Shown here piece by piece: positions 1 through 64,000 of a DNA stretch of 64,000 nucleotides. Origin of the DNA: Alphaproteobacteria bacterium (GTDB taxonomy: Bacteria > Pseudomonadota > Alphaproteobacteria > Acetobacterales > Acetobacteraceae); NCBI GenBank assembly GCA_026400815.1, contig JAPLOI010000033.1, positions 62,001 through 126,000 of the forward strand, given 5' to 3'. The stretch's first letter is position 1; every line of letters begins with the position of its first letter. Both the position numbers and the translations under genes were made by a program. The notes under the pieces were generated by a model. It saw only the letters and a list, made by a program, of their open reading frames with translations, did no database searches and was not told where the DNA came from.

Positions 1-2464
1 GAGAAGCTTCCAGTTCGGTGCGGGCAAAGGGGAGGGGAGGCATCGCCGCGAACAGCCGCGCGCTATCGGTGCAATCGCTCCCGAACGTCCGGGTAGCTTG
101 CGCCAATGTGGCGGGACGGAAATCCCCGAAGCCGAACCACGGGCGGCTGGCGCGGGAGTTGCCGGCGATCTTGCGAAGGGACACGAAATTAGCAGCGGCG
201 GGAACGTGGGAAATGGCTGCACGGCGAATCAGCCACGGCGCTGTCGCGATTGCTTCTGACGAGGCGGGACCCGTGAGAAGAAGCTCGAATGGAAGTGACA
301 GAAGGGGACCGGACGGAACGATGACCATCGCCTCCGCGCCTTTGAGGTCATCCTCCAGCCCTGCAAGGGTAGCCCGGTAGATCGCATGTGCCGCTTCGGT
401 GTCGAATGGCGGAGGCGTGCCAGTGGTGTTCTCGATGCTGTTGCGGACGCGTCGGACGAGGCGGGTGATTTCCGGAAGTCCGCCGCGAATGGGAGAGACC
501 GCGATACGACCGTTGCGTAGCGCGAATGCCCACCCGCCGGAGTCGCTCAAGGCGAGAGAGACGAAAGCCTCTTCCGGGCCGAGTGAACCGAGAACATCTG
601 CAGCGGGGGCAACCTGCTGTACCAGCTGGCCATAGTTGGGCGAGGCGACCTGAAGTGTGCTGTCCGCGTCTGCGGCTTCCTCTTGAGCCTTCACAATCTT
701 GGCATCGAGATCTGGCGACGCGGATTGGGCGTTCGTGCCAGCCGCCGGTTCAAGTTGGTCGCGCTCGCGATACAGTTCCGCAAGCCGGGCACGGATATCC
801 TCACGTGCGCGGATGGCAGCGGCTACCTTGGGGTCGCGCGCATTTTCCGAAAGCCGCGCCGTCGCCTGCGCGATCTGCTGGCTTGTCACGCCGCCTTGAG
901 CAAGTTGCGCTGCCTCGAACATTTCGCCCAGCCATTTCTGGCTTTCGCTGGGCCGGGTGCTGGCCGCGGCCGCAAACGCATCCAGACAAGGGGCAAGCAG
1001 AACTGCGTCCGTGCCGACACGCAGCTGACGGAGCAGTTTCACAGCGCGCAGGCAGGTATCGTCGGCGGCGCTGGTCTTTCCTGCGCTGACCATCTGCCCT
1101 GCGCGCAGCAGCAATGTCTCAGCCAGCGGCCGGCTATCTGGCAAGGCTTGAGAGAAGATGGCGGCGGCACGGGCGTATTCCTCTGCGGCAGCTGCGGCGC
1201 CCTCGGTTTGGGCGACGATGCCGCCACCTGTTCTCGCCAGTCGTGCCGTGATGACGGGTTGGCGTAGCCCGTTGCCGGACACCAGTTCGCCGGCCTGCCG
1301 TAACGCGGCTGCGCTATCCTCCAGTCGCCCGGCCCGACGGAGCAGGGCAGCTTCGCGGCGCCGCACTTCAATCAGGCCCAGAAGGGCTGTGCGAGTGGAG
1401 GGCGCAGACAGCATCTCGCGACTTGGGAGGAGCTCGGCCATACCGGAGCCCGCCCCTGTTGCGCCTACCCGCGCGGCCGCGCGGGGGCGTGCATTGCGGA
1501 CTTCGTCCGGCAGGTGTGCGGCATAGCCGCGACCGGCACGTGCCAGAAGGGCGAGAGCGTCATCGGCTTTGCCCTGATTGCCTGCATGCAGGGCTTGGTA
1601 GTGCAGAAGGCGTACTGTCTGGAGCGGATCATCCGCGGCCGCGGCAAGTCTGCCCGCCCGGGTGAAAAGCGCGTCTGCCTCTGCGAAACGGCGTTGGTTG
1701 GAGATCTGCAGCGCAAGCGAGATCAGGCTCACGACAATGTTCGGGTTGTCTGGGCCGAGTGCCTTCTGTTGGAGGGCCAATGCGGCCCGCAGGTTTTTCT
1801 CGGCCCCGGCGAAGTCCTCGGTGCGGTTTGCATCATCGGCGACGCGTATCAGTCTGTCGTATTCACCAACATCGCCGGAGGAGAACGCGCGTGCAGCAGC
1901 GCGCTCGGCCAGAAGCCGTTGCGCGGCGCCGCCTTGAACATCCAGTGCTGCGGATGCTGCGGGCAAGCGACCGGAAAGCACGCCAATGCCACGTTCCACG
2001 ACTGGCCATGCGGGCTGCACACCGTCGGCAAGCCAGGTGCGGCCGTCGACTGTTGCAACGAGTGCGACATGTGCCCAGCCTCCGACCCTTCGTGTGCATT
2101 GCAGCAGCAGGGCTGGTACATTGCCGAGGATTGTCGTGGCGGCTGGTGGTTGACAGGAAAAGCGCTGTTCTAGGCCCGCGCGCCATGGCCCGCTTATCGC
2201 AATCTCCGCTGGCGCTGCAGGCGAGCCTGTCGGCGGCCGCCGTATTCGGGCACTGGGCTGCAGCCACGACCCGCAATATACGTCCGCACCTTCGCCAACG
2301 GCGCTTTGGGAGCAGTCTTCCCCCGATGCGTTCTTGCCGAGTGCGACGCCACCTTCGGATCGGCGGGACTGACTACCGGTGACGTAGGCAGCTTCAGGTG
2401 GCCTGGAACAGGCGGCGAGCCCAATGATGAGTGCAGCGACGAGGTTGGGGACCAATCGCCGCAT
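1..2464 (-). CDS. TPR-CHAT domain lipoprotein (3' end off the window)
   Basis: Translating the minus strand from the ATG at 2464-2462 gives 821 codons with no stop up to the left edge, so the C-terminus is missing. Residues 1-19 are a short lipoprotein signal ending in the lipobox LAAC (Cys19), so the product should be membrane-anchored outside the cytoplasm. Residues about 215-540 are alanine-rich helical repeats; one segment, with LGPDNPNIV near 237-245, looks like a kinesin-light-chain-type TPR. From about residue 690 the pattern (IYRATLAGLEDDL, then VIVPSGPLLSLPFELLL) is the N-terminal half of a CHAT domain, a caspase-fold cysteine-peptidase-like domain. The catalytic His and Cys would lie beyond the window, so activity cannot be judged. 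The start codon is 1 nt after the tpsA stop (TGA-C-ATG), which implies coupled translation in one operon with tpsB and tpsA. Role is inferred: processing or sensing linked to the exoprotein. Confidence 0.88.
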   Translation of the reverse strand, partial: MRRLVPNLVAALIIGLAACSRPPEAAYVTGSQSRRSEGGVALGKNASGEDCSQSAVGEGADVYCGSWLQPSARIRRPPTGSPAAPAEIAISGPWRAGLEQRFSCQPPAATTILGNVPALLLQCTRRVGGWAHVALVATVDGRTWLADGVQPAWPVVERGIGVLSGRLPAASAALDVQGGAAQRLLAERAAARAFSSGDVGEYDRLIRVADDANRTEDFAGAEKNLRAALALQQKALGPDNPNIVVSLISLALQISNQRRFAEADALFTRAGRLAAAADDPLQTVRLLHYQALHAGNQGKADDALALLARAGRGYAAHLPDEVRNARPRAAARVGATGAGSGMAELLPSREMLSAPSTRTALLGLIEVRRREAALLRRAGRLEDSAAALRQAGELVSGNGLRQPVITARLARTGGGIVAQTEGAAAAAEEYARAAAIFSQALPDSRPLAETLLLRAGQMVSAGKTSAADDTCLRAVKLLRQLRVGTDAVLLAPCLDAFAAAASTRPSESQKWLGEMFEAAQLAQGGVTSQQIAQATARLSENARDPKVAAAIRAREDIRARLAELYRERDQLEPAAGTNAQSASPDLDAKIVKAQEEAADADSTLQVASPNYGQLVQQVAPAADVLGSLGPEEAFVSLALSDSGGWAFALRNGRIAVSPIRGGLPEITRLVRRVRNSIENTTGTPPPFDTEAAHAIYRATLAGLEDDLKGAEAMVIVPSGPLLSLPFELLLTGPASSEAIATAPWLIRRAAISHVPAAANFVSLRKIAGNSRASRPWFGFGDFRPATLAQATRTFGSDCTDSARLFAAMPPLPFARTELEAS

Positions 2465-2465
2465 G

Positions 2466-5400
2466 TCAGTAGTCCTCTTCGGAGACGTTGGGCAGTTGAA
2501 CGTCTGTGTCGTCTTGGGTGGGCCGATCGCGGATGATCGGGATATCACGCAGCGGGCTGATGGGTGGCACGGTTTGAACAGGGATGAGAACGCAGTTTAC
2601 CGAACTGATGGGGCAGGTATTGAAGCGGTATTCACTGCCGGGTTGGGGTGAGATGCTGGCACGATTGGCTGCAGCCTGGCCGTCGACACCTGCGATACTG
2701 CCGAACAGTTCGGCCCTACCGCCCGCGCCCACAACCAACAGGCCTGCGACATCGATCGTGCCAGTTGCGGCGCCGCCTGAGCGCGTGATGAGAACAAGGT
2801 CTGTGGTCTTGCCAGTCAGTTGGCTGATCGAGACGGTGCCGGCCTGTGGGTGGGGCAGAACGAAGTCTAGCGTGCTGAGCTGTGTTGAGAATGGTGCGAC
2901 GTTGATTCTGCCGACCTCAATCCTCGCTGGAGCCCCGAAGCTGGAGGTGGCTGCAAGGTAGCTCCCCAATCCTGTGACGGTACGCCCTGCAATCTGTGTG
3001 GCCGTCAGGTTGCTGCTGACGCCCTGAGTACTGCGCGATAGGCCGTCGGTGATGATGCTGGTGCCATCGGAGAGGCGCAGGTAACCAGTGGCTGAAATGC
3101 CGAGTATGCGGGCGGTTGTCGTGCCGCTGACAGTGAGGGGCATGGCATTGTTCAGCAGGAAGTTGCCATTGGCGAGGAAGGCGCCGGCGAAGTTTTCCAC
3201 CTCGTTGGGGCCGGCCAACGCAACATGGCCTGTCCTGGTTGTAGCAGCCGATAGAGTGGCGGCCACAATGCGTCCTGGGGCCGACACTCCCGTGGCCGTC
3301 TGCAGTAACAAACGTCCGGCGGGAGCCTCGGCCGAGCCGGAGAGTGTGATGCCGCCGTCGGGAGTGGCGAGCGTGGTCGCCATCTGTGAGCCGCTGGCGA
3401 TCCGGCCCGTGACATTGATGGCCGCAGGACCGGCGCCCAATCCGGCAATGGAGACATTTCCCTTGGTGGCGCTCAGCGTACTCGCCACCGTGACTGGGAC
3501 GGAACTGGTGAGGGTAACATCTCCGGAGTGGACCACCAGCGTTCCAATCCGGGCGATGCTGTTGGCAGGCAATGCCAAGGTGACGGCACCTGCCACGCTG
3601 GACGCCTGAAGTGTGTCTAGGGAAAGAGCGCCGTTCGTTTGCGTAACACCACCCGTGCCGGCAAGCAGGTCCAGGATTGCCGCGTCGAGGTTACTGCCCA
3701 AGGTGATGCCAGCCGTGGGGTCCGTCACCGCCAGCTTGGCTGTGCCGGAGACGGAGATAGGGCCTGCCACTGTGAGCGCCGGACCGGCAGCACTGCCTGT
3801 CAGGACAAGATTACCGTTTGGGATGATGATTGGGCCTTGGATGGACAGTGCTTGGCTGTCGAAGATGCTTAGGTTTCCGGCCCTGACGGTGAATGGGCCG
3901 AGCGTATTGACGCTGTTGGAGGGTTGATCGAGCAGCACGGAGCCAGTGACGCCGTTGCCGCTCTGAAGCCTCCCGGCGATGATCGTGCCCGTCGTTTGTG
4001 TCACTCCACCGGCCCCTGCCGCGAGGTCCAGCAGGCCCGTGTTCGTGGCATCGACTGTGCCTGACATCGTCACGCCACCGCTGGGCGAAAGGCTCGCCAA
4101 TGCGATCGTGCCGCCTGGTGCTGTGCGCGTGGTGCCGGCAATGTTGATGGCGGCGATGTTGGCGCTGTCGGCGATCAGTGTGATATCCGTCGCTGACAGA
4201 ACGCCCGCCACTGTCAGCGGCACGAAGCTCCAAAGGGCGAAGCTGCCGCCGGATACTGCGAAGTCATCCAGTTTTCCGATCGAGTTCCCGGCACTCAGGT
4301 CTACCCTGCCGGTCACACCGGCGCTGCTGCGCAGGGTGCCGGCTGTGAGCGTAGAGCTTCCAAACTGCTGGATGCCGGCACCGGCGTTAAGGTCGATGGT
4401 GCCGGTGGGCGAGGCATTCAGGTTGCCCAGGGTGAGTGCGCCTGCCGCCTGTAAGCGGATGGTGCCGCCTGTTGCGGTCGTGATCCCTAGGGACGCGACG
4501 TCGATTCCTCCACTTGAACTTTGGAGGTCTACGTTGCGCGCGCTTAGATCCTGCGCGTTCAGCGCGCTGTTGCTGCGCAGCGTGAAGTCGCCATCAGACA
4601 CGGCGAACCTGAGGATGGACCCAATCGCATTTCCGGGTTGGAGCAGCGTCACGGAGCCTGCAACACCTTCGGTGCTGCGCAGCGTGGGTGCCCTGATGCT
4701 GCCGCCGAGTTGTGCCATGCCGCCTGCCCCTGCGGAGAGGTCCAGAATGGTTGCGTCGACGTCTCCACTCAGCGTGATGCCGCCATTCGGGTGGGTCGCC
4801 CGAATGGTCAGGAAGCCTGCACCGTTGTTGAGGTTGCCGTTGGCAGCGAGGGTGCCGCCAGGAGCCAGGATGATGGCTGCGCCAGGGGCGGCGCTGCTGA
4901 TCGCAACGCTGGTAGCAGTCAATGGGCCCGTGATGGTCAGCGGGGTAGCGTTGGAAAGAGTGAAGTCGTTGCTGGCAACGGTAAATCCATCGATGGACGC
5001 AATCTTGTTTGCTTTCTGGCTCAAGGCCACTGCGCCGGCGGATCCGGTGGTGCTGCGGAGCGTTGTGGCCACAATACTACCGCCCGTTTGGATGATTCCA
5101 TTGGTGCCGGCACCAAGGTCCAGGATCTCCGCCGCAGCGACGCCGGATAGCGCTATGCCGCCGCTTGCGCTTGATGCCTGAAGCGTGAGGCTTGCGCTGG
5201 CCGAAGCACTGCCGGTGAGGGAGATCGCAGTTCCGGCGGCGGTGCCGAGAACGGACAGGTCTTTCGCAAAGAGGGGGCCGGTGATCGTGAGGGGGACGCT
5301 ATCCGTCAGATTGGCCTTTCCAATAACCTTGAGGCCGGCGATCGTACCGATGGCATTCGATGGCTGCGCCAGGACAAGATCACCGCCAATCCCAGTGCCA

Positions 5401-8400
5401 CTCCAAAGCGTCCCCACGATCACGGTGCCTGCGCTTTGGGTGACGCTACTGCCGGCGCTGAGGTCGAGAATGCCGGTGGCCGAGCCATCCAGGAGACCAC
5501 CGAGTTCCAGGGCCCCGGTAGCGCCGGTGGCCGCCAGTGTGATCCGACCGCCTGGTGCGACGACCAGATCACCTGGAACGCTGATCGCCGTTCCCGCAGC
5601 CGAGTTGGCGATATCCAAGACGTCGGCCTTTATGGCCCCGGTGATTGTGAGGGGAATGCTGTCACGCAGGGTGAGGGTGCCGCCTGTGATGGTGGTGGCG
5701 CCCAAGACGGCGATGCTGTTGTTGGCTCGGTCCAGACTCACGTCGCCGCCGTTGGCGGAGGCACGCAGCGTTGTGACGGCTATGCTGCCGCCAGGCTGAG
5801 CGATGCCATGGCGACCCGCCACGAGATCCAACTGGTCTGCCGTGATGGTCCCGGCAATGGAAAGGCCACCCTGCGCCCCCCGGGCGCCAAGAGCGATAGA
5901 CGCCCCCGGGGCGGTGAGGTCGCCCACGATGGAAAGCGCGGTTCCCCCGGCAGTGCTGTCGATCTTGATGCCATGCGCCGACACTGTGCCGGAAACGGCC
6001 AGTGCGATGCTGGTGGCCAGCGAGAATGCTTTCCCGGCCACATTGAAGTCCCCGAGTTCAGCGATCATATTACCTGTCCGAGACAGGGTGACTGGGCCTA
6101 TTGTCCCGTCTGTACTATAGAGTGTTCTCGCAACAATTCTGCCACCAGTCTGGGCAATGCCCAAGGCGCCTGCCGACAGGTCAATGGTGCCCGTGGGGCT
6201 CGCGTCGAGCACGCCTGGGAGGGAGATCCCGCTCGCAGTGTCCTTGGCCGTGAGGGTGATTGTGCCGCCCGCTGAGGTCACGATGGCGCCAGGAACGGCG
6301 ATCGCCTTGCCACCCGGGAGCGCTGTGATGGCGACACGGTCCGCCGCCAAGGTGCCGGAGATGGTGAGCGCTGCTGCATTGCTAAGGGTGAAGGCGCCGG
6401 CCGAGACGGCGAAACCCGATATCTCGGTGATGCTGTTCGTGGCCTGGTCAAGCGTGACCGAGCCGGTAGCCCCGCTCGTGCTGGACAGCATCTGGGCCTT
6501 AATCTGTCCGGCTGATTGTGTGATGCCTGCCGACCCCGCTGAAAGGTTCAGAGTGTCGGCCTGGATGTTGCCAGTAAGGACCATGCCGCCAGTCTGGGCG
6601 GAGGCTGCAAGGGAGGCTGTTTCGTGGGCCGTGAGATTGCCGCTCACTGAAAGCGCCGTTGGTTCCGCTGCGGAGCTGCGAATGGTGATGGCGTCGGCGG
6701 ATACGGTGCCGACCACGTCGATGGGGATGCCGGAATGAAGCGTGAGTGCCGCTTCTGATACGCTAAGGTCCGCCAGCTTGCCGATGGCATTGCCAAGTTG
6801 ACCAAGACTGGTCGCACCGCCGATGCCGGCCGTGCTGCGCAGGGTGCCGGCAGAAAGGGTGCCTGCGGATTGAGAAATGCCGCCCTTGCCCGCGCTAAGA
6901 TCAAGCATCAATGCCGAGACCGTACCGGAGAGTGCGATACCTCCGCTTGGGCTGGAGGCTGCCAACGCCATGGCGCCTGCCGAAAACGCGCTACCAGTGA
7001 TCGAAAGTGCGGTGCCAGGGGCGGTTGCCGTGAGGGAAACCGTGGCAGCCGAAAGGAAGCCACTGATGTCCAACGGGATGTTGCTTGTGATGCTCGCCGT
7101 TCCGCCTGCTGCAAGCGTACCAATGCTCTTGATGGCATTGCTGGTACGATCGAGCGCGATATCGTGGCCAATCGAGCCGGCACTCCGAAGCGTTCCAGTG
7201 GTAATGCTTCCGTTGGCCTGGATGATGCTGGTGCCCGCCGTGAGATCGACTACACCGGTGAGGGACGTGTTGAGCGCGCCTGTGAGGTCGATGGCTCCAG
7301 CCGGGTTGCTTGCGTTGAGGGTGATGAGGCCGCCGGCGTCTGAGATCAGGTCGCCGGCGACGGCGATTGCGGTCCCTGACGCAGTATCTGTCAAAGAGAT
7401 ACTCTTGGCAGTCACCTTCCCTGCAACAGTCAGGGGGATGCCATTGACCAACACGAAGCTGCCGCCTGTCAGTGCCGTGTCGCCGAGGGTCGCGATGCTG
7501 TTCGAGGGGCGATCGAGGGCAGCGCTGGCACCATTGACGGTGGTGCGGAGTGTCGTTGCAGTAAGACTGCCAGACGGCTGAACGATTCCACTGGTGCCGG
7601 CGGTAAGGTTGACCTCGTTTGCAGAAAGTGTTCCGCCGAGCGAAAGGCCACCTGAAGGACTGGATGCGGTCAGGCTCAGCGCCCCGCCTGGCGCCGATAG
7701 GCCACCCAGCAGGCTTATGGCTGATCCGGATGCCGAGCCCACTATGGAAATGCTACTCGCCGTGACAGTCCCTGGGATCGCAAGCGCTGAGCTGGTGGCA
7801 AGTGAAAAGCTGGAGCCGGTAACGGAGAAGTCGGCCAGGGAAGCAATCTTGTTCGTCGATTGCGCCAGAGCCACAGGCCCTTCGGCACCGGCACTGCTTC
7901 GAAGCGTGTTGGCGGACATAAAGCTGCCGGATTGCGTGATGCCTCCACTTCCTGCGGAAAGGTCGAGTGTGCCGCCTGGCGCGGTCAGCGGACCAGAGAG
8001 GGCGATGCCTCCGGCTGGGTTGGGTGCAGCGATGATGATGACACCGCCGGCGCTGGTGGCGATGGACCCCGTAACCGCGATCGCCTTGGTGCTGGCAGCG
8101 GTGCCCCGCAGGGTCACATTCCCCGCCAGGATGTTTCCGGCCACGATGAGCGGGGATGAATCGGCCAGGATCAGGTCTGCGTTGGGAACGGAGAATGGGC
8201 CGAGCGAGGTGATGCTGTTTTCCGCCTGATTCAGCGATACAGTTCCCGCGCTGCCGCTGGTGCTGCGGAGTGTTCCGGATGTCAGCATGCCGTCTGTCTG
8301 GTTGATGCCGAGCGTGCCAGCCGACAGGTCCAGCGTGGACGCCTGAACGACACCCGCAAGGATGATCCCGCTATCGGTGCGTGTGGTGGCGAGCAGCGCT

Positions 8401-11400
8401 GTGCCGGCGACGTCGAGCTTGCCCGTATCCGTCAGGGCAAGGGTCGTGCCGCCGCTGCGCAAGGTGACGTCATGGGCGGTCACTGCGCCGGTAACGTTGA
8501 GTGCGATGCTATCGACCAAGGTGAAGGCCGCGCCGGCAGCAGAAAACTCACCCAAGGTGGCGATGGCATTTCCTGCCCGGTTGAGCGAGACATTCCCCTT
8601 GGAACCGCTGGTGCTGCGCAGCAGGCCCGTCGTCATTGTTCCTGCGGGCTGGGCAATACCGCCACGGCCGGCTCCAAGATCGATGGTTCCAGTGGCGGTG
8701 GCGTTTACCTGGCCGGACAGCGTGATGCCGCCGAGCGTGTTGGTGGCGGCAAGCGCGATCGTGCCACCGACACCCGTGCTGAGAGTGCCTCCGATATCGA
8801 GCGCTTTTGCAGACGCGGCGTTGCTTCGCAGGCTGATGGCAGCTGCGGAAACCGTGCCAGGTACGGCGATGGTCCCTTCGTTCGCGATGGCAAGGCTGCC
8901 CGCAACGGTCAGTGCACCAAGAGTGCTGATACCGTTGCCTGGCTGGGCGATATCGAGCGTGTCGGCTTTGGCGGTTAGGATAGGGACGGACAATCCGCCT
9001 TGTGTCTGGATGATGGAGCCGCTGGAGATGAGCTCCAGGGTCGTCACAGCTGGCGAGATCGCATCAGTCAGAGTGAAACCACCTGCCTGGTTCGTGAAGC
9101 CCTTGGACGTGGCTTGTCCGATCCGAAGGTGGTTGGCGGCAATGTTGGCGAGATCGCCGAGGGTGAAATCACCCAGGGCAGTGCCCAGGCCAATCGTGGC
9201 GGTGCTGGTGGTTGGGCCGATCTCAACGATGCCGCCCGGAGCTGCGAGGGCGCCTGACCCGAGGAACGTCATGCCAGGGGCGGCGAGGGAGAGAACGGTC
9301 CCGGAGCCTGCGCTGACGGGACTGGAGACAGCGACGCTCTTGTCCGATGTGAGTGTGATACTGCCTTTGGCAGCGAGTGGACCAAGGCCGGAGATGTTGT
9401 TTGCCTGCGGAAGAGCCAAGGAGCCAGCGATGCCTCCGGAGCTTCGGAGCGTGCCGGCGGTAAGGAGACCGGCGGTTTGCGCGACGCCGGCGGAGCCCGT
9501 GGAGAGATCGACGATACCTGTGGGAGTGGCGGAAAGGACGCCCGAAAGAACAATCCCGCCCGCAGCGTCACTGGCCGACAGGGTTATCTTGCCACCAGCT
9601 GATGTGCCGAAGGCGGGCGATGACACGGCAATGGCAACGGGTGAAGCGGCGCTGCCGGTGAGCGTTATGTTCGCTGCGGCAACAGGGCTTGCCGCTGTAA
9701 GAGGTCGCGTCGACGCGAACCGAACATCGCCTGTGGCTGTGAGGGTGCCGATTGTGGAGATGGCATTGGTCGCCTGAGCGAAGGTGGCGCTGCCAATTGT
9801 GCCAGTGGTCGCGACCGTCGCGGCGGTGATCTGGCCGCTGGTTTGGTTGATGGAGCCGCTGCCTTGAAGCAGCAGGGCGCTGGCACCTGGTGTGACAATG
9901 CTGCCAGCCAAAGACGAGATACCGGAGGCATTCGACGTGGCGAGTGTGATTGTGCCTGGCGATGTAAGCTCCAGCATACCCTTGGTGGACAAGGCGAGGG
10001 CTGGCCCAGTGGCACTGCTGAGCAGTGCAATTGCTGGGGCCCGGATGGTATCGACGATGCTGAGTTGTGTGCTGCTGCCAACCGAGATTGTGCCCGTGGC
10101 GCGCAGCGGGCCGAGCTGGCTGATCACATTGTTGGGGTGATCGAGCCTGATGAATCCTGGAACCGGGTTACCGCGTGTGCTCAGTGACTTGGTCGAGAGC
10201 ACCCCGGCCGTCTGCATCACGTTCGCCGATGCCGTCACAACCTCAAGATTGGACGCACTGAGTGTGCCGCCCGTCAGCGATATGCCGGATGCTGCGTCGA
10301 GGTGGAGCAAAGAGGTTGCGGCCTTCCGGGTGTCGAGGTCGGCCCGCAGCGTGATGGCGCCTTTGCCGCTGGCCAGGCGCAGGGTGCCGGTTGTGATTGC
10401 CGTGATGTCTGGCTGCAGCAGGGAGAGCTGGCCCGGGGTGTTCAGGCCGAGGCTGATCCCGGTATTGGCCCGGATCTCAACGGTTCCGGAGGGTGCTGAG
10501 ATGGCGCCGGCCGAAACCGTGAATGTGTCCGCCACAATGCTGATCGACCTGGTTGTGTCGACAGCGAGTGGGCCGGACAAGATGAACCCTGTGCCGGCCT
10601 TGGTCCCTAGGGCGATGTCGCCCCCTTTGGCCACCACGCCACCCACGCTGGTGAATGTGTTCGCCGTGTTGGTGGCAGAAAATGCACCCACCGTGCCGAG
10701 GCTGCTGAGCAGCATGCCAGCGCTGATCGTACCGGGTACGGAAACGCCGCCAGCGCCTGTGACAGAGAGGTCCAGCGTGCCAGCGGCGGCAATCGTACCG
10801 CCGATGCCAATGGCGCCCATCGCACCGCGGCCGATCAGCGTGACATCCTTGCCAATGATCGTACCCGGGACCGAGATGCCACCCGCCAGTGGGTCGTTCA
10901 CATCCAGCAGCAGGTTCCCGATGGTGACTGAGACAGTGCCCACGACGGCCATCGGGCCTGTATTGGCCAAAGCCATGTTGCCGGCGATGACAGCGAGGTT
11001 GCCAATGCTGGCGAGCTCATTGTGGGCGGATCGAAGATCTACATTCCCCCCGATCCCTGCCGAACTGGCGAGGCGTGTTGCCCTCAGCCTGCCGGCGGAT
11101 TGCGTAACGCCGCTGCCGGCCACCAGGTCGATGGTACCGCCTGGCGCACTGACATCCGCGCCCAGTTGGATCGCGCCAGCAGGGTTTGTTGCAAGCAGGG
11201 CGATGCTTGCCTTGTTGGTTGCAATCGGCCCGGTGATGTCGAGCGTGCCTGCCGCGGTTGTGAGAAGGCTGATCTTGCCGGTACCTGATGTGACCGGCCC
11301 GTTGACCTTGAGCGACGTGCTACTGGCCAGGGTGAATTCGCTGGCGTCTCCCACGAGAAAAGATCCCAGGGACGCGATTGCATTGCCTGGCGCTTCCAGC

Positions 11401-14400
11401 CGTACTGCACCCCCGCTATCGCCGCTGCTCTGAAGTATGGACGCAGTCAGGGCGCCGCTGGACTGTGTTATGCCCCCCGTGCTGGCGTTGAGATCAACCA
11501 CCGCCGCGGTGATCGTGCCCGACAACGCGATGCCGCCTGCGTTGTCCAGCGCCGACAGCGTTATGGAGCCGGTGGCATTGATGGTGCCCGTCACATTCAA
11601 GGCGCTAGGATCTGCTGCGCCGCTACGGAGCACGACATTGGTGGCAGACACGGGGCCGCCAACCGTCGTGGCAACGGCACTGCGGATTCCCAAATTGCCG
11701 CCTGCGGACAGAGCGCCAAGCGTGAGGAACTGATTGCTTGAGGTGTCCAGGCGGAGTGAACCAGACGTGTTCCCAGTCAGTACGCCGGCTGCGACTGTCC
11801 CGCTCGTCTGGATGATGCCACCGGTGCCCGCTGTGACATGAAGCGTGCCCAGCAACGATGCGTCGAGCCCTCCGGATATGGCTATGCCACCGACTGCATG
11901 ACTGGCTGACAGGGTGACAGCGGCACCCGTATCGCCCGTGAGTTCGCCAGTGATGGCGATGGCCTTCGCATCTGCCGCTGTGGATTCGATGCTCGCGCCC
12001 TTGGCGAAAACCCTGCCGCTGATGTCCAGGGCCGCGCTTGTAGCCAAGGCGAGCGTCCCGGCAATTTTCGTATCGCCCAACGCGCTGATGCCGTGAACGC
12101 TGGTCGCCAGTGCGACATTGCCGATGATGCCGGTCGTGCTCTGCAGCCGATTGGCGACGATGGAGGAGCCGGCGAGGCCATGTACGCCGCTGTCCATGGT
12201 GTTGAGATCGAGCGTGTTGGCTCGCAGCGCGGCCCCGGTTTCGAGTGTGATTCCACCATTGCCTGCATCGATGCGGAGCGTGGACGTGGCGGCGGTGGAG
12301 GCGTCGAATGGGCCGCGCACAACGACACTTTCCGCGACGGTCGCATCGGATGTCGTTCGGCCAAGACGCAGAGTTGCGCTGCTGATCCTGGCAAGAGCGG
12401 CATTCGTGATGGCGAGTTCTGCTGCTGCGGCATTGCCCAACGTCATGCTGCCGGCATGCAGCGGTGCGATCTCAACCGTCCCGCCGGCGGCGGCGATTGT
12501 TCCCGCGGAGATTGTCAGGCCCATGGGACGAAGCGCGATCGTGCGTCCCGCGTCGATCGTCAGTGTTCCCGCTACATCAAGCGTGGATTTGGTCGCCAGC
12601 AGAAGGTCGCCGGCGGCGATCTTGATGCTGCCAAGCGAGCCGATAACGTTATCGGTGCTCGCAAGCACAAGGCTCGCGCCGATGGTGCCGGCACCGGCGA
12701 GGGTTGGTGTGGTGATGCTTCCGGAGGTTTGGCGAATGCCGCCGGCGCCAGCGGAAAGGCCGACAGAACTCTTGCTTGTCACACTGCCGGACAGCGTGAT
12801 GCCGCCCGCTGCGGCATCGGTTGCGGCCAGGATCACGGTGCCGCTTGGGCTTTGTGCGGCAATGGTTCCGGGGACGGAAATGGCAGAGGCGCTCGCAGCG
12901 CTGCCTGCGATGAAGACCGTGTTTGCCGTGACAGTGCCGGCGACCGTAACGGGCGCTGAGCTGGCGACAACGAGGTTCCCGCCGGCAACGGCAATGTCTC
13001 CGATGGTGCTGATTGCGTTCGCGGCCCTGGGCAACGTCACGCTGCCGGTGGTCCCCCCTGAACTGGCCAGCGTGCCGGCAACGATGAGGCCGCCGGTTTG
13101 GGTCACACCGAGAGTGCCGCTGACGAGGTTCAGAACCCCGCTATTGGTCGTGTCGATGGTCCCGGCAAGCGAGATGCCGCCACTGCCCGGCGCAGAGAGC
13201 GAGAGGGATGATCCCGGAGAGGTCAGCGCAAGACTGCCGGTGACCTCAATGGCCTTTGCAGAATTCGACAGGCTCTTCAGGCTGCTGTCGCCGCCCAGGG
13301 TAACGCCGCCGGTGACGTTGAGCTCGCTGGCATTGGTCAGGACAATACCACCGCCGATGATGGCGAGCTTGCCGAGGGTGGCAATGGTGTTGGTTGGGGA
13401 CGTCAGCGAAAGCGCGCCAGAAATGCCGCCGCTGCTCAGCAGGGAGGTTGCGGCCAAACTGCCTGTGGTCTGGAGAATGCCGCCTGAGGTGGTTGAAAGA
13501 TCAACCGCGCCGGCCCGGATGTCGGCGCCGAGGGTGATGGTATCGCCCGCCTTCAGCGACAGGGTTCGGGCCGGGTCGATGGAGATCGGGGCATTGACCG
13601 CGATTGTGCTGCCGGCCTTGAAGGTAACGTTGCCAATGGTGGCCGCGCTTGTCGTGTCGAGGGCGGAATTGATGCTAAGGGTGCCAATGGCCTCAATCTT
13701 GATGTTGCCTGACAACAGCAGGATGTCGGCCACGTTGAGTTGGGTCGTCCCTGCACCGGCCTTCGTCGTGGTGCTTTCCTTAGTCTTGGTCGGCGCACCG
13801 GGGCCAGTCGTACTGCTGCTGTCGGAGATGATGAGATCAATGGGATCGAGCACGATGGTGCCGATGGCTCCGGCAGGGGCGGTCACGTCCGCCCGGCCGC
13901 CCAACGCGACGGTATCACCTGATACTTCGATGTAGCCGCCATCGCCGCCCGTTGTACCTCCGCGCGCGGAAGCCTCACCTTTGTGCTGTGTCGTGCCGCC
14001 CTGGCTGAGGATGGTGACATTACCGCCCGGGCCATTGAGGGTGGCGTCTGCGGCGATGCGCGCACCGGATTCGATGATGACGTCGCGGGCGGTCGGAGCC
14101 TTTACCGTGGGACCGCCCTTTGCCCGGGCGATGGTGGTGCCGATGGCGGCCGTGCCACCCCCGGACTTGCCAGAAACATCAACGCGCGCGGCTTGCTTGA
14201 GGACGACGGTTCTGGAGGGGGCATTGATCTCGACCTGGCCGCCCTTGCTGCCGGGGCTGATGCCTTGCGCCAGGATTGTTCCGGTAACGGCCACATCTCC
14301 GCCGTTGGCCTTGATGGCGACCTGGCCAGTACGGGTGCCGACCGTGTTGGCGCGAACGGTACCGCCCGCAGTCACCAGGTTCTGGACGACGCCATCGACA

Positions 14401-15296
14401 GCACTTGCGGTGAGCAGGATCGTGCCGCCATCGGCAACGATCGTGCCGGCATTGGTGACGAGTGCGGTGGCTCCCTTGCCGTCAGCACCAGCCGGAATGT
14501 GCGTGACCTGGCGTGTGACATCGATGGACAGCAGCCCATCGCCATAGAGATCGACCGTATGGGCTTCCGCCCCTGCCAGAACAACGCGGCCCATCTGGCC
14601 ACGAATGACGCCCGCATTGGCAACCTGGGGGGCTACAAGAGCGGCAAGGCCGGTCTGCGCCACGGTGATGCTGCCACGGTTCTCGACCTTGGCGCCCGGG
14701 CGGGGGGCCTGGTTGAAGATGAGCCGGCCTGCGCGTGCATTGGCGTCGGAGATGCCGGGCGCGGAGGCGATCAGCGTGTTGACGTTGACCTCGGCGCCTT
14801 GCGTGAACACAACGCCCGACTGGTTCTGGACCACCACCACGCCGTTGGACGCAAGCTTGCCGGCGATGACCGAGGGGCTGGTGGGGGAGATGACGCGGTT
14901 GACGGAGACGGACTGGCTGGTGGGCACCTGGTAGGTCACCGACGCACTCTTGCCGATGTCGAAGGATTTCCAGTCGTAGGCGCCATACGCGGTGGACTGC
15001 TTCACCGTCATGGCCGCGGTGCCGGCACCTGTCGTTGCGGTGATCTTGGCCTGGCCCGCAATCACCTGGCCGCCGGTGGGCAATGCCGTCGCAGCGGGGG
15101 CTGTCTGCGCCAGGGCACGTGGCGAAGGCGCAACGAGTGCGGCGAGAAAAACGGCCTGCAGGGCCGTGCTGCGCAGAAGGTCGTGGCGTGGCCGCAACTC
15201 CCTCGCGACACTATCGCATGAGCTCGCAACGCCTGGACGAGGTGCCAGCAGGCAGGCGGGACGCATGGCACCAGAACCTGTGTTGCGTGTGCGCAT
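2466..15296 (-). CDS. TpsA: giant filamentous-haemagglutinin-type exoprotein
   Basis: A 4276-residue secreted protein, the passenger of a two-partner (type Vb) secretion system. The ATG at 15296 lies 2 nt after the tpsB TAG, which is why it is preferred over a second ATG at 15266 or upstream frames. Residues 1-64 form a long Arg-rich leader with a hydrophobic core (ALQAVFLAALVA) and an ALAQ cleavage region. Residues about 70-300 are the TPS/haemagglutinin-activity domain recognised by TpsB POTRA domains: a YDWKSFDIG stretch, a VNRVI...SVIAGKLASNG stretch, and NQSG where classical members have NPNG. Residues about 597-4080 are about 28 degenerate repeats that should build a beta-helix. The C-terminus carries C4228 and C4235, the only cysteines I see in the mature part. 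Function (adhesin, biofilm or contact protein) is inferred from the family; the repeats give no ligand. Confidence 0.95.
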   Translation of the reverse strand: MRTRNTGSGAMRPACLLAPRPGVASSCDSVARELRPRHDLLRSTALQAVFLAALVAPSPRALAQTAPAATALPTGGQVIAGQAKITATTGAGTAAMTVKQSTAYGAYDWKSFDIGKSASVTYQVPTSQSVSVNRVISPTSPSVIAGKLASNGVVVVQNQSGVVFTQGAEVNVNTLIASAPGISDANARAGRLIFNQAPRPGAKVENRGSITVAQTGLAALVAPQVANAGVIRGQMGRVVLAGAEAHTVDLYGDGLLSIDVTRQVTHIPAGADGKGATALVTNAGTIVADGGTILLTASAVDGVVQNLVTAGGTVRANTVGTRTGQVAIKANGGDVAVTGTILAQGISPGSKGGQVEINAPSRTVVLKQAARVDVSGKSGGGTAAIGTTIARAKGGPTVKAPTARDVIIESGARIAADATLNGPGGNVTILSQGGTTQHKGEASARGGTTGGDGGYIEVSGDTVALGGRADVTAPAGAIGTIVLDPIDLIISDSSSTTGPGAPTKTKESTTTKAGAGTTQLNVADILLLSGNIKIEAIGTLSINSALDTTSAATIGNVTFKAGSTIAVNAPISIDPARTLSLKAGDTITLGADIRAGAVDLSTTSGGILQTTGSLAATSLLSSGGISGALSLTSPTNTIATLGKLAIIGGGIVLTNASELNVTGGVTLGGDSSLKSLSNSAKAIEVTGSLALTSPGSSLSLSAPGSGGISLAGTIDTTNSGVLNLVSGTLGVTQTGGLIVAGTLASSGGTTGSVTLPRAANAISTIGDIAVAGGNLVVASSAPVTVAGTVTANTVFIAGSAASASAISVPGTIAAQSPSGTVILAATDAAAGGITLSGSVTSKSSVGLSAGAGGIRQTSGSITTPTLAGAGTIGASLVLASTDNVIGSLGSIKIAAGDLLLATKSTLDVAGTLTIDAGRTIALRPMGLTISAGTIAAAGGTVEIAPLHAGSMTLGNAAAAELAITNAALARISSATLRLGRTTSDATVAESVVVRGPFDASTAATSTLRIDAGNGGITLETGAALRANTLDLNTMDSGVHGLAGSSIVANRLQSTTGIIGNVALATSVHGISALGDTKIAGTLALATSAALDISGRVFAKGASIESTAADAKAIAITGELTGDTGAAVTLSASHAVGGIAISGGLDASLLGTLHVTAGTGGIIQTSGTVAAGVLTGNTSGSLRLDTSSNQFLTLGALSAGGNLGIRSAVATTVGGPVSATNVVLRSGAADPSALNVTGTINATGSITLSALDNAGGIALSGTITAAVVDLNASTGGITQSSGALTASILQSSGDSGGAVRLEAPGNAIASLGSFLVGDASEFTLASSTSLKVNGPVTSGTGKISLLTTAAGTLDITGPIATNKASIALLATNPAGAIQLGADVSAPGGTIDLVAGSGVTQSAGRLRATRLASSAGIGGNVDLRSAHNELASIGNLAVIAGNMALANTGPMAVVGTVSVTIGNLLLDVNDPLAGGISVPGTIIGKDVTLIGRGAMGAIGIGGTIAAAGTLDLSVTGAGGVSVPGTISAGMLLSSLGTVGAFSATNTANTFTSVGGVVAKGGDIALGTKAGTGFILSGPLAVDTTRSISIVADTFTVSAGAISAPSGTVEIRANTGISLGLNTPGQLSLLQPDITAITTGTLRLASGKGAITLRADLDTRKAATSLLHLDAASGISLTGGTLSASNLEVVTASANVMQTAGVLSTKSLSTRGNPVPGFIRLDHPNNVISQLGPLRATGTISVGSSTQLSIVDTIRAPAIALLSSATGPALALSTKGMLELTSPGTITLATSNASGISSLAGSIVTPGASALLLQGSGSINQTSGQITAATVATTGTIGSATFAQATNAISTIGTLTATGDVRFASTRPLTAASPVAAANITLTGSAASPVAIAVSSPAFGTSAGGKITLSASDAAGGIVLSGVLSATPTGIVDLSTGSAGVAQTAGLLTAGTLRSSGGIAGSLALPQANNISGLGPLAAKGSITLTSDKSVAVSSPVSAGSGTVLSLAAPGMTFLGSGALAAPGGIVEIGPTTSTATIGLGTALGDFTLGDLANIAANHLRIGQATSKGFTNQAGGFTLTDAISPAVTTLELISSGSIIQTQGGLSVPILTAKADTLDIAQPGNGISTLGALTVAGSLAIANEGTIAVPGTVSAAAISLRSNAASAKALDIGGTLSTGVGGTIALAATNTLGGITLSGQVNATATGTIDLGAGRGGIAQPAGTMTTGLLRSTSGSKGNVSLNRAGNAIATLGEFSAAGAAFTLVDSIALNVTGAVTAHDVTLRSGGTTLALTDTGKLDVAGTALLATTRTDSGIILAGVVQASTLDLSAGTLGINQTDGMLTSGTLRSTSGSAGTVSLNQAENSITSLGPFSVPNADLILADSSPLIVAGNILAGNVTLRGTAASTKAIAVTGSIATSAGGVIIIAAPNPAGGIALSGPLTAPGGTLDLSAGSGGITQSGSFMSANTLRSSAGAEGPVALAQSTNKIASLADFSVTGSSFSLATSSALAIPGTVTASSISIVGSASGSAISLLGGLSAPGGALSLTASSPSGGLSLGGTLSANEVNLTAGTSGIVQPSGSLTATTLRTTVNGASAALDRPSNSIATLGDTALTGGSFVLVNGIPLTVAGKVTAKSISLTDTASGTAIAVAGDLISDAGGLITLNASNPAGAIDLTGALNTSLTGVVDLTAGTSIIQANGSITTGTLRSAGSIGHDIALDRTSNAIKSIGTLAAGGTASITSNIPLDISGFLSAATVSLTATAPGTALSITGSAFSAGAMALAASSPSGGIALSGTVSALMLDLSAGKGGISQSAGTLSAGTLRSTAGIGGATSLGQLGNAIGKLADLSVSEAALTLHSGIPIDVVGTVSADAITIRSSAAEPTALSVSGNLTAHETASLAASAQTGGMVLTGNIQADTLNLSAGSAGITQSAGQIKAQMLSSTSGATGSVTLDQATNSITEISGFAVSAGAFTLSNAAALTISGTLAADRVAITALPGGKAIAVPGAIVTSAGGTITLTAKDTASGISLPGVLDASPTGTIDLSAGALGIAQTGGRIVARTLYSTDGTIGPVTLSRTGNMIAELGDFNVAGKAFSLATSIALAVSGTVSAHGIKIDSTAGGTALSIVGDLTAPGASIALGARGAQGGLSIAGTITADQLDLVAGRHGIAQPGGSIAVTTLRASANGGDVSLDRANNSIAVLGATTITGGTLTLRDSIPLTITGAIKADVLDIANSAAGTAISVPGDLVVAPGGRITLAATGATGALELGGLLDGSATGILDLSAGSSVTQSAGTVIVGTLWSGTGIGGDLVLAQPSNAIGTIAGLKVIGKANLTDSVPLTITGPLFAKDLSVLGTAAGTAISLTGSASASASLTLQASSASGGIALSGVAAAEILDLGAGTNGIIQTGGSIVATTLRSTTGSAGAVALSQKANKIASIDGFTVASNDFTLSNATPLTITGPLTATSVAISSAAPGAAIILAPGGTLAANGNLNNGAGFLTIRATHPNGGITLSGDVDATILDLSAGAGGMAQLGGSIRAPTLRSTEGVAGSVTLLQPGNAIGSILRFAVSDGDFTLRSNSALNAQDLSARNVDLQSSSGGIDVASLGITTATGGTIRLQAAGALTLGNLNASPTGTIDLNAGAGIQQFGSSTLTAGTLRSSAGVTGRVDLSAGNSIGKLDDFAVSGGSFALWSFVPLTVAGVLSATDITLIADSANIAAINIAGTTRTAPGGTIALASLSPSGGVTMSGTVDATNTGLLDLAAGAGGVTQTTGTIIAGRLQSGNGVTGSVLLDQPSNSVNTLGPFTVRAGNLSIFDSQALSIQGPIIIPNGNLVLTGSAAGPALTVAGPISVSGTAKLAVTDPTAGITLGSNLDAAILDLLAGTGGVTQTNGALSLDTLQASSVAGAVTLALPANSIARIGTLVVHSGDVTLTSSVPVTVASTLSATKGNVSIAGLGAGPAAINVTGRIASGSQMATTLATPDGGITLSGSAEAPAGRLLLQTATGVSAPGRIVAATLSAATTRTGHVALAGPNEVENFAGAFLANGNFLLNNAMPLTVSGTTTARILGISATGYLRLSDGTSIITDGLSRSTQGVSSNLTATQIAGRTVTGLGSYLAATSSFGAPARIEVGRINVAPFSTQLSTLDFVLPHPQAGTVSISQLTGKTTDLVLITRSGGAATGTIDVAGLLVVGAGGRAELFGSIAGVDGQAAANRASISPQPGSEYRFNTCPISSVNCVLIPVQTVPPISPLRDIPIIRDRPTQDDTDVQLPNVSEEDY
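3060..13505 (-). repeat. about 28 tandem ~105-125-residue coding repeats inside tpsA
   Basis: By eye I count about 28 units. Each starts with a segment like LDLSAGxGGI-x-QxxG, then TLRSSxGxxG, VxLxQxxNxIxxLGxFxV, a PLxVxGxVxA segment, an AIxVxG segment and a GGIxLSGxL segment leading into the next unit. Unit length is about 105-125 residues. Copies differ enough at DNA level that the array is ancient or diversifying rather than freshly duplicated. Three units (near residues 940, 1600 and 2020) carry an extra module of another type. The alternating hydrophobic/Gly/Ser/Thr pattern is what right-handed beta-helices show; that fold is inferred. Confidence 0.85.
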
Positions 15297-15298
15297 GG

Positions 15299-17014
15299 CT
15301 AGAACCGCGTGGTCAATCGCCAGTAGATCGCATCTGCATTCAGCGCGGGCGTGTTGGACTGTGCACCAAGCGGGCGCCGGACAATCCGGCGTACCCATTC
15401 GATGTCGGCCGAAACGCTGGCGGAAAGCCGCATCCGTGTTCCCGCACCGAAGGACTGCAGGCGTCGGTTGGGGTCTGTCTTCTGGTTTTCCACGGTTTCA
15501 CCCCAGTCATAGAATGTGTAGACCGTGGCGCCGACCTCCAGCGGATAGCCCAACGCGTCGATACTGAAGCCGGTATTCAGCTGCAGTTCCATGGCTGTTG
15601 CCCAGGCCTTGTCGCCGCTGACCTGGCCCGCGAAGTAGCCACGATTGATGCGCGCACCGCCGAGGTAGAATTTCTCCGAGGAAGGCAGGATGTCTGCACT
15701 GTATTGGCCAGCGGCTGTCACTTGCAATGCAACCGAGGCCCCCTCCCAGGCGTCGAACAATGTCTGGGTCCGGCTGAATTCCATGTTGACCTTGGTGAAC
15801 TCAACAAGCTGGTTCTGTCGCCCCACGTTCACGGGATTGCTCGGCGAGGCACCGAGCGTGTCGAGGCCTCGTGATATCCTGATGGCCGCGGTGGAGACCG
15901 CACTGCGTTCAGCCCCGAGCCATGTGTCCTGGCGTGCATATTCGGTACCGGCGCGCAGCACGCGCAGATTGTCGCGGCTGGTTTGGCGGGCCGGGTCGCC
16001 GGTAAAAATCTCATTGTCCAGGAGTTCCGCAGTGCCGAACACGGACAGACTTTGCTGGCGGCTGCGGATAACGGGATAGCTCGTGGTGATGCCGGCAGTG
16101 GTGGTGATGCCATGGTAGCGATTGGCGCGCAGGGCGCCGGAAGGGTCCGCTGTTCCGGAGCCCCCGAAGAGACGGATCTTGAGACCCGATCCGCCAACAA
16201 ACACCTCCGTACCAACTTGGCCGAAGATTTGCGTGTTGTTGAATGAACGGAAGAGCGAGACGGTGGTGCGTTCGCCGTATTCGCTGAAGCTGTTGGCGTC
16301 GAGCGCAAGCAGGGCACCTTCCGGCCCCGTGAAGGGCGCGCCGCGGTTGTCGGCGACGATGGTGGCCCCCCATGGCGTCCGCTGAACCTGGGCGATCAGG
16401 GTCAGCGCGCCAGGCGCTTCGGTCGATGGCCGCAGCACGGCGCGCAGGGACACCCCTGGCACATCCTGGGCGAGGAGAAGGGCGCGCTCCAGTGTCGCGG
16501 AATCGATCGGGCGCTTCTCGGTCAGGCGATTGAGAAAGCGCAGGATCTGGGTGCCGGCCGGACCAATATCGCCATCCAGCTTCACCTCGGCGATATGGCC
16601 TTCGGTAACAACAAAGCGGACGCGGCCGGCGCCGCCATCGGCCAGAGTGACCCCTGTCAGGAGATAGCCATCGCTCCGGTAGCGCGCGAGAATGCCTTGC
16701 CGCGCCGCTTCAACCTGTGACCGGGTGAGCTCCCCACGCATCGTGTCCGTGATGGGCGCCCATGTATCGGCGTCATAGACCGTGGAGCCCTCGACGATGG
16801 CGCCGTTGATCTGGAACACGTCGTCCGGGTTGCCGGTGCTGATCGATGCGGCCCCCGGGGCGATGGCCGGCCCGCCAACCGATGGCCGCGGCACGGGGGC
16901 GATCCGCGGGATTGGCGAACCCGCAGGAACTTGCGGCAGGGACTGTGCCTTTGCGCCATCCTGAGAAGCGAACGCGAGCAGGAGGGCCAGGGGAAGCGCG
17001 CCGACAGCCTTCAT
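15299..17014 (-). CDS. TpsB: ShlB/FhaC-family two-partner secretion transporter
   Basis: A 571-residue outer-membrane transporter that should secrete the adjacent TpsA. The ATG at 17014 begins a clear signal peptide (MKAVGALPLALLLAFA, cleavage near AKA/QS) with GGAG about 10 nt upstream; the frame is open further upstream but encodes nothing signal-like. After a Pro-rich linker come two POTRA-like units (about 65-140, containing ARYRSDGYLL and VRFVVTEGHI, and about 142-212). The rest is a beta-barrel. The NRGY sequence in LGGARINRGYFAG matches the conserved loop-6 VRGY-type motif, and the protein ends in Phe (RLTTRF), typical of barrel proteins. It is the first gene of the tpsB-tpsA-CHAT operon, with 2 nt between its TAG and the tpsA ATG. 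Confidence 0.95.
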   Translation of the reverse strand: MKAVGALPLALLLAFASQDGAKAQSLPQVPAGSPIPRIAPVPRPSVGGPAIAPGAASISTGNPDDVFQINGAIVEGSTVYDADTWAPITDTMRGELTRSQVEAARQGILARYRSDGYLLTGVTLADGGAGRVRFVVTEGHIAEVKLDGDIGPAGTQILRFLNRLTEKRPIDSATLERALLLAQDVPGVSLRAVLRPSTEAPGALTLIAQVQRTPWGATIVADNRGAPFTGPEGALLALDANSFSEYGERTTVSLFRSFNNTQIFGQVGTEVFVGGSGLKIRLFGGSGTADPSGALRANRYHGITTTAGITTSYPVIRSRQQSLSVFGTAELLDNEIFTGDPARQTSRDNLRVLRAGTEYARQDTWLGAERSAVSTAAIRISRGLDTLGASPSNPVNVGRQNQLVEFTKVNMEFSRTQTLFDAWEGASVALQVTAAGQYSADILPSSEKFYLGGARINRGYFAGQVSGDKAWATAMELQLNTGFSIDALGYPLEVGATVYTFYDWGETVENQKTDPNRRLQSFGAGTRMRLSASVSADIEWVRRIVRRPLGAQSNTPALNADAIYWRLTTRF

Positions 17015-17215
17015 CGTCGTTGGGCTCCGTGGCGCAGAATCCGCCTGCGTCTGCAGTGTCGTACCCTCCTGGTTGTGGCCGCATGGGGATGCAATTTCCA
17101 CGGTTACCGCTGGGCATGCAATGCTGGGGTGAAGCACTTCGGTAGGCCTTCGCCGCTTTGCCTTTCGAGGACAAATGTGGCGACCGCTGAACCCGACCAC
17201 GCACGAGGAAGACCG

Positions 17216-18058
17216 ATGATGACGCTGCCGATGCCCACATTGGATCATGTCGTGGTCAATGTTCACGATCAGATGGACCAGGCGCGGGCCGTGTATGAAC
17301 GGCTGGGTTTCACGCTGACTCCGCGGGGCTATCACTCGCTCGGCTCGGTGAATCACCTGGCGATTTTCGCCACCGACTATCTGGAGTTGATCGGCACGCC
17401 GCCCGGCGGTGGCGGGCGGCGGGATATCCTGGAATGGCCGATGGGCCTGAACGGCCTGGTTTGGGGCGCAGAGGACTCAGCCGCCGTTTCGGCTGCTCTG
17501 GCAGAGGCAGGCGTGGACGCGTCACCGCCCAACGAGTTCACCCGGCCGGTGGAATTCCACGGCGGGGCGCGGGATGCCGTGTTCCGCACGGTGCGGCTGC
17601 CCAATGAGACGACCGAGGCGGGCAGGCTCTATTTCTGCCATCACCTCACGCGCGACCTGGTATGGCGGGATGAGTGGCGCCGGCATCCGAACGGGGCGTT
17701 GGGGGTGCGGGAAGCGGTGATCGCCGCGGAGGACCCGGCGCGGCTGGGGGCGCTGTTCGGCCGAATGTTCGGTGCGCAGTCGGTGCGCAGCACTGCCGGC
17801 GGCGTGCGGCTGTCGGTCGGCCTGTCGAGCTTCGATGTGATGGATCCGCGGGAACTCGCCGCCCGGTTTGGCGCCGCGGCGGCACCGGCGCTGGGGCGGC
17901 GGGAATGGATGGCCGCGCTGGTCTTGCGCACCCAGGGCCTCGATATGGCGGAGGCGGCGCTGCGGGCCGGCGGTGTTGCGTTGGCGGCCCATGCCCCGGA
18001 TCGTGTTCTGGTGGGGCCGGAGCAGACGATGGGCGTCACGCTCGCCTTCGTGGCGTAG
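17216..18058 (+). CDS. VOC (glyoxalase-like) family protein
   Basis: A 280-residue cytosolic protein of the vicinal-oxygen-chelate superfamily. The N-terminal half has LDHVVVNVHDQMDQARAVYERLGF, split here as LDHVVVNVHD and ARAVYERLGF, followed by HLAIFATDYLELIG, a glyoxalase-like fold with a metal-binding His and Glu. The second half is a more degenerate VOC unit. The ATG at 17216 is preceded by GAGGAAG at good spacing; an immediate second ATG follows. It is transcribed divergently from tpsB and sits 11 nt before an SDR, so the two probably form an operon. The substrate is not predictable; VOC members include lyases, isomerases and dioxygenases. Confidence 0.85.
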   Translation: MMTLPMPTLDHVVVNVHDQMDQARAVYERLGFTLTPRGYHSLGSVNHLAIFATDYLELIGTPPGGGGRRDILEWPMGLNGLVWGAEDSAAVSAALAEAGVDASPPNEFTRPVEFHGGARDAVFRTVRLPNETTEAGRLYFCHHLTRDLVWRDEWRRHPNGALGVREAVIAAEDPARLGALFGRMFGAQSVRSTAGGVRLSVGLSSFDVMDPRELAARFGAAAAPALGRREWMAALVLRTQGLDMAEAALRAGGVALAAHAPDRVLVGPEQTMGVTLAFVA

Positions 18059-18069
18059 GGGGCACGGCG

Positions 18070-18816
18070 ATGGACAAGGTTCTGGTGGTGACGGGCGGCA
18101 GCACCGGCATCGGGGCGGCCGTGGCGCGGATGGCCGCTGCGCAGGGATATGCCGTGGGGCTCAGCTATCGCAGCAGCGAGGCGCCGGCGCGTCAGGTCGT
18201 GGAGGAGATCCGCAGTGCCGGCGGTCGGGCCTTCGCGATGCAGGCGGACAGTGCCTCTCCCGAACAGACGGCGGCCTTCTTTGCCGCGGTAGATCGTGAA
18301 CTCGGCCGCGTGACGGCCCTGGTGAACAATGCGGGCATCACCGGCCCAATCAGCCGGATCGAGGCGCTGGATCCATCTGCCCTGGACCAGGTGCTGGCAA
18401 TCAACGTGAAGGGCTGCTTCCTGGCCCTGCGCGAGGCGATCCTGCGTATGGCGACGGACCTGGGCGGCGCCGGCGGGGTCGTGGTGAACGTGTCGTCACG
18501 CGCCAGCGAGATCGGCGGCGCGAACGAGTGGGTGCATTACGCGGCTTCGAAAGGGGCCGTGGACACGCTCACCATCGGCGCGTCGCGGGAACTGGCGCCG
18601 CGGGGAATCCGGGTGAACGCGGTGAACCCCGGCCTGATCGGCACGGAAATCCACGCCAAGGCCGGCGTGCCGGACCGGGCCGAACGGTTCAAGCCGATGA
18701 TCCCGATGGCGCGCGCCGGCTCCGCCGAGGAAGTGGCGGACGTGATTCTGTGGCTGCTGTCGGAGCAGAGTTCCTACGTGACAGGCGCGCTGGTGCCGAT
18801 CGGCGGCGGGCGCTAG
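18070..18816 (+). CDS. SDR family NAD(P)-dependent oxidoreductase
   Basis: A 248-residue classical short-chain dehydrogenase. The cofactor motif TGGSTGIG lies at residues 8-15, NNAG at 86-89, and the catalytic Ser (142/143), Tyr157 and Lys161 are all present (NVSS, YAASK). The NAVNPGLIGTEIH segment and the C-terminal VTGALVPIGGGR are typical of the FabG-like branch. It starts 11 nt after the VOC gene. A GC-rich hairpin includes the stop codon. The substrate is unknown; a sugar, alcohol or 3-oxoacyl compound would fit. Confidence 0.9.
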   Translation: MDKVLVVTGGSTGIGAAVARMAAAQGYAVGLSYRSSEAPARQVVEEIRSAGGRAFAMQADSASPEQTAAFFAAVDRELGRVTALVNNAGITGPISRIEALDPSALDQVLAINVKGCFLALREAILRMATDLGGAGGVVVNVSSRASEIGGANEWVHYAASKGAVDTLTIGASRELAPRGIRVNAVNPGLIGTEIHAKAGVPDRAERFKPMIPMARAGSAEEVADVILWLLSEQSSYVTGALVPIGGGR

Positions 18817-18826
18817 ACCCGCCGCC
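18802..18826. terminator. hairpin containing the SDR stop codon
   Basis: A perfect 9-bp inverted repeat (GGCGGCGGG / CCCGCCGCC) with a 7-nt loop that contains the TAG of the upstream SDR. It lies 8 nt before the stop of the convergent acyl-CoA ligase gene. There is no T tract, so intrinsic termination is uncertain; a shared convergent 3'-end structure is inferred. Confidence 0.4.
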
Positions 18827-18834
18827 TTCGCGCG

Positions 18835-20478
18835 TTATCCGGCAGTCGTAACGAGGTGATTGGCCCACTGCGTGCGCAGCGCAAGCTTCTGCACCTTGCC
18901 GGTGGCGGTGTGGGGCAGGTCCTTCACCACCACCACGTCGTCAGGGATCCACCACTTGGCGACCTTGCCCTCGTAGAACGACAGCAGTGCCTTCTTATCG
19001 ATCTCCTTGCCCTCTCGCGGCACAACGATCAGCAGCGGGCGCTCGTCCCACTTCTCGTGCCGGGCGGCAATGATCGCGGCCTCGGCAATGTCCGGATGCG
19101 ACATGGCGAGGTTCTCGAGCTGGATCGAGCTGATCCATTCCCCGCCGGACTTGATCACGTCCTTCGAGCGGTCGGTGATTTCCATGTAGCCATCGGCGCT
19201 GATCGTGGCGACGTCACCAGTGGCAAACCAGCCGTCCGGAGTTAGGGCGTCGCCGGCGGTGCCACCGAAATAGCTGCTGCAAACCCAGTAGCCCTTCGAT
19301 TGCAGATGGCCGGATGTCTTGCTGTCCCACGGCAGTTCCTTGCCTTCATCATCCACGATGCGCATGTCCACACCGTAGATGCTGCGGCCCTGGGTCAGCT
19401 GCAGCGCCATCTTCTCGTCGCCGGTCAGGTCGATGTTGGAAGGCTTGGGCGCATTGTAGGTGCCCAGGGGCGACAGCTCCGACATGCCCCAGGCATGGTC
19501 GATCCGGATGCCGTATTCCTTGTCGAAGGCTTCGAACAGAAGTTGCGGGCAGGCGGACCCGCCGATGACGAAGCTCTTCACCGTATGCAGCCGCTCGCCG
19601 CTGCTGCGCAGGTGGTTCAGTAGCCCCAGCCATACGGTCGGCACGCCGGCCGAGAGAGTGACCCGCTCATCATTCATCAGCTTGGTCAGGCTGGCACCAT
19701 CCAGATGCCGGCCCGGCATGATCAGCGAAGCCCCGGTCATCGGCGCGCTGTAGGGCGTGCCCCAGGCATTCACGTGGAACATCGGCACCACGGGCAGCAC
19801 GCGGTCGGTGGAGCGCAGGCCAATCACGTCGGCCATGTTGCTGGCGAAGGCATGCAGGACAGTGGAGCGGTGGCTATACAGCACACCCTTCGGCTTGCCG
19901 GTGGTGCCGGAGGTATAGCAGAGGGCCGCTGCCGTGTTCTCGTGGAAGGTGGGCCAGGCGTAGTTGTCGTCGGCCGCCTCCATGAGTTCCTCGTAGCAGA
20001 GCAGCTCCATCCCCTCCGGCAGGGCGATGTCCGGCATGTGCGCGCGCTCGGTCATGAACACCACGGCGCGCAGGCTAGCGCGCACATCCTTGGCCACGGC
20101 TGCGATGAGCGGGGCAAAGGTGGTGTCCAGGAACAACACCACGTCGCTGGCGTGGTTGATGATGTAGGTGATGTCGGCGGGCGACAGGCGCGGATTGATG
20201 GTGTGGCAGATCGCACCCATGCCGGAGATGCCGTAGTACAGCTCGAAGTGCCGATACCCGTTCCAGGCCAGCGTCGCCACGCGGTCGCCGCCCTGCACGC
20301 CAAGCCGCTGCAGCATGCGCGCCGCGCGGCGGCACCGCGGCTCAATCGCGCTGTAGGTGGTGCGATGCAGGGCGCCTTCGACCGTCTTGGAGACAATCTC
20401 GCCGGTGCCGTGGTGCCGGGCGGCGTGCTGGATGATGGAGCTGATCAGCAGTGGTTGCGCCTGCATCAGGCCGAGCAT
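18835..20478 (-). CDS. acyl-CoA ligase, 3-(methylthio)propionyl-CoA ligase (DmdB)/AlkK type
   Basis: A 547-residue ANL-superfamily enzyme that activates a carboxylic acid with ATP and CoA through an acyl-adenylate. The P-loop [12 protein letters not shown], the A5-type motif around HAWGMSE, the ATGD motif ([12 protein letters not shown]), the [17 protein letters not shown] hinge and the catalytic Lys in [12 protein letters not shown] are present. The N-terminus ([20 protein letters not shown]) closely resembles the DmdB branch of medium-chain acyl-CoA ligases, which also covers short and medium fatty acids. The ATG at 20478 has GGGAG 7 nt upstream. No other dimethylsulfoniopropionate genes are seen, so a general fatty-acid role is as likely. 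It is followed upstream, on the same strand, by PHA depolymerase. Confidence 0.9.
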
Positions 20479-20665
20479 GTCCGTTCTCCCTGCTCCGGGG
20501 GCATTCCGCCGCCCGGGTCGATTATGAGGCCGATCCTAAGGCCGCCAACCGACCGCGCCAACCGCAACTGCGATCGGCGCGGCCAGGGCGGCCGGATTGC
20601 CTGCAATATGGGAGTGCGGCGCCGCGTTCAACGGCCTGTCAGATACGTTTCGGCGCTACCGGCCG

Positions 20666-21886
20666 TCAGCCGTGCTGGGTGATGAACTGCTTGATGCGCG
20701 GCGCGATGTCCGCATTGAAGCGGCGGCCATTGAACAGCCCGTAGTGGCCAACGCCAGGCTGCTCCCAGTGGGCATGCTTTTCCGGGGCAAGATGATGCGC
20801 CAGGGCATGCGCCGCGCGGGTCTGCCCGATCCCGGAAATGTCATCCCGCTCGCCCTCAACGGTCAGCAGCGCGGTGCGGGCAATGGCCGCGGGTTCCACA
20901 AGCTGCTCCCGATGGCGGAACATGCCGCGGGCGAGGTGATGCTCCTGGAAAACACGCTCGATGGTCTGCAGGTAGTAGTCTGAGGGCAGGTCCATCACGG
21001 CGCGGTATTCATCGTAGAAGGCGCGCTTGGAAGCCAGGGGCTCGCCATCGCCTTCCACCAGATGCTGGAACATCTCCCAATGCGCCTGCATGTGGCGGTC
21101 CAGATTCATCGCCATGAACCCGGCAAGCTGCAGGAAGCCGGGATAGACCTGGCGCATGAAGCCCATGTTCCCGAAGGGCACGCGGTGGATCACGTTCCGC
21201 CGGAACCACTCCAGATTGCGGCTCTTGGCGAAGGCATTCACCGCGGTCGGCCCCTCGCGGGTATCGATGGGCCCTCCGATCAGGGTCATGGAGCGCGGGG
21301 CGGCATGCGGCGCCTCGGCATTCATCAGCGATATGGCGGCCAGCACGGGAACGGCGGGCTGGCACACCGCGATCACGTGGCAATCCGGGCCCAAATGCTC
21401 GATGAACGCCGTCACGTAGTCGACGTAGTCATCCAGATTGAAATCCGGCCCCATCGCCGGCATGTCGCGTGCATCGCGCCAATCGGTGATGTACACGTTG
21501 TGGTCGGGCAGGAATGCCTGGACGGTGCCACGCAGCAGCGTGGCGTAATGGCCAGACATCGGCGCCACCATCAGAACCGTGGGGTCTTGCGGCCGATGAG
21601 TCTCCCGGCGGAAGCGCAGCAGGTCGCACCAGGGCTTGCGAAGCGCCACCTCCTCATGAACGGCAACGTCCGCACCGTCGATCCTGGTCGTGGGAAGGCC
21701 CCAGGCCGGTTTGCCGAAGGCGCGGGTGGTGTGCTCGAAACTGTCCAGCGCGGCGGCGGAAATGCGGCCCAGCGGCGTCTCGCGCAGCGGGTTGAAGGGC
21801 AAATCAAGCATGGAAAGGGCGCCCGTGGCGGCCATGCGCATGGGGGCGAGTGCCACCCGCTGCATTTCGTAGACGTGATAAAGCAT
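20666..21886 (-). CDS. phaZ: intracellular polyhydroxyalkanoate depolymerase
   Basis: A 406-residue cytosolic depolymerase that releases 3-hydroxyacyl units from native PHA granules. The N-terminus MLYHVYEMQR and the lipase-like box VCQPAVP, with Cys175 in place of the usual Ser, mark the PhaZ1 family; an Asp (EGERDD) and His (GVGHYGLF) complete the expected triad. The ATG at 21886 is preferred over an upstream ATG because it begins the conserved family start and has an AAGGGA-like site upstream. It is divergent from a thiolase gene that can draw on or feed the same acetoacetyl-CoA pool, so storage polymer mobilisation is the likely context. Confidence 0.93.
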   Translation of the reverse strand: MLYHVYEMQRVALAPMRMAATGALSMLDLPFNPLRETPLGRISAAALDSFEHTTRAFGKPAWGLPTTRIDGADVAVHEEVALRKPWCDLLRFRRETHRPQDPTVLMVAPMSGHYATLLRGTVQAFLPDHNVYITDWRDARDMPAMGPDFNLDDYVDYVTAFIEHLGPDCHVIAVCQPAVPVLAAISLMNAEAPHAAPRSMTLIGGPIDTREGPTAVNAFAKSRNLEWFRRNVIHRVPFGNMGFMRQVYPGFLQLAGFMAMNLDRHMQAHWEMFQHLVEGDGEPLASKRAFYDEYRAVMDLPSDYYLQTIERVFQEHHLARGMFRHREQLVEPAAIARTALLTVEGERDDISGIGQTRAAHALAHHLAPEKHAHWEQPGVGHYGLFNGRRFNADIAPRIKQFITQHG

Positions 21887-22239
21887 CCGGTCCCTTCGGT
21901 GTTCGCTGGCCCCGCCGCGCGGAAATGCCCGGCTTCCCGTGTCCCTTGTCGTGGGCCGCTGCCAAGCAAACGAGGCGTGGCAGAGGCTCGCCATTGGCGT
22001 GGGATCGCCGGCGAGAAGGCGGCCTTGTAGTGAGCGATAATCTATAAGCAATAACGAAGTCTCAAGCGATTGCAGCCCGCACGCAGGGCACGGCAGCCCC
22101 GCATGAATGTGCGGTGCGCGCAGCCCGTTCCGCGCCGGGCCGCATAAGAGCCCTCCGCTTCAGCGCGAAACTGGTCTAGGTTCGGCCGCATCACGTGGCT
22201 TCGGGCCGCGTCCGGGAAACGCCGCTCAAGGAGCAGAAC
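21887..22239. other. divergent intergenic region between phaZ and thiolase gene
   Basis: These 353 bases hold no convincing gene. An A/T-rich island at about 22025-22065 (GATAATCTATAAGCAATAAC) stands out in otherwise GC-rich DNA and is the likely place for divergent promoters, but I cannot assign clear -35/-10 pairs. Just before the thiolase ATG an AAGGAG ribosome site lies at correct spacing. Confidence 0.4.
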
Positions 22240-23418
22240 ATGACCGACGTCTTCATCGTCTCAGGCGTACGCACCGCTGTAGGCACATTCGGCGGGTCGC
22301 TGAAGGACATCACCCCCTCGGAACTGGTCGCTGCCGTGGCGAAGGAAGCTGTGGCGCGGGCGAAGGTGGATCCCGGCGAAATCGGCCTCGCCGTCTTCGG
22401 CCAGATCGTCCACACCGATCCCAGGGACATGTACATCTCCCGCATCGCCGTGATCGAGGGCGGCCTGCCGGAGCATATCCCGGCCGTCACGGTGAACCGC
22501 CTGTGCGGCAGCGGCCTGCAGTCCATCCTCACCGCGGCGAACGCCATCAAGGCCGGCGATTGCGACATCGCGCTGGCCGGCGGCGTGGAGAACATGAGCC
22601 GCGCGCCCTATCAGGTCGCGGCCGCGCGGTGGGGCCAGAAGATGGGCGACACCACCATGAAGGATACGCTGGACGGCGCCCTGAACGACCCGTTCCACCG
22701 CATCCTGATGGGCGTCACGGCGGAGAATCTGGCCGAAAGCCACGGGATCACCCGCGAACAGCAGGATGCGCTGGCCGTGGAAAGCCATCGCCGCGCCAGC
22801 CAGGCCATCGCGGAGGGCCGCTTCAAGGAGCAGATCCTGCCGCTCGAAGTGAAGACCCGCAAAGGCCCCGCGACGTTCGATACCGACGAGCATGTGCGCC
22901 ATGGCGCCACGATGGAAGACCTCGCCGGGCTGCGGGCCGTCTTCAAGAAGAACGGCAGCGTCACCGCCGGCAATGCCAGCGGCATCAACGACGCCGCGGC
23001 CGCGGTGATGCTGGCCAGTGGCGAGGCCGTGAAGCGCCTGAACCTCACGCCCCTGGCGCGCATCGTGTCGGCCGGCCATGCCGGCGTCGATCCGCGCTAC
23101 ATGGGCATCGGCCCCGTCCCCGCCAGCCGCAAGGCGCTGGAGCGGGCCGGAATGAAGGTCTCGGACATGGACGTGATCGAGTCCAACGAGGCCTTCGCTG
23201 CCCAGGCCTGCGCGGTGGCGCGCGACCTGGAGTTCGACATGGCGAAGGTGAACCCGAACGGCTCCGGCATCTCGCTGGGTCATCCCGTGGGCGCGACCGG
23301 CACCATCGTGACCGTGAAGGCGATGTACGAAATGCGCCGCACCGGTGGGAAGCATGCCCTGGTGACCATGTGCATCGGTGGCGGCCAGGGCATCGCCGCG
23401 GTGCTCGAACGGGTCTGA
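22240..23418 (+). CDS. acetyl-CoA C-acyltransferase (thiolase), PhaA/AtoB type
   Basis: A 392-residue thiolase that condenses two acetyl-CoA to acetoacetyl-CoA or cleaves beta-ketoacyl-CoA. The nucleophile Cys89 is in VNRLCGSG, the SNEAFAAQ loop is present, the catalytic His is in NPNGSGISLGHPVG and the second Cys is in CIGGGQG. The NPNGSGISLGHP sequence differs from the common NxNGGAIALGHP, suggesting a sub-branch. The ATG at 22240 follows AAGGAG by 7 nt; the frame upstream lacks family similarity. Placed divergent from phaZ, it fits PHA synthesis/turnover or fatty-acid oxidation; sequence alone cannot separate these. Confidence 0.93.
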   Translation: MTDVFIVSGVRTAVGTFGGSLKDITPSELVAAVAKEAVARAKVDPGEIGLAVFGQIVHTDPRDMYISRIAVIEGGLPEHIPAVTVNRLCGSGLQSILTAANAIKAGDCDIALAGGVENMSRAPYQVAAARWGQKMGDTTMKDTLDGALNDPFHRILMGVTAENLAESHGITREQQDALAVESHRRASQAIAEGRFKEQILPLEVKTRKGPATFDTDEHVRHGATMEDLAGLRAVFKKNGSVTAGNASGINDAAAAVMLASGEAVKRLNLTPLARIVSAGHAGVDPRYMGIGPVPASRKALERAGMKVSDMDVIESNEAFAAQACAVARDLEFDMAKVNPNGSGISLGHPVGATGTIVTVKAMYEMRRTGGKHALVTMCIGGGQGIAAVLERV

Positions 23419-23422
23419 AAGG

Positions 23423-24649
23423 CTAGGGCGAGGGCCGCTCCCGGCCCTCGTTCCCTTCCAACCACGCGACCACGCCGCGCCCTGCGGCGTGGCCGGTGGC
23501 AAGGCTGGCCGTGAGGAGATAGCCGCCCGTCGGCGCCTCCCAATCCAGCATCTCCCCAGCGACAAAGAGGCCGGGATGGTCGGCCACCATCAGCTCGGCC
23601 GTCAGGTCGCCCAGGGCCACGCCGCCAGCCGTGGAGATCGCGCGGTCGAGGTTGAAGGGCGCCGTCAGTACTACAGGCACGGATTTGATGAGTGCCGGCA
23701 GCGGCGCATCACTCCCCTGATGCAGGGCCTCCTGCACCAGGGCGATGGCCACCGGGCTGAGCACGGCATGGCGCTTGAGGTGTGTCGAGAGGGACGAACT
23801 CCCACGCGGGGATGCCAGCCGGGTTGCGAGGTCTGCTTCCGTGAGGTCCGGGCGCAAGTCGATGCGCAGGATGGTCGTGCCCTCAGCCGCAATCGCCCCA
23901 CGCAGCGGGGCCGACAGGGCATAGATGGCGCCCCCTTCCAACCCCGCCTCAGTCACCACCGCTTCGCCGCGAACCATCCGCCCCTGGTGATGCAGCGCAA
24001 TGCGCTTCAGCGGGCTGCCGGCGTGCCGGCGCATATGCGCTGACCACGGCACCGCAAAGCCGCAATTGGCGGCACGCAACGGTGATATCGAGATCCCCGG
24101 CAGCGCGGAGGTCCAGGAGCCATCCGCACCAAGCCGCGGCCAGGAGGCACCGCCCAGCGCCAGAACAGTGGCTTCAGGCTGAGCCCGCGTGCCATCCGCA
24201 AAATGCAGCGTGCCATCCGTATCCCGCCCAACCCAATGGGAGCGGGTAACGAGGCGCACACCCAACCCATCCAGCCGTGCAAGCCAGGCCCGCAGCAAAG
24301 GGCTCGCCTTCATCGCCTTAGGAAAGACGCGACCGGAACTGCCCGTGAAGGTCGGCTGCCCCAGCGAGTCACACCAGGCAACAACGTCGCTCGGCGCGAA
24401 CGCCGCAAGCATCGGGGAGAGGAAAGGTGCCGCTTCCGCATAACGGGCCAGGAAGCGCTCCAGCGGCTCCGAGTGCGTCAGATTGAGCCCACCCCGGCCA
24501 GCCAGCAGAAACTTCCGGCCGGGGCTCGGCATCCGCTCATGCACCGTCACGCGATGGCCGGCGCGCGCCACAATTTCGGCGGCCATCAGGCCAGCGGGGC
24601 CGCCGCCAATGACGGCGACCTCGCGCGGGTGTTGGGTTGGGGCAATCAT
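23423..24649 (-). CDS. HI0933-like flavoprotein (TIGR03862-type NAD(P)/FAD oxidoreductase)
   Basis: A 408-residue FAD-binding protein. The dinucleotide motif VIGGGPAGLMAAE sits at the N-terminus and is followed by GRKFLLAGRGGLNLTHSE, the hallmark of the HI0933/TIGR03862 flavoproteins. The C-terminal APTGGYLLTASLATGHAAG closes the FAD site. The biochemical role of this family is not established. Its 3' end nearly meets the thiolase gene (4 nt apart), and a GC hairpin lies over its last codons. Confidence 0.88.
   Translation of the reverse strand: MIAPTQHPREVAVIGGGPAGLMAAEIVARAGHRVTVHERMPSPGRKFLLAGRGGLNLTHSEPLERFLARYAEAAPFLSPMLAAFAPSDVVAWCDSLGQPTFTGSSGRVFPKAMKASPLLRAWLARLDGLGVRLVTRSHWVGRDTDGTLHFADGTRAQPEATVLALGGASWPRLGADGSWTSALPGISISPLRAANCGFAVPWSAHMRRHAGSPLKRIALHHQGRMVRGEAVVTEAGLEGGAIYALSAPLRGAIAAEGTTILRIDLRPDLTEADLATRLASPRGSSSLSTHLKRHAVLSPVAIALVQEALHQGSDAPLPALIKSVPVVLTAPFNLDRAISTAGGVALGDLTAELMVADHPGLFVAGEMLDWEAPTGGYLLTASLATGHAAGRGVVAWLEGNEGRERPSP
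23429..23450. terminator. hairpin at thiolase/flavoprotein convergent ends
   Basis: An 8-bp perfect inverted repeat (CGAGGGCC / GGCCCTCG) with a 6-nt loop and possible G-T extensions lies just past the thiolase stop, inside the last codons of the convergent flavoprotein gene. In the plus direction it is followed by TTCCCTT rather than a clean T run, so this is only a candidate. Confidence 0.35.
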
Positions 24650-24673
24650 CCGCCCCTTATGGCCGCCAGCGGG

Positions 24674-25126
24674 CTAGATGGCGAGGCGCATCGGCCGGGA
24701 AGTCAGCCCGACAACCAGGGCCGTCAGCTCCCGGCGGTAGATCAGCAGGATCACCGCGGCGCTCAACCAGGTCCAGCAGGCCTCCATGAACAGCTGCCCG
24801 CCATCATGGTAGGGGTCGATGCCGAGCGGGCTCACCACATGGAAGAAGATGGCGCCAGACATGATGCCTAGCGTCAGCAGCGCCCCATACATCCGGGAGC
24901 CGGTGTTGATCAGCAGCACCGAGGCAATCAGCTCCGCGATCGCAACCGTCAGGCGAAACGGCTGCTCATAGCCGCTGATCCACAGCCAGTCAGCCAGCGT
25001 GTTGAACAGCATCACAGACCCTTCGGCCCCGGTGAGCTTGAACTGCTCGTACCAGAGCATGATCTGGGCCGCGTACAGCGCAGGGAGCCAGGCAAGCCAT
25101 TTCAGCAGTCGGTCGGTCGCGGGCAT
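24674..25126 (-). CDS. DoxX-like integral membrane protein
   Basis: A 150-residue inner-membrane protein with four predicted hydrophobic segments (around 10-27, 57-75, 80-98 and 115-135) and the small size of DoxX/DoxD-like proteins. The family has been tied to redox homeostasis in some bacteria, but no catalytic residue can be named here. It ends 24 nt after the start of the flavoprotein gene on the same strand, so the two may be cotranscribed. The ATG at 25126 is chosen as the first start consistent with a membrane N-terminus. Confidence 0.7.
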   Translation of the reverse strand: MPATDRLLKWLAWLPALYAAQIMLWYEQFKLTGAEGSVMLFNTLADWLWISGYEQPFRLTVAIAELIASVLLINTGSRMYGALLTLGIMSGAIFFHVVSPLGIDPYHDGGQLFMEACWTWLSAAVILLIYRRELTALVVGLTSRPMRLAI

Positions 25127-25211
25127 CGTGTGCTCCAGGGTGTTCGATGCTGGAATGACAGACGGAACCGCACCGCGTTACAGCCCGGAACGGAGCCGCT
25201 ATAGGAAGCCC

Positions 25212-25922
25212 ATGGCGTTCCTGCACATCCTCCCGGGCCTCGACCTCGCCGCCCTTGTGTTGTTCTGTGCCCTTTGGCTGGGCTACGGCCCCCTCGTGCG
25301 GCTGCTGGGGCCGGATGCGATCAATGCCGGCCTCGGCCAGGTGCGGGCGCGTTGGATGCGCTCCATGGCGGCGCGCGACAACCGGATCGTGGATGCGGCC
25401 CTGATCGGCCACGTGATGCACAGCGCCTCCTTCTTCGCCTCCACCAGCCTTTTGGCCGTGGGCGCGCTGGTGGGCTTGCTGACGAGCCTCGATCGGCTGG
25501 AGCCGGCGCTGTCGCTGTTCGGCGGCGGGGCGCAACCGCGGATGCTGATCGAAATGAAGGTGCTGCTGCCCACTGTGGTGCTGGCACACGGCGTGTTTCT
25601 GCTGACATGGGCGCTGCGCCAGATGAACTACATCGTCGCCCTGATCGGCGCGGTGCCGGCACCGCCGGTTGCCGAGGGTGACGCGCTGGCGGATGCCATG
25701 GCCGGCGTGCTGAGCAGCGCGCTGACCACATTCAACAGCGGCATCCGCAGCTACTATTTCGCCCTGGCAGCCCTCACCTGGCTGGCGGGGCCGATGATGC
25801 TGGCCGCCATCTCCGCTCTCCTGATGGCGTTGCTGCTGTATCGCCAGCGCTACAGCGAGGTGTCGCGCCAGTTTGCCCGCGCGAAGGTCGCGCTGGAACG
25901 GGCCCATACCCATGTCAGCTGA
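25212..25922 (+). CDS. DUF599 family membrane protein
   Basis: A 236-residue protein with about four to five hydrophobic segments and the DUF599 hallmark around RQMNYIVALIGAVP. Function is unknown for the family. The ATG at 25212 starts directly at a hydrophobic N-terminus; the open frame upstream looks non-coding. Its last codons overlap the glpD start by 11 nt, so translation of the two is probably coupled. Confidence 0.85.
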   Translation: MAFLHILPGLDLAALVLFCALWLGYGPLVRLLGPDAINAGLGQVRARWMRSMAARDNRIVDAALIGHVMHSASFFASTSLLAVGALVGLLTSLDRLEPALSLFGGGAQPRMLIEMKVLLPTVVLAHGVFLLTWALRQMNYIVALIGAVPAPPVAEGDALADAMAGVLSSALTTFNSGIRSYYFALAALTWLAGPMMLAAISALLMALLLYRQRYSEVSRQFARAKVALERAHTHVS

Positions 25923-27408
25923 GGCAGAATATGACATCGCCATCATCGGCGGCGGCATCAACGGGGCCGGCATAGCGCGGGACGCCGCCGGGCGAGGCTG
26001 GTCGGTCTATCTGTGCGAGCAGGGGGATCTCGGGGGCGCCACCTCGTCGGCATCCACCAAGCTGATCCATGGCGGGCTGCGCTACCTCGAGCACTATGAG
26101 TTCCGCCTGGTGCGCGAGGCACTGATGGAGCGCGAAGTGCTGTGGGGCCTCGCCCCGCATATCATCTGGCCGTTGCGCTTCGTGCTGCCGCATCACAGCG
26201 GCCTGCGCCCCGCCTGGATGTTGCGGCTGGGCCTGTTCCTCTACGACCATCTCGGCGGCCGAAAGGCCCTTCCCGCAACGCGGGTGCTGGACCTGTCGCG
26301 CGATGAGGCAGGCACCGCCCTGCGGCCAGGCTTCGCGAAGGGCTTCGAGTATTCCGATTGCTGGGTGGAAGATTCCCGCCTTGTGGTCCTGACGGCACGC
26401 GACGCCGCAGACCGTGGCGCGGTGGTGCAAACCCGCACACGCTGCGTCGCGGCGGACCGGTCGGGCGATGGCTGGGTGGTCACTGTTGCGGGGCCGGAAG
26501 GGCAACGCCAGGTGCGGGCACGTGCCCTGGTGAATGCGGCGGGTCCCTGGGTGGCAGACGTCTTGCGCGGTGTGGTGCGCGAGAACGCGCCGGCGGCGGT
26601 GCGGCTGGTCCAGGGCAGCCACATCGTGGTGCGGCGCAAGTATGCCCATGATCGCTGCTACATCTTCCAGAACGCCGATGGCCGGATCTTCTTCGCCATC
26701 CCCTATGAGCGCGATTTCACCCTGATCGGCACCACGGATCGCGATTGGCACGGCGACGCCGGGGCCGTGCGCATTTCCGAGGATGAAATCAGCTATCTCT
26801 GCGCCGGCGCCAGCACCTATTTCCGCGAACCCGTCACCCCGGCCGACGTGGTGTGGACCTATTCCGGCGTGCGGCCGCTCTACGACGACGGCGCGAGCTC
26901 AGCCCAGGCGGCATCGCGCGACTACGTTCTGGCCATGGAAACCCCGCAGGGGCAGGCTGCCCTGCTGAGCGTCTTCGGCGGCAAGATCACCACCTATCGC
27001 CGCCTGGCCGAGGCGGCATTGGCGAAGCTGGCGCCGCATCTGCCGGCGGCCCATGGCCTGGCGTCGGGATGGACCGCCAGCCACGCATTGCCCGGCGGCG
27101 GGTTCCCGAAGGAGGGCTTCGAGGCTCTGCTGACCGCCACCAAGGCCCAGTCGCCCTTCCTGCCCGACGCCATGGCGCATCGCCTGGTGCGGGCCTATGG
27201 CACGCAGGCGGCAAAGCTGCTCGACGGTGCCCGGTCGATGGGTGATCTTGGGGCCGTCCCCGGCGCGGACCTCACCGCAGCCGAAATCCACTGGTTGCGT
27301 GACCAGGAATTCGCGCGAACGGCCGAGGACATCGTGTGGCGTCGCAGCAAGCTCGGGCTGCGCATGAACGCCGCGGAAATCGCGGCGGTGGAGCAGGTGC
27401 TGGCATGA
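25912..27408 (+). CDS. glpD: aerobic glycerol-3-phosphate dehydrogenase
   Basis: A 498-residue FAD enzyme at the inner membrane that oxidises sn-glycerol-3-phosphate to dihydroxyacetone phosphate and passes electrons to quinone. The FAD motif IIGGGINGAGIARDAAGRG is at residues about 11-29, and STKLIHGGLRYLEHYEFRLV is the family signature. FGGKITTYRRLAE and a C-terminal DAO_C-type helical domain follow. The ATG at 25912 begins at the conserved N-terminus and overlaps the DUF599 gene. Its stop overlaps the next gene's start (ATGA). No glpK or glpR homologue is in the window. Confidence 0.95.
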   Translation: MSAEAEYDIAIIGGGINGAGIARDAAGRGWSVYLCEQGDLGGATSSASTKLIHGGLRYLEHYEFRLVREALMEREVLWGLAPHIIWPLRFVLPHHSGLRPAWMLRLGLFLYDHLGGRKALPATRVLDLSRDEAGTALRPGFAKGFEYSDCWVEDSRLVVLTARDAADRGAVVQTRTRCVAADRSGDGWVVTVAGPEGQRQVRARALVNAAGPWVADVLRGVVRENAPAAVRLVQGSHIVVRRKYAHDRCYIFQNADGRIFFAIPYERDFTLIGTTDRDWHGDAGAVRISEDEISYLCAGASTYFREPVTPADVVWTYSGVRPLYDDGASSAQAASRDYVLAMETPQGQAALLSVFGGKITTYRRLAEAALAKLAPHLPAAHGLASGWTASHALPGGGFPKEGFEALLTATKAQSPFLPDAMAHRLVRAYGTQAAKLLDGARSMGDLGAVPGADLTAAEIHWLRDQEFARTAEDIVWRRSKLGLRMNAAEIAAVEQVLA

Positions 27409-28118
27409 ACGACACACCCATGATGATGGCCAACGACGTAGCGGCCGAGAATGAAACGGAGGCGGCGATCCTGTCGCGCCGCGCCGTGCGGGGCTTTCTG
27501 CCAACACCAGTGGACCGTGCGTCGGTGGAGCACCTGCTCAACGTGTCGGCGCGGGCGCCAAGTGGCACCAACATGCAGCCATGGCGGGTCGTCGCCCTCG
27601 CCGGCGCCGAGCTGAACGCGTTCCGCGAAGCCCTGGCCGCCGAGTTCCTGGCCGGCGGCAAGGAAGCGCGCGACTACCAGTACTATCCCGATCCGTTCTT
27701 CGAACCCTACCTGTCCCGCCGGCGCAAGGTGGGCTGGGACCTCTACGGCCATCTCGGCATCGGTAAGGGCGAATCCGCCAAGATGCGCGACCAGGTGGCG
27801 CATAATCTGCGCTTCTTCGATGCCCCGGTGGGCCTGGTCTGCCTGATCGACCGGCGCCTGCAGATCGGCTCCTGGATCGATTACGGCATGTTCCTGCAGA
27901 ACATCGCCGTGGCGGCGCGGGCGCGTGGCCTCGATACCTGCCACATGGCGGTCTTCGCCCAGTTCGCCGGCACCATCCGCCGCCTCCTCGGCTTGCCCGA
28001 GAACGACGTGGTGATGTGCGGCGTGGCGCTCGGTCACGAGGATCCCGATTGGCCGGCCAATCGCCTGCGCACAGAGCGGGTGCCCGCCGCCGGATTCACC
28101 GATTTCCGCGGTTTCTGA
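27405..28118 (+). CDS. nitroreductase family protein
   Basis: A 237-residue FMN-dependent flavoprotein of the NfsB/nitroreductase fold. The start-proximal SRRAVRGFLPTPV and APSGTNMQPWRVV are the FMN-binding signatures, and a C-terminal GVALGHEDPDWPANRLRTER segment is typical of the branch related to 5,6-dimethylbenzimidazole and nitroarene-type reductases. It overlaps the glpD stop by ATGA, so it is cotranslated with glpD. The natural substrate is unknown. Confidence 0.9.
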   Translation: MNDTPMMMANDVAAENETEAAILSRRAVRGFLPTPVDRASVEHLLNVSARAPSGTNMQPWRVVALAGAELNAFREALAAEFLAGGKEARDYQYYPDPFFEPYLSRRRKVGWDLYGHLGIGKGESAKMRDQVAHNLRFFDAPVGLVCLIDRRLQIGSWIDYGMFLQNIAVAARARGLDTCHMAVFAQFAGTIRRLLGLPENDVVMCGVALGHEDPDWPANRLRTERVPAAGFTDFRGF

Positions 28119-28234
28119 GGCGCGCATCGCGCGCGCGCCCCTCCGCGACCTGTTTGCCTGTCAAACACAAAAATTCATCCACACAAAGAAAATTTTCTGG
28201 TTCACCGGTGTGGCATGTGCTGTAATTCCCAGCG
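28119..28234. promoter_or_regulatory. A/T-rich upstream region, possible promoter of the small frame at 28235
   Basis: Between the nitroreductase stop and 28235 lies a strongly A/T-rich stretch at about 28154-28200 (containing AAACACAAAAATTC and AAGAAAATTTTC) that contrasts with the GC-rich flanks. It is a plausible promoter or regulatory region. No defined operator or riboswitch can be assigned, and no ribosome site is clear before 28235. Confidence 0.3.
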
Positions 28235-28612
28235 ATGCCACATCAACCCGCCGCTCCGGACGAAGCCGATGCCCTGCGCCCCCTGGCGCAGTCGATCTCG
28301 CACGCCCGGATTCCGGCCGCGTTGAAGCTCCTGCTGCTGGCCCTGCTCGCCGCTTTCTCGGTCGCGACCTTGGCGCGCCACAAGCTGTGCCGCCCCTCGG
28401 GCCGCCCGCACCAGGACTGGCTCCTCTCCATCACCACCGACACGACCAAAGACTCGGACTCCGCCTGGGATCCGCATGTCCTGCGCCGATTCCGCCGCCG
28501 GCGCGCCCGCCTCGGCTGGCTGATGCGCTGCGACCGTGCAGAGGGCATGGCCCTCTCCGGCCACCGCGCACCCGAACTCCGCCCCACCCGGGCGGCACGC
28601 GCGCCCCCATAG
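28235..28612 (+). CDS. hypothetical small protein, one predicted membrane segment
   Basis: A 125-residue frame I do not recognise. It has a charged N-terminus, one hydrophobic segment (ALKLLLLALLAAFSVATLA, about 29-47), then an Arg-rich middle (LRRFRRRRARLGWL) and a Pro/Arg-rich tail. Third codon positions are strongly G/C, as in neighbouring genes, which supports coding. There is no clear ribosome site and no family match by eye. The alternative is non-coding DNA; a longer frame on the opposite strand over the same bases looks like a composition shadow. Confidence 0.45.
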   Translation: MPHQPAAPDEADALRPLAQSISHARIPAALKLLLLALLAAFSVATLARHKLCRPSGRPHQDWLLSITTDTTKDSDSAWDPHVLRRFRRRRARLGWLMRCDRAEGMALSGHRAPELRPTRAARAPP

Positions 28613-28699
28613 GCCCCATGCGTCCAAATTCACCCCGAATCCGTCGCGAAAACCCCGCGTCCCGCGGCGCTTCGTCATGCCCGCAGCCCGGCCCGCGTC

Positions 28700-29950
28700 C
28701 TACGCCCCCGGTTTCAGGTCCAGCAGGTTGAGGCGGCGCAGCTTCGGGGCAACCACGGCGGTCACAACCACCACCGCCAGGGTGATGGCGCCACCACCGG
28801 CCACCGCCAGCGCAGGCCCCACCAGATGGGCGGCAACGCCGCTCTCGAAATCGCCCAGTTCATTCGCCGAGTTCAGGAACACCATCCGCACCGCCGCGAT
28901 CCGGCCGCGCATCCCCTCCGGCGCGGCCAGCCGCACAATGGCGTGGCGCACCACCATGCTCACGCCATCGCAGGCCCCCATGATGAACAGCAGGGCCACC
29001 GACAGGTGGAAGCTGGTGGACAGGCCAAAGCCGATCACCGCCACCCCGAAACCGGCCACCGCGATCAGCAGCGCAAGCCCCGCGCGTTCCCGCGGCGGAT
29101 ACCGGATCGCCACCGCCATGGCGGTCAGCCCGCCCGCCGAGAGCGCAGCGCGCATGATCCCCACGCCTTGGGCCCCTACGCCCAGCATGTCCCCGAACAT
29201 CGGCAGCAGCCCCATCATGCCGCCGAAGAACACCGCGAACAGATCAAGGGCCATGGAGCCGACCAGGATCTGGTTGCGGAACACATAGCGCAGGCCGTCG
29301 CCGATATTGGCCACCATGCCGCCGGTCTCGGCATGGCTGGTGAGCACCGGCCGGTGCGGCAGGAACACCAGCAGCACGAGGGCGGAGGCCGCGAGCAACG
29401 CGGCGATGGTCGCATAGGTGGCGGCGGGTCCGGCGGCGTCATAGAGGAACCCGCCCGCCACCGGTGCCGCCAGGCGAAAAGCCCGGCCGGTGGAGCCCAG
29501 CAGCGAGGCAGCCTGCACGGCAAGTGCTGCCGGCACCACCTGGGCTTCCAGCCCGGAATAAGCCGGGTCCTTGAAGGCACGAACAATGCCGATGCAAAAG
29601 GCCAGCGTGTAGAGGATCGGCAGGAAATCGCCCTCGGCCAATGCAGCCGCCAGGGCCACGCCGGCCGTCAGCGCCGCCATCGCCAGCCGACATGCCACCA
29701 CCACGCGGCGCCGCGGCAGCCGGTCGGCCACATGGCCGCCGATCAGCACCAGGGCGATCGCCGGCGCGGCCTCGATCAGCCCAAGCCAAGCGAGTGCCAG
29801 CGGATCACGGGTAAGCTGGTAGACCGTCACGCCCAGCAGCACGGACAGCGCGCTCTCCGCGGAGGCCGCGAAAACAAGGGCGAGCACAAACGCGCGGAAC
29901 TCGCCTCGGCGCAGCAGGGTGAGCGCGGAGGGCTGGGGCGTCACAGGCAA
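28700..29950 (-). CDS. MFS transporter, EntS/MFS_3-like exporter
   Basis: A 416-residue inner-membrane protein with about 12 hydrophobic segments. GGHVADRLPRRRVVVACR after the second segment is the MFS loop motif, and the overall pattern resembles the EntS/MFS_3 exporters. The first in-frame start is a TTG at 29950, with a GTG at 29944 as an alternative; no ATG is nearby. The substrate cannot be read from sequence. It stands alone, divergent from msrB. Confidence 0.85.
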   Translation of the reverse strand: MPVTPQPSALTLLRRGEFRAFVLALVFAASAESALSVLLGVTVYQLTRDPLALAWLGLIEAAPAIALVLIGGHVADRLPRRRVVVACRLAMAALTAGVALAAALAEGDFLPILYTLAFCIGIVRAFKDPAYSGLEAQVVPAALAVQAASLLGSTGRAFRLAAPVAGGFLYDAAGPAATYATIAALLAASALVLLVFLPHRPVLTSHAETGGMVANIGDGLRYVFRNQILVGSMALDLFAVFFGGMMGLLPMFGDMLGVGAQGVGIMRAALSAGGLTAMAVAIRYPPRERAGLALLIAVAGFGVAVIGFGLSTSFHLSVALLFIMGACDGVSMVVRHAIVRLAAPEGMRGRIAAVRMVFLNSANELGDFESGVAAHLVGPALAVAGGGAITLAVVVVTAVVAPKLRRLNLLDLKPGA

Positions 29951-30078
29951 GGGATCATCCGAAAAGGCCGGGCAGGTGCGCCCAAAGGCGGCGCACGGTA
30001 TTGCGTGCGGATCGGTGTGTCACGTTGACCCAGGGTAGCGTGTCACCACATCGTGCAGGGATCAGCGTGGAGGCTAAG

Positions 30079-30495
30079 ATGGACAACCAGGCCCAGACGG
30101 ATGCGACGGAGCGCAGCGAGGCGGAATGGCAGGCACTGCTGACGCCGGATCAATACAAGGTGCTCCGCAAGCACGGCACCGAACGCGCGGGCACCAGCCC
30201 GTTGAACCACGAAAAGCGGCAGGGCCTGTTCCGCTGCGCCGGCTGCGGCACCGCCCTGTTCTCGTCGGAGACGAAGTTCGAAAGCGGAACCGGCTGGCCC
30301 AGCTTCTGGGCCCCGATCGAGGGCGGGGTGGAAACCAAGGTGGACCGCTCCTGGTTCATGACGCGCGTCGAAGTGCATTGCACGTCCTGCAAGGGCCATC
30401 TGGGCCATGTCTTCGAAGACGGCCCGGCGCCCACCGGGCTGCGCTTCTGCATGAACGGCGTGGCGATGGCGTTCGAGCCGGACGAAAAGGCCTAG
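30079..30495 (+). CDS. msrB: peptide-methionine (R)-S-oxide reductase
   Basis: A 138-residue cytosolic repair enzyme that reduces methionine-R-sulfoxide. The zinc site is intact (Cys53, Cys56 in CAGC; Cys101, Cys104 in CTSC), the catalytic Cys124 is in LRFCMNG, and the GTGWPSFW motif is present. The ATG at 30079 has GGAGG 7 nt upstream. Its stop overlaps the convergent amidohydrolase stop by 4 nt. Confidence 0.96.
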   Translation: MDNQAQTDATERSEAEWQALLTPDQYKVLRKHGTERAGTSPLNHEKRQGLFRCAGCGTALFSSETKFESGTGWPSFWAPIEGGVETKVDRSWFMTRVEVHCTSCKGHLGHVFEDGPAPTGLRFCMNGVAMAFEPDEKA

Positions 30496-31310
30496 TCGAC
30501 CAGGCCATAGAACCGGGCGGCGGTGCCGCCCAGGATGGCTGGGTGGGCGGCAGCTGGCAGCAACGCCAGCGCCGCCTGCCGCCAGCGCGCGTAGCCGCCG
30601 GCCAGATTCACCACGGGCCAGTCGCTGCCCCACATCAACCGATCCGGCCCGAATTCGGCCAGCAGGTGGTCGATATAGGGCCGCAAATCCTCGGGCTGCC
30701 ACGCGGCTGAAGCCTCCGTGACCAGCCCGGAGATCTTGCAGCACCAAGGCGTGTCGCGTGCCAGCCGCGCCATCTGGCTGGCCCAGGGCTGGAACGCCTG
30801 TCCGGCAATGTCGGGCTTGGCGGCATGGTCAATCACCACGGCCAGGGTAGGGTTGCGCTGGGCAAGTTCGCCGACCACCGGCAGGTGGCGCGGCTTGATG
30901 AGCGCATCGAACCGCAGCCCATGTCTGGCCATCGCCGCCAAGGCGGGCTGCACCTCCGGGCGCAGGATCCAGCGCGTGTCCTCGATGTCCTGCAACATCG
31001 GGCGCAGGCCACGCAGCAGGGGATCCATCGCACGGGCGGCGATCCGCTCCGGCGCGTCGGGCGCGGCAAGGTCCACCCAGCCGACCACGCCCTGCACCAG
31101 CCCGCCTGACGCACGGGCGGTGGAAAGCATGAAGTCGGTCTCGGCCTCGGTGGCAGCGGCCTGCACCAGGATGGTGGCGCTGATGCTCCCGAGCAGCGGG
31201 TGCAAGTCCGCCAGCCCGAAGTCACGCGCGATCGGCAGGTCCGGCGACATCCAGTCGTAGTCGCCACGCGCGACCTGCCAGACGTGATGATGCGCGTCGA
31301 CCTGGATCAT
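30492..31310 (-). CDS. amidohydrolase-fold lactonase, L-fuconolactonase-like
   Basis: A 272-residue TIM-barrel hydrolase of the cog3618 type. The metal-binding DAHHHVW motif is at residues 5-11, VIDHAAKPDI supplies a further His and GSDWPVVNL supplies the catalytic Asp. Members of this group are known to open L-fucono-, L-rhamnono- and galactarolactones. It starts 2 nt after the stop of the aldo/keto reductase upstream, which itself lies behind a FucU-type mutarotase, so it is probably an L-fucono-1,5-lactonase in an oxidative fucose-type pathway. The exact sugar is inference. Confidence 0.85.
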   Translation of the reverse strand: MIQVDAHHHVWQVARGDYDWMSPDLPIARDFGLADLHPLLGSISATILVQAAATEAETDFMLSTARASGGLVQGVVGWVDLAAPDAPERIAARAMDPLLRGLRPMLQDIEDTRWILRPEVQPALAAMARHGLRFDALIKPRHLPVVGELAQRNPTLAVVIDHAAKPDIAGQAFQPWASQMARLARDTPWCCKISGLVTEASAAWQPEDLRPYIDHLLAEFGPDRLMWGSDWPVVNLAGGYARWRQAALALLPAAAHPAILGGTAARFYGLVD

Positions 31311-31311
31311 C

Positions 31312-32292
31312 TCACGGCTCCGGGGTCGGGGCTTCCTCGGGCAGCAGGCCGGCGCGGCGCAGATCGCGCCACAACTGGCCCGGGATGGCGGCCTGCATCA
31401 GCGCCGCATTCTGTGCCGCCTCACCCGCGCTGCGCGGCCCGGGAATCACGGCGGCGACCACCGGATGTGCCGCACAGAACTGCAAGGCGGCGGCACGAAT
31501 GTCCACGCCATGGCGGTCGCAAACGGCGCGTACTGCCTGCGCCTTCGCAACGGTGTCGGCCTGTGCGGGCTCATAATTGAACGTGGTCCCGCCGGCGAGC
31601 AAACCGGAGTTGTAGGGCCCGCCGATCACCACTTTCGCGCCCTTTGCCGCACAGGCGGGGAAGAGCTTGGCCAGCGCCGTATGGTCGATCAGTGTGTAGC
31701 GGCCCGCGATCAGGAAAATGTCGGGATCCGCCGCCTCCAGGCAGGCGAGCGCGGGCTCCACCATGTTCAGGCCCATGCCCCAGGCCTTGATCTCGCCCCG
31801 GTCCCGCTGGGCCGAAAGCTCTTTGGCCGCACCCGCCATCGCCTCGGCGAACCGATCGCGCCAGGCGGGGCCGTGCCAGTCTTCCGAGCAGTCGTGGATA
31901 TAGACGATGTCGAACCGCGTGATGCCCATGCGCTGCTGGCTGTCCTCCAGCGAGCGGACCGTGCCGGCGGCGGAGTAGTCGATACTGCGGCGGAAGGGCA
32001 GGGCGTTGAGGAAATTCTCGTTCAACGCCGGCACGCTGTCATCGGCATGCAGAACGCGGCCTATCTTGGTGGAGAGCGTGTACTCGTCGCGCCGCTTTGC
32101 GCGCAGCACGCGGCCCAGCCGATGTTCCGCCAGCCCGGCACCGTAATGCGGCGCGGTATCGAAATGGCGAACACCCGCGGCCCAGGCCGCCTCGGCGGAG
32201 GCGATCGCATCGCTGTCCGGCACTTCGGTGATCAGGTTGCCCATGGGGGCGGTGCCCATGCCGAGCGGGCCATGGGGCGTGTAATCGGGCAT
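31312..32292 (-). CDS. aldo/keto reductase, probable L-fucose/D-threo-aldose 1-dehydrogenase
   Basis: A 326-residue AKR-superfamily enzyme. The catalytic tetrad is present: Asp45 and Tyr50 (HFDTAPHYG), Lys76 (LSTKIGR) and His133 (DIVYIHDCS). MGNLITEVPDSDA near the N-terminus and the overall spacing match D-threo-aldose 1-dehydrogenases, which oxidise L-fucose to the 1,5-lactone. The ATG at 32292 is 4 nt after the fucU stop; the frame extends upstream but into non-homologous sequence. Position between fucU and a lactonase gene supports a lactone-forming sugar dehydrogenase. Confidence 0.87.
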   Translation of the reverse strand: MPDYTPHGPLGMGTAPMGNLITEVPDSDAIASAEAAWAAGVRHFDTAPHYGAGLAEHRLGRVLRAKRRDEYTLSTKIGRVLHADDSVPALNENFLNALPFRRSIDYSAAGTVRSLEDSQQRMGITRFDIVYIHDCSEDWHGPAWRDRFAEAMAGAAKELSAQRDRGEIKAWGMGLNMVEPALACLEAADPDIFLIAGRYTLIDHTALAKLFPACAAKGAKVVIGGPYNSGLLAGGTTFNYEPAQADTVAKAQAVRAVCDRHGVDIRAAALQFCAAHPVVAAVIPGPRSAGEAAQNAALMQAAIPGQLWRDLRRAGLLPEEAPTPEP

Positions 32293-32296
32293 GCGG

Positions 32297-32722
32297 TTAC
32301 TCCGGCGGGATGACGCCCTTGGTGAGCAGGATATTGCCGTAGAACCGGCGCTCGCCAGTCTGGACGATGGCGTAGGCACCCTCGGCGGCGGTGTAGAAGG
32401 CATGGCGCTCGATGCCGACGGCATCCGGCCAACCGCGTGCGGCGAGCACGGCGTTCATCTCGGCGACAACGGGCGGAACGGCGAGCGGATCGCCGACCAC
32501 CTGCATAATGGCAGCGGGATCAGGCACAAAGGTGTCGCAGGGCAGCACCGAGAGCACCGCCTTCAGGGCAGTGACAACATCGATGCCCGGCATCGCGATG
32601 GTGCGGCGCCCGCGGGTGGCGGGGTAGTTGGCGTCGACCAGCACGATGCGATCGCCATGGCCCATGGCCGCCAGCGCGTGCAGCAGATCGGGCGAGAGGT
32701 GCGGGTCCAGGCCGAGCAGCAT
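32297..32722 (-). CDS. fucU: RbsD/FucU-family mutarotase, probably L-fucose mutarotase
   Basis: A 141-residue cytosolic mutarotase that interconverts sugar anomers. The N-terminal LDPHLSPDLLHALAAMGHGD with His22 and Asp24 and the C-terminal YGNILLTKGVI are FucU signatures, distinguishing it from ribose pyranase. The ATG at 32722 is chosen because the family N-terminus (MLLGLDPHLSP) begins there. It is the first gene of a three-gene minus-strand operon. Confidence 0.9.
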   Translation of the reverse strand: MLLGLDPHLSPDLLHALAAMGHGDRIVLVDANYPATRGRRTIAMPGIDVVTALKAVLSVLPCDTFVPDPAAIMQVVGDPLAVPPVVAEMNAVLAARGWPDAVGIERHAFYTAAEGAYAIVQTGERRFYGNILLTKGVIPPE

Positions 32723-32730
32723 CGTTCCCA

Positions 32731-32748
32731 CCGGTATTGTTACACCGG
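32731..32748. promoter_or_regulatory. possible operator in the fucU/aldolase divergent region
   Basis: An imperfect inverted repeat with 5-bp CCGGT/ACCGG arms lies 9 nt upstream of the fucU start. The centre TTGTTAC resembles GntR-type half-sites. No regulator gene is in this neighbourhood, so the assignment is weak. A single site could control both the fucU operon and the divergent aldolase gene at 32837. Confidence 0.25.
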
Positions 32749-32836
32749 AGAGTACCCCGGCCTGCCGTGCGCGAACACCCTTTCCGTGCGCTCGCATCAA
32801 TGCGAATTTGGCGCTGCAACGCGGGAGCACCTAACC

Positions 32837-33724
32837 ATGGCAGAGATGATCACCGGTCTGTGGGCCGCGATGGCCACGCCGCTGGATGCCGACGGCAAGG
32901 TGGACCACGCCGGGCTGGTGAAGCACGGCAAGTGGCTGATGGCCAATGGCTGCGACGGCCTGGTGCCGTTCGGGACCACGGGCGAGGGAACCGCCTTTGC
33001 CGCCGGGGAAAAGCTCGCGGCTGCCGAGGCATTGCTGAATGCGGGCGTGCCGGCCGAACGCATCGCGCTGGGCACCGGCTGCGCCGCCGTGCCGGACACC
33101 ATCGCCCTCACCCGCGCGGCCATGGGATTGGGCATGGTGCACGCCATGGTCCTGCCGCCCTTCTACTACCGCGACGTGACCGAGCAGGGCATCGAGGATG
33201 CTTTTGCCGAGATCATCGATGGCGTCGGGTCCGACCGGCTGCGGGTGTGCGCCTATCACATTCCGCAGGTCTCGGGCGTGCCGGTGCCGGCGGCGGCCCT
33301 CGGTCGGCTGCGGCAGCGCTATGGCGCCATCGTGGCCGGGGTGAAGGACAGCACCGGCGACTTCGAGAGCTTCCGCGCCTTCCGCCGCGAGGCGCCGGAG
33401 ATCGGCACGCTGGTCGGCGCCGAGACCCTGATTGCGCGTGCCCGCGATGAGGGCGGTGTGGGCACGATCTGCGGCATGGTGAACCTGGTGCCGCAACTCG
33501 TGCGGGCCATGATGCAGGGCCATGCCGGCACGGCCGACATGGAAGCCGCCGTGGGCTGCCTGGAAGCCCCGTTCATCCCCACCATCAAGGCGGTTCTGGC
33601 GGCGCAAACCGGCGATGCCGCATGGCGCAACGTGCGTGCCCCGTTCCGGCCCGCGGATCCCGCGCGCGCCGCCCGGATCGCCACGGCGCTCGCGGCAATC
33701 GGGTCGCAGCGGGCGGCGGAGTAG
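32837..33724 (+). CDS. DapA-like aldolase/dehydratase (DHDPS superfamily)
   Basis: A 295-residue Schiff-base TIM barrel. Lys170 (GVKDSTGDF), Tyr140 (CAYHIP) and the GTTGEG loop at 46-51 match the catalytic residues of dihydrodipicolinate-synthase-family enzymes. Divergent position next to a fucose-type operon suggests cleavage of a 2-keto-3-deoxy sugar acid (for example 2-keto-3-deoxy-L-fuconate to pyruvate and lactaldehyde) rather than lysine synthesis; that is inference. The ATG at 32837 gives the conserved N-terminus. No sugar-acid dehydratase is in the window. The stop codon sits in the loop of a 13-bp hairpin. Confidence 0.87.
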   Translation: MAEMITGLWAAMATPLDADGKVDHAGLVKHGKWLMANGCDGLVPFGTTGEGTAFAAGEKLAAAEALLNAGVPAERIALGTGCAAVPDTIALTRAAMGLGMVHAMVLPPFYYRDVTEQGIEDAFAEIIDGVGSDRLRVCAYHIPQVSGVPVPAAALGRLRQRYGAIVAGVKDSTGDFESFRAFRREAPEIGTLVGAETLIARARDEGGVGTICGMVNLVPQLVRAMMQGHAGTADMEAAVGCLEAPFIPTIKAVLAAQTGDAAWRNVRAPFRPADPARAARIATALAAIGSQRAAE

Positions 33725-33737
33725 CTCCGCCGCCCGC
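33709..33737. terminator. 13-bp perfect hairpin with the aldolase stop codon as its loop
   Basis: GCGGGCGGCGGAG pairs exactly with CTCCGCCGCCCGC, and the 3-nt loop is the TAG stop of the DapA-like gene. It lies 7 nt from the end of the convergent gamma-glutamyltransferase gene. No T tract follows on either strand. It is probably a shared 3'-end structure or convergent terminator. Confidence 0.45.
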
Positions 33738-33743
33738 CAGCAA

Positions 33744-35348
33744 CTACTGCGCGACGGCCAGCGACCAGGGCGAGGCCCAGTCGCTGATGCCCGTGCGGCT
33801 GCCATCCGGCCGCTGCAGGATCAGGTTCGGGCAGGCGAAGTTGATCGGATAGACGCCGGCGGTGACGACTTCCGTCGGTGCATCGCTGCTGAGCCCGGCG
33901 ATGGTCTCGTCCCCCAGGCGGCGGTCGGCGGTGACCATGTCGGGGCTGGAGACGTCGATGCGCGGATGATGCGCGGCCTCCGCGGGGTCCATGCCGAAAT
34001 CGGCGACATAGGTCATCAGCTGGAACACCGAGGCCATGATGCGCCGCCCGCCGGAGGCACCGACGGCCAGGATCGGCTTGTCGTTCTCCTTGAGGATCAG
34101 CGGGCACATGTTGGTCAGCGGCCGCTTGCCCGGCGCGAGCGAGTTCGGCTGGCCCGGCCGCGGGTCGAACCACATCACGCCGTTGTTGAGCAGGATGCCG
34201 GTTTCCGGCAGCACCACACGGCTGCCGAAGGAAGACATCAGCGTGGTGGTCATGGAAACCATGGTGCCTTCGCTGTCGCACACCGTCAGATGCGTCGTGC
34301 AGGTCTCGGCCCCCTTCGGCTCCGGCGCTTCCTCGGCGCCCAGGCTGGTCAGACGGGTGTGATAGGCGCTGCGCAGCTCGGCCGACAGCTTGCGATACCA
34401 GGCGGCGTCGGGGCGCTCGCCATAGGGCGCGTCCTTCATGCCGACGAGCACGTCTTTCAGCGTCGGCGCCGCGGTGAGGCCGGTAGCGAGCTGGAGCACG
34501 CGGCCGGTGCCGCGCCAGGGCACTTCCATGGCCGGCACGATGCGCGCCTGGCAGGCCTTGAGGTCTTCGGCGTCGATCACGCCGCCCACGGCCTTCTGGT
34601 CGCGCACGAAGGCGCTGGCGATGTCGCCTTCATAGTAGTCGCGCAGGCCGGCGTGCTGCAGCCGCTCCAGCGTCTTGGGCAGGTTGCCCTGCACGTAGAA
34701 GCCGGGCTCGCCCTCGGACGGCGGGGTGGGGGGCAGGCCGTCGCGCAGGTATACGCGCGCGGTCTCCGGGTAGAGGCGCATGCAGCCGGCCACGCTGGCA
34801 ACCTTCAGCGTGCTGACCCAATCCTGCGGCAGGCCGCGCTTGGCCAGCGCCACGGCGGGGGCGAGCACGTCGGCGATCGGCAGGCGGCCCCAGGTGGAAT
34901 GCAGCTTGTGGTAGCCGGCCACCGAGGACGGCACGGCCACCGAGAGCGGGCCGTGGATGTTGGTGTCACCCTCCACTTCCGGCCACTTGAAGCCTTCGTT
35001 GGACATGCGCCCGGTGAGCTTGAAGTTGGCGGGGCTGAGATTGCGCGGGGCGACCGGCCCGAAATCCACCACCTGGGCCGATTTCTCGCCGGCGCGATGC
35101 ACCACGCAGAACCCGATGCCGCCGATGCCGGAATTCCACGGCTCCTGGCTGGTCAGCGCAAAGGCCGTCGCCACGGCCGCGTCGATCGCGTTGCCGCCCG
35201 CTTCCAGCACCGCGACACCAGCTTCGGCTGCCGCGCGCGCCTGCGAGACAACGACGCCGCGCTTGCCGTTGGCCGCCGGCTTGGTGAACGCCCAATTGGC
35301 ACTGACATGCAGCGGCGGCGCGTAGGTGCGGGGGATGGCATCGTTCAT
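33744..35348 (-). CDS. gamma-glutamyltransferase family protein
   Basis: A 534-residue Ntn-hydrolase. The self-processing, catalytic Thr is predicted at residue 351 (TCTTHLTVCD), and VGASGGRRI and the FNSLAPGKRPLTNM-type segment (here NSLAPGKRPLTNM) fit the family. It would cleave or transfer gamma-glutamyl groups, for example from glutathione. No signal peptide is evident, so a cytoplasmic, SpsI/YwrD-like role is possible. The ATG at 35348 has AGGAG 7 nt upstream. It lies downstream of the fused dehydrogenase operon on the same strand. Confidence 0.9.
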   Translation of the reverse strand: MNDAIPRTYAPPLHVSANWAFTKPAANGKRGVVVSQARAAAEAGVAVLEAGGNAIDAAVATAFALTSQEPWNSGIGGIGFCVVHRAGEKSAQVVDFGPVAPRNLSPANFKLTGRMSNEGFKWPEVEGDTNIHGPLSVAVPSSVAGYHKLHSTWGRLPIADVLAPAVALAKRGLPQDWVSTLKVASVAGCMRLYPETARVYLRDGLPPTPPSEGEPGFYVQGNLPKTLERLQHAGLRDYYEGDIASAFVRDQKAVGGVIDAEDLKACQARIVPAMEVPWRGTGRVLQLATGLTAAPTLKDVLVGMKDAPYGERPDAAWYRKLSAELRSAYHTRLTSLGAEEAPEPKGAETCTTHLTVCDSEGTMVSMTTTLMSSFGSRVVLPETGILLNNGVMWFDPRPGQPNSLAPGKRPLTNMCPLILKENDKPILAVGASGGRRIMASVFQLMTYVADFGMDPAEAAHHPRIDVSSPDMVTADRRLGDETIAGLSSDAPTEVVTAGVYPINFACPNLILQRPDGSRTGISDWASPWSLAVAQ

Positions 35349-35403
35349 TGCTTGGCTCCTGGGCGATCCGAAAACGGGTGCGTCAAGCTTTCACCCATTC
35401 GGC

Positions 35404-36675
35404 TCAGCGTGCAACTGCAGGGCCCGCGACCGAACGGACGATCGACGTGGTGAAGCCAAGGGGTACCGGCTCCCCCCGTTGGGCCGCGTTGAACTGGGAT
35501 TGGAAGTAGAACGGGCGGTGCCAGAACAGCACCCGGTAGCGCTGGGCGGGATCGTGCGCGGCAAGATGGTCGATCGTGCCACTGGGCGGATCAGCCGGAA
35601 GGCCGAGGTGCAGGTGCAGCAGCGTCAGCGGGGCCAGCGCGGCAATGCCCGCCCCTAGGCGGCGCATGTTCCAGGGATCGGGGCACAAAGCCAGCATGAC
35701 CAGCACGGCCGGCAGCAGCAGGCGCTCCCCCACATTCACCACGCCGAACAAGGCACTGGGCAGCACCATGTAGCCGCCCAGGCAGGCCAGCGCTGTCAGC
35801 AGGGAAGGTGAGCGATCGCCCTTGCGCAACCGGTCCAGCAGAGCGAGGGCCAACGGCAGAAGAACCACGCCGGCAAACAGAAGATTGGTGGCAACGCCCG
35901 ACCAGTAGAGGTGCGGGGTACGGTCCGCGTCGCCGATGCCGCCGAGGATGAAGTTCTGGTACGGGCCCATCTTGGCCGCCGTGTAGGCCTTGTAGGCCAG
36001 AAACTCGATCAGGTTGGTGCCAAAGGGCGGGATGTGCTCGCCGTAGCTGGTGTCCCGCAGGACGTACCAGGCGAGCAGCGCGAAGGGTGGGCTGAGACAG
36101 AGGGCCGCCCGCAGGAACTGGCGCTGGCGAAGCCCGTCCAGCAGCACATGCAGGGCGAACACGGCGAGCATCACGGCATGGCAGAAGAAGAGCGCCAGAC
36201 CCATGGCCAAATCCCACGCCGGTGTCGTTGCCATACGCTGCCGCCGCAGGACATGGACGAGGTAGAGCGCGAGGCCGAGCTGGGAATTCGCGTAGCCGTC
36301 CCAATACGGCGAGTTGAGACCGCCGATCAGGAGGGCCAGCAGGAAGGTCGCGGGATCGAAGCGGCCCTGCGCCCGGGCGATCGCGATGGCCAGCCAGGTC
36401 ATGCCCGCGAGGTACAGGGTCAGGTAGGCAATGCCCGCCTCGCGCGGTCCCAGGGCGAGGTTGAACAGGCCAAGGATGGTCTGCGCCGCGGCGTTGGGAA
36501 CCGGCCAGGGCTTGAGCGCAAACGCCACGTCCTCACCGCGCAGGATCTGGCCGACCAGCCAGCCCTGGTAGATCCATTCGTTGAAATCCTGCAGCGGCGG
36601 CATTGCGCCGCGCAGGTTCAAGGCGGCTGCGAGAACAACGGCCAGAAGGCCGATGGTCGTGAAGGCGTGCCGCAT
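35404..36675 (-). CDS. polytopic membrane protein, possible GT-C-type glycosyltransferase
   Basis: A 423-residue protein with about 9-11 hydrophobic segments that I cannot assign firmly. Near the N-terminus PPLQDFNEWIYQGWL after the first segment resembles the acidic first loop of GT-C glycosyltransferases, but no sure catalytic motif is seen. The ATG at 36675 overlaps the stop of the fused dehydrogenase gene (TGATG), so translation is coupled. The coupling is odd, because a glycosyltransferase has no obvious link to an amino-acid dehydrogenase. A transporter-like role is an alternative. Confidence 0.7.
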   Translation of the reverse strand: MRHAFTTIGLLAVVLAAALNLRGAMPPLQDFNEWIYQGWLVGQILRGEDVAFALKPWPVPNAAAQTILGLFNLALGPREAGIAYLTLYLAGMTWLAIAIARAQGRFDPATFLLALLIGGLNSPYWDGYANSQLGLALYLVHVLRRQRMATTPAWDLAMGLALFFCHAVMLAVFALHVLLDGLRQRQFLRAALCLSPPFALLAWYVLRDTSYGEHIPPFGTNLIEFLAYKAYTAAKMGPYQNFILGGIGDADRTPHLYWSGVATNLLFAGVVLLPLALALLDRLRKGDRSPSLLTALACLGGYMVLPSALFGVVNVGERLLLPAVLVMLALCPDPWNMRRLGAGIAALAPLTLLHLHLGLPADPPSGTIDHLAAHDPAQRYRVLFWHRPFYFQSQFNAAQRGEPVPLGFTTSIVRSVAGPAVAR

Positions 36676-39566
36676 CACCCGAAGCGGTCGAGCGTGAAGC
36701 GCGGGTCGGGCTTCGTGCCGTGCAGCAGTTCTTCCGCGGCCAGCTTTCCGCAGATCGGGCCCAGCGTGTAGGCTACGCCGCACAGCGAATTGTGGAAGCC
36801 CGGCAGGCCCGGCGCCTCGCCCAGGATCGGCGCCCGGTCCAGCATGGGGGCGATTCCGGTCCAGCTGCGGATGATCGACAGGCCGCGCAGGGCAGGGAGC
36901 ACGCGCGCGGCCACCCAGAGATTGCCCTCCATGTTGCGCCGCACATTGCGGCTGCGGCCGTCTTTGGGGTCGAAGCTGCCGAACCAGCCGCCGCCGATCA
37001 GCAACCCGCCGCTTTCCTGCTGCTTGAGCGAGAGATGCCGGCGCGAAAGGGCGACGAGATTGTCCACCAGCCGCGGAGCGGGCTCGGTGACGATCACCTG
37101 CTGCACCGTGCCGGTGATGGGCAGGTCGAGCCCGACCATGGCGCCGATGCGCCCGCCCCAGGCGCCGCCGCAGTTCAACACGCGGGCGGCGGTGATCGGG
37201 CCCTTGCTGGTTTCCACGCGCCATTTGGTGCCATCGCGGGTGATGGCCTGCACCTCCGCACCGCGCAGCAAGGTGGCGCCGTGCCCGCGGGCGAGGTTGG
37301 CCAGGGCCATCGTGCCGCGCAGTGCGTCGATCCGGCCCTCCGCCGGGCACCAATCGGCCCCGAGCAGATCTGGCGCGAGATGGGGGGCGAGGTTGCGCAA
37401 CTCGTTGGTGCCGATCAGGTGGCTCTCGATCCCGATCCGCCGCTCCATGGCGACCTTGCCGCGCAGCCATTCCATGTCATCCGGCGTGGCGGCCACCATC
37501 AGGCCGCCCTCGATGACGAGGCCGAGGGACTCCCCGGAGTCCCGGGCGATCTCCTGCCACAGGGCGATGGACTGGTGCTGCAGCGGCAGGGTGTGGGCGG
37601 CGGGTCCGCCATCCTCCGGCATGCCATCATAGCCGAAATCATAGGACAGGAGCTGGGCGTGCAGGCTGCCGGCATTGGCGGTGGCGGCGGCCATGCCGGC
37701 CTCGTCGCGCTCGGCCACCATCACCTCCGCGCCACCCTTGGCCAGGTAGTAGGCGGCGGCCATGCCGATCGAGCCGCCGCCAATCACCAGGATGTCGGTC
37801 TGACGGGAGGTAGATTCGGTGGGCGGAACCGGCGTCAGGCGCTGGTTGGGGGTGGGCAGTTCCAGCAAGGGGGCGTCGAACTCGCCCTCCTCGAACATCA
37901 GCGCGGCCGCGGGCACAGGCCTGGCCGGCAGGCGCGGGGCGGCGAAACTGCCGGCATCCGGGGTGCCGGGGCAGAGGCGGGCGATGGTCGCAGCACAGAA
38001 GCGACCCTGGCAGCGCCCCATGCCGGCCCGCGTTGCCTTCTTGAGAGATGCCACTGAGACGAAGCCGTTGCCGATTTCCTGCCGCAGCCGCCCGGCCGTC
38101 ACCTCCTCGCACCGGCAGATGATGGTCTCGTCGGTGATTCCTTCGGTCGGCGGGGGCGTGACGGGGCGGTAGAGCTTCCAGAGCTCAGCCTGGAACGCCT
38201 GGGCGCGGCCCAGATCCACCCAATCCGGGTAGGGATCCGGCGTGGGCAGGCCAAGGTCGCGGGCAATGGCCAGGCCGGCGAGGCGGCCCCGGGCGAGGGC
38301 GATGCGGGAGCCGCCGATGCGAGCCCCATCGCCGACGGCGAAGATGGCAGCATTCGCCGTCCGGCCCTCGGCGTCGGCCTCGGTCATCAGGTGGCCGAGG
38401 CCCTCATCCACGAAGCCATGCGGCAGGTCCAGGGCGCGCGCCAGGCCGGTCTCGGGCTGGAACCCGGCATTCAGCGCGACCGTCGTGGCGGTGATGCGCA
38501 CCATACCCGTGGGCGTGGCGACATGGGCCATCTCGACGCGATCGGTCCCTTCCAGCTTTGTGACGTGGCTGGCCCAGAACACCGGAACACCGCGGCGCTT
38601 CAGCATCGCGAGATAGCTGATCCCCTGGCGCGTGAGGTCGCGGTCGTGCCGCCACATGTCCAGCGCGGTGCGCCAGATGCCGAGGGACGGGCGCGCGGCC
38701 GCTTCCACCACGGCGGCCACGCGCACACCGGCGGCCAGCAACTCGCAAGCCAGTTGGAGGTTGAGCGGCCCGTTGCCGGCGATCAGCACGGGCTGGCCGG
38801 GCACCACCCTTTGGGCGCGGACCAGGGTTTGCAGCCCGCCGGTGGTCAGCACGCCGGGCAGGGTCCAGCCAGGCAGCGGGACCGGGCGTTCATGCGCCCC
38901 GGGCGCCAGGACCAGCCGGCGTGGGGTGAACACGGTGGCTTGCCCGCCGACGACGGCACCGATCTCGGCCGCTGCTTCGGCATGGGGGAAGGCCCCCCAT
39001 GCGATGGCATTCGACACAATCTCAACGCCTGCCGCCTCCGCCCGCGCGCGCAGTTCGGCGCCCTCGCGATGCTGGGCGTCTGGATCGGTGCTGACATGGC
39101 TCGGCGCGAGTTGCTTGTGGTACTGGCCGCCCGGGGCGTCCCGCTCGTCCAGCACGACGACCTGCGCGCCCGATTCAGCCGCGGCGATGGCGGCCGAAAG
39201 CCCGGCCGGGCCGGCGCCGACCACCAGCAGGTCGCAGCTGCGATCCTGGCTGTTTTCCGGGGTGTGAACGAGATCGGCGAGGCTGGCGGGCGCACCGCTC
39301 GAAACCTGCATGCCATCGGTGGCTTTCGCCTGGCAGGCGCGCTGGCCATGCCGGCCGTCGATCGTCATCACGCAATCGAAGCAGGCCCCCATGCCGCAAT
39401 GCAGGCCGCGCGGCGCGCCGGATGCGGTGGCGCGGAAGGTGGTGATCCCGGCGGCCGAGAGGCAGGCGGCCACGGTCTCTCCTTCAAGGGCCGGCAATGC
39501 CTGGCCGTCGAAGTGCACCGTGATCGGCTGGCCGGTGGGGCGGATGGTGCGGGAGGTCAGGCGCAT
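36675..39566 (-). CDS. three-part fused [2Fe-2S]/FAD/DAO dehydrogenase (HcnABC-like)
   Basis: A 963-residue single chain containing what are normally three subunits of amine/imino-acid dehydrogenases such as hydrogen cyanide synthase or D-hydroxyproline dehydrogenase. Part one (about 1-95) is a plant-type [2Fe-2S] domain with Cys57, 62, 65 and 78. Part two (about 110-545) is an FAD/NAD(P) disulfide-reductase-like domain (VVGAGPAGLSAA, LIAGNGPLNLQLA) plus a BFD-like [2Fe-2S] site (Cys484, 486, 519, 524). Part three (about 590-963) is a DAO domain starting at VIGGGSIGMAAAYYL. Start: ATG at 39566; a TTG lies 12 nt upstream. Neighbours (GGT, hydantoinase) suggest amino-acid catabolism; the substrate is unknown. 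Confidence 0.9.
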   Translation of the reverse strand: MRLTSRTIRPTGQPITVHFDGQALPALEGETVAACLSAAGITTFRATASGAPRGLHCGMGACFDCVMTIDGRHGQRACQAKATDGMQVSSGAPASLADLVHTPENSQDRSCDLLVVGAGPAGLSAAIAAAESGAQVVVLDERDAPGGQYHKQLAPSHVSTDPDAQHREGAELRARAEAAGVEIVSNAIAWGAFPHAEAAAEIGAVVGGQATVFTPRRLVLAPGAHERPVPLPGWTLPGVLTTGGLQTLVRAQRVVPGQPVLIAGNGPLNLQLACELLAAGVRVAAVVEAAARPSLGIWRTALDMWRHDRDLTRQGISYLAMLKRRGVPVFWASHVTKLEGTDRVEMAHVATPTGMVRITATTVALNAGFQPETGLARALDLPHGFVDEGLGHLMTEADAEGRTANAAIFAVGDGARIGGSRIALARGRLAGLAIARDLGLPTPDPYPDWVDLGRAQAFQAELWKLYRPVTPPPTEGITDETIICRCEEVTAGRLRQEIGNGFVSVASLKKATRAGMGRCQGRFCAATIARLCPGTPDAGSFAAPRLPARPVPAAALMFEEGEFDAPLLELPTPNQRLTPVPPTESTSRQTDILVIGGGSIGMAAAYYLAKGGAEVMVAERDEAGMAAATANAGSLHAQLLSYDFGYDGMPEDGGPAAHTLPLQHQSIALWQEIARDSGESLGLVIEGGLMVAATPDDMEWLRGKVAMERRIGIESHLIGTNELRNLAPHLAPDLLGADWCPAEGRIDALRGTMALANLARGHGATLLRGAEVQAITRDGTKWRVETSKGPITAARVLNCGGAWGGRIGAMVGLDLPITGTVQQVIVTEPAPRLVDNLVALSRRHLSLKQQESGGLLIGGGWFGSFDPKDGRSRNVRRNMEGNLWVAARVLPALRGLSIIRSWTGIAPMLDRAPILGEAPGLPGFHNSLCGVAYTLGPICGKLAAEELLHGTKPDPRFTLDRFG

Positions 39567-39639
39567 TTGGTGGCCCAAAGAAGGTTGCGGCGCGGGGGGG
39601 AAATCGGTTGCATGTCGCGATACACGTTAGGACATCGAC

Positions 39640-41085
39640 ATGGCGGATTACGACCTCGTTGTGCGTGGCGGCACGGTGGTGACGGGAAGCGACACCATGC
39701 GCGCCGATATCGGGATTCGCGACGGCAGGATTGCAGCCCTCGGCGAACGCCTGGAGGGCGCCGAAACACTCGATGCCGGTGGGCTGCTGGTGATGCCGGG
39801 CGGGGTTGATACGCATTGCCATATCGAACAGCTGCAGGAAGGCGGCGGGGCGGACGAGGAAACGTGGGAAACCGGCAGCCGTTCCTGCCTGGTGGGCGGC
39901 ACCACCTCGGTGATCACCTTCTCCACCCAGTTTAAGGGGCACGGGCTGCTGGAGCCGCTGGCCGAGTACCAGCGGCGGGCGCGGCAATCGATGGTGGACT
40001 ACTCCTTCCACCAGATCATCACGGATGCCACCGACGACGTGATCTGGAAGGAGATCCCGCAGGTGGTGGCGCAGGGCGTGCGCAGCCTGAAGGTGTTCCT
40101 GACCTACGATCCGCTGAACCTGGACGACCGCGCCTATCTGCGCGTGTTGGCGGCGGCGCGGCGCGAGGGCGCCTTCGTGACCGTGCACTGCGAGAACTAC
40201 GAGGCGATCCGCTGGCGCACGGAGGCGCTGATCGCCTCGGGCCGCACGGCGCCGATGTATCACGCCTGGTCGCGCCCCAAGATGATCGAGCGCGAGGCGA
40301 CGCACCGGGCGATTGCCCTGGCGGAGATGGTGGACCAGCCGATCCAGGTGTTCCACGTGAGCTGCAGCGAGGTCGCCGAGGAGATCGCGCGGGCCCAGGC
40401 GCGCGGGCTGAAGGTGTGGGGCGAGACCTGCCCGCAATATTTCACGCTGACCGCGGACGACATGGACAAGCCCGGCTTCGAGGGGGCGAAGTTCATGTGC
40501 TCGCCGGCGCCGCGCACCAAGGCGGACCAGGAGGCGCTGTGGGCCGATGTACGCCGCGGCACGCTGGATGTCGTCAGCTCCGACCATTCCGGCTGGACCT
40601 TCACCGGCCCCAAGGGCAAGCCGGTGAACGGCACCAACGCGCCGTTCCGCGACATTCCGAACGGCGTGCCGGGCCTCGCCGCCCGCCTGCCGATCCTGTT
40701 CAGCGAAGGCGTGGTGAAGGGGCGGATCGACCTCAACACCTTTGTGCGTATCACCGCCACCAACCCCGCCCGGCTGTTCGGGCTCTATCCCCGCAAGGGC
40801 AGCATTGCGCCGGGTTTCGATGCGGATCTGGTGCTGTGGGACCCCGCCCGCCGCGTGACGCTGAACAACGCGCTGATGCAGTCGATCATGGACTACACGC
40901 CCTATGAGGGGATGGAAGTGACCGGTTGGCCGGTGGCCACGCTGCTGCGCGGCCGGGTGGCCATGCGCGAAGGGGTGGTGCAGTCCGAGCCCGGCCAGGG
41001 GCGCTTCCTGGCGCGTGGCCCCTACGACATGATCCGTCCGCGCGGCGTGCTGCCGGATGGGTTCGACGCTTCGGCCTTTGCCTGA
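39640..41085 (+). CDS. hydA: dihydropyrimidinase/D-hydantoinase
   Basis: A 481-residue cyclic-amidohydrolase that opens hydantoins or dihydropyrimidines. The binuclear metal site is complete: His59 and His61 (DTHCHIE), carboxylated Lys151 (SLKVFLTY), His183 (VHCENYE), His239 (VFHVSC) and Asp315 (SSDHSGW). Tyr156 is also conserved. The ATG at 39640 has AGGA 7 nt upstream. It is divergent from the fused dehydrogenase gene and convergent with an EamA transporter. Pyrimidine degradation or D-amino-acid salvage fits; no beta-ureidopropionase is nearby. Confidence 0.93.
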   Translation: MADYDLVVRGGTVVTGSDTMRADIGIRDGRIAALGERLEGAETLDAGGLLVMPGGVDTHCHIEQLQEGGGADEETWETGSRSCLVGGTTSVITFSTQFKGHGLLEPLAEYQRRARQSMVDYSFHQIITDATDDVIWKEIPQVVAQGVRSLKVFLTYDPLNLDDRAYLRVLAAARREGAFVTVHCENYEAIRWRTEALIASGRTAPMYHAWSRPKMIEREATHRAIALAEMVDQPIQVFHVSCSEVAEEIARAQARGLKVWGETCPQYFTLTADDMDKPGFEGAKFMCSPAPRTKADQEALWADVRRGTLDVVSSDHSGWTFTGPKGKPVNGTNAPFRDIPNGVPGLAARLPILFSEGVVKGRIDLNTFVRITATNPARLFGLYPRKGSIAPGFDADLVLWDPARRVTLNNALMQSIMDYTPYEGMEVTGWPVATLLRGRVAMREGVVQSEPGQGRFLARGPYDMIRPRGVLPDGFDASAFA

Positions 41086-41088
41086 ACC

Positions 41089-41952
41089 CTACGCCTTTTT
41101 CTCCGGCCGGGCTGCCACCAGCCCGGCCGCCACGATGACCACGGCGCCGATCAGCGTGGGCAGGTCGGGTAGAACGGTGAACAGAGCCCAGCCGAACACC
41201 GTGCTCCACAGCAGCGAGGTGTAGCTGAACGGCGCCAACAACGAGGCCGGGGCGAAGCGGTAGGCCTGGATCATGAGGTATTGCCCCGCCGAGGCGACCA
41301 GCCCGAGCGCTATTGCCATCGCCCAGGCGTCCCAGGGTGCCCATACCCAGCCGAAGGGAATGACCAGGGTCATCGCTGCCAGGCCAACCACCGCGGACCA
41401 CAGCAAGGTGGTTGCCGTGGGGTCCAGCCCCGACATCCGCCGCGTGAGCACCACCGCCACCGCCCAGGTCGAGGAGGACCCCACCACCAGCAGCGCGGCC
41501 GGCTGGAACGCCTCCGTGCCGGGCCGCACGATCACGAGCACGCCCAGAAGCCCGACGACGATCGCAGCCCAACGGGCGGCATTCACCACCTCGCGCAGGA
41601 TCACCACGGACAATGCCGTGATCAGCAGCGGTGAGATGAACCCCACCGATGTGGCCTCCGCCAGCGGCATCGTCTGGATGGCGAAGACGTAGAGCAATGC
41701 GGAGACGGCGAGCAGCAGACCGCGCAGCACCTGCAGGCGCGGCTGCTTCACCTGCACTCGTCCGCCAGCCGTGCGGGCCACGAGGACCCAGGCGAAGGGC
41801 ACGAACACCAGGTAGCGAATCCAGTTGATCTGCGTGACCGGCATCGCCTGCCCCAGCCACTTGGCCATGGCATCGGACAGGGTGAAGCAGAAGACTGCTC
41901 CGAGAATCGTCACGATTCCCCGCAGGGGGCGGTCTGAATTCGTCTCGTTCAT
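41089..41952 (-). CDS. DMT/EamA family transporter
   Basis: A 287-residue inner-membrane protein with about ten hydrophobic segments arranged as two EamA halves, as in RhaT/YdcZ-type drug/metabolite exporters. The PLAEATSVGFISPLL and PASLLAPFSYTSLLWSTVFGW stretches (each half ends in this kind of motif) support the call. The substrate is unknown. The ATG at 41952 is used. Its end lies 4 nt from the convergent hydantoinase gene. Confidence 0.88.
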   Translation of the reverse strand: MNETNSDRPLRGIVTILGAVFCFTLSDAMAKWLGQAMPVTQINWIRYLVFVPFAWVLVARTAGGRVQVKQPRLQVLRGLLLAVSALLYVFAIQTMPLAEATSVGFISPLLITALSVVILREVVNAARWAAIVVGLLGVLVIVRPGTEAFQPAALLVVGSSSTWAVAVVLTRRMSGLDPTATTLLWSAVVGLAAMTLVIPFGWVWAPWDAWAMAIALGLVASAGQYLMIQAYRFAPASLLAPFSYTSLLWSTVFGWALFTVLPDLPTLIGAVVIVAAGLVAARPEKKA

Positions 41953-41962
41953 GTCGTCCCGA

Positions 41963-43192
41963 TCAGATCGTGCGCCACCAGCGGCGGGTCAGCAGGATGG
42001 CGATAAGGCCCTCGATGCCGATCAGCGCGGTGGCATAGGGGGCGCCGAGCCAGTCCGCCAGCAGGCCGAGATGCAGGAACCCGATCGGCGCCGTGCCGAT
42101 GCACACCGCGAGCACGCCGAACACCCGGCTGCGGGCGTCCGGCGGCGCCAGCACATAGACAAGCGTGGATTGCATCACCCCGAAGCAGGAGCTTGCCGCG
42201 CCGATGACGACCAGTGAAGCCGCCGCACTGATCGGCTCCGGCGACAGGGCGAAGGCAACGGTGGCCGCAAGATAGAGCGCCGTGCCGCCGACATAGGTGG
42301 CGCGGAAGCCGCCAGGCCGGAGCATCACCGCCAGGGCTGCCGCCGAGGCGAGAGCCCCGAGCCCGTCCATCCCCGCCAGCACCCCGATCATCGCGGCAGA
42401 CAGGCCCAGCTGGTCGGCCCCGATCACCGGCACCATGCTCGTGGCAGGCCAGCCCCACAGGTTGAAGATCAGGGTGACCACCATGGTGCCGACAAGGCGG
42501 GGATCCCGGCGCACCACGCCGAAGCCGCCCGCAATCCGCGCCAGGAGCGAAGGCCCGCCGGCCGCCAAATAGGGGTTGCGATAGGCCAGGCGCCAGGCGG
42601 CGACGACCGGCAGCAGGTAAAGAGCGGTCCCGAGCGCAAACGCGCCTTCGATCCCCAAGGTCGCGAGGAGCACACCGCCCATGACAGGCCCCAGCAGGCG
42701 TGCGGCGTTGCCGGCCCCGATATCGAGCGACATGGCACCCGAAAGCCGGGCGGCACCCACCACCTCGCCGATCAGGAAGCGGCGGACCGTGTTGTCGCTG
42801 GCCCAGGCCATGCCGTTCAGCAGGCTGGCAACCGCCAGATGCCACACGGCCAGCGTGCCGGACCATGCCAGCACCGTCAGTGTCGCAGAGGTCAATGCCA
42901 TCCCGATGAGGACGCCGAGCAACAGCAGGCGCCGCTCCACACGCTCGCCCACCGCGCCGAACACCAGGCCGAGAACCGCCATGGGCAGCATGCGCAGCAT
43001 GGTCAGCATCGCCACCACGAAGGCCGAGCCGGTGGCCTGGTAGGCAAAGACCGCCATCGCCAGCGTATCCACCCAGCGCACGATGGAGGACGTGGTACCG
43101 ATCAGCCAGAGCCTGCGATAGTCGGCCAGGGCGAACACAGACAGCCGCCCGTGACGCTGGCCACCGGACGGAGACGCTGGCGTGGCGTTCAT
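41963..43192 (-). CDS. MFS transporter
   Basis: A 409-residue protein with 12 predicted hydrophobic segments and the MFS loop GERVERRLLLLGVLIGMAL after the second segment. The general order resembles MFS_3/EntS-like exporters. It ends 11 nt before the start of the EamA gene on the same strand, so the two transporters may form an operon. The substrate is not predictable. Confidence 0.87.
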   Translation of the reverse strand: MNATPASPSGGQRHGRLSVFALADYRRLWLIGTTSSIVRWVDTLAMAVFAYQATGSAFVVAMLTMLRMLPMAVLGLVFGAVGERVERRLLLLGVLIGMALTSATLTVLAWSGTLAVWHLAVASLLNGMAWASDNTVRRFLIGEVVGAARLSGAMSLDIGAGNAARLLGPVMGGVLLATLGIEGAFALGTALYLLPVVAAWRLAYRNPYLAAGGPSLLARIAGGFGVVRRDPRLVGTMVVTLIFNLWGWPATSMVPVIGADQLGLSAAMIGVLAGMDGLGALASAAALAVMLRPGGFRATYVGGTALYLAATVAFALSPEPISAAASLVVIGAASSCFGVMQSTLVYVLAPPDARSRVFGVLAVCIGTAPIGFLHLGLLADWLGAPYATALIGIEGLIAILLTRRWWRTI

Positions 43193-43429
43193 CGGACGAT
43201 TTCGCGTGGCACGTCCGGCCCTTTCTCCCCATCTGCATCTTCGATAAGCGAGGGCGGGCCCCGTGCCTAGCGTTCCCTGGCGGTGGCTGCCCTGCTTGTG
43301 CAGGCAAGGCTTGGCTGTGCGCGTTCGGTCCCGTTAGGCTTTCACCGCGCGTGGCCATGCCACGCCGAGAGGAGGTCGTCAGTCCGGGGAAGATCCCCAT
43401 ATTGCCGCCAATGATGCGGAAGGATGCAC

Positions 43430-44683
43430 GTGAGCACGACACGCTTCGCCCAGGCCAACGACCAGTCCCACGGCCGCACCGCCCCGCCGCGAGACCCGCG
43501 ATTGCGGTTGCTGCTGGAGATCGCGGGTCAGATCCGGGTGGGCGCCCTGACATTGGTGATGCCGGATGGCGCCACGCATCGCCTGGCGGCGAGCCCCCTG
43601 CCGGCGGCAACGGTTGTCATCCGCGATCCCCGCGCCGTCACGCGTCTCGTCACAGGTGGCAGCCTCGGCTGGGCCGAAGCCTATCTCGATGGCTTATGGG
43701 ACAGCCCGGACATCCGCGCGGTGATGGCATTGGCCGCTGCCAACGAAGCCGAGTTGGCGCCGCTGTTGCGCGGCCGGCCGTGGACGCGGGCGCTGGCCTG
43801 GGTCGCCCACAAGCTGCGCCCCAACACCCGGCGCGGCTCCTCTCGCAACATCGTCGCCCATTACGACCTGGGCAACGAGTTCTATCGCCTGTGGCTCGAT
43901 GCCAGCATGACCTATTCCGCGGCCGTGTTCGCCGAGCCGGCCGAGGCGCTGGAACTGGCGCAGGCCCGCAAGATGCGCCTGCTGTGCGAGCGGCTTGGCC
44001 TGCGGCCCGGGATGCGCGTGCTGGAGATCGGCTGCGGCTGGGGTGGGTTTGCCACCCTGGCGGCGCGCGAGTTCGGGGTGCATGTGGTCGGCCTCACGCT
44101 GTCTCCATCGCAACTGGAATTCGCCCGCGCCCGCATTGCCGAGGCCGGCCTATCCGAGCGTGTGGAGCTTCGCCTGCAGGATTATCGCGACGTACCGGGC
44201 CAGTTCGATCGCATTGCGTCGATCGAGATGTTCGAGGCGGTGGGGCGGGAATACTGGCCCACCTATTTCCGCACGGTGCACGACCGGCTGGCCCCCGGTG
44301 GGCTGGCCGGCATCCAGACCATCTCGATCGACGACGCCTGGTTCGCCGACTACGCCCGGACCGCCGATTTCATCCAGCGCCACGTCTTCCCGGGCGGCAT
44401 GCTGCCCAGCCCCGGCGAGCTGCGGCGCGAGGTGGCGGCGGCGGGTTTGGAATGGCGCGGGGATCACTGGTTCGGCCTCGACTACGCTGAGACGCTGGCG
44501 CGCTGGTATGGCGATTTCCAGCGCGCCTGGCCCCAGGTGGCGCGTTTGCCACCGCCGGCCGGCAAGCAGCCCTATGACGCCAAGTTCAAGCGCCTGTGGG
44601 AATACTACCTAGCCTATTGCGAGATCGGGTTTCGTGCGCGCTGGACCGATGTCGGGCAGATGATCCTGGCGCGCCCTGCCTGA
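43430..44683 (+). CDS. cyclopropane-fatty-acid-synthase-type SAM methyltransferase
   Basis: An approximately 417-residue SAM-dependent methyltransferase. NIVAHYDLGNEFYRLWLDASMTYS, split here as HYDLGNEFYRLWLD and SMTYS, is the signature of cyclopropane-fatty-acyl-phospholipid synthases; VLEIGCGWGGFA is the SAM site and LSPSQLEFA follows. It would modify lipid acyl chains at the membrane. GTG at 43430 is chosen because GGAAGG sits 6 nt upstream; an in-frame ATG at 43424 abuts that site directly and is the alternative. A related gene for other lipid products cannot be excluded. Confidence 0.88.
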   Translation: MSTTRFAQANDQSHGRTAPPRDPRLRLLLEIAGQIRVGALTLVMPDGATHRLAASPLPAATVVIRDPRAVTRLVTGGSLGWAEAYLDGLWDSPDIRAVMALAAANEAELAPLLRGRPWTRALAWVAHKLRPNTRRGSSRNIVAHYDLGNEFYRLWLDASMTYSAAVFAEPAEALELAQARKMRLLCERLGLRPGMRVLEIGCGWGGFATLAAREFGVHVVGLTLSPSQLEFARARIAEAGLSERVELRLQDYRDVPGQFDRIASIEMFEAVGREYWPTYFRTVHDRLAPGGLAGIQTISIDDAWFADYARTADFIQRHVFPGGMLPSPGELRREVAAAGLEWRGDHWFGLDYAETLARWYGDFQRAWPQVARLPPPAGKQPYDAKFKRLWEYYLAYCEIGFRARWTDVGQMILARPA

Positions 44684-44720
44684 CAAGCTGCGGCTGATCT
44701 GCACAGGCGAGGAGACCGCC

Positions 44721-45332
44721 ATGACCGACACCCCTTTCTACCACGCCGGCAACCGCGCGCTGCAGGAGGCCTTCGCCAGCCGCGCCTTGGCGGACCGGCT
44801 GGAGGAGCGGTCGCGCCAAGCATTCACCGAGAGCGACAGCGCCTTCGTCGAAGGTGCGATCTACTTCTTCCTCGCCACCGCCGATGCCGGTGGGCGGCCC
44901 GACTGCTCCTTCAAGGGCGGGCCACCCGGCTTCGTGCGGGTCACCGGGCCGTCGGAGCTGGCGTTTCCGGATTACGACGGCAACGGCATGTTCAAGAGCC
45001 TGGGCAACCTCGCGGTGAATCCCGAAGTCGGCCTGCTGTTCATCGACATGCATGGCCAGCCGCGGCGGCTGCGGGTGAACGGCACGGCCAGCGTCTCCCG
45101 CGACGACGACCTGCTGGCCCGTACCGTGGGCGCGCAGCTGATCGTGCGCGTTTCGGTGCGGGCGATCTTCGCCAACTGCCCGCGCTACATCCCGCGGCTG
45201 AGCCTGGTGGAACCCTCCGCCTACACGCCGGCGGCCGGGCTGCCGGCGCCCGAGCCGGCGTGGAAGGGCTTCGATGCCTTCAAGGACATCGTGCCGCCCC
45301 GCCAGCCGACCTGGGACGGAACGGAACGCTAG
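44721..45332 (+). CDS. pyridoxamine 5'-phosphate oxidase family flavin-binding-fold protein
   Basis: A 203-residue split-barrel protein of the PNPOx-like superfamily. FFLATADAGGRPDCSFKGG and RLRVNGTASV are typical FMN/F420-barrel segments. Unlike true PdxH it lacks an obvious C-terminal PNPOx dimerisation domain, so a general flavin or haem-binding redox role is more likely than vitamin B6 synthesis. The ATG at 44721 has GAGGAG 7 nt upstream. Its stop overlaps the convergent serine hydrolase stop by 4 nt. Confidence 0.8.
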   Translation: MTDTPFYHAGNRALQEAFASRALADRLEERSRQAFTESDSAFVEGAIYFFLATADAGGRPDCSFKGGPPGFVRVTGPSELAFPDYDGNGMFKSLGNLAVNPEVGLLFIDMHGQPRRLRVNGTASVSRDDDLLARTVGAQLIVRVSVRAIFANCPRYIPRLSLVEPSAYTPAAGLPAPEPAWKGFDAFKDIVPPRQPTWDGTER

Positions 45333-46306
45333 CCCGGCGCCGCGGCCAGGATCCCCCGCAGCAGCATGCCAAACCGGCCGGAGCTGACGGTGTTGCCCGG
45401 GATGTCGGTATCCACCCGGTGCACCACCACGGCATCCAGCTTCGGCAGCACCACGATGTAATGCCCGCCGGCGCCCCGGGCGGAGTAGGTGCCCTCCGGC
45501 ACGCGCGCATTGGGGAAATGGATGCCGTCGCGCCCCACCCACCACATGTAGCCGTAGCTGCCGGCCAGCCCGGCATCGGAGATCGGCGCCACGCTGTCTT
45601 CCACCCAGGCTTCCGGCACGATCTGCGCGCCGCCCCAACGACCTTTGCGCAGGAACAACTCGCCGAACCGGGCGAGGTCGCGCGCCGTCATGCGGAACGG
45701 GTAGGCCGGGTGGATGGAGGCCTCCAGCGGGTGATAGCCACCGTCGCGCGCCGGTTCGTAGTCCTGCATGCCGATGGGATCGGCGATGCGCGCCTTGAAG
45801 TCGGCATAGATGTCGGCGTCGGTCACCTGGCGGAAGATGGTGCCCAGCGCGTTGAAGTCCCAGTTGTTGTAGCACCAGTTCACGCCGGGCCCGTGGCTGT
45901 GCCGCGCCGGCTTGATCGCCAGCATGTTGGGCGATTCATAGCCCGACGGGTGATACACACCGGAGCGCGCCGCCAGCAGCTGGTGGACGGTGGCGAGCTT
46001 CTCGCGCTCCGACAGCCCCTCCTTGTCGTCGATGCCCAGGCTGCCGAGCGTGGCTTCCAGGTCCACGCGCCCCTCGGCATCGTGGATCCCGTAGAGCGCA
46101 CTGAGGAAGCTCTTGCGGATGGAATGCACGTTGTAGTGGCGATCGATCTCGCCCCAGGCATCCAGCACCTTGCCGCCCGCCACCACCATCGTGCCGGCGG
46201 AGTTGAAGCTACCGGCGAAGGCCCGCGCCTCGGCCAGCCTGGCCGATGACCAGCCGATCTGTTCCGGCGCCTGCCAGCGCGCCCAGCTTCCGATGTCGGC
46301 GCTCAC
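45329..46306 (-). CDS. serine hydrolase (beta-lactamase/class C-like family)
   Basis: A 325-residue penicillin-binding-protein-like hydrolase. The SxxK nucleophile is in VHSIRKSFLS (Ser-Ile-Arg-Lys) and the YxN element is in WCYNNWD. The GTG at 46306 is the start: it overlaps the SDR stop as GTGA, and the frame upstream is out of register with any homology. No signal peptide is seen, so it is probably an esterase or amide hydrolase in the cytoplasm rather than a true beta-lactamase. Confidence 0.85.
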   Translation of the reverse strand: MSADIGSWARWQAPEQIGWSSARLAEARAFAGSFNSAGTMVVAGGKVLDAWGEIDRHYNVHSIRKSFLSALYGIHDAEGRVDLEATLGSLGIDDKEGLSEREKLATVHQLLAARSGVYHPSGYESPNMLAIKPARHSHGPGVNWCYNNWDFNALGTIFRQVTDADIYADFKARIADPIGMQDYEPARDGGYHPLEASIHPAYPFRMTARDLARFGELFLRKGRWGGAQIVPEAWVEDSVAPISDAGLAGSYGYMWWVGRDGIHFPNARVPEGTYSARGAGGHYIVVLPKLDAVVVHRVDTDIPGNTVSSGRFGMLLRGILAAAPG

Positions 46307-47058
46307 CGCCCGAAGCCCTGCCCGCCATTCACCTGGATGATCTGCGCCGTGACCCAGATCGCCATGTCGGAGGCCAGGAACATCACCACGTTCGCCACCT
46401 CCTCCGGCGTGCCCAGCCGCCCGGCGGGCATGGAGTTGAGGATGGAGTTGTAGAGCTTGGGGTCCTCGGTCTTGCGCCGCTCCCAGGAGCCGCCGGGGAA
46501 CTCGATCGAACCCGGCGCCACGCAATTCACCCGGATGCCGTGCTTGGCCAGCGCCGCGGCCTGGGTGCGGGTGTAATGGTTCACCGCCGCCTTGGCCGCG
46601 CCATAGGCGGGCGTGCGCACTGAGGGGTTGAGCCCGGAGCCGGAGGAGATGTGGATGATGCTGGGCTGCGTGCCCTTCATCAGCCAGGGCATCGCCTCCC
46701 GGCTGGCGCGCACGGCGGCCATCAGGTCCACCGACAGGCTCGATTCCCAGCTTTCCTCGTCATCGCCACGGCCGAAGCCGGAGGCGTTGTTCACCAGGAT
46801 GTCGATACCGCCGAGGGCATTGGCCGCCGCCGGGATATAGGCCGCGATCGCCGCCGCGTCGCTGAGGTCGCAGGGCGCCGCATGCGCCGTGCCGCCGAAC
46901 GCGGCCAGTTCCTTGCGCGTGGCCTCCAGCGTGTCCGCCCCGCGCGCGCAGATCGAAACCGCCGCGCCCGCCTGGGCGAAGCCCAGCGCAATCGAACGCC
47001 CAATGCCGCGGCTGCCGCCGGCGACAATCACGCGCCGGCCCTTCAGGTTCAGTTCCAT
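46303..47058 (-). CDS. SDR family oxidoreductase
   Basis: A 251-residue classical SDR. GGSRGIG (14-20), NNAS (90-93), Ser138/139, Tyr152 and Lys156 (YGAAK) give an intact active site. The C-terminal TAQIIQVNGGQGFGR matches FabG-like members. The ATG at 47058 is preferred because GAGAGGG lies 7 nt upstream; an ATG at 47064 sits too close to that site. It precedes and overlaps the serine hydrolase gene, so the two are cotranslated. The substrate is unknown. Confidence 0.88.
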   Translation of the reverse strand: MELNLKGRRVIVAGGSRGIGRSIALGFAQAGAAVSICARGADTLEATRKELAAFGGTAHAAPCDLSDAAAIAAYIPAAANALGGIDILVNNASGFGRGDDEESWESSLSVDLMAAVRASREAMPWLMKGTQPSIIHISSGSGLNPSVRTPAYGAAKAAVNHYTRTQAAALAKHGIRVNCVAPGSIEFPGGSWERRKTEDPKLYNSILNSMPAGRLGTPEEVANVVMFLASDMAIWVTAQIIQVNGGQGFGR

Positions 47059-47203
47059 GGCCATCCCTCTCTACAGGGGCGGGATCGTCGCCGTGCCGCG
47101 CTGCTCTGGCAAGGCACGGCCGCCATGCAGGGGCGAGGGTGACAGCGCGCCCCGCTCGTCGCACACTCGCGCCACTGCAAATAGTTCCAAGGAGGGGACG
47201 GGC

Positions 47204-48121
47204 ATGTCCAAGAAAATGCTTGAGGGTAAGGTTGCCCTCGTGACCGGTGCCGGCCGTGGCATCGGCCGCGCCATCGCGCTGGTGATGGCGGAGAACGGCG
47301 CCCAGGTGGTGGTGAACGACATCGGCGCCGCGGTCGATGGCAGCGGCAACGACTCGACACCCGCGCAGCAGGTGGTCAGCGAGATCGAGGCATTGCATGG
47401 CCAGGGCCAGGCCGTGGCGAACTACGACAGCGTGGCAGACTGGGACAGCGCCCAGAGCATGGTCCAGACCGCGATCGACCGCTTCGGCAAGATCGATATC
47501 GTGGTGAACAACGCCGGCATCCTGCGCGACACCATCTTCCACCGCATGACGCCGGAAGAATTCGACGCGGTGGTGAAGGTGCATCTGTACGGCGCCTTCT
47601 ACGTCTCCCGCGCCGCCATTCCGTTCATGCGCAAGCAGGAGAGCGGGGCCTTCGTGCACATGACCTCCACCTCCGGCCTGATCGGCTCGGTGGGCCAGGT
47701 GAACTATGCCGCCGCCAAGCTCGGCATTGCCGGCATGTCGCGCGGTATCGCCGGTGATGCGGCGCGCTACAACGTGCGCAGCAACTGCATCGGCCCGCAT
47801 GCCTTCAGCCGCATGATCGAGACGGTGCCCGGCCAGACCGAGGAGCAGATGCAGGCCCGCGCCGCCAAGACCCGGCCTGACCAGGTGGCGCAGCTCGCCG
47901 CCTTCCTGGGCAGCGATGCCGCCAAGGAAGTCACGGGCCAGATCATGGGTGCGCGCGGCAACGAGATCTACCTCTACAGCCAGCCGCGCCCGATCCGCAC
48001 CATGCACCGCGGCACCGGCTGGTCGGCGCAGGCCCTGGCCGAAACGCTGCTGCCGGCGTGGAAGTCCAGCCTTACGCCGCTGGAACGCACCCGCGACGTG
48101 TATGCCTGGGACGCGATCTGA
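47204..48121 (+). CDS. SDR family oxidoreductase, 3-hydroxyacyl-CoA/17-beta-HSD4-like
   Basis: A 305-residue SDR with TGAGRGIGRA (14-23), NNAG (102-105), Ser155/157, Tyr168 and Lys172 (NYAAAK). The NDIGAAVDGSG region after the second strand and the C-terminal extension resemble the dehydrogenase part of peroxisomal multifunctional enzyme type 2, which oxidises (3R)-hydroxyacyl-CoA. The ATG at 47204 follows AAGGAGG by 8 nt. A strong intrinsic terminator follows at 48146. The physiological substrate is inferred only. Confidence 0.88.
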   Translation: MSKKMLEGKVALVTGAGRGIGRAIALVMAENGAQVVVNDIGAAVDGSGNDSTPAQQVVSEIEALHGQGQAVANYDSVADWDSAQSMVQTAIDRFGKIDIVVNNAGILRDTIFHRMTPEEFDAVVKVHLYGAFYVSRAAIPFMRKQESGAFVHMTSTSGLIGSVGQVNYAAAKLGIAGMSRGIAGDAARYNVRSNCIGPHAFSRMIETVPGQTEEQMQARAAKTRPDQVAQLAAFLGSDAAKEVTGQIMGARGNEIYLYSQPRPIRTMHRGTGWSAQALAETLLPAWKSSLTPLERTRDVYAWDAI

Positions 48122-48145
48122 TCCCAGCCGAGGAACCGAACATGG

Positions 48146-48175
48146 GGGCGGGTCCGGAAGGGCCCGCCCTTTTTT
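48146..48175 (+). terminator. rho-independent terminator after the 47204-48121 SDR
   Basis: GGGCGGGTCC-GGAA-GGGCCCGCCC forms a 10-bp stem with one T-G pair and a GGAA tetraloop, directly followed by six T residues (48170-48175). It ends at the base before the stop codon of the convergent MFS gene. This is the clearest intrinsic terminator in the window. Confidence 0.85.
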
Positions 48176-49366
48176 CTATTCGGCGGCCGCAAGCCGTGCG
48201 CGGCGGTCATTGGCCAGCGCCAGCACGCAGGTGGACAGCATGAAGCCCACCGAGACGGCGAAGATCCAGCCCGGGTGGCCGAAATCCATGATCGTGCCAT
48301 AGAGCAGCGGGCCGATGATGCCGCCGATGTTGAAGCCGGTGGAGACGATGGCGAACACGCGCCCCTCTGCCCCCTTCGGCGCGCTGGCGCGCACCAGCAT
48401 GTCGCGCGAAGGCATGATCAGGCCGGTGCAGAACCCACCCACCGCCATCACCGGCAGCAGCGCCCACATCGGCAGGTTCACCAGGCCCACGATGGCGATG
48501 GCGACGGCCGTCACCGCGAAGCCACCGGCCGACACCTCGCTGTGCCGGCGCGTGCGATCGGCGACGATGCCGCCGGCCAATACGCCAAGCGCCGAGGCGC
48601 CGAGGTAGAACGACAGCGCTATGCTCGCCACCCATACCGGCGTGCCGTGATGCGCGTTCATCGCCACCACTGAGAAGCCGGAGATGCCGCCGCCGGACAT
48701 GCCGATCACGGCGAAGAACGCCACCAGCGACAGCACCTGCGGCGTGATCAACTGCCGCACCGGGATCGGCGCCCGGCGCACCGCCGCACGCGGCGCCCCG
48801 GCAGGCGCCCCGAACAGCAGCGGCAGCGCAAAGAGCGGCCCCAGCAGCCCGGCCGCAATCAGCGCGCCCGAAACGCCCCACGCACCGGCCGCGAGCAGCA
48901 TTCCCGCCGGGGCCAACGCCGTGCCGGCATAGCCGGCAAAGGTGTGGATCGAGAATGCCCGGCCAACCCGTGCCTCGCTGATCACGCCGGAGGACAGGAT
49001 GGCGTAGTCGCTGGGGTGGTAGACGCAGTTGGCCAACCCAGCCATCAGCGCGGCGGCCAGCAGAACCGGATAGACCGGGTTGAGCCCTGCCACGATGAAC
49101 GCGCTGCCGCCCAGCAGCAGCCCGCCCACCAGCAGCCGGCGCGGCCCGAACCTGTCCACCGCGAAGCCGGTCGGCGTCTGCATCAGGGCGGAGACGATGT
49201 TGAACAGCGTCAGGGCCAAGCCCAGCTCCACATAGCCCACGCCGAATTGTTCCTTGAGCAGCGGGAACAGCGGCGGCAGCACCAGGATGTGGATATGGCT
49301 GACCATGTGTGCGCCGGAGATCTGCCCCAGCGTGGCCAGCTCCTCGCGTTTCCAGCCTGCGCTCAT
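48176..49366 (-). CDS. MFS transporter of the D-threonate-type module
   Basis: A 396-residue protein with 12 predicted hydrophobic segments and the MFS motif GFAVDRFGPRRLLVGG. The ATG at 49366 overlaps the pdxA2 stop (ATGA), which fixes the start. Gene order kinase-pdxA2-transporter suggests uptake of a small sugar acid such as threonate or erythronate; the fold alone does not show direction or substrate. Confidence 0.87.
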   Translation of the reverse strand: MSAGWKREELATLGQISGAHMVSHIHILVLPPLFPLLKEQFGVGYVELGLALTLFNIVSALMQTPTGFAVDRFGPRRLLVGGLLLGGSAFIVAGLNPVYPVLLAAALMAGLANCVYHPSDYAILSSGVISEARVGRAFSIHTFAGYAGTALAPAGMLLAAGAWGVSGALIAAGLLGPLFALPLLFGAPAGAPRAAVRRAPIPVRQLITPQVLSLVAFFAVIGMSGGGISGFSVVAMNAHHGTPVWVASIALSFYLGASALGVLAGGIVADRTRRHSEVSAGGFAVTAVAIAIVGLVNLPMWALLPVMAVGGFCTGLIMPSRDMLVRASAPKGAEGRVFAIVSTGFNIGGIIGPLLYGTIMDFGHPGWIFAVSVGFMLSTCVLALANDRRARLAAAE

Positions 49367-50397
49367 ACGTGCGTTCCCTTCGCGGCCGTCATTTGCAGCG
49401 CCACTTCGATCGCCTCCACCATGCTGTCTGCGTTGGCGATGCCGCGGCCGGCGATGTCGAAGGCGGTGCCGTGGTCCACCGAGGTGCGGATCACCGGCAG
49501 GCCCAGCGTGATGTTCACGCCAGAGAGCGAATCGAAGGTGCCGGTGGCGGGGTTCATCTGGAAGCCCAGCAGCTTCACCGGAATGTGCCCCTGGTCGTGG
49601 TACATCGCCACCACCGCATCGTATTGCCCGCCGCGCAGCTTCACGAACACCGTATCCCCCGGCACGGGGCCGCTGACATGGATGCCTTCCGCGTTGCACT
49701 GCGCCACCACGGGCGCGGTCACGTCGGTGTCCTGGGTGCCGAACAGCCCGCCCTCGCCGGCATGCGGGTTCAATGCCGCCACCGCGATATGCGGCCGGGC
49801 GATGCCCATGCGGCGCAGGGCGTCATAGGTAAGATCGATCGTGCGGCGCACCCGCTCGGCCGTTACCAGCGCGGGCACCTTCTCCAGCGCCACATGGGTG
49901 GTGACGTGGCTGACGCGCATGTTCCCATGCGCCAGCATCATCACAGAGGTCTTCTGCCCCGTCAGATCCGCCAGCATATCGGTGTGGCCGGCATATTTGT
50001 GCCCTGCCAGGTTCAGCGCCTCCTTGTTCAGCGGCGCCGTCACGATGGCGGCAATCCGCCCCGCCAGGGCAAGGCGAACGGCCTGGTCCACTGCCAGAAA
50101 GCTGAAGCGCCCGGCCTCGGGGCTGAGGCATCCGGTTGCGATGGCGCCGTGCTCGTCGCCCGCCGGCAGCAGCGCCAGCGGCGGGAACGCCGCTGTCTCG
50201 TCAGCCCGTGCGAAGGCGGCATGGCCCAGCGCGGCGCAGGCCTGGTCCAATGCGGTGGCGTGCCCGATCACCAACAGGCGCATCTCTCCCGACGCCAGCC
50301 GGGGGGCGAGCGCGCGGGCAGCCTTGACGATGATCTCGGGGCCGATCCCGGCCGGATCGCCCATGGTGACGGCCAGAACCGGCGGGGACGCAGGCAT
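49363..50397 (-). CDS. pdxA2: PdxA family phosphothreonate/4-phosphoerythronate-type dehydrogenase (PdxA2)
   Basis: A 344-residue metal- and NAD-dependent dehydrogenase. GDPAGIGPEII at residues 12-22, GHTDMLADLT and MYHDQGHIPVK supply the family's metal and phosphate ligands. Because it is followed by an MFS gene and preceded 12 nt earlier by a DUF1537 kinase, it is more likely the catabolic PdxA2 (D-threonate- or D-erythronate-4-phosphate dehydrogenase) than the vitamin B6 enzyme. This PdxA2/DUF1537 pairing is established biology; assignment here is inference. A B6 role cannot be fully excluded. Confidence 0.88.
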   Translation of the reverse strand: MPASPPVLAVTMGDPAGIGPEIIVKAARALAPRLASGEMRLLVIGHATALDQACAALGHAAFARADETAAFPPLALLPAGDEHGAIATGCLSPEAGRFSFLAVDQAVRLALAGRIAAIVTAPLNKEALNLAGHKYAGHTDMLADLTGQKTSVMMLAHGNMRVSHVTTHVALEKVPALVTAERVRRTIDLTYDALRRMGIARPHIAVAALNPHAGEGGLFGTQDTDVTAPVVAQCNAEGIHVSGPVPGDTVFVKLRGGQYDAVVAMYHDQGHIPVKLLGFQMNPATGTFDSLSGVNITLGLPVIRTSVDHGTAFDIAGRGIANADSMVEAIEVALQMTAAKGTHV

Positions 50398-50409
50398 GGG
50401 AAAACTCCT

Positions 50410-51417
50410 TCAACCGAGCAGGCTGGCGAGGAAATCAGGGCGACCGAAGGCACCTGATTTGGACAGGATTGGCAACCCGTCCCAGTGCCCCCCTTCCATG
50501 CGCGAGACGGGGGCACCGGGTTCATGCTCGCCCAGCACCGTCAGCGCGGTGGCGCCAAGGCCATCCGCCAGCGCCCGCAGTGTCTCACCGCCTGCCACGA
50601 TGCAGCTCCCCGGCCGGGGCAGCCGATAGGCCACCTCCGTGAAGCACCGCCCGATCCGGTCGGCTGCCTCGGCGCGCGGCAAACCCGGCGGCAGGCGCAG
50701 GCTGATGGCCGCCGGCAACGGCAGGTCGCGGATCGCCCCCTTCAGCACATGATGCCGCGATGTCGCGGCCAGTTGCGCCTGGCTCACAGGGTGGTCGGAC
50801 CCGATCATCGCCACGAGCGGTGCCGGCAACTCCGGCCGCGGTGCCGCACCACCGCCCAGCGCGCCGGCCAACCCGCCGGTCCCCGCCCACAACACCCGGC
50901 CGGGCAGGGCACTGGCGGCGGCCACGATCGCCCGCAGTTCGGCGTCACTCTCCGCATCCCACAGGCTCACGCCGTGCGGTGCCGCCATGCCGGCACGCGC
51001 GGCAATCGGCGCGAGGCCGAGGGCAGCCAGTTGCCCGGCCAGGTCGACATCGACCGCAACGCCCTGTGCCACCTGGCGCCCATGGCGCGTCACCCGGCCC
51101 TGGAACGGGAAGGCCGGCGCGATCACCAGATGCTCGAACCCGCCGGCGCGAAAGCTGGCGGCCAGCTCGGCGGCGGGATGCCCCCGCAGCAACGAATCCA
51201 GCTTCTTGAAAGCCAGCGCGGCGCCGCGCAAAGCCGGCCCACAGGCCTCATGCGCCACCGCCGCCGCGTCCGCCGTGCCCTCGCGCGTGGCCAGGTCCCG
51301 GGCGCCGGCCGTCCAGGCGCCCTTCCACGTGACCCTCTGCGCGCCGAAGCGCGGCACGAACCGCGCGGCGGTATCCAGCGCGCCGGTCAGGTCGTCGGCC
51401 AGCAACACGAAGGACAT
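50410..51417 (-). CDS. DUF1537 four-carbon acid sugar kinase family protein
   Basis: A 335-residue kinase. The N-terminal LLADDLTGALDTA is the hallmark of the DUF1537 (OtnK/DtnK/DenK) family, and KKLDSLLRGHPAAEL and the C-terminal AGGETLRALADGLG and LSKSGAFGRPDFL fit its two domains. The family phosphorylates threonate or erythronate. The length is somewhat short compared with typical members of around 420 residues, so one segment may be reduced. First gene of a three-gene minus-strand operon with pdxA2 and an MFS gene. Confidence 0.88.
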   Translation of the reverse strand: MSFVLLADDLTGALDTAARFVPRFGAQRVTWKGAWTAGARDLATREGTADAAAVAHEACGPALRGAALAFKKLDSLLRGHPAAELAASFRAGGFEHLVIAPAFPFQGRVTRHGRQVAQGVAVDVDLAGQLAALGLAPIAARAGMAAPHGVSLWDAESDAELRAIVAAASALPGRVLWAGTGGLAGALGGGAAPRPELPAPLVAMIGSDHPVSQAQLAATSRHHVLKGAIRDLPLPAAISLRLPPGLPRAEAADRIGRCFTEVAYRLPRPGSCIVAGGETLRALADGLGATALTVLGEHEPGAPVSRMEGGHWDGLPILSKSGAFGRPDFLASLLG

Positions 51418-51586
51418 GGCGCATTTCTCCCCGGGGGCGAGTCGCCATGATCCTGGTCAATCCGCGCACCAAGCGCCATGCCAGCGCCGCATGGGCGCAG
51501 CCCAGGCCGCCGTTCATCCGATCGTGGACCGCGGATGCCCGGGTGTGCTATCGAGAAGGCTGAACAACTCTCCAGAACTGGTTGAA

Positions 51587-52591
51587 ATGGTGACGAAAGA
51601 TCGTTCCGGGCTCGATGGCATGACCCGCCGTGGAGCGCTCGCGCTCGGCGCGGCCGCCTTGCTCCCGCGTTCGGCCGGTGCCCAGGCCGGTGCCCAGGCC
51701 GGTGGGGGTGCGGTGCTGATCATGAACTCCGGCGCCGCCTCGCTGAGCGTGATCGACATGGCCACCCGCCGCGAAACCCGGCGGATTCCGGTGCTGCGGG
51801 AGCCGCATCACTGGGCCCTGACACCGGACCACAAGGAATTGCTGATCGGCGATTCCTCCGGCAACGAGCTGCAGGTGCTCGATCCCCGCACCTTCGCGGT
51901 CACGCGCCGCATGCCCATCTCCAACCCCTACCACCTGCAATTCAGCGGGGACGGCAAGTTCTTCGTCGTGGCCGGTCTCGCCCGCAACCAGATCGATATC
52001 TATGAAGCCGGCAGCTACAAGCTGCTGAAGCGCTTCCCCATCAAGTCCATGCCCAGCCACATGGATTTCCTGCCGGACAGCTCCGTGGTATTCGTCACGC
52101 TTCAGGGCACCGGCCGCATCGCCGCCATCGATCTGCGCCGGCTGGAAATCCTGTGGGATGAGCCGTGCGGCAACGCCCCCGCCGGCTTGCTGGTGCATGC
52201 CGGCCGCGTCTTGGCCGGCAACATGGGCGGCGACGACGTGGCGGTGCTCGATGCCAAAACCGGCAAGACCCTGCGCCGCATCCGCACCGGCAAGGGCGCA
52301 CACACCCTGTTCTGGGCGCCGGACCGCAAGACGATCTGGGTCAACAACCGTCTGGACCAGCAATCCGTGGTGGTGCTCGATGCCGCCACCCTCGATCCCG
52401 TGCGCCGCTACCGCCTGCCCGGTGGCCCCGATGACCTGGAATTCGCGCCGGACGGCAACATCTGGTTCACCATGCGCTTCGTCCACAAGGTGGCGGTGAT
52501 GGATCCCAGAAGCGGGGACTTCACCACCATCGATGTCGGCCGCTCCCCGCACGGCATCTTCCTCAATCCCCGCGCCATCGCCACCGCATGA
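51587..52591 (+). CDS. exported YncE-like beta-propeller protein
   Basis: A 334-residue protein with seven or so blade-like repeats (each with a VxVxD or similar element and a Gly-rich turn), as in YncE/cytochrome-D1-type propellers. The N-terminus has TRRGALALGAAALLPRSAGA, a Tat-like signal, so it is probably exported. ATG at 51587 keeps a longer n-region before the twin Arg; ATG at 51620 is an alternative. No haem motif is seen. Its TGA overlaps the next gene's ATG, so it is cotranslated with the sterol-desaturase-like gene. Confidence 0.82.
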   Translation: MVTKDRSGLDGMTRRGALALGAAALLPRSAGAQAGAQAGGGAVLIMNSGAASLSVIDMATRRETRRIPVLREPHHWALTPDHKELLIGDSSGNELQVLDPRTFAVTRRMPISNPYHLQFSGDGKFFVVAGLARNQIDIYEAGSYKLLKRFPIKSMPSHMDFLPDSSVVFVTLQGTGRIAAIDLRRLEILWDEPCGNAPAGLLVHAGRVLAGNMGGDDVAVLDAKTGKTLRRIRTGKGAHTLFWAPDRKTIWVNNRLDQQSVVVLDAATLDPVRRYRLPGGPDDLEFAPDGNIWFTMRFVHKVAVMDPRSGDFTTIDVGRSPHGIFLNPRAIATA

Positions 52592-53535
52592 TCCCCGCTT
52601 TCGACACTGCCGCCGGCTGGATCCAGGAAACCCTCCTGCTTCCGATGCTGTTCTCCCTGGGCCTGATCCAGTGGGAGGACATCTCCTTCGGCTGGGCGCT
52701 GTTCGCCGTCTATGGCGCGGCCCAAGTGGTGGTCACCTTCGCCGTCTGCGTCCCGCTGGAACGCTGGCGCCCGGTGGAGCGCTGGCCGGATGCACAGGCG
52801 GTGGTAGTGGACGTGCTCTACACCTTCGTCAGCCGCGTCGGCCTGCTGCCGCTGATCACCTACGTGCTCTTCTTCAAGCTGCAGGTGGAGCTGAGCGGCG
52901 CCCTGACCGACATGGGCTACGTCCCGCCGACTCTCGAACGCATCTTCCCGTTCCTGTTCGGCATGCCGGTGCTGACCTTCCTGCTCTACGCCATCATCCT
53001 GGATTTCGGCGAATACTGGCGCCACCGCCTCAGCCACGTCTTCCGCTGGTGGTATTCGCTCCACGCCCTGCACCACGCCCAGCGCCAGATGACCTTCTGG
53101 TCCGATGACCGCAACCATTTGCTGGACGACATCATCGGCTTCGCCTGGTTCACCTGCATCGCGCTGCTGATCGGGGTGCCGCCGATGCAGTTCCCGCTGC
53201 TGGTGCTGCTGCTGCGCCTGATCGAAAGCCTGAGCCACGCCAATGCCCGCGTCTCCTACGGCTGGCTCGGCGAGCGGCTGCTGGTCTCGCCGCGCTTCCA
53301 CCGGGCCCATCACGGCGTGACCGCGGCCGGCGAGATCAGCGTGAACTACGGCGCCGTGCTGCCCTGGTGGGACATGATCTTCCGCACCGCCGATTTCTCG
53401 CGCGAGTTCGTGCAGACCGGTGATCCGACGGCGGAGGAGGAACTGGCCACCGGCGGCTACTTCACCCAGCAATGGGTGGGGGCCAAACGGATGCTGCGCG
53501 ATATCTTCAGCAGCACGCCAAGGGGCGCCGGCTGA
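52588..53535 (+). CDS. sterol desaturase/fatty acid hydroxylase superfamily membrane protein
   Basis: A 315-residue membrane di-iron oxidase. The eight-His pattern is visible: HRLSH (146-150), HALHH (159-163), His217 and HRAHH (238-242), between four or so hydrophobic segments. Such enzymes hydroxylate or desaturate lipids using O2. Translation is coupled to the propeller gene (ATGA) and to the following amidohydrolase (TGATG). The substrate, probably a lipid or hopanoid, is unknown. Confidence 0.9.
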   Translation: MIPAFDTAAGWIQETLLLPMLFSLGLIQWEDISFGWALFAVYGAAQVVVTFAVCVPLERWRPVERWPDAQAVVVDVLYTFVSRVGLLPLITYVLFFKLQVELSGALTDMGYVPPTLERIFPFLFGMPVLTFLLYAIILDFGEYWRHRLSHVFRWWYSLHALHHAQRQMTFWSDDRNHLLDDIIGFAWFTCIALLIGVPPMQFPLLVLLLRLIESLSHANARVSYGWLGERLLVSPRFHRAHHGVTAAGEISVNYGAVLPWWDMIFRTADFSREFVQTGDPTAEEELATGGYFTQQWVGAKRMLRDIFSSTPRGAG

Positions 53536-54467
53536 TGGCAGACACCCAGCCCTATGGCGGCCCCATCATCGACACCTTCCTGCACGCCCCCTGGATCGGC
53601 GAGGCCGGTCCCATCCCCCGCGCCGACGTAGTGCCCTGGACCGACGACGCCCGCCTGCGCCGGGTGATGAGCACCTTCCACCACCCAGACCAGCCCGGCG
53701 GCCTCCCGCCGCAACGCAGCCTCGATCAAGTGCTGGCCGAGATGGACCGCGCCGGCGTTACCCACGGCATCCTGGCCGCCAAGGTCTACTACCCCACCAC
53801 CACCCCGGCGCTCGACGCGCTGCACGCCGAACTCGCCCGCCTCTGCGCCGCCTCCAACGGCCGGTTGCGCTGGATCGCCACGGTGATGCCGCCGGAGCAC
53901 GGGCCTGGCTCCTACTGGGACCTCATGCGCAACCCGCGCATCCTCCAGGCCCTGCACGGCGATCCCAACCTGGTCGGCGTCCACATCACCCCCTCGCCCT
54001 GGGGGCTGGCACCGAACGACCGCTGGTACTACCCGCTCTATGCGCGCTGCGTGGAACTCGGGCTGAAGCTCTTCACCTATGTCGGCATGCCCGGCCCGCT
54101 CTGGCCCATGGCCCCCAACGACCCTACCCACCTCGACGACGTCGCCCTGGCCTTCCCCGACCTCGCGATCATCGCCCACCATATCGGCGACCCCTGGACC
54201 GAGATGGCCGTGCGCCTGGCCGCCCGCCACGCCAATTTCTACATCTGCACCTCGGCCTGGTCGCCGAAATCCTACCCGGAGCCGCTGCTGCGCTTCCTCT
54301 CGGGCCGCTGGCACGGCCAGCGCGGCAGCGAGAAGGTGCTGTTCGCGTCGGACTACCCGTTGCTCGATCTCGCCCGCACGGTGGCAGCCGCGCGCGCCAT
54401 GAACCTCCCGGCGGAGGACCTGCGCCGCATGCTGCACGACAACGCCCAGGCGCTGCTTTTCAGTTAA
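53535..54467 (+). CDS. amidohydrolase family (metal-dependent TIM-barrel) protein
   Basis: A 310-residue amidohydrolase_2-type enzyme. IIDTFLHAPW at residues 11-20 is an atypical version of the metal-binding DxHxH motif in which one His is lost (here D-T-F-L-H). Later IIAHHIGDPWTE and FASDYPLLD supply a His pair and a metal-type Asp. The family includes decarboxylases and hydratases. It overlaps the previous gene by one base. The changed first motif means catalysis should be tested. Confidence 0.83.
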   Translation: MADTQPYGGPIIDTFLHAPWIGEAGPIPRADVVPWTDDARLRRVMSTFHHPDQPGGLPPQRSLDQVLAEMDRAGVTHGILAAKVYYPTTTPALDALHAELARLCAASNGRLRWIATVMPPEHGPGSYWDLMRNPRILQALHGDPNLVGVHITPSPWGLAPNDRWYYPLYARCVELGLKLFTYVGMPGPLWPMAPNDPTHLDDVALAFPDLAIIAHHIGDPWTEMAVRLAARHANFYICTSAWSPKSYPEPLLRFLSGRWHGQRGSEKVLFASDYPLLDLARTVAAARAMNLPAEDLRRMLHDNAQALLFS

Positions 54468-55309
54468 CCCAGCCGCAGCAACGGCACTGCCGCCCCCGCC
54501 AGCGCCACCGCGGCAATCCGCACCGCTGTGAACCGCTCGCGCAGGAACAGCGCTGCAATCACGATGGCAAACAGCGCCGAGGTATCGCGCAGTGCCGCCG
54601 CCGGGGCGATCGGTGCCAGGCTGAACACCCACAGGATCAGCAGATACGATATCATGGAGGCGATCCCGCCCGGCACCGCCACCCGCAGCACGCCGGGCAA
54701 TTCCGCCACCGCCGGCAGGTTGCGCCGCTGCCGCACCAGCATCGCCAGTGCATTGGCCACCGACACCACGATCCCATAGGCCCACGGCGAGCCCGAGGCC
54801 CGCACACCCTGCGCATCACAGATCACATAGGCCGCCGTCCCCAGCCCCGCCGCCAGGGTCCAACCCATCGCCTGCATGTTGGCGGCCCGTCCCGCCCCCG
54901 CCCGGGCCGCATCGAAGGCGAGCGTCAGCAACGAAAGCGCGATCACCGCCACGCCCACCAACCCCCACGGCCCCACATGCTCCCCGGCCACGGCCGCGGC
55001 CAGCGGCACGATCAGCAGCACCGCCACCGCCCGGATCACCGGATACACCAGCCCGAACCCCGCCAGCGCATAGGCCCGCAGCATCGCCGGCACCGTCATC
55101 GTGTTGATCGCCGTGGACAGCGCAATCCACGCCAACGACTCCACCGCCGGCAGCCCGGTCCAATACAGCCCGGGAAGCCCGATCAGCGCCGCGAAGCACA
55201 TCTGGCCCGTGGCCGCCTGCGCCGGATTTCGGCTGGCCTTCACCGCGGCATTCCACCCGGCATGCAGCACGGCACTGAACAGGGCGGCGGCAACGAAGAT
55301 CTGGTCCAT
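54464..55309 (-). CDS. EamA/DMT family transporter
   Basis: A 281-residue inner-membrane protein with about ten hydrophobic segments in two EamA halves; ALAGFGLVYPVIRAVAVLL and LAPIAPAAALRDTSALFAIV are the half-ending motifs, split here by the family. The ATG at 55309 begins at MDQIFVAAALFSAVLHAGWNA, a typical DMT start. Its end overlaps the convergent amidohydrolase end by 4 nt. The substrate is unknown. Confidence 0.88.
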   Translation of the reverse strand: MDQIFVAAALFSAVLHAGWNAAVKASRNPAQAATGQMCFAALIGLPGLYWTGLPAVESLAWIALSTAINTMTVPAMLRAYALAGFGLVYPVIRAVAVLLIVPLAAAVAGEHVGPWGLVGVAVIALSLLTLAFDAARAGAGRAANMQAMGWTLAAGLGTAAYVICDAQGVRASGSPWAYGIVVSVANALAMLVRQRRNLPAVAELPGVLRVAVPGGIASMISYLLILWVFSLAPIAPAAALRDTSALFAIVIAALFLRERFTAVRIAAVALAGAAVPLLRLG

Positions 55310-55400
55310 GCCGCAGCCTAGCCCTGCCTGCCGCGCCGGCGGAACTGGCCGCGCCCCGCCGCGCGGGCTACCATCCCATCCAGGAGCCAGGAGCCGTACC

Positions 55401-56876
55401 ATGAAGCTGTTCACCGCCGCCTTCCTGACCGAAACCAACACCTGGTCCCCGGTCCCCACCGGCATGAACGCCTTCAAGGTCGACAAGCCCTTCTACCGCC
55501 GGGACGGCAGCCTCCAGCCCGTCGTCGGCGGCGGCAACGGCGTGCTGGCCGTCTGGCGCAAGCGTGGCCAGGCGGACGGGTTCGAGATCGTGGAAAGCAT
55601 CTGCGCCACCACCGAGCCCTCCGGCCCCATCGTCTCTGAGGTCTATGAGGAACTGCGCGACACCCTGCTCAACGACCTGCGCGCCGCCCTGCCGGTCGAT
55701 GGCGTGCTGCTCTTCCTGCACGGCGCCATGGTCGCCTACGGCTACGACGACTGCGAGGGCGACGTGCTGAAGCGCGCCCGCGCCATCGTCGGCCCCAACG
55801 TGCCCATCGGCGTCGAGCTCGACCTGCACTGCCACCTCACCAACGACATCTGCGACAACGCCCTGCCGGTGATCTTCAAGGAATACCCGCATATCGACGG
55901 CATCGAGCGCGCCCAGGAGCTCTACGACATCGTGCGCGACGCCATCAGCGGCAAGACGAAGCCCGTCGTCGCCCTGCATGATTGCCGCATGGTCGGCATG
56001 TGGCGCACCCCGGTGGAACCCACGAAATCCTTCGTCGCCCGCATGCAATCCCTCGAAGGCAAAAACGGCATCCTCTCGATTTCGTTCGGCCACGGCTTCC
56101 CCTGGGCCGACGTGGCCGAGGTCGGCGCCAAGTTCGTGGTCATCGCCGACAACGACAAGCCAAAGGCCGCCGCCCTCGCCGTCCAGCTCCACCAGGAGGT
56201 CTGGGCCTTCCGCAACGAAGCCGTCACCCCGCACGACACCATCGACCAGGCGATCGATTTCGCCCTCGCCCAGCCGGAAGGCCCCATCGTGCTGGCCGAC
56301 GTGGCGGACAATGCCGGCGGCGGCGCCCCCAGCGACAGCACCTTCGTGCTGCGCCGCCTGGTGGAACGCGGCGTCACCAACGCCGCCATCGGCTGCTTCT
56401 GGGACCCGATCGCGGTTTCCTTCTGCGCCGAGGCCGGGGAGGGGGCGAGCTTCGACCTGCGCATCGGCGGCAAGTCCGGCCCCGTGTCGGGCACGCCGAT
56501 CGACCTGCGCGTCACGGTGCGCCGCATCGTGGAGAACCACACCCAGAAGGGCCTCGGCGGCGGCCGCGCGCAATACGGCACCTCGGCCTGGGTGGAAGCG
56601 CCCATGGACAAGGGGGGCGGCATCCACATCATCCTCACCAGCAAGCGCCAGCAGGTCTTCAACCCCGATGCCTTCACCGGCACCGGCTGCACGCTGGCCG
56701 ACAAGCGGATCGTGGTGGTAAAGTCGATGCAGCACTTCTACGCCGGCTTCGCCCCCATCGCGCAGGCGGTGCGCTACGTCGCCGCGCCGGGCACAGTGGG
56801 TGCCGATTTCGTCAACCTGCCCTACACCAAGGTCACGCGCCCGTTCTGGCCGCGCGTGGCCGATCCCTTCGCCTGA
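55401..56876 (+). CDS. M81 family metallopeptidase (MlrC-like)
   Basis: A 491-residue protein of the microcystinase C type. ELDLHCHLTN is the metal-binding motif, with DVADNAGGGAPSD and a C-terminal SMQHFYAGFAPIAQ also matching the family. MlrC itself completes microcystin breakdown, but most homologues have unknown natural substrates. The ATG at 55401 has GGAG 8 nt upstream. It is 8 nt from the next gene, so the two are probably cotranscribed. Confidence 0.9.
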   Translation: MKLFTAAFLTETNTWSPVPTGMNAFKVDKPFYRRDGSLQPVVGGGNGVLAVWRKRGQADGFEIVESICATTEPSGPIVSEVYEELRDTLLNDLRAALPVDGVLLFLHGAMVAYGYDDCEGDVLKRARAIVGPNVPIGVELDLHCHLTNDICDNALPVIFKEYPHIDGIERAQELYDIVRDAISGKTKPVVALHDCRMVGMWRTPVEPTKSFVARMQSLEGKNGILSISFGHGFPWADVAEVGAKFVVIADNDKPKAAALAVQLHQEVWAFRNEAVTPHDTIDQAIDFALAQPEGPIVLADVADNAGGGAPSDSTFVLRRLVERGVTNAAIGCFWDPIAVSFCAEAGEGASFDLRIGGKSGPVSGTPIDLRVTVRRIVENHTQKGLGGGRAQYGTSAWVEAPMDKGGGIHIILTSKRQQVFNPDAFTGTGCTLADKRIVVVKSMQHFYAGFAPIAQAVRYVAAPGTVGADFVNLPYTKVTRPFWPRVADPFA

Positions 56877-56883
56877 GGCCCGG

Positions 56884-57252
56884 ATGACCAACCCCGCAGC
56901 CCCCGTCGCCCGACAGCTGGACGCCTACAACGCCCGCGACATCGAAGGCTTCATGGCCTGCTGGGCACCGGAGTGCGAATACTACGCCTTCCCCAGCACC
57001 CTCCTGGCCCAAGGCGCCGAAGCCGTCCGCGCCCGCCACGTCGAGCGGTTCCAGGAGCCAGACCTGTTCGGCCGCCTGGAGGCGCGGGTGGTGATGGGCA
57101 ACCTCGTCGTGGATCGCGAGACCGTCACCCGCAACTTCCCCGAGGGCATCGGCGAGGTCCAGGTGCTGGCGATCTATGAGGTCGAAGGCGGCCTGATCCG
57201 TCGGGCCTGGTTCTCGATGGGCCCGCGCCGCATCTGCGCGCCGAACCCCTAG
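56884..57252 (+). CDS. NTF2-like/SnoaL-like small domain protein
   Basis: A 122-residue cone-fold protein. LDAYNARDIEGFMACWAPECEYY near the start, split as LDAYNARDIEGFM and CWAPECEYY, is the standard NTF2/SnoaL pattern, and VLAIYEVEGGLIRRAWF closes it. Members bind small hydrophobic compounds or isomerise steroids; no catalytic pair is certain here. ATG at 56884 is 8 nt after the M81 stop. Confidence 0.8.
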   Translation: MTNPAAPVARQLDAYNARDIEGFMACWAPECEYYAFPSTLLAQGAEAVRARHVERFQEPDLFGRLEARVVMGNLVVDRETVTRNFPEGIGEVQVLAIYEVEGGLIRRAWFSMGPRRICAPNP

Positions 57253-57263
57253 CAGGAGCCCCC

Positions 57264-59396
57264 ATGCCCGAGGCCGAGACGCGCACGCGCTACCGGGTGG
57301 AGGGCATGGATTGCGCCGCCTGCGCCGCCAAGATCGATACGGCAGTGCGGCGCCTGCCCGGCGTGGTGGATGTCTCCGTCTCCGTCTCTGCCGCCACGCT
57401 GGTGGTGCGCCACGGCTCCGCCGATGTGCTGGCGGATGTGGAACGCCAGGTGACCCGCCTGGGCTACGGCCTCTCATCCCTCGGCGATGCCGGCGCGGTG
57501 CCGGATCTGGTCGCCGATGGCGGCACCGGCGCGGGATCGCCAGCCTGGTGGCGCGGCGCCAAGGCGCAGCTGGTGCTGGCCTGTGCCGCAGCCCTTGCCC
57601 TGGCCTTCGCGGTGGAAACCGCCGTGCCGGCCCTCGCACCCTGGCCCTTCGTCGTCGCCCTCCTGATAGGGCTGGTGCCGGTGGCCCGCCGCGCCTTTCT
57701 CGCCGCCCGCGCCGGCACGCCGTTCTCGATCGAAACCCTGATGGTCGTCGCCGCCATCGGCGCCGTAGCAAACGGCGCGGCGGAGGAAGCGGCCAGCGTG
57801 GTGCTGCTCTTCCTGGTTGGCGAGATGCTGGAAGGCGTGGCCGCCGGCCGCGCCCGTGCCGGCATCCAGGCACTCGCCAACCTCGTCCCCCGCACCGCGC
57901 TGCTGGAGGTCGGCCCCCGTCTGCTGGAACGCCCGGCCGCCGAGCTCATGCCCGGCCATGTCATCCTCGTTCGCCCCGGCGAGCGCATCGCCGCCGACGG
58001 CACGGTGCTGGAAGGCGAAGGCGGCGTGGACGAAGCCCCGGTCTCCGGCGAGAGCATCCCGGTGGCCAAGGCGCCTGGCGACACCGTCTTCGCCGGCACG
58101 GTCAACGGCGCCGCCGCCCTGCGCGTGCGCGTCACCGCCAAGGCGGCGGACAACACCATCGCCCGTATCGTGCGCCTGGTGGAGGAAGCGCAGGAACACC
58201 GCGCCCCCACCGAACGTATGATCGACCGCTTCGCCCGCTGGTACACGCCCTCGGTCATGGTGATCGCCGCCCTGGTCGCCGTGCTGCCGCCGCTGCTGCT
58301 GGGCGGGGACTGGGCCGGCTGGATCTACAAGGGCCTCGCCCTGCTGCTGATCGGCTGCCCCTGCGCGCTGGTCATCTCCACCCCCGCCGCCATCGCCGCC
58401 GGCCTGTCCAACGGCGCCCGGCGCGGCCTGCTGCTCAAGGGCGGCGCGGTCCTGGAGCGGCTGGGCCAGGTGACGATGGTCGCCTTCGACAAGACCGGCA
58501 CACTCACCCGCGGCAAGCCGGAGGTGACCGACATCGTCGCCTTCGCCCTGCCGGCGCGCGAGGTGTTGCGGCTCGCGGCAGCATTGGAAACCGGCTCCAG
58601 CCACCCGCTCGCCTCCGCCATCCTGGCCTCGGCCGAGGAAGACCGGCTGGCGGTCCCGCGCGTGGAAGGGGCCGCCGCGCTGGCGGGGCAGGGGGTGTCT
58701 GGCACGGTGGAGGGCAGGGCACTCTTCCTCGGCGCCCCGTCCGCCGCCCTGCAACGCGCCGCCGCCACCAACGATGAGCGCGAAACCATCGAAGGCATGG
58801 CCGCCATCGGCCGCAGTCTGGCCGTGCTGGTGGCTGACGGCAGGCTGGCCGGCGCCATCGCCCTGCGCGACATGCCGCGCGACGATGCCAAGGCCGGCCT
58901 CGCCGCGCTGGAGGCCATGGGCATCGGCCGCGTGATGCTCACCGGCGACAACGAAGCCACCGCCGCCGCCATCGGCGGCCGCCTGGGCATCGAATCCCGC
59001 GCCGGTCTCAAGCCGGAAGACAAGCTCGAAGCCGTGCGCGCCTTCCAGGCCCAGGGCGAAGTGGTGGCCAAGGTGGGCGACGGCATCAACGACGCCCCGG
59101 CCCTGGCCGCCGCCGATATCGGCATCGCCATGGGCGGCGGCACTGACGTGGCACTGGAAACCGCCGACGCCGCCGTCCTGCACGGCCGCGTGGCCGACGT
59201 GGCCGCCATGATTGTCCTGTCGCGCCGCGTCATGGCCAATATCCGCCAGAACATCGCCATCGCGCTGGGGCTGAAGGCCGTGTTCCTGGTCACCACCATC
59301 GCCGGCGTCACCGGCCTCTGGCCCGCCATCCTCGCCGATACCGGCGCCACCGTGCTGGTAACCCTGAACGCCCTGCGCCTGCTGCAGCGGCACTAG
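57264..59396 (+). CDS. heavy-metal P-type ATPase, ZntA-like (Zn/Cd/Pb efflux)
   Basis: A 710-residue P1B-type ATPase exporting soft divalent metals across the inner membrane. One HMA domain (GMDCAACAAK, 14-23), the CPC site (about residue 364), the phosphorylation site DKTGT (about 409), SSHPLAS and TGDNEATAAAIGG, and a last helix with LADTGATVLVTLNALRLL are present. The Asp in that last helix marks the Zn/Cd/Pb group rather than copper pumps. The ATG at 57264 follows AGGAG. Regulation by a MerR/ArsR-type gene is not visible in the window. Confidence 0.93.
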   Translation: MPEAETRTRYRVEGMDCAACAAKIDTAVRRLPGVVDVSVSVSAATLVVRHGSADVLADVERQVTRLGYGLSSLGDAGAVPDLVADGGTGAGSPAWWRGAKAQLVLACAAALALAFAVETAVPALAPWPFVVALLIGLVPVARRAFLAARAGTPFSIETLMVVAAIGAVANGAAEEAASVVLLFLVGEMLEGVAAGRARAGIQALANLVPRTALLEVGPRLLERPAAELMPGHVILVRPGERIAADGTVLEGEGGVDEAPVSGESIPVAKAPGDTVFAGTVNGAAALRVRVTAKAADNTIARIVRLVEEAQEHRAPTERMIDRFARWYTPSVMVIAALVAVLPPLLLGGDWAGWIYKGLALLLIGCPCALVISTPAAIAAGLSNGARRGLLLKGGAVLERLGQVTMVAFDKTGTLTRGKPEVTDIVAFALPAREVLRLAAALETGSSHPLASAILASAEEDRLAVPRVEGAAALAGQGVSGTVEGRALFLGAPSAALQRAAATNDERETIEGMAAIGRSLAVLVADGRLAGAIALRDMPRDDAKAGLAALEAMGIGRVMLTGDNEATAAAIGGRLGIESRAGLKPEDKLEAVRAFQAQGEVVAKVGDGINDAPALAAADIGIAMGGGTDVALETADAAVLHGRVADVAAMIVLSRRVMANIRQNIAIALGLKAVFLVTTIAGVTGLWPAILADTGATVLVTLNALRLLQRH

Positions 59397-59423
59397 AAGC
59401 CATTCGTCCTGCGTGGGCGACGC

Positions 59424-59454
59424 GGGGGGAGCGGCATTTCCAATGTCGCCCCCC
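59424..59454. terminator. hairpin at zntA-like/peroxidase convergent ends
   Basis: GGGGGG with a 2-nt bulge then CGGCATT pairs (one G-T) with AATGTCG and CCCCCC around a TCC loop: 13 bp in all. The last base of the stem is part of the peroxidase stop codon (59454-59456). No T tract follows, so efficiency is unknown; it probably serves both genes. Confidence 0.4.
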
Positions 59455-61481
59455 TAGACCTGCCAGTCTACGTCGCGGCTGCTGACGGCCGAGCGCGGGA
59501 TGCCGGCCAGCAGGATGCTGTCGCCCCCCGCGGTGAGCACTGCACCGCTGGCCGTCGACGTGATCGTAACGTCCCGAATGGACGCGACGCCCGGCAGGCT
59601 GAACACGATGCGGTCCGTTCCAGGCACAAAGTCCGTGATGACCGCGTTGATGCCTGTTGTGCTGAAGACGAATGTGTCCGCCGCGGCGCCGCCGGTCAGG
59701 CGTGGGGTGCCGGCGGCTGCCACCAGGATATCTGCCGCCGTGCCGCCGGTGAGCGTATCGGCCCCGGCACTGCCGACGATGAACTGGGGGCTGGCCGGAT
59801 TGTCCGCCGCCACCCCGCCGAGGGTGCCGGAGTGACGGTCGTAATAGACGAAGACGTCCGGCTGGATCTGCTTCGTGTCGGTGTTCAGGCGGATGAGGTC
59901 GGCCAGCGTGGTCTTGCCGATCTGCGTGGCGGTCTGGGCGTCGAAGCCCTGGTTCTGCCACCACAGCCGGTCCCCGTCGCGCAGGGCGGTGAACTGGCGG
60001 GCAATGATGGCCTGGAATGTCTGGCCCACGAATGCGCCGGAGGCATGCTTCTCGGCCAGGCCGCCGATCCAAAGCTCGACCTTGTCAACGGTGCCGTAGA
60101 CGGTCTTGAGGTCCGCGAGCGTTGCCGCGTCGGAGGTGATCTGCTCGAACTTGGTATAGGCCTTCAGGCCAAGGGCGACGCGTGTTTCGTTCAGCGTGCC
60201 GAGGCCGAGGTCGCGGCCACGCTGGATGTTGATCGCCGCGAGATCCATGCCGTCGGGCGGGTTGGCAAGAAAATTGCGCAGATCCCCCACGATGCGCGCA
60301 TCCAGCGCCTGCGACCGGTCGTCCGCCAGATGGCGGAGGATGCCGCCGATACCGCCATTGGCGGTGAAATCCGCGGGCGACTGGAAGAACACATCCACCA
60401 ACCCCAGCTCCGGCCCGACGGTTGCGCCGAGTTCGTTGATCTTCTCCACCTCGTTGGAGACGATCGAGTGGCCGAAACGGTAGGCGGCACCGGCGAACTC
60501 GTCGGTGATCCGGGCATCCACCTTCGCATCGTACCCGCGATAGGGCGCGATCGCGTTGCGCCCGAGAAGATGCGGCAGGAACTCGGTATAGGTGATGTTG
60601 GCGATCTCGGCGGTGACGATGGCGCGGGCCTGTTGGTACAGCTGCTCGCCGCTCCATGTGGGGTGGGCAGTCTTCAGCAGATCAACCTGGCGGTTGTGCT
60701 CCCGCACGAACAGGGTCTGCAGCGCGGTCAGCGAGGGGTTCTCCTGCACCCGTACGTCCCCGGCGAGGAACTGTCCGCCGGCGATCGGCAGATTGCCGCC
60801 GTCGGAGGTCGCCATGTAGCCGCCGGCGGTGCGCAGGCTGGCGGCGACGCTGGCCGAGGAGCCATAGACCATCGAGGCGTCGAGCCAGCCGGTCACGTGG
60901 TTCACCACCGCGCCGTTCGCGGGATCGGTGATGACCCGCGTCATCGCGATGGTGGAGCCGTCGGCAAACACCGGGTCTCCGTTTGGCACGGCGACATCAA
61001 TATGCGTCGTTCCGTCGCCGCGCGCGAGATCGAGGTCATGGTCGATGAATTGGCCCCAGGCATACATCATGCCCGACAGGCCCTCGGGGTTCGGGATCGC
61101 CGCATCGCCGTCGCCGACCACGATGTTGCTGATCGTGCGCGCGTTTGGCCCGTCGCGCAGGGCCGAGACGCCATCGGCGAAATGGGCGGGGCCAATTCGG
61201 GTGAAGTCGCTGCCGGCGACATTGTCGGTGGGCCGGCCAAGATTGTTGCCGCTGCCGTCGATGCTGCGGAATTCCAGGGTGCGGGGCGGGGGCGAGGGCT
61301 GGGGCGCGTGTTGGGCCGGGCGCGCAGGGGTGGGCGCGGAGCTTGCTTGGGGCCGGGCGGGCAGGGCCAGCGGTGTCTCGTCCTGCGGGACGGGTTCGAA
61401 CAGCGGGCGGCGAAACCAGGGCAGTTCGTCGCGCAGGGTTTCGAACAATGGGCGGCGAAGCCCAGGCGTGGGTGTGCTCAT
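59454..61481 (-). CDS. animal-type heme peroxidase with RTX-like C-terminus
   Basis: A 675-residue putative secreted peroxidase. The distal His148 (GQFIDHDLDL) with the haem-linking-type Asp149, REHNRQ at 260-265, the catalytic region ITYTEFLPHLLG, and the proximal His338 (YRFGHSIVSN) fit bacterial relatives of peroxidasin/myeloperoxidase. The C-terminus (from about 575) has GSAGADTLTGG and similar RTX-like nonapeptides, suggesting type I secretion with Ca binding. The N-terminus has no signal peptide and carries RRPLFE twice. ATG at 61481 has GAGGGAG upstream. No type I secretion genes are in the window. Confidence 0.92.
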   Translation of the reverse strand: MSTPTPGLRRPLFETLRDELPWFRRPLFEPVPQDETPLALPARPQASSAPTPARPAQHAPQPSPPPRTLEFRSIDGSGNNLGRPTDNVAGSDFTRIGPAHFADGVSALRDGPNARTISNIVVGDGDAAIPNPEGLSGMMYAWGQFIDHDLDLARGDGTTHIDVAVPNGDPVFADGSTIAMTRVITDPANGAVVNHVTGWLDASMVYGSSASVAASLRTAGGYMATSDGGNLPIAGGQFLAGDVRVQENPSLTALQTLFVREHNRQVDLLKTAHPTWSGEQLYQQARAIVTAEIANITYTEFLPHLLGRNAIAPYRGYDAKVDARITDEFAGAAYRFGHSIVSNEVEKINELGATVGPELGLVDVFFQSPADFTANGGIGGILRHLADDRSQALDARIVGDLRNFLANPPDGMDLAAINIQRGRDLGLGTLNETRVALGLKAYTKFEQITSDAATLADLKTVYGTVDKVELWIGGLAEKHASGAFVGQTFQAIIARQFTALRDGDRLWWQNQGFDAQTATQIGKTTLADLIRLNTDTKQIQPDVFVYYDRHSGTLGGVAADNPASPQFIVGSAGADTLTGGTAADILVAAAGTPRLTGGAAADTFVFSTTGINAVITDFVPGTDRIVFSLPGVASIRDVTITSTASGAVLTAGGDSILLAGIPRSAVSSRDVDWQV

Positions 61482-61816
61482 GGCGGTGCTCCCTCTACGG
61501 TGCATTCAGGCAAGGGCAGCAGCAGGCAGACCAGGCGAAGCCGGTGGCCAGCATGGCACTGAGCATGAGGTGCTGTTCGGCGCTCATGGTCCGCTACCCC
61601 TTCGTGATGCCGGCGCCGTGCCGGCAGAAGAGGCATACGGGTGTGGGCGTGTCGCGAGGCTGACGGCGTATGTCAGCGTCCGGTCAGCCTGCGGTCATGG
61701 CGCCGTCGGGGATCAAGCTGCCCGGGTAGGGCGGTCGCATCCGGTGGTGCGGCCGGTATCGTGTGTTGATCCCGGAGGGGCTTATCGCAAAGTGGGAGTT
61801 CCCTGCTGCGGCGGAG
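61482..61816. other. intergenic region upstream of the peroxidase gene
   Basis: These 335 bases separate the peroxidase start from the FAD oxidase stop. They contain the peroxidase ribosome site and a 30-codon frame (61495-61587). I see no clear promoter, tRNA or repeat in the remainder (61588-61816). Confidence 0.4.
61495..61587 (-). CDS. possible 30-residue Cys-rich peptide upstream of the peroxidase gene
   Basis: An ATG at 61587 opens a 30-codon frame that closes with TAG at 61495-61497, 13 nt before the peroxidase ATG, so the stop overlaps the region of that gene's ribosome site. The peptide has a hydrophobic middle (LMLSAMLATGFAWSA) and ends with four cysteines in five residues (CCCPC). 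No strong ribosome site precedes it. It may be a translated leader, a small protein, or chance. Confidence 0.3.
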   Translation of the reverse strand: MSAEQHLMLSAMLATGFAWSACCCPCLNAP

Positions 61817-63109
61817 CTAGATGTGCAGGTAGTCGCGGATCCGCCCATAGGCGATGCGCGCAGCGACCCCGCTCCGCCACAACGCGTGGAACGGCACCGG
61901 CTTCAAATCCGTGATCGGCATGTCGATCTCGTCCTGCCGCCCACCCAGGATCCGCTTGGCCAGTTGCGGCCCCATCGCGCTCGCCATTGCCACGCCGCGG
62001 CCATTGTAGCCCAGGCACACCGTCACCCCTGGCGCCGGCTCATGGATATGCGGGTAGTGATCGAGCGTGATCGCCAGTTGCCCGTTCCAGCCATGGGTCC
62101 AGCGAATGCCCTTCATCACAGGCCACAGCCGCTCGGCATAGCGCCGAAGGAACATCAGGTCCTCCGGCCCGCCCACCGGGGATTGCTTGCTGCGCCCCCC
62201 CATCAGTACCCGGTTCTGCCGATCGAGCCGGTAGTAGGTGGTCACCTTGCCCAACTCATAGAGCGAGGACCGCATCGGAAAGATCGCCCGCGCCGCCTCG
62301 TCGCTCAGCGGCTCCGATGCCACCACGGCGCTGAACACCGGCACCACCGTCTTGCGCAGGTTCGGCCACAGAGTGTCGGTATAGCCGTTGGTGCCCAGCA
62401 CAATCTCGTCGGCATGCACCGTCCCGGTCGGCGTCTGCACATGCCACTTGCCGCCATCGCGCCACACCTTCTGCGCCGGCGTCCCGCCATGCACCGCCGC
62501 CCCGGCCTGGATCGCCGCCTGCGCCAGCCCGCGCGCATAGCCCAGCGGGTTCACATGCCCGCCGCGCTTGTCGACCACGGCGCAAAGATACCTGTCCGTC
62601 CCGGTCGCCTCGCGCATCCGCGCGGCATCCAGGAACTCCACCGGCATGCCGCGCTTGGCCCCCTGGTCATAGGCGCCCTGGATGTCGGCCACATTGTTCT
62701 GCTGGAACGCCGCACGGATCGTGCCGGTCTGGCTGGCATCGCACTGGATCTGGTGGCGCCGGATCAGCTCGAACGTCGTATTCGGCGCGTTCCAGCTCAT
62801 CTCCACCATGCGCCGGCCCAATTCGGGGCCGAACAGCCGCTCCACCTCGTCCGGATCGCCCTTCAGCCCCGGATTCACCTGCCCGCCATTGCGCCCCGAT
62901 GCCCCCCAGCCCGGCTCATGCGCCTCCAGCACCGCCACATCCGCCCCGCGCTCGGCCAGGTGCAACGCCGCCGACAACCCGGTGAACCCACCCCCGATCA
63001 CCGCCACCGACACGCTCTTGTCCCCATCCAGCGGTGGCGCCACCACCGGCGGGCGCGCCGTTTCGGCATAGAGGCTGGGCGGCAGTGGCAGGCGGGGCGG
63101 TGCGGTCAC
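61817..63109 (-). CDS. FAD-dependent DAO-family oxidoreductase (PuuB/gamma-glutamylputrescine-oxidase-like)
   Basis: A 430-residue flavoprotein. VAVIGGGFTGLSAALHLAERG is the dinucleotide motif, split as VIGGGFTGLSAAL and HLAERG; GWGASGRNGGQVNPGLKGD and the C-terminal GYNGRGVAMASAMG match PuuB-type amine oxidases. GTG at 63109 is chosen because GAGG lies just upstream; no ATG fits. The start overlaps none of the neighbour but is 14 nt from the cysteine synthase stop, so both may be cotranscribed. The amine substrate is unknown. Confidence 0.88.
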   Translation of the reverse strand: MTAPPRLPLPPSLYAETARPPVVAPPLDGDKSVSVAVIGGGFTGLSAALHLAERGADVAVLEAHEPGWGASGRNGGQVNPGLKGDPDEVERLFGPELGRRMVEMSWNAPNTTFELIRRHQIQCDASQTGTIRAAFQQNNVADIQGAYDQGAKRGMPVEFLDAARMREATGTDRYLCAVVDKRGGHVNPLGYARGLAQAAIQAGAAVHGGTPAQKVWRDGGKWHVQTPTGTVHADEIVLGTNGYTDTLWPNLRKTVVPVFSAVVASEPLSDEAARAIFPMRSSLYELGKVTTYYRLDRQNRVLMGGRSKQSPVGGPEDLMFLRRYAERLWPVMKGIRWTHGWNGQLAITLDHYPHIHEPAPGVTVCLGYNGRGVAMASAMGPQLAKRILGGRQDEIDMPITDLKPVPFHALWRSGVAARIAYGRIRDYLHI

Positions 63110-63123
63110 GGCAACCTCGTCGG

Positions 63124-64000
63124 TCAGGCCATCCAGGGCGGGATGGGCAATCCCTTCTCGCGCAGGAATTCCGGGTTGAACAGCTTGGACTGGTAGCGCG
63201 CGCCACCGTCGCACAGGATCGTCACGATCGTGTGCCCCGGCCCCATCGCCTTCGCCACCCGGATCGCCGCCGCCACGTTGATCCCTGCCGAGCCGCCGAT
63301 CGACAGGCCCTCATGGATCAGCAAATCGAACACCTGCTCCAGCGCCTCCGCATCGGGAATCCGCACGGCATCGTCGATCGGCACGCCTTCCAGGTTCCCA
63401 GGCACCCGCCCCTGGCCAATGCCCTCGGTGATCGAGGAACCGGTCACGGTCAGGTCGTTGCTCTTCACCCAGCCATACAGCGCGCTGCCCTCGGGGTCCG
63501 CCAGCACCACGCGCACCGCGTTGCTGCGCGCCTTCAGCGCCATCGCCACCCCGGCCAGCGTGCCGCCGGTGCCGCAGGCGCAGGTGAAGGCATCGATCTT
63601 GCCCTCCGTCTGCTGCCATATCTCCGGCCCCGTCGTCGCCTGGTGTCCTTCCCGGTTGGCCAGGTTGTCGAACTGGTTCGCCCACACCGCGCCCATCTCC
63701 TCGGCCAGCCGGCGCGAGACATGCACGTAGTTGCCGGGGTCCTTGAACGGCTTGGCCGGCACCAGCCGCAGATCGGCGCCGATCATGCGCAGGAAGTCGA
63801 TCTTCTCGCGGCTTTGCGTCTCCGGCATCACGATCACGCTGCGATAGCCCTTGGCATTGCCCACCAGCGTCAGCCCGATGCCGGTATTGCCCGCCGTGCC
63901 TTCCACCACCGTGCCGCCCGGCTTCAGCAGCCCGCGCCGCTCCGCATCCTCGATGATCGCCAGCCCCGCGCGATCTTTCACGGAGCCGCCGGGGTTCATG
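63124..64000 (-). CDS. cysteine synthase A-like PLP enzyme (5' end off the window)
   Basis: The visible 292 residues start inside the protein: NPGGSVKDR, which holds the PLP-binding Lys, lies at the right edge, so about 40 N-terminal residues are missing beyond 64000. GTAGNTGIG and CGTGGTLAG are the PLP-phosphate and substrate loops of O-acetylserine sulfhydrylases. The C-terminal region fits CysK more than cystathionine beta-synthase because no CBS domains follow. It would make cysteine from O-acetylserine and sulfide. Cystathionine-type activity cannot be excluded from sequence. Confidence 0.9.
   Translation of the reverse strand, partial: MNPGGSVKDRAGLAIIEDAERRGLLKPGGTVVEGTAGNTGIGLTLVGNAKGYRSVIVMPETQSREKIDFLRMIGADLRLVPAKPFKDPGNYVHVSRRLAEEMGAVWANQFDNLANREGHQATTGPEIWQQTEGKIDAFTCACGTGGTLAGVAMALKARSNAVRVVLADPEGSALYGWVKSNDLTVTGSSITEGIGQGRVPGNLEGVPIDDAVRIPDAEALEQVFDLLIHEGLSIGGSAGINVAAAIRVAKAMGPGHTIVTILCDGGARYQSKLFNPEFLREKGLPIPPWMA

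Follow-up and report, generated by a model that had tools for sequence, protein, structure and literature searches.

We found that a two-partner secretion (TPS) pair, consisting of the transporter gene tpsB and the giant exoprotein gene tpsA, is followed by a gene for a TPR-CHAT lipoprotein, and that the TpsA adjoining this gene carries a C-terminal tag, which is new here. The lipoprotein is a real, conserved accessory of two-partner secretion, predicted to serve regulated exoprotein processing or display, and undescribed as far as we have searched. Our preferred account, to which we give a probability of slightly above one half, is that of a TPS system in which a periplasmic CHAT lipoprotein would recognize the tag in the TpsA tail and cleave TpsA.

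The operon and its products

The three genes lie head to tail on the minus strand of the window (the whole stretch of 64,000 nucleotides that was analyzed, bases 62001-126000 of contig C8), separated by gaps of 2 nt and 1 nt: tpsB at 15299..17014, tpsA at 2466..15296, and the TPR-CHAT gene at 1..2464, continued by about 620 bases left of base 1 (L002:4381-7464). An earlier note on this DNA had described the same arrangement, with a 4276-residue TpsA and a lipobox in the TPR-CHAT protein, and the coordinates and translations agree with it. A promoter and terminator scan upstream of tpsB found none. The fourth gene, 49 nt beyond the CHAT gene and left of the window, encodes a Ser/Thr kinase; the two genes past the kinase have the opposite orientation, and one of them belongs to the OmpA family.

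The tpsB product (571 aa) is a TpsB/ShlB-type outer-membrane transporter (Pfam ShlB 5.8e-21, POTRA_2 3.9e-6, Omp85 1.4e-6). TpsA had no Pfam match at 0.001, and it matched TIGR01901 (adhes_NPXG, E 5e-13) over the TPS-domain core at residues 108-180 (14757..14975, minus strand) and, by sequence, the structures of EtpA and of heme/hemopexin-binding proteins (E 1.9e-39 to 3.4e-17). A TpsB with POTRA domain and ShlB-type barrel next to a TpsA with an N-terminal TPS domain makes this a type Vb system. The only cysteines of TpsA are residues 15, 27, 4228 and 4235; the last two form a C-x6-C pair (2592..2615, minus strand) able to form a disulfide loop, a candidate anchor of the HMW1/HxuA kind. The tag DDTDVQLPNVSEEDY (residues 4262-4276; 2469..2513, minus strand) starts 27 residues past Cys4235.

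The CHAT lipoprotein (1027 aa) begins with MRRLVPNLVAALIIGLAAC-S, which contains a clear lipobox, LAAC, at residues 16-19 (2408..2419, minus strand), residue 19 being the lipid cysteine. Once the DNA left of the window is added, the CHAT domain is complete (residues 690-1007, E 4.1e-47; 161.4 bits vs a curated cut-off of 24), and it is the sole protease-like domain found in the lipoprotein, which is thus not a LapG-family protease; no further PF12770 match was found in the genome. A TPR_12 match had an E of 2.9e-5, below the TPR_12 cut-off. The added DNA also encodes the catalytic dyad on which the protease-like reading of the earlier note depended, His859 and Cys910, and this dyad is kept in 61 of 61 aligned CHATs, the present one included, which rules out a degenerate CHAT fold.

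A lipobox was placed by script in 52 of the 61 CHATs and by eye in five more, so that all 57 TPS-type CHATs have one; the four without (L089-L092) do not adjoin a TPS. In 53 of these 57 the script also found C-x-x-P-[PS] with the lipobox. The residue following the lipid cysteine (+2) indicates the destination membrane of a lipoprotein in E. coli; since it is Asp in only three of the 53 CHATs fitting the lipobox pattern, this rule would place most of them in the outer membrane. Four further cysteines (51, 64, 104 and 123) are invariant in the 39 of 61 CHATs that form alignment A1, which fits an oxidizing compartment.

In the predicted structure of the lipoprotein (mean pLDDT 85.1, pTM 0.83), a signal helix and a small N-terminal strand-bearing domain are followed by many successive helices and, where the CHAT match lies, by a C-terminal alpha/beta domain. 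The top Foldseek matches were DdvA (PDB 8rot, 8rw5; 925 alignment columns, E 6.5e-11), Csx29 of Craspase (4.0e-10) and separase (3.1e-9), all with low TM-scores of 0.2-0.35 by query length. DdvA, the best match, differs in being a transmembrane anti-sigma factor by its entry title; a publication on its structure was not found in the literature searched, and we know of no TPS partner for it. Csx29, which acts with Cas7-11, likewise fuses TPR to a C-terminal CHAT protease, but as part of an RNA-guided CRISPR effector complex; it is cytoplasmic and is not known to have a TPS partner. No Cas7-11 was found beside the TPR-CHAT gene at this locus, where the neighbors are tpsA, the kinase gene and the OmpA-family gene. 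The TPR part is similar in sequence to kinesin light chain (profile E 2.4e-20), one structure of which (6f9i, by title) holds a tryptophan-acidic peptide.

Gene order in Acetobacteraceae and beyond

Relatives of the CHAT protein (E 1e-20) were found in 83 of 200 family genomes, representing 49 of 102 genera (Acetobacteraceae by nearest names), and ShlB matches in 122 of the 200. At least 45 of 103 CHAT matches had ShlB no more than 30 kb upstream, in the same orientation and contig; many of the other CHAT matches lie near contig ends. Sixty family loci and that of the window, 61 CHATs in all, were tabulated and aligned. Among the 52 loci with a lipobox start placed by script, the window included, 45 have the CHAT start within -10 to +11 nt of the tpsA stop. 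Long open frames hinted at a fusion of TpsA with CHAT, but where inspected TpsA ends in another frame near the CHAT start.

At the level of the class, 71 of 385 genomes matched A1 at 1e-15, many over the C-terminal half only. From the matching genomes we chose by hand 20 loci (19 genomes), mainly high-scoring and near full length. Fifteen of these 20, from nine other families, have tpsB, tpsA and CHAT in this order on one strand (in L262 with a tpsA frame that is split in two). Among the other five, the order is tpsA-tpsB-CHAT in one, contig ends truncate two, a fourth has its tpsB on the opposite strand, and the last has tpsB and an upstream frame of 407 aa without a TPS match. The earlier note had made its proposal depend on conservation of this gene order, and our survey of CHAT loci found the order conserved both in the family and outside it. 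The adjacency of tpsA and CHAT is beyond chance, coincidence being ruled out by the gene order kept in family and class.

Nineteen upstream proteins of the class-level loci were compared. Twelve have two cysteines in the last 160 residues and seven lack a Cys pair; a motif resembling G-N-E-x-L-W occurs near the end of 12 and, by the pattern used, is absent from seven. One protein of the latter group, that of L245, ends in GNEDED. Outside the family, the GNE-like motifs are often trailed by up to about 20 residues.

In a phylum-level search, the matches outside the class were mostly restricted to the C-terminal CHAT part. Among 15 plasmid regions examined, three had an annotated filamentous hemagglutinin beside CHAT and eleven had none. 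A Sphingomonas parapaucimobilis plasmid has filamentous hemagglutinin and then CHAT, with the tail ...GANNEELL...; a Caballeronia grimmiae plasmid has hemagglutinin, ShlB and CHAT inside type VI secretion genes, with a TpsA tail unlike the tag; in a Brasilonema plasmid region filamentous hemagglutinin and CHAT are convergent; and an unannotated Niveispirillum plasmid record has a long frame upstream of CHAT with a tail as in L254. The plasmid survey thus indicates that CHAT proteins have several contexts, the tagged TPS being one among them.

The kinase encoded after CHAT (710 aa) has an N-terminal kinase domain (E 3.9e-56) and a C-terminal part resembling DUF4384 (E 7e-4, below the cut-off), probably with a membrane helix between them. 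Its model (mean pLDDT 75.7, pTM 0.44) is confident over the kinase domain and, for the most part, over the C-terminal region at about 461-708; the long linker between them has low confidence. Fifty-four loci extend far enough to show what lies behind CHAT: in 32 the next gene, on the same strand, encodes a kinase of the same family, and in 22 no such kinase is present; three further loci were too short to score. Of these 32 kinases 26 are complete, and in the 24 that form alignment A3 the HRDxK and DFG motifs are invariant, while 20 matched DUF4384 at E 0.01 or better. Given the frequency of the kinase, the three-part system postulated by the earlier note is better called three- or four-part.

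The kinase bears on a different interpretation, a conflict or self-killing device in which a perturbed exoprotein would activate the CHAT protease and so cause envelope damage or trigger the kinase. Besides the kinase adjoining CHAT in so many loci, two plasmid CHAT-TPS loci adjoin type VI secretion genes, and CHAT proteins act in defence in Craspase, according to the portions of that literature available to us. We nevertheless regard such a device as very unlikely, as the predicted placement is periplasmic, the exoprotein bears a specific tag, and a search of the PADLOC defence models gave no match for CHAT, which speaks against membership in a defence system listed there. TpsB had no PADLOC match either; the kinase matched many kinase models.

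The C-terminal tag of TpsA and its co-occurrence with CHAT

The ends of 54 TpsAs upstream of CHAT were compared, a set that excludes L069 (where tpsA stops about 690 nt upstream of CHAT, with a frame of 267 aa between), L084 and L086 (no TpsA upstream) and L089-L092 (no TPS). Their consensus, about D-x-D-V-x-L-P-N-V-S-x-x-D-Y, follows the C-x6-C pair, which falls within the last 95 residues in 47 of 54 TpsAs; Cys is found at -49 in 26 of them and at -42 in 26. The strict tag forms the exact end of 41 TpsAs and has no internal copy in 148,311 residues, and a pattern search of the window's own genome found only the tag of the window TpsA. Complete TpsAs vary in length from about 1340 to 4460 aa, yet their last residues are conserved: Tyr (28) or Phe (10) at -1, Asp at -2 (46), Pro at -8 (43), and Asp at -12 and -14 (35 each). 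The information at conserved tag positions is 2.9-4.5 bits, vs a mean of 0.30 and a maximum of 0.68 at -100 to -400. Thirteen tails depart from the strict form, six by one to four extra end residues, three by longer extensions (L065, L072 and L088) and four as variants. The tag is thus not always terminal, which argues against a strict carboxylate clamp.

A profile of 36 of the 54 tails (alignment A2) matched 83 of the 200 family genomes. When a CHAT genome is defined by a P0001 match at 1e-20, 79 of these belong to the 83 CHAT genomes and four to the 117 others; hence 79 genomes have both, four and four have one alone, and 113 have neither (Fisher p 2.7e-45, phylogeny ignored). Genome G143 (L114) falls below that threshold and holds a weaker CHAT match (E 8e-20); genome G097 holds a CHAT fragment (L203). 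Since the profile was built from tails adjoining CHAT, adjacency is partly found by construction; for this reason, and because the p-value ignores phylogeny, we gave more weight to the non-adjacent cases.

Of the 107 tail-profile matches, 84 are immediately followed by a CHAT match. The remaining 23 are not, and inspection of 21 of their loci (20 regions, all but G198:C226 and G043:C61) identified 13 tagged TpsAs with no CHAT behind them: L195, L196, L197, L199, L205, L206, L207, L208 (long form), L209, L210, L212, L213 and L214 (loose form). Twelve of the 13 are in genomes with CHAT elsewhere. Ten are followed by more than 4 kb of CHAT-free sequence, and L210, L212 and L214 end at a contig edge (the genome of L214 is 67% complete). 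In the genomes of L207 and L208, CHAT stands apart from TpsA yet beside its own kinase (L084 and L086). The tail locus L211 is cut. Two loci of one genus, L072 and L203, are exceptions, adjoining CHAT (a fragment in L203) without a clear terminal tag.

Conversely, five TpsAs have the C-x6-C pair without the strict tag and without CHAT alongside (L198, L200, L201, L202 and L204), L200 and L201 being in genomes without a CHAT match. The ends of L198 and L200 retain EIEIxLP, and L201 ends in LPAITEEREAEAPR. The tails of these last three may be worn tags, which weakens the untagged TpsAs as a control. Among the 122 genomes with ShlB, 45 have no CHAT match; three of them (G089, G095 and G097) match the tail profile, none with a strict tag, and this control too is weak, since many of those TpsBs serve unrelated exoproteins. 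A first control set of 20 ShlB loci outside the CHAT list contained two TpsAs complete by the TPS model (L103 and L112), both untagged; another of the 20, L114, proved to hold the weaker CHAT match mentioned above.

These loci also bear on whether the tag is a feature of TpsA that is read by TpsB or forms part of the anchor fold, CHAT being merely a conserved neighbor. Such a role would agree with the position of the tag next to the Cys pair, the co-inheritance of the three genes and the part of the motif kept in untagged L198 and L200. However, the second half of the tag is missing from just these two TpsAs, each of which comes with the Cys pair and its own TpsB and lacks an adjoining CHAT, and the ShlB genomes without CHAT, weak control as they are, point the same way. 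We therefore consider this explanation quite unlikely, and think it probable, from the sequence comparisons, that the tag is recognized by the CHAT lipoprotein.

Two classes of tails, APPNxR (5 rows) and PNxx_long (6 rows, with extra end residues), each match one CHAT clade, on one side of a branch in the CHAT tree (SH-aLRT 100 and 99), a match that linked inheritance alone could produce. The earlier note had proposed that a lipid-anchored, protease-like partner processes, releases or monitors TpsA. That the presence of CHAT tracks a conserved tag on TpsA supports this proposal, which now fits better than before.

Proposed mechanism and comparison with known systems

In the mechanism that we infer, TpsB would export TpsA with the N-terminus first, and a disulfide loop formed by the C-x6-C pair would stall the last residues of TpsA in the periplasm, in the manner of HMW1 and HxuA. 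There the tail would meet the CHAT lipoprotein, which probably sits in the outer membrane facing the periplasm and whose kinesin-light-chain-like TPR superhelix would bind the tag. The acidic or aromatic ends of both tag types recall the tryptophan-acidic ligand of kinesin light chain, a likeness that is suggestive only. The caspase-fold domain with its His/Cys dyad would then cut TpsA near the anchor, leading to release or maturation. Given a retained dyad next to the tag, cutting TpsA there would be the simplest role, although cleavage of the tail is our guess from the intact dyad. Where present, the kinase, with an extracytoplasmic DUF4384-like domain, may sense or report the cut.

Alternatively, the lipoprotein might bind the tag to hold or monitor TpsA, as a tether or secretion checkpoint, while its protease is inactive or has a different target in the periplasm. 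In favor of this are the great constancy of tag and lipobox, the typical use of TPR superhelices for binding, and the loci L084 and L086, where CHAT and kinase stay together with TpsA elsewhere, so that the output may be signaling. We nevertheless judge it rather unlikely: retention of the dyad in all 61 CHATs argues for an active enzyme, and the Cys pair already offers an anchor.

Recognition and cleavage of the tail by the CHAT lipoprotein would have a parallel in Pseudomonas aeruginosa, where CdrA, a TpsA protein, has its periplasmic tail cleaved by LapG under c-di-GMP control, according to the sections of the sources available to us (PMC5422565, PMC4694147), the second of which calls the cleavage site speculative. 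In both cases a TpsA adhesin has a periplasmic C-terminal tail as protease substrate, here a predicted one. The present system differs in that a caspase-fold TPR-CHAT lipoprotein is encoded in the TPS operon, the tail has a conserved tag, and a Ser/Thr kinase is often present, whereas TPS operons seem to lack genes for maturation proteases, according to the available sections of a 2017 review (PMC5422565). In our preferred account, the CHAT lipoprotein would most likely be the counterpart, arisen by convergence, of LapG in its action on CdrA.

As to the anchor, HMW1, and by expectation HxuA, keep the C-terminus in the periplasm via a disulfide loop, and the third partner of HMW1/HMW1B and HxuA/HxuB in Haemophilus is a glycosyltransferase or a TonB-dependent receptor, in the available parts of these papers (PMC5422565, PMC3297439). 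A tag after the Cys pair, present here, is not mentioned for either protein in those parts. The NCBIfam and Pfam models gave no convincing match to the tails, only single-member matches at E 0.12 or worse, so that a known tail domain was rejected. A short C-terminal tag with a dedicated cysteine enzyme is found in the PEP-CTERM/exosortase and LPXTG/sortase systems; unlike these, the TpsA tag is not followed by a membrane-spanning helix and lacks a convincing tail model.

A broader reading is that of an undescribed alphaproteobacterial C-terminal tag pathway, in which exporters of giant surface proteins (TPS, perhaps Slam) would be coupled with lineage-tuned TPR-CHAT proteases that read acidic-aromatic tags (PNVSxxDY, GNExLW) in the periplasm; a transmembrane kinase would control or sense the process, and the caspase-fold enzyme would decide between keeping and shedding the surface protein, acting even in trans on orphan tagged proteins. 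We put this forward as a tentative and somewhat doubtful extension.

A published link of the CHAT domain to two-partner secretion or filamentous hemagglutinin was not found in a search that covered one spelling of the domain name and, for the most part, papers free of subscription. Regulated release of TpsA is known in few cases. The combination of a tagged exoprotein with a caspase-like lipoprotein suggests a dedicated, undescribed way to cut, hold or release a surface protein. It presents a caspase-fold enzyme of predicted periplasmic location for which both a defined candidate substrate and a candidate recognition tag can be named. Through this tag, the role of such extracytoplasmic CHAT proteins can be tested directly.

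A Slam-like exporter unit with CHAT

Four CHAT loci that are not adjacent to two-partner secretion (TPS) genes (L089, L090, L091 and L092) appear to represent a second type of exporter-exoprotein-CHAT unit within the window's family; the domain scan covered L090, where the unit spans positions 1595-9724. In this example the barrel protein is Slam-like (PF04575, SlipAM, E = 1.1e-4), the TPR-CHAT protein has no lipobox, and the 1308-aa protein had no match in the Pfam scan; by our reading of the sequence, the end of the latter looks similar to TbpB.

CHAT genes on plasmids

On plasmid p1 of Caballeronia grimmiae, consecutive CHAT, ShlB and filamentous hemagglutinin (FHA) genes (L299, 7276-17498) are embedded in a type VI secretion gene cluster, and an FHA-CHAT pair of Sphingomonas (L293) likewise adjoins type VI genes. 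Another context is found on a Sphingobium plasmid (L295), where a CHAT gene is followed by five hypothetical genes, all in the same direction, in a region with no annotated TPS. Plasmids of Pseudosulfitobacter (L294) and Azospirillum (L297) also carry CHAT genes, each lying a few kilobases from a gene of the caspase family.

Split tpsA and the lipoprotein N-terminus

In one genome of the window's genus the tpsA region is divided into two long open frames (L035, 1908-13658), reflecting either a true break or an assembly error. Residues 20-190 of the window's own CHAT lipoprotein (P0001) form a conserved N-terminal part that contains four invariant cysteines and matches no Pfam family; this is a candidate module possibly binding TpsB or the conserved C-terminal tail of TpsA.
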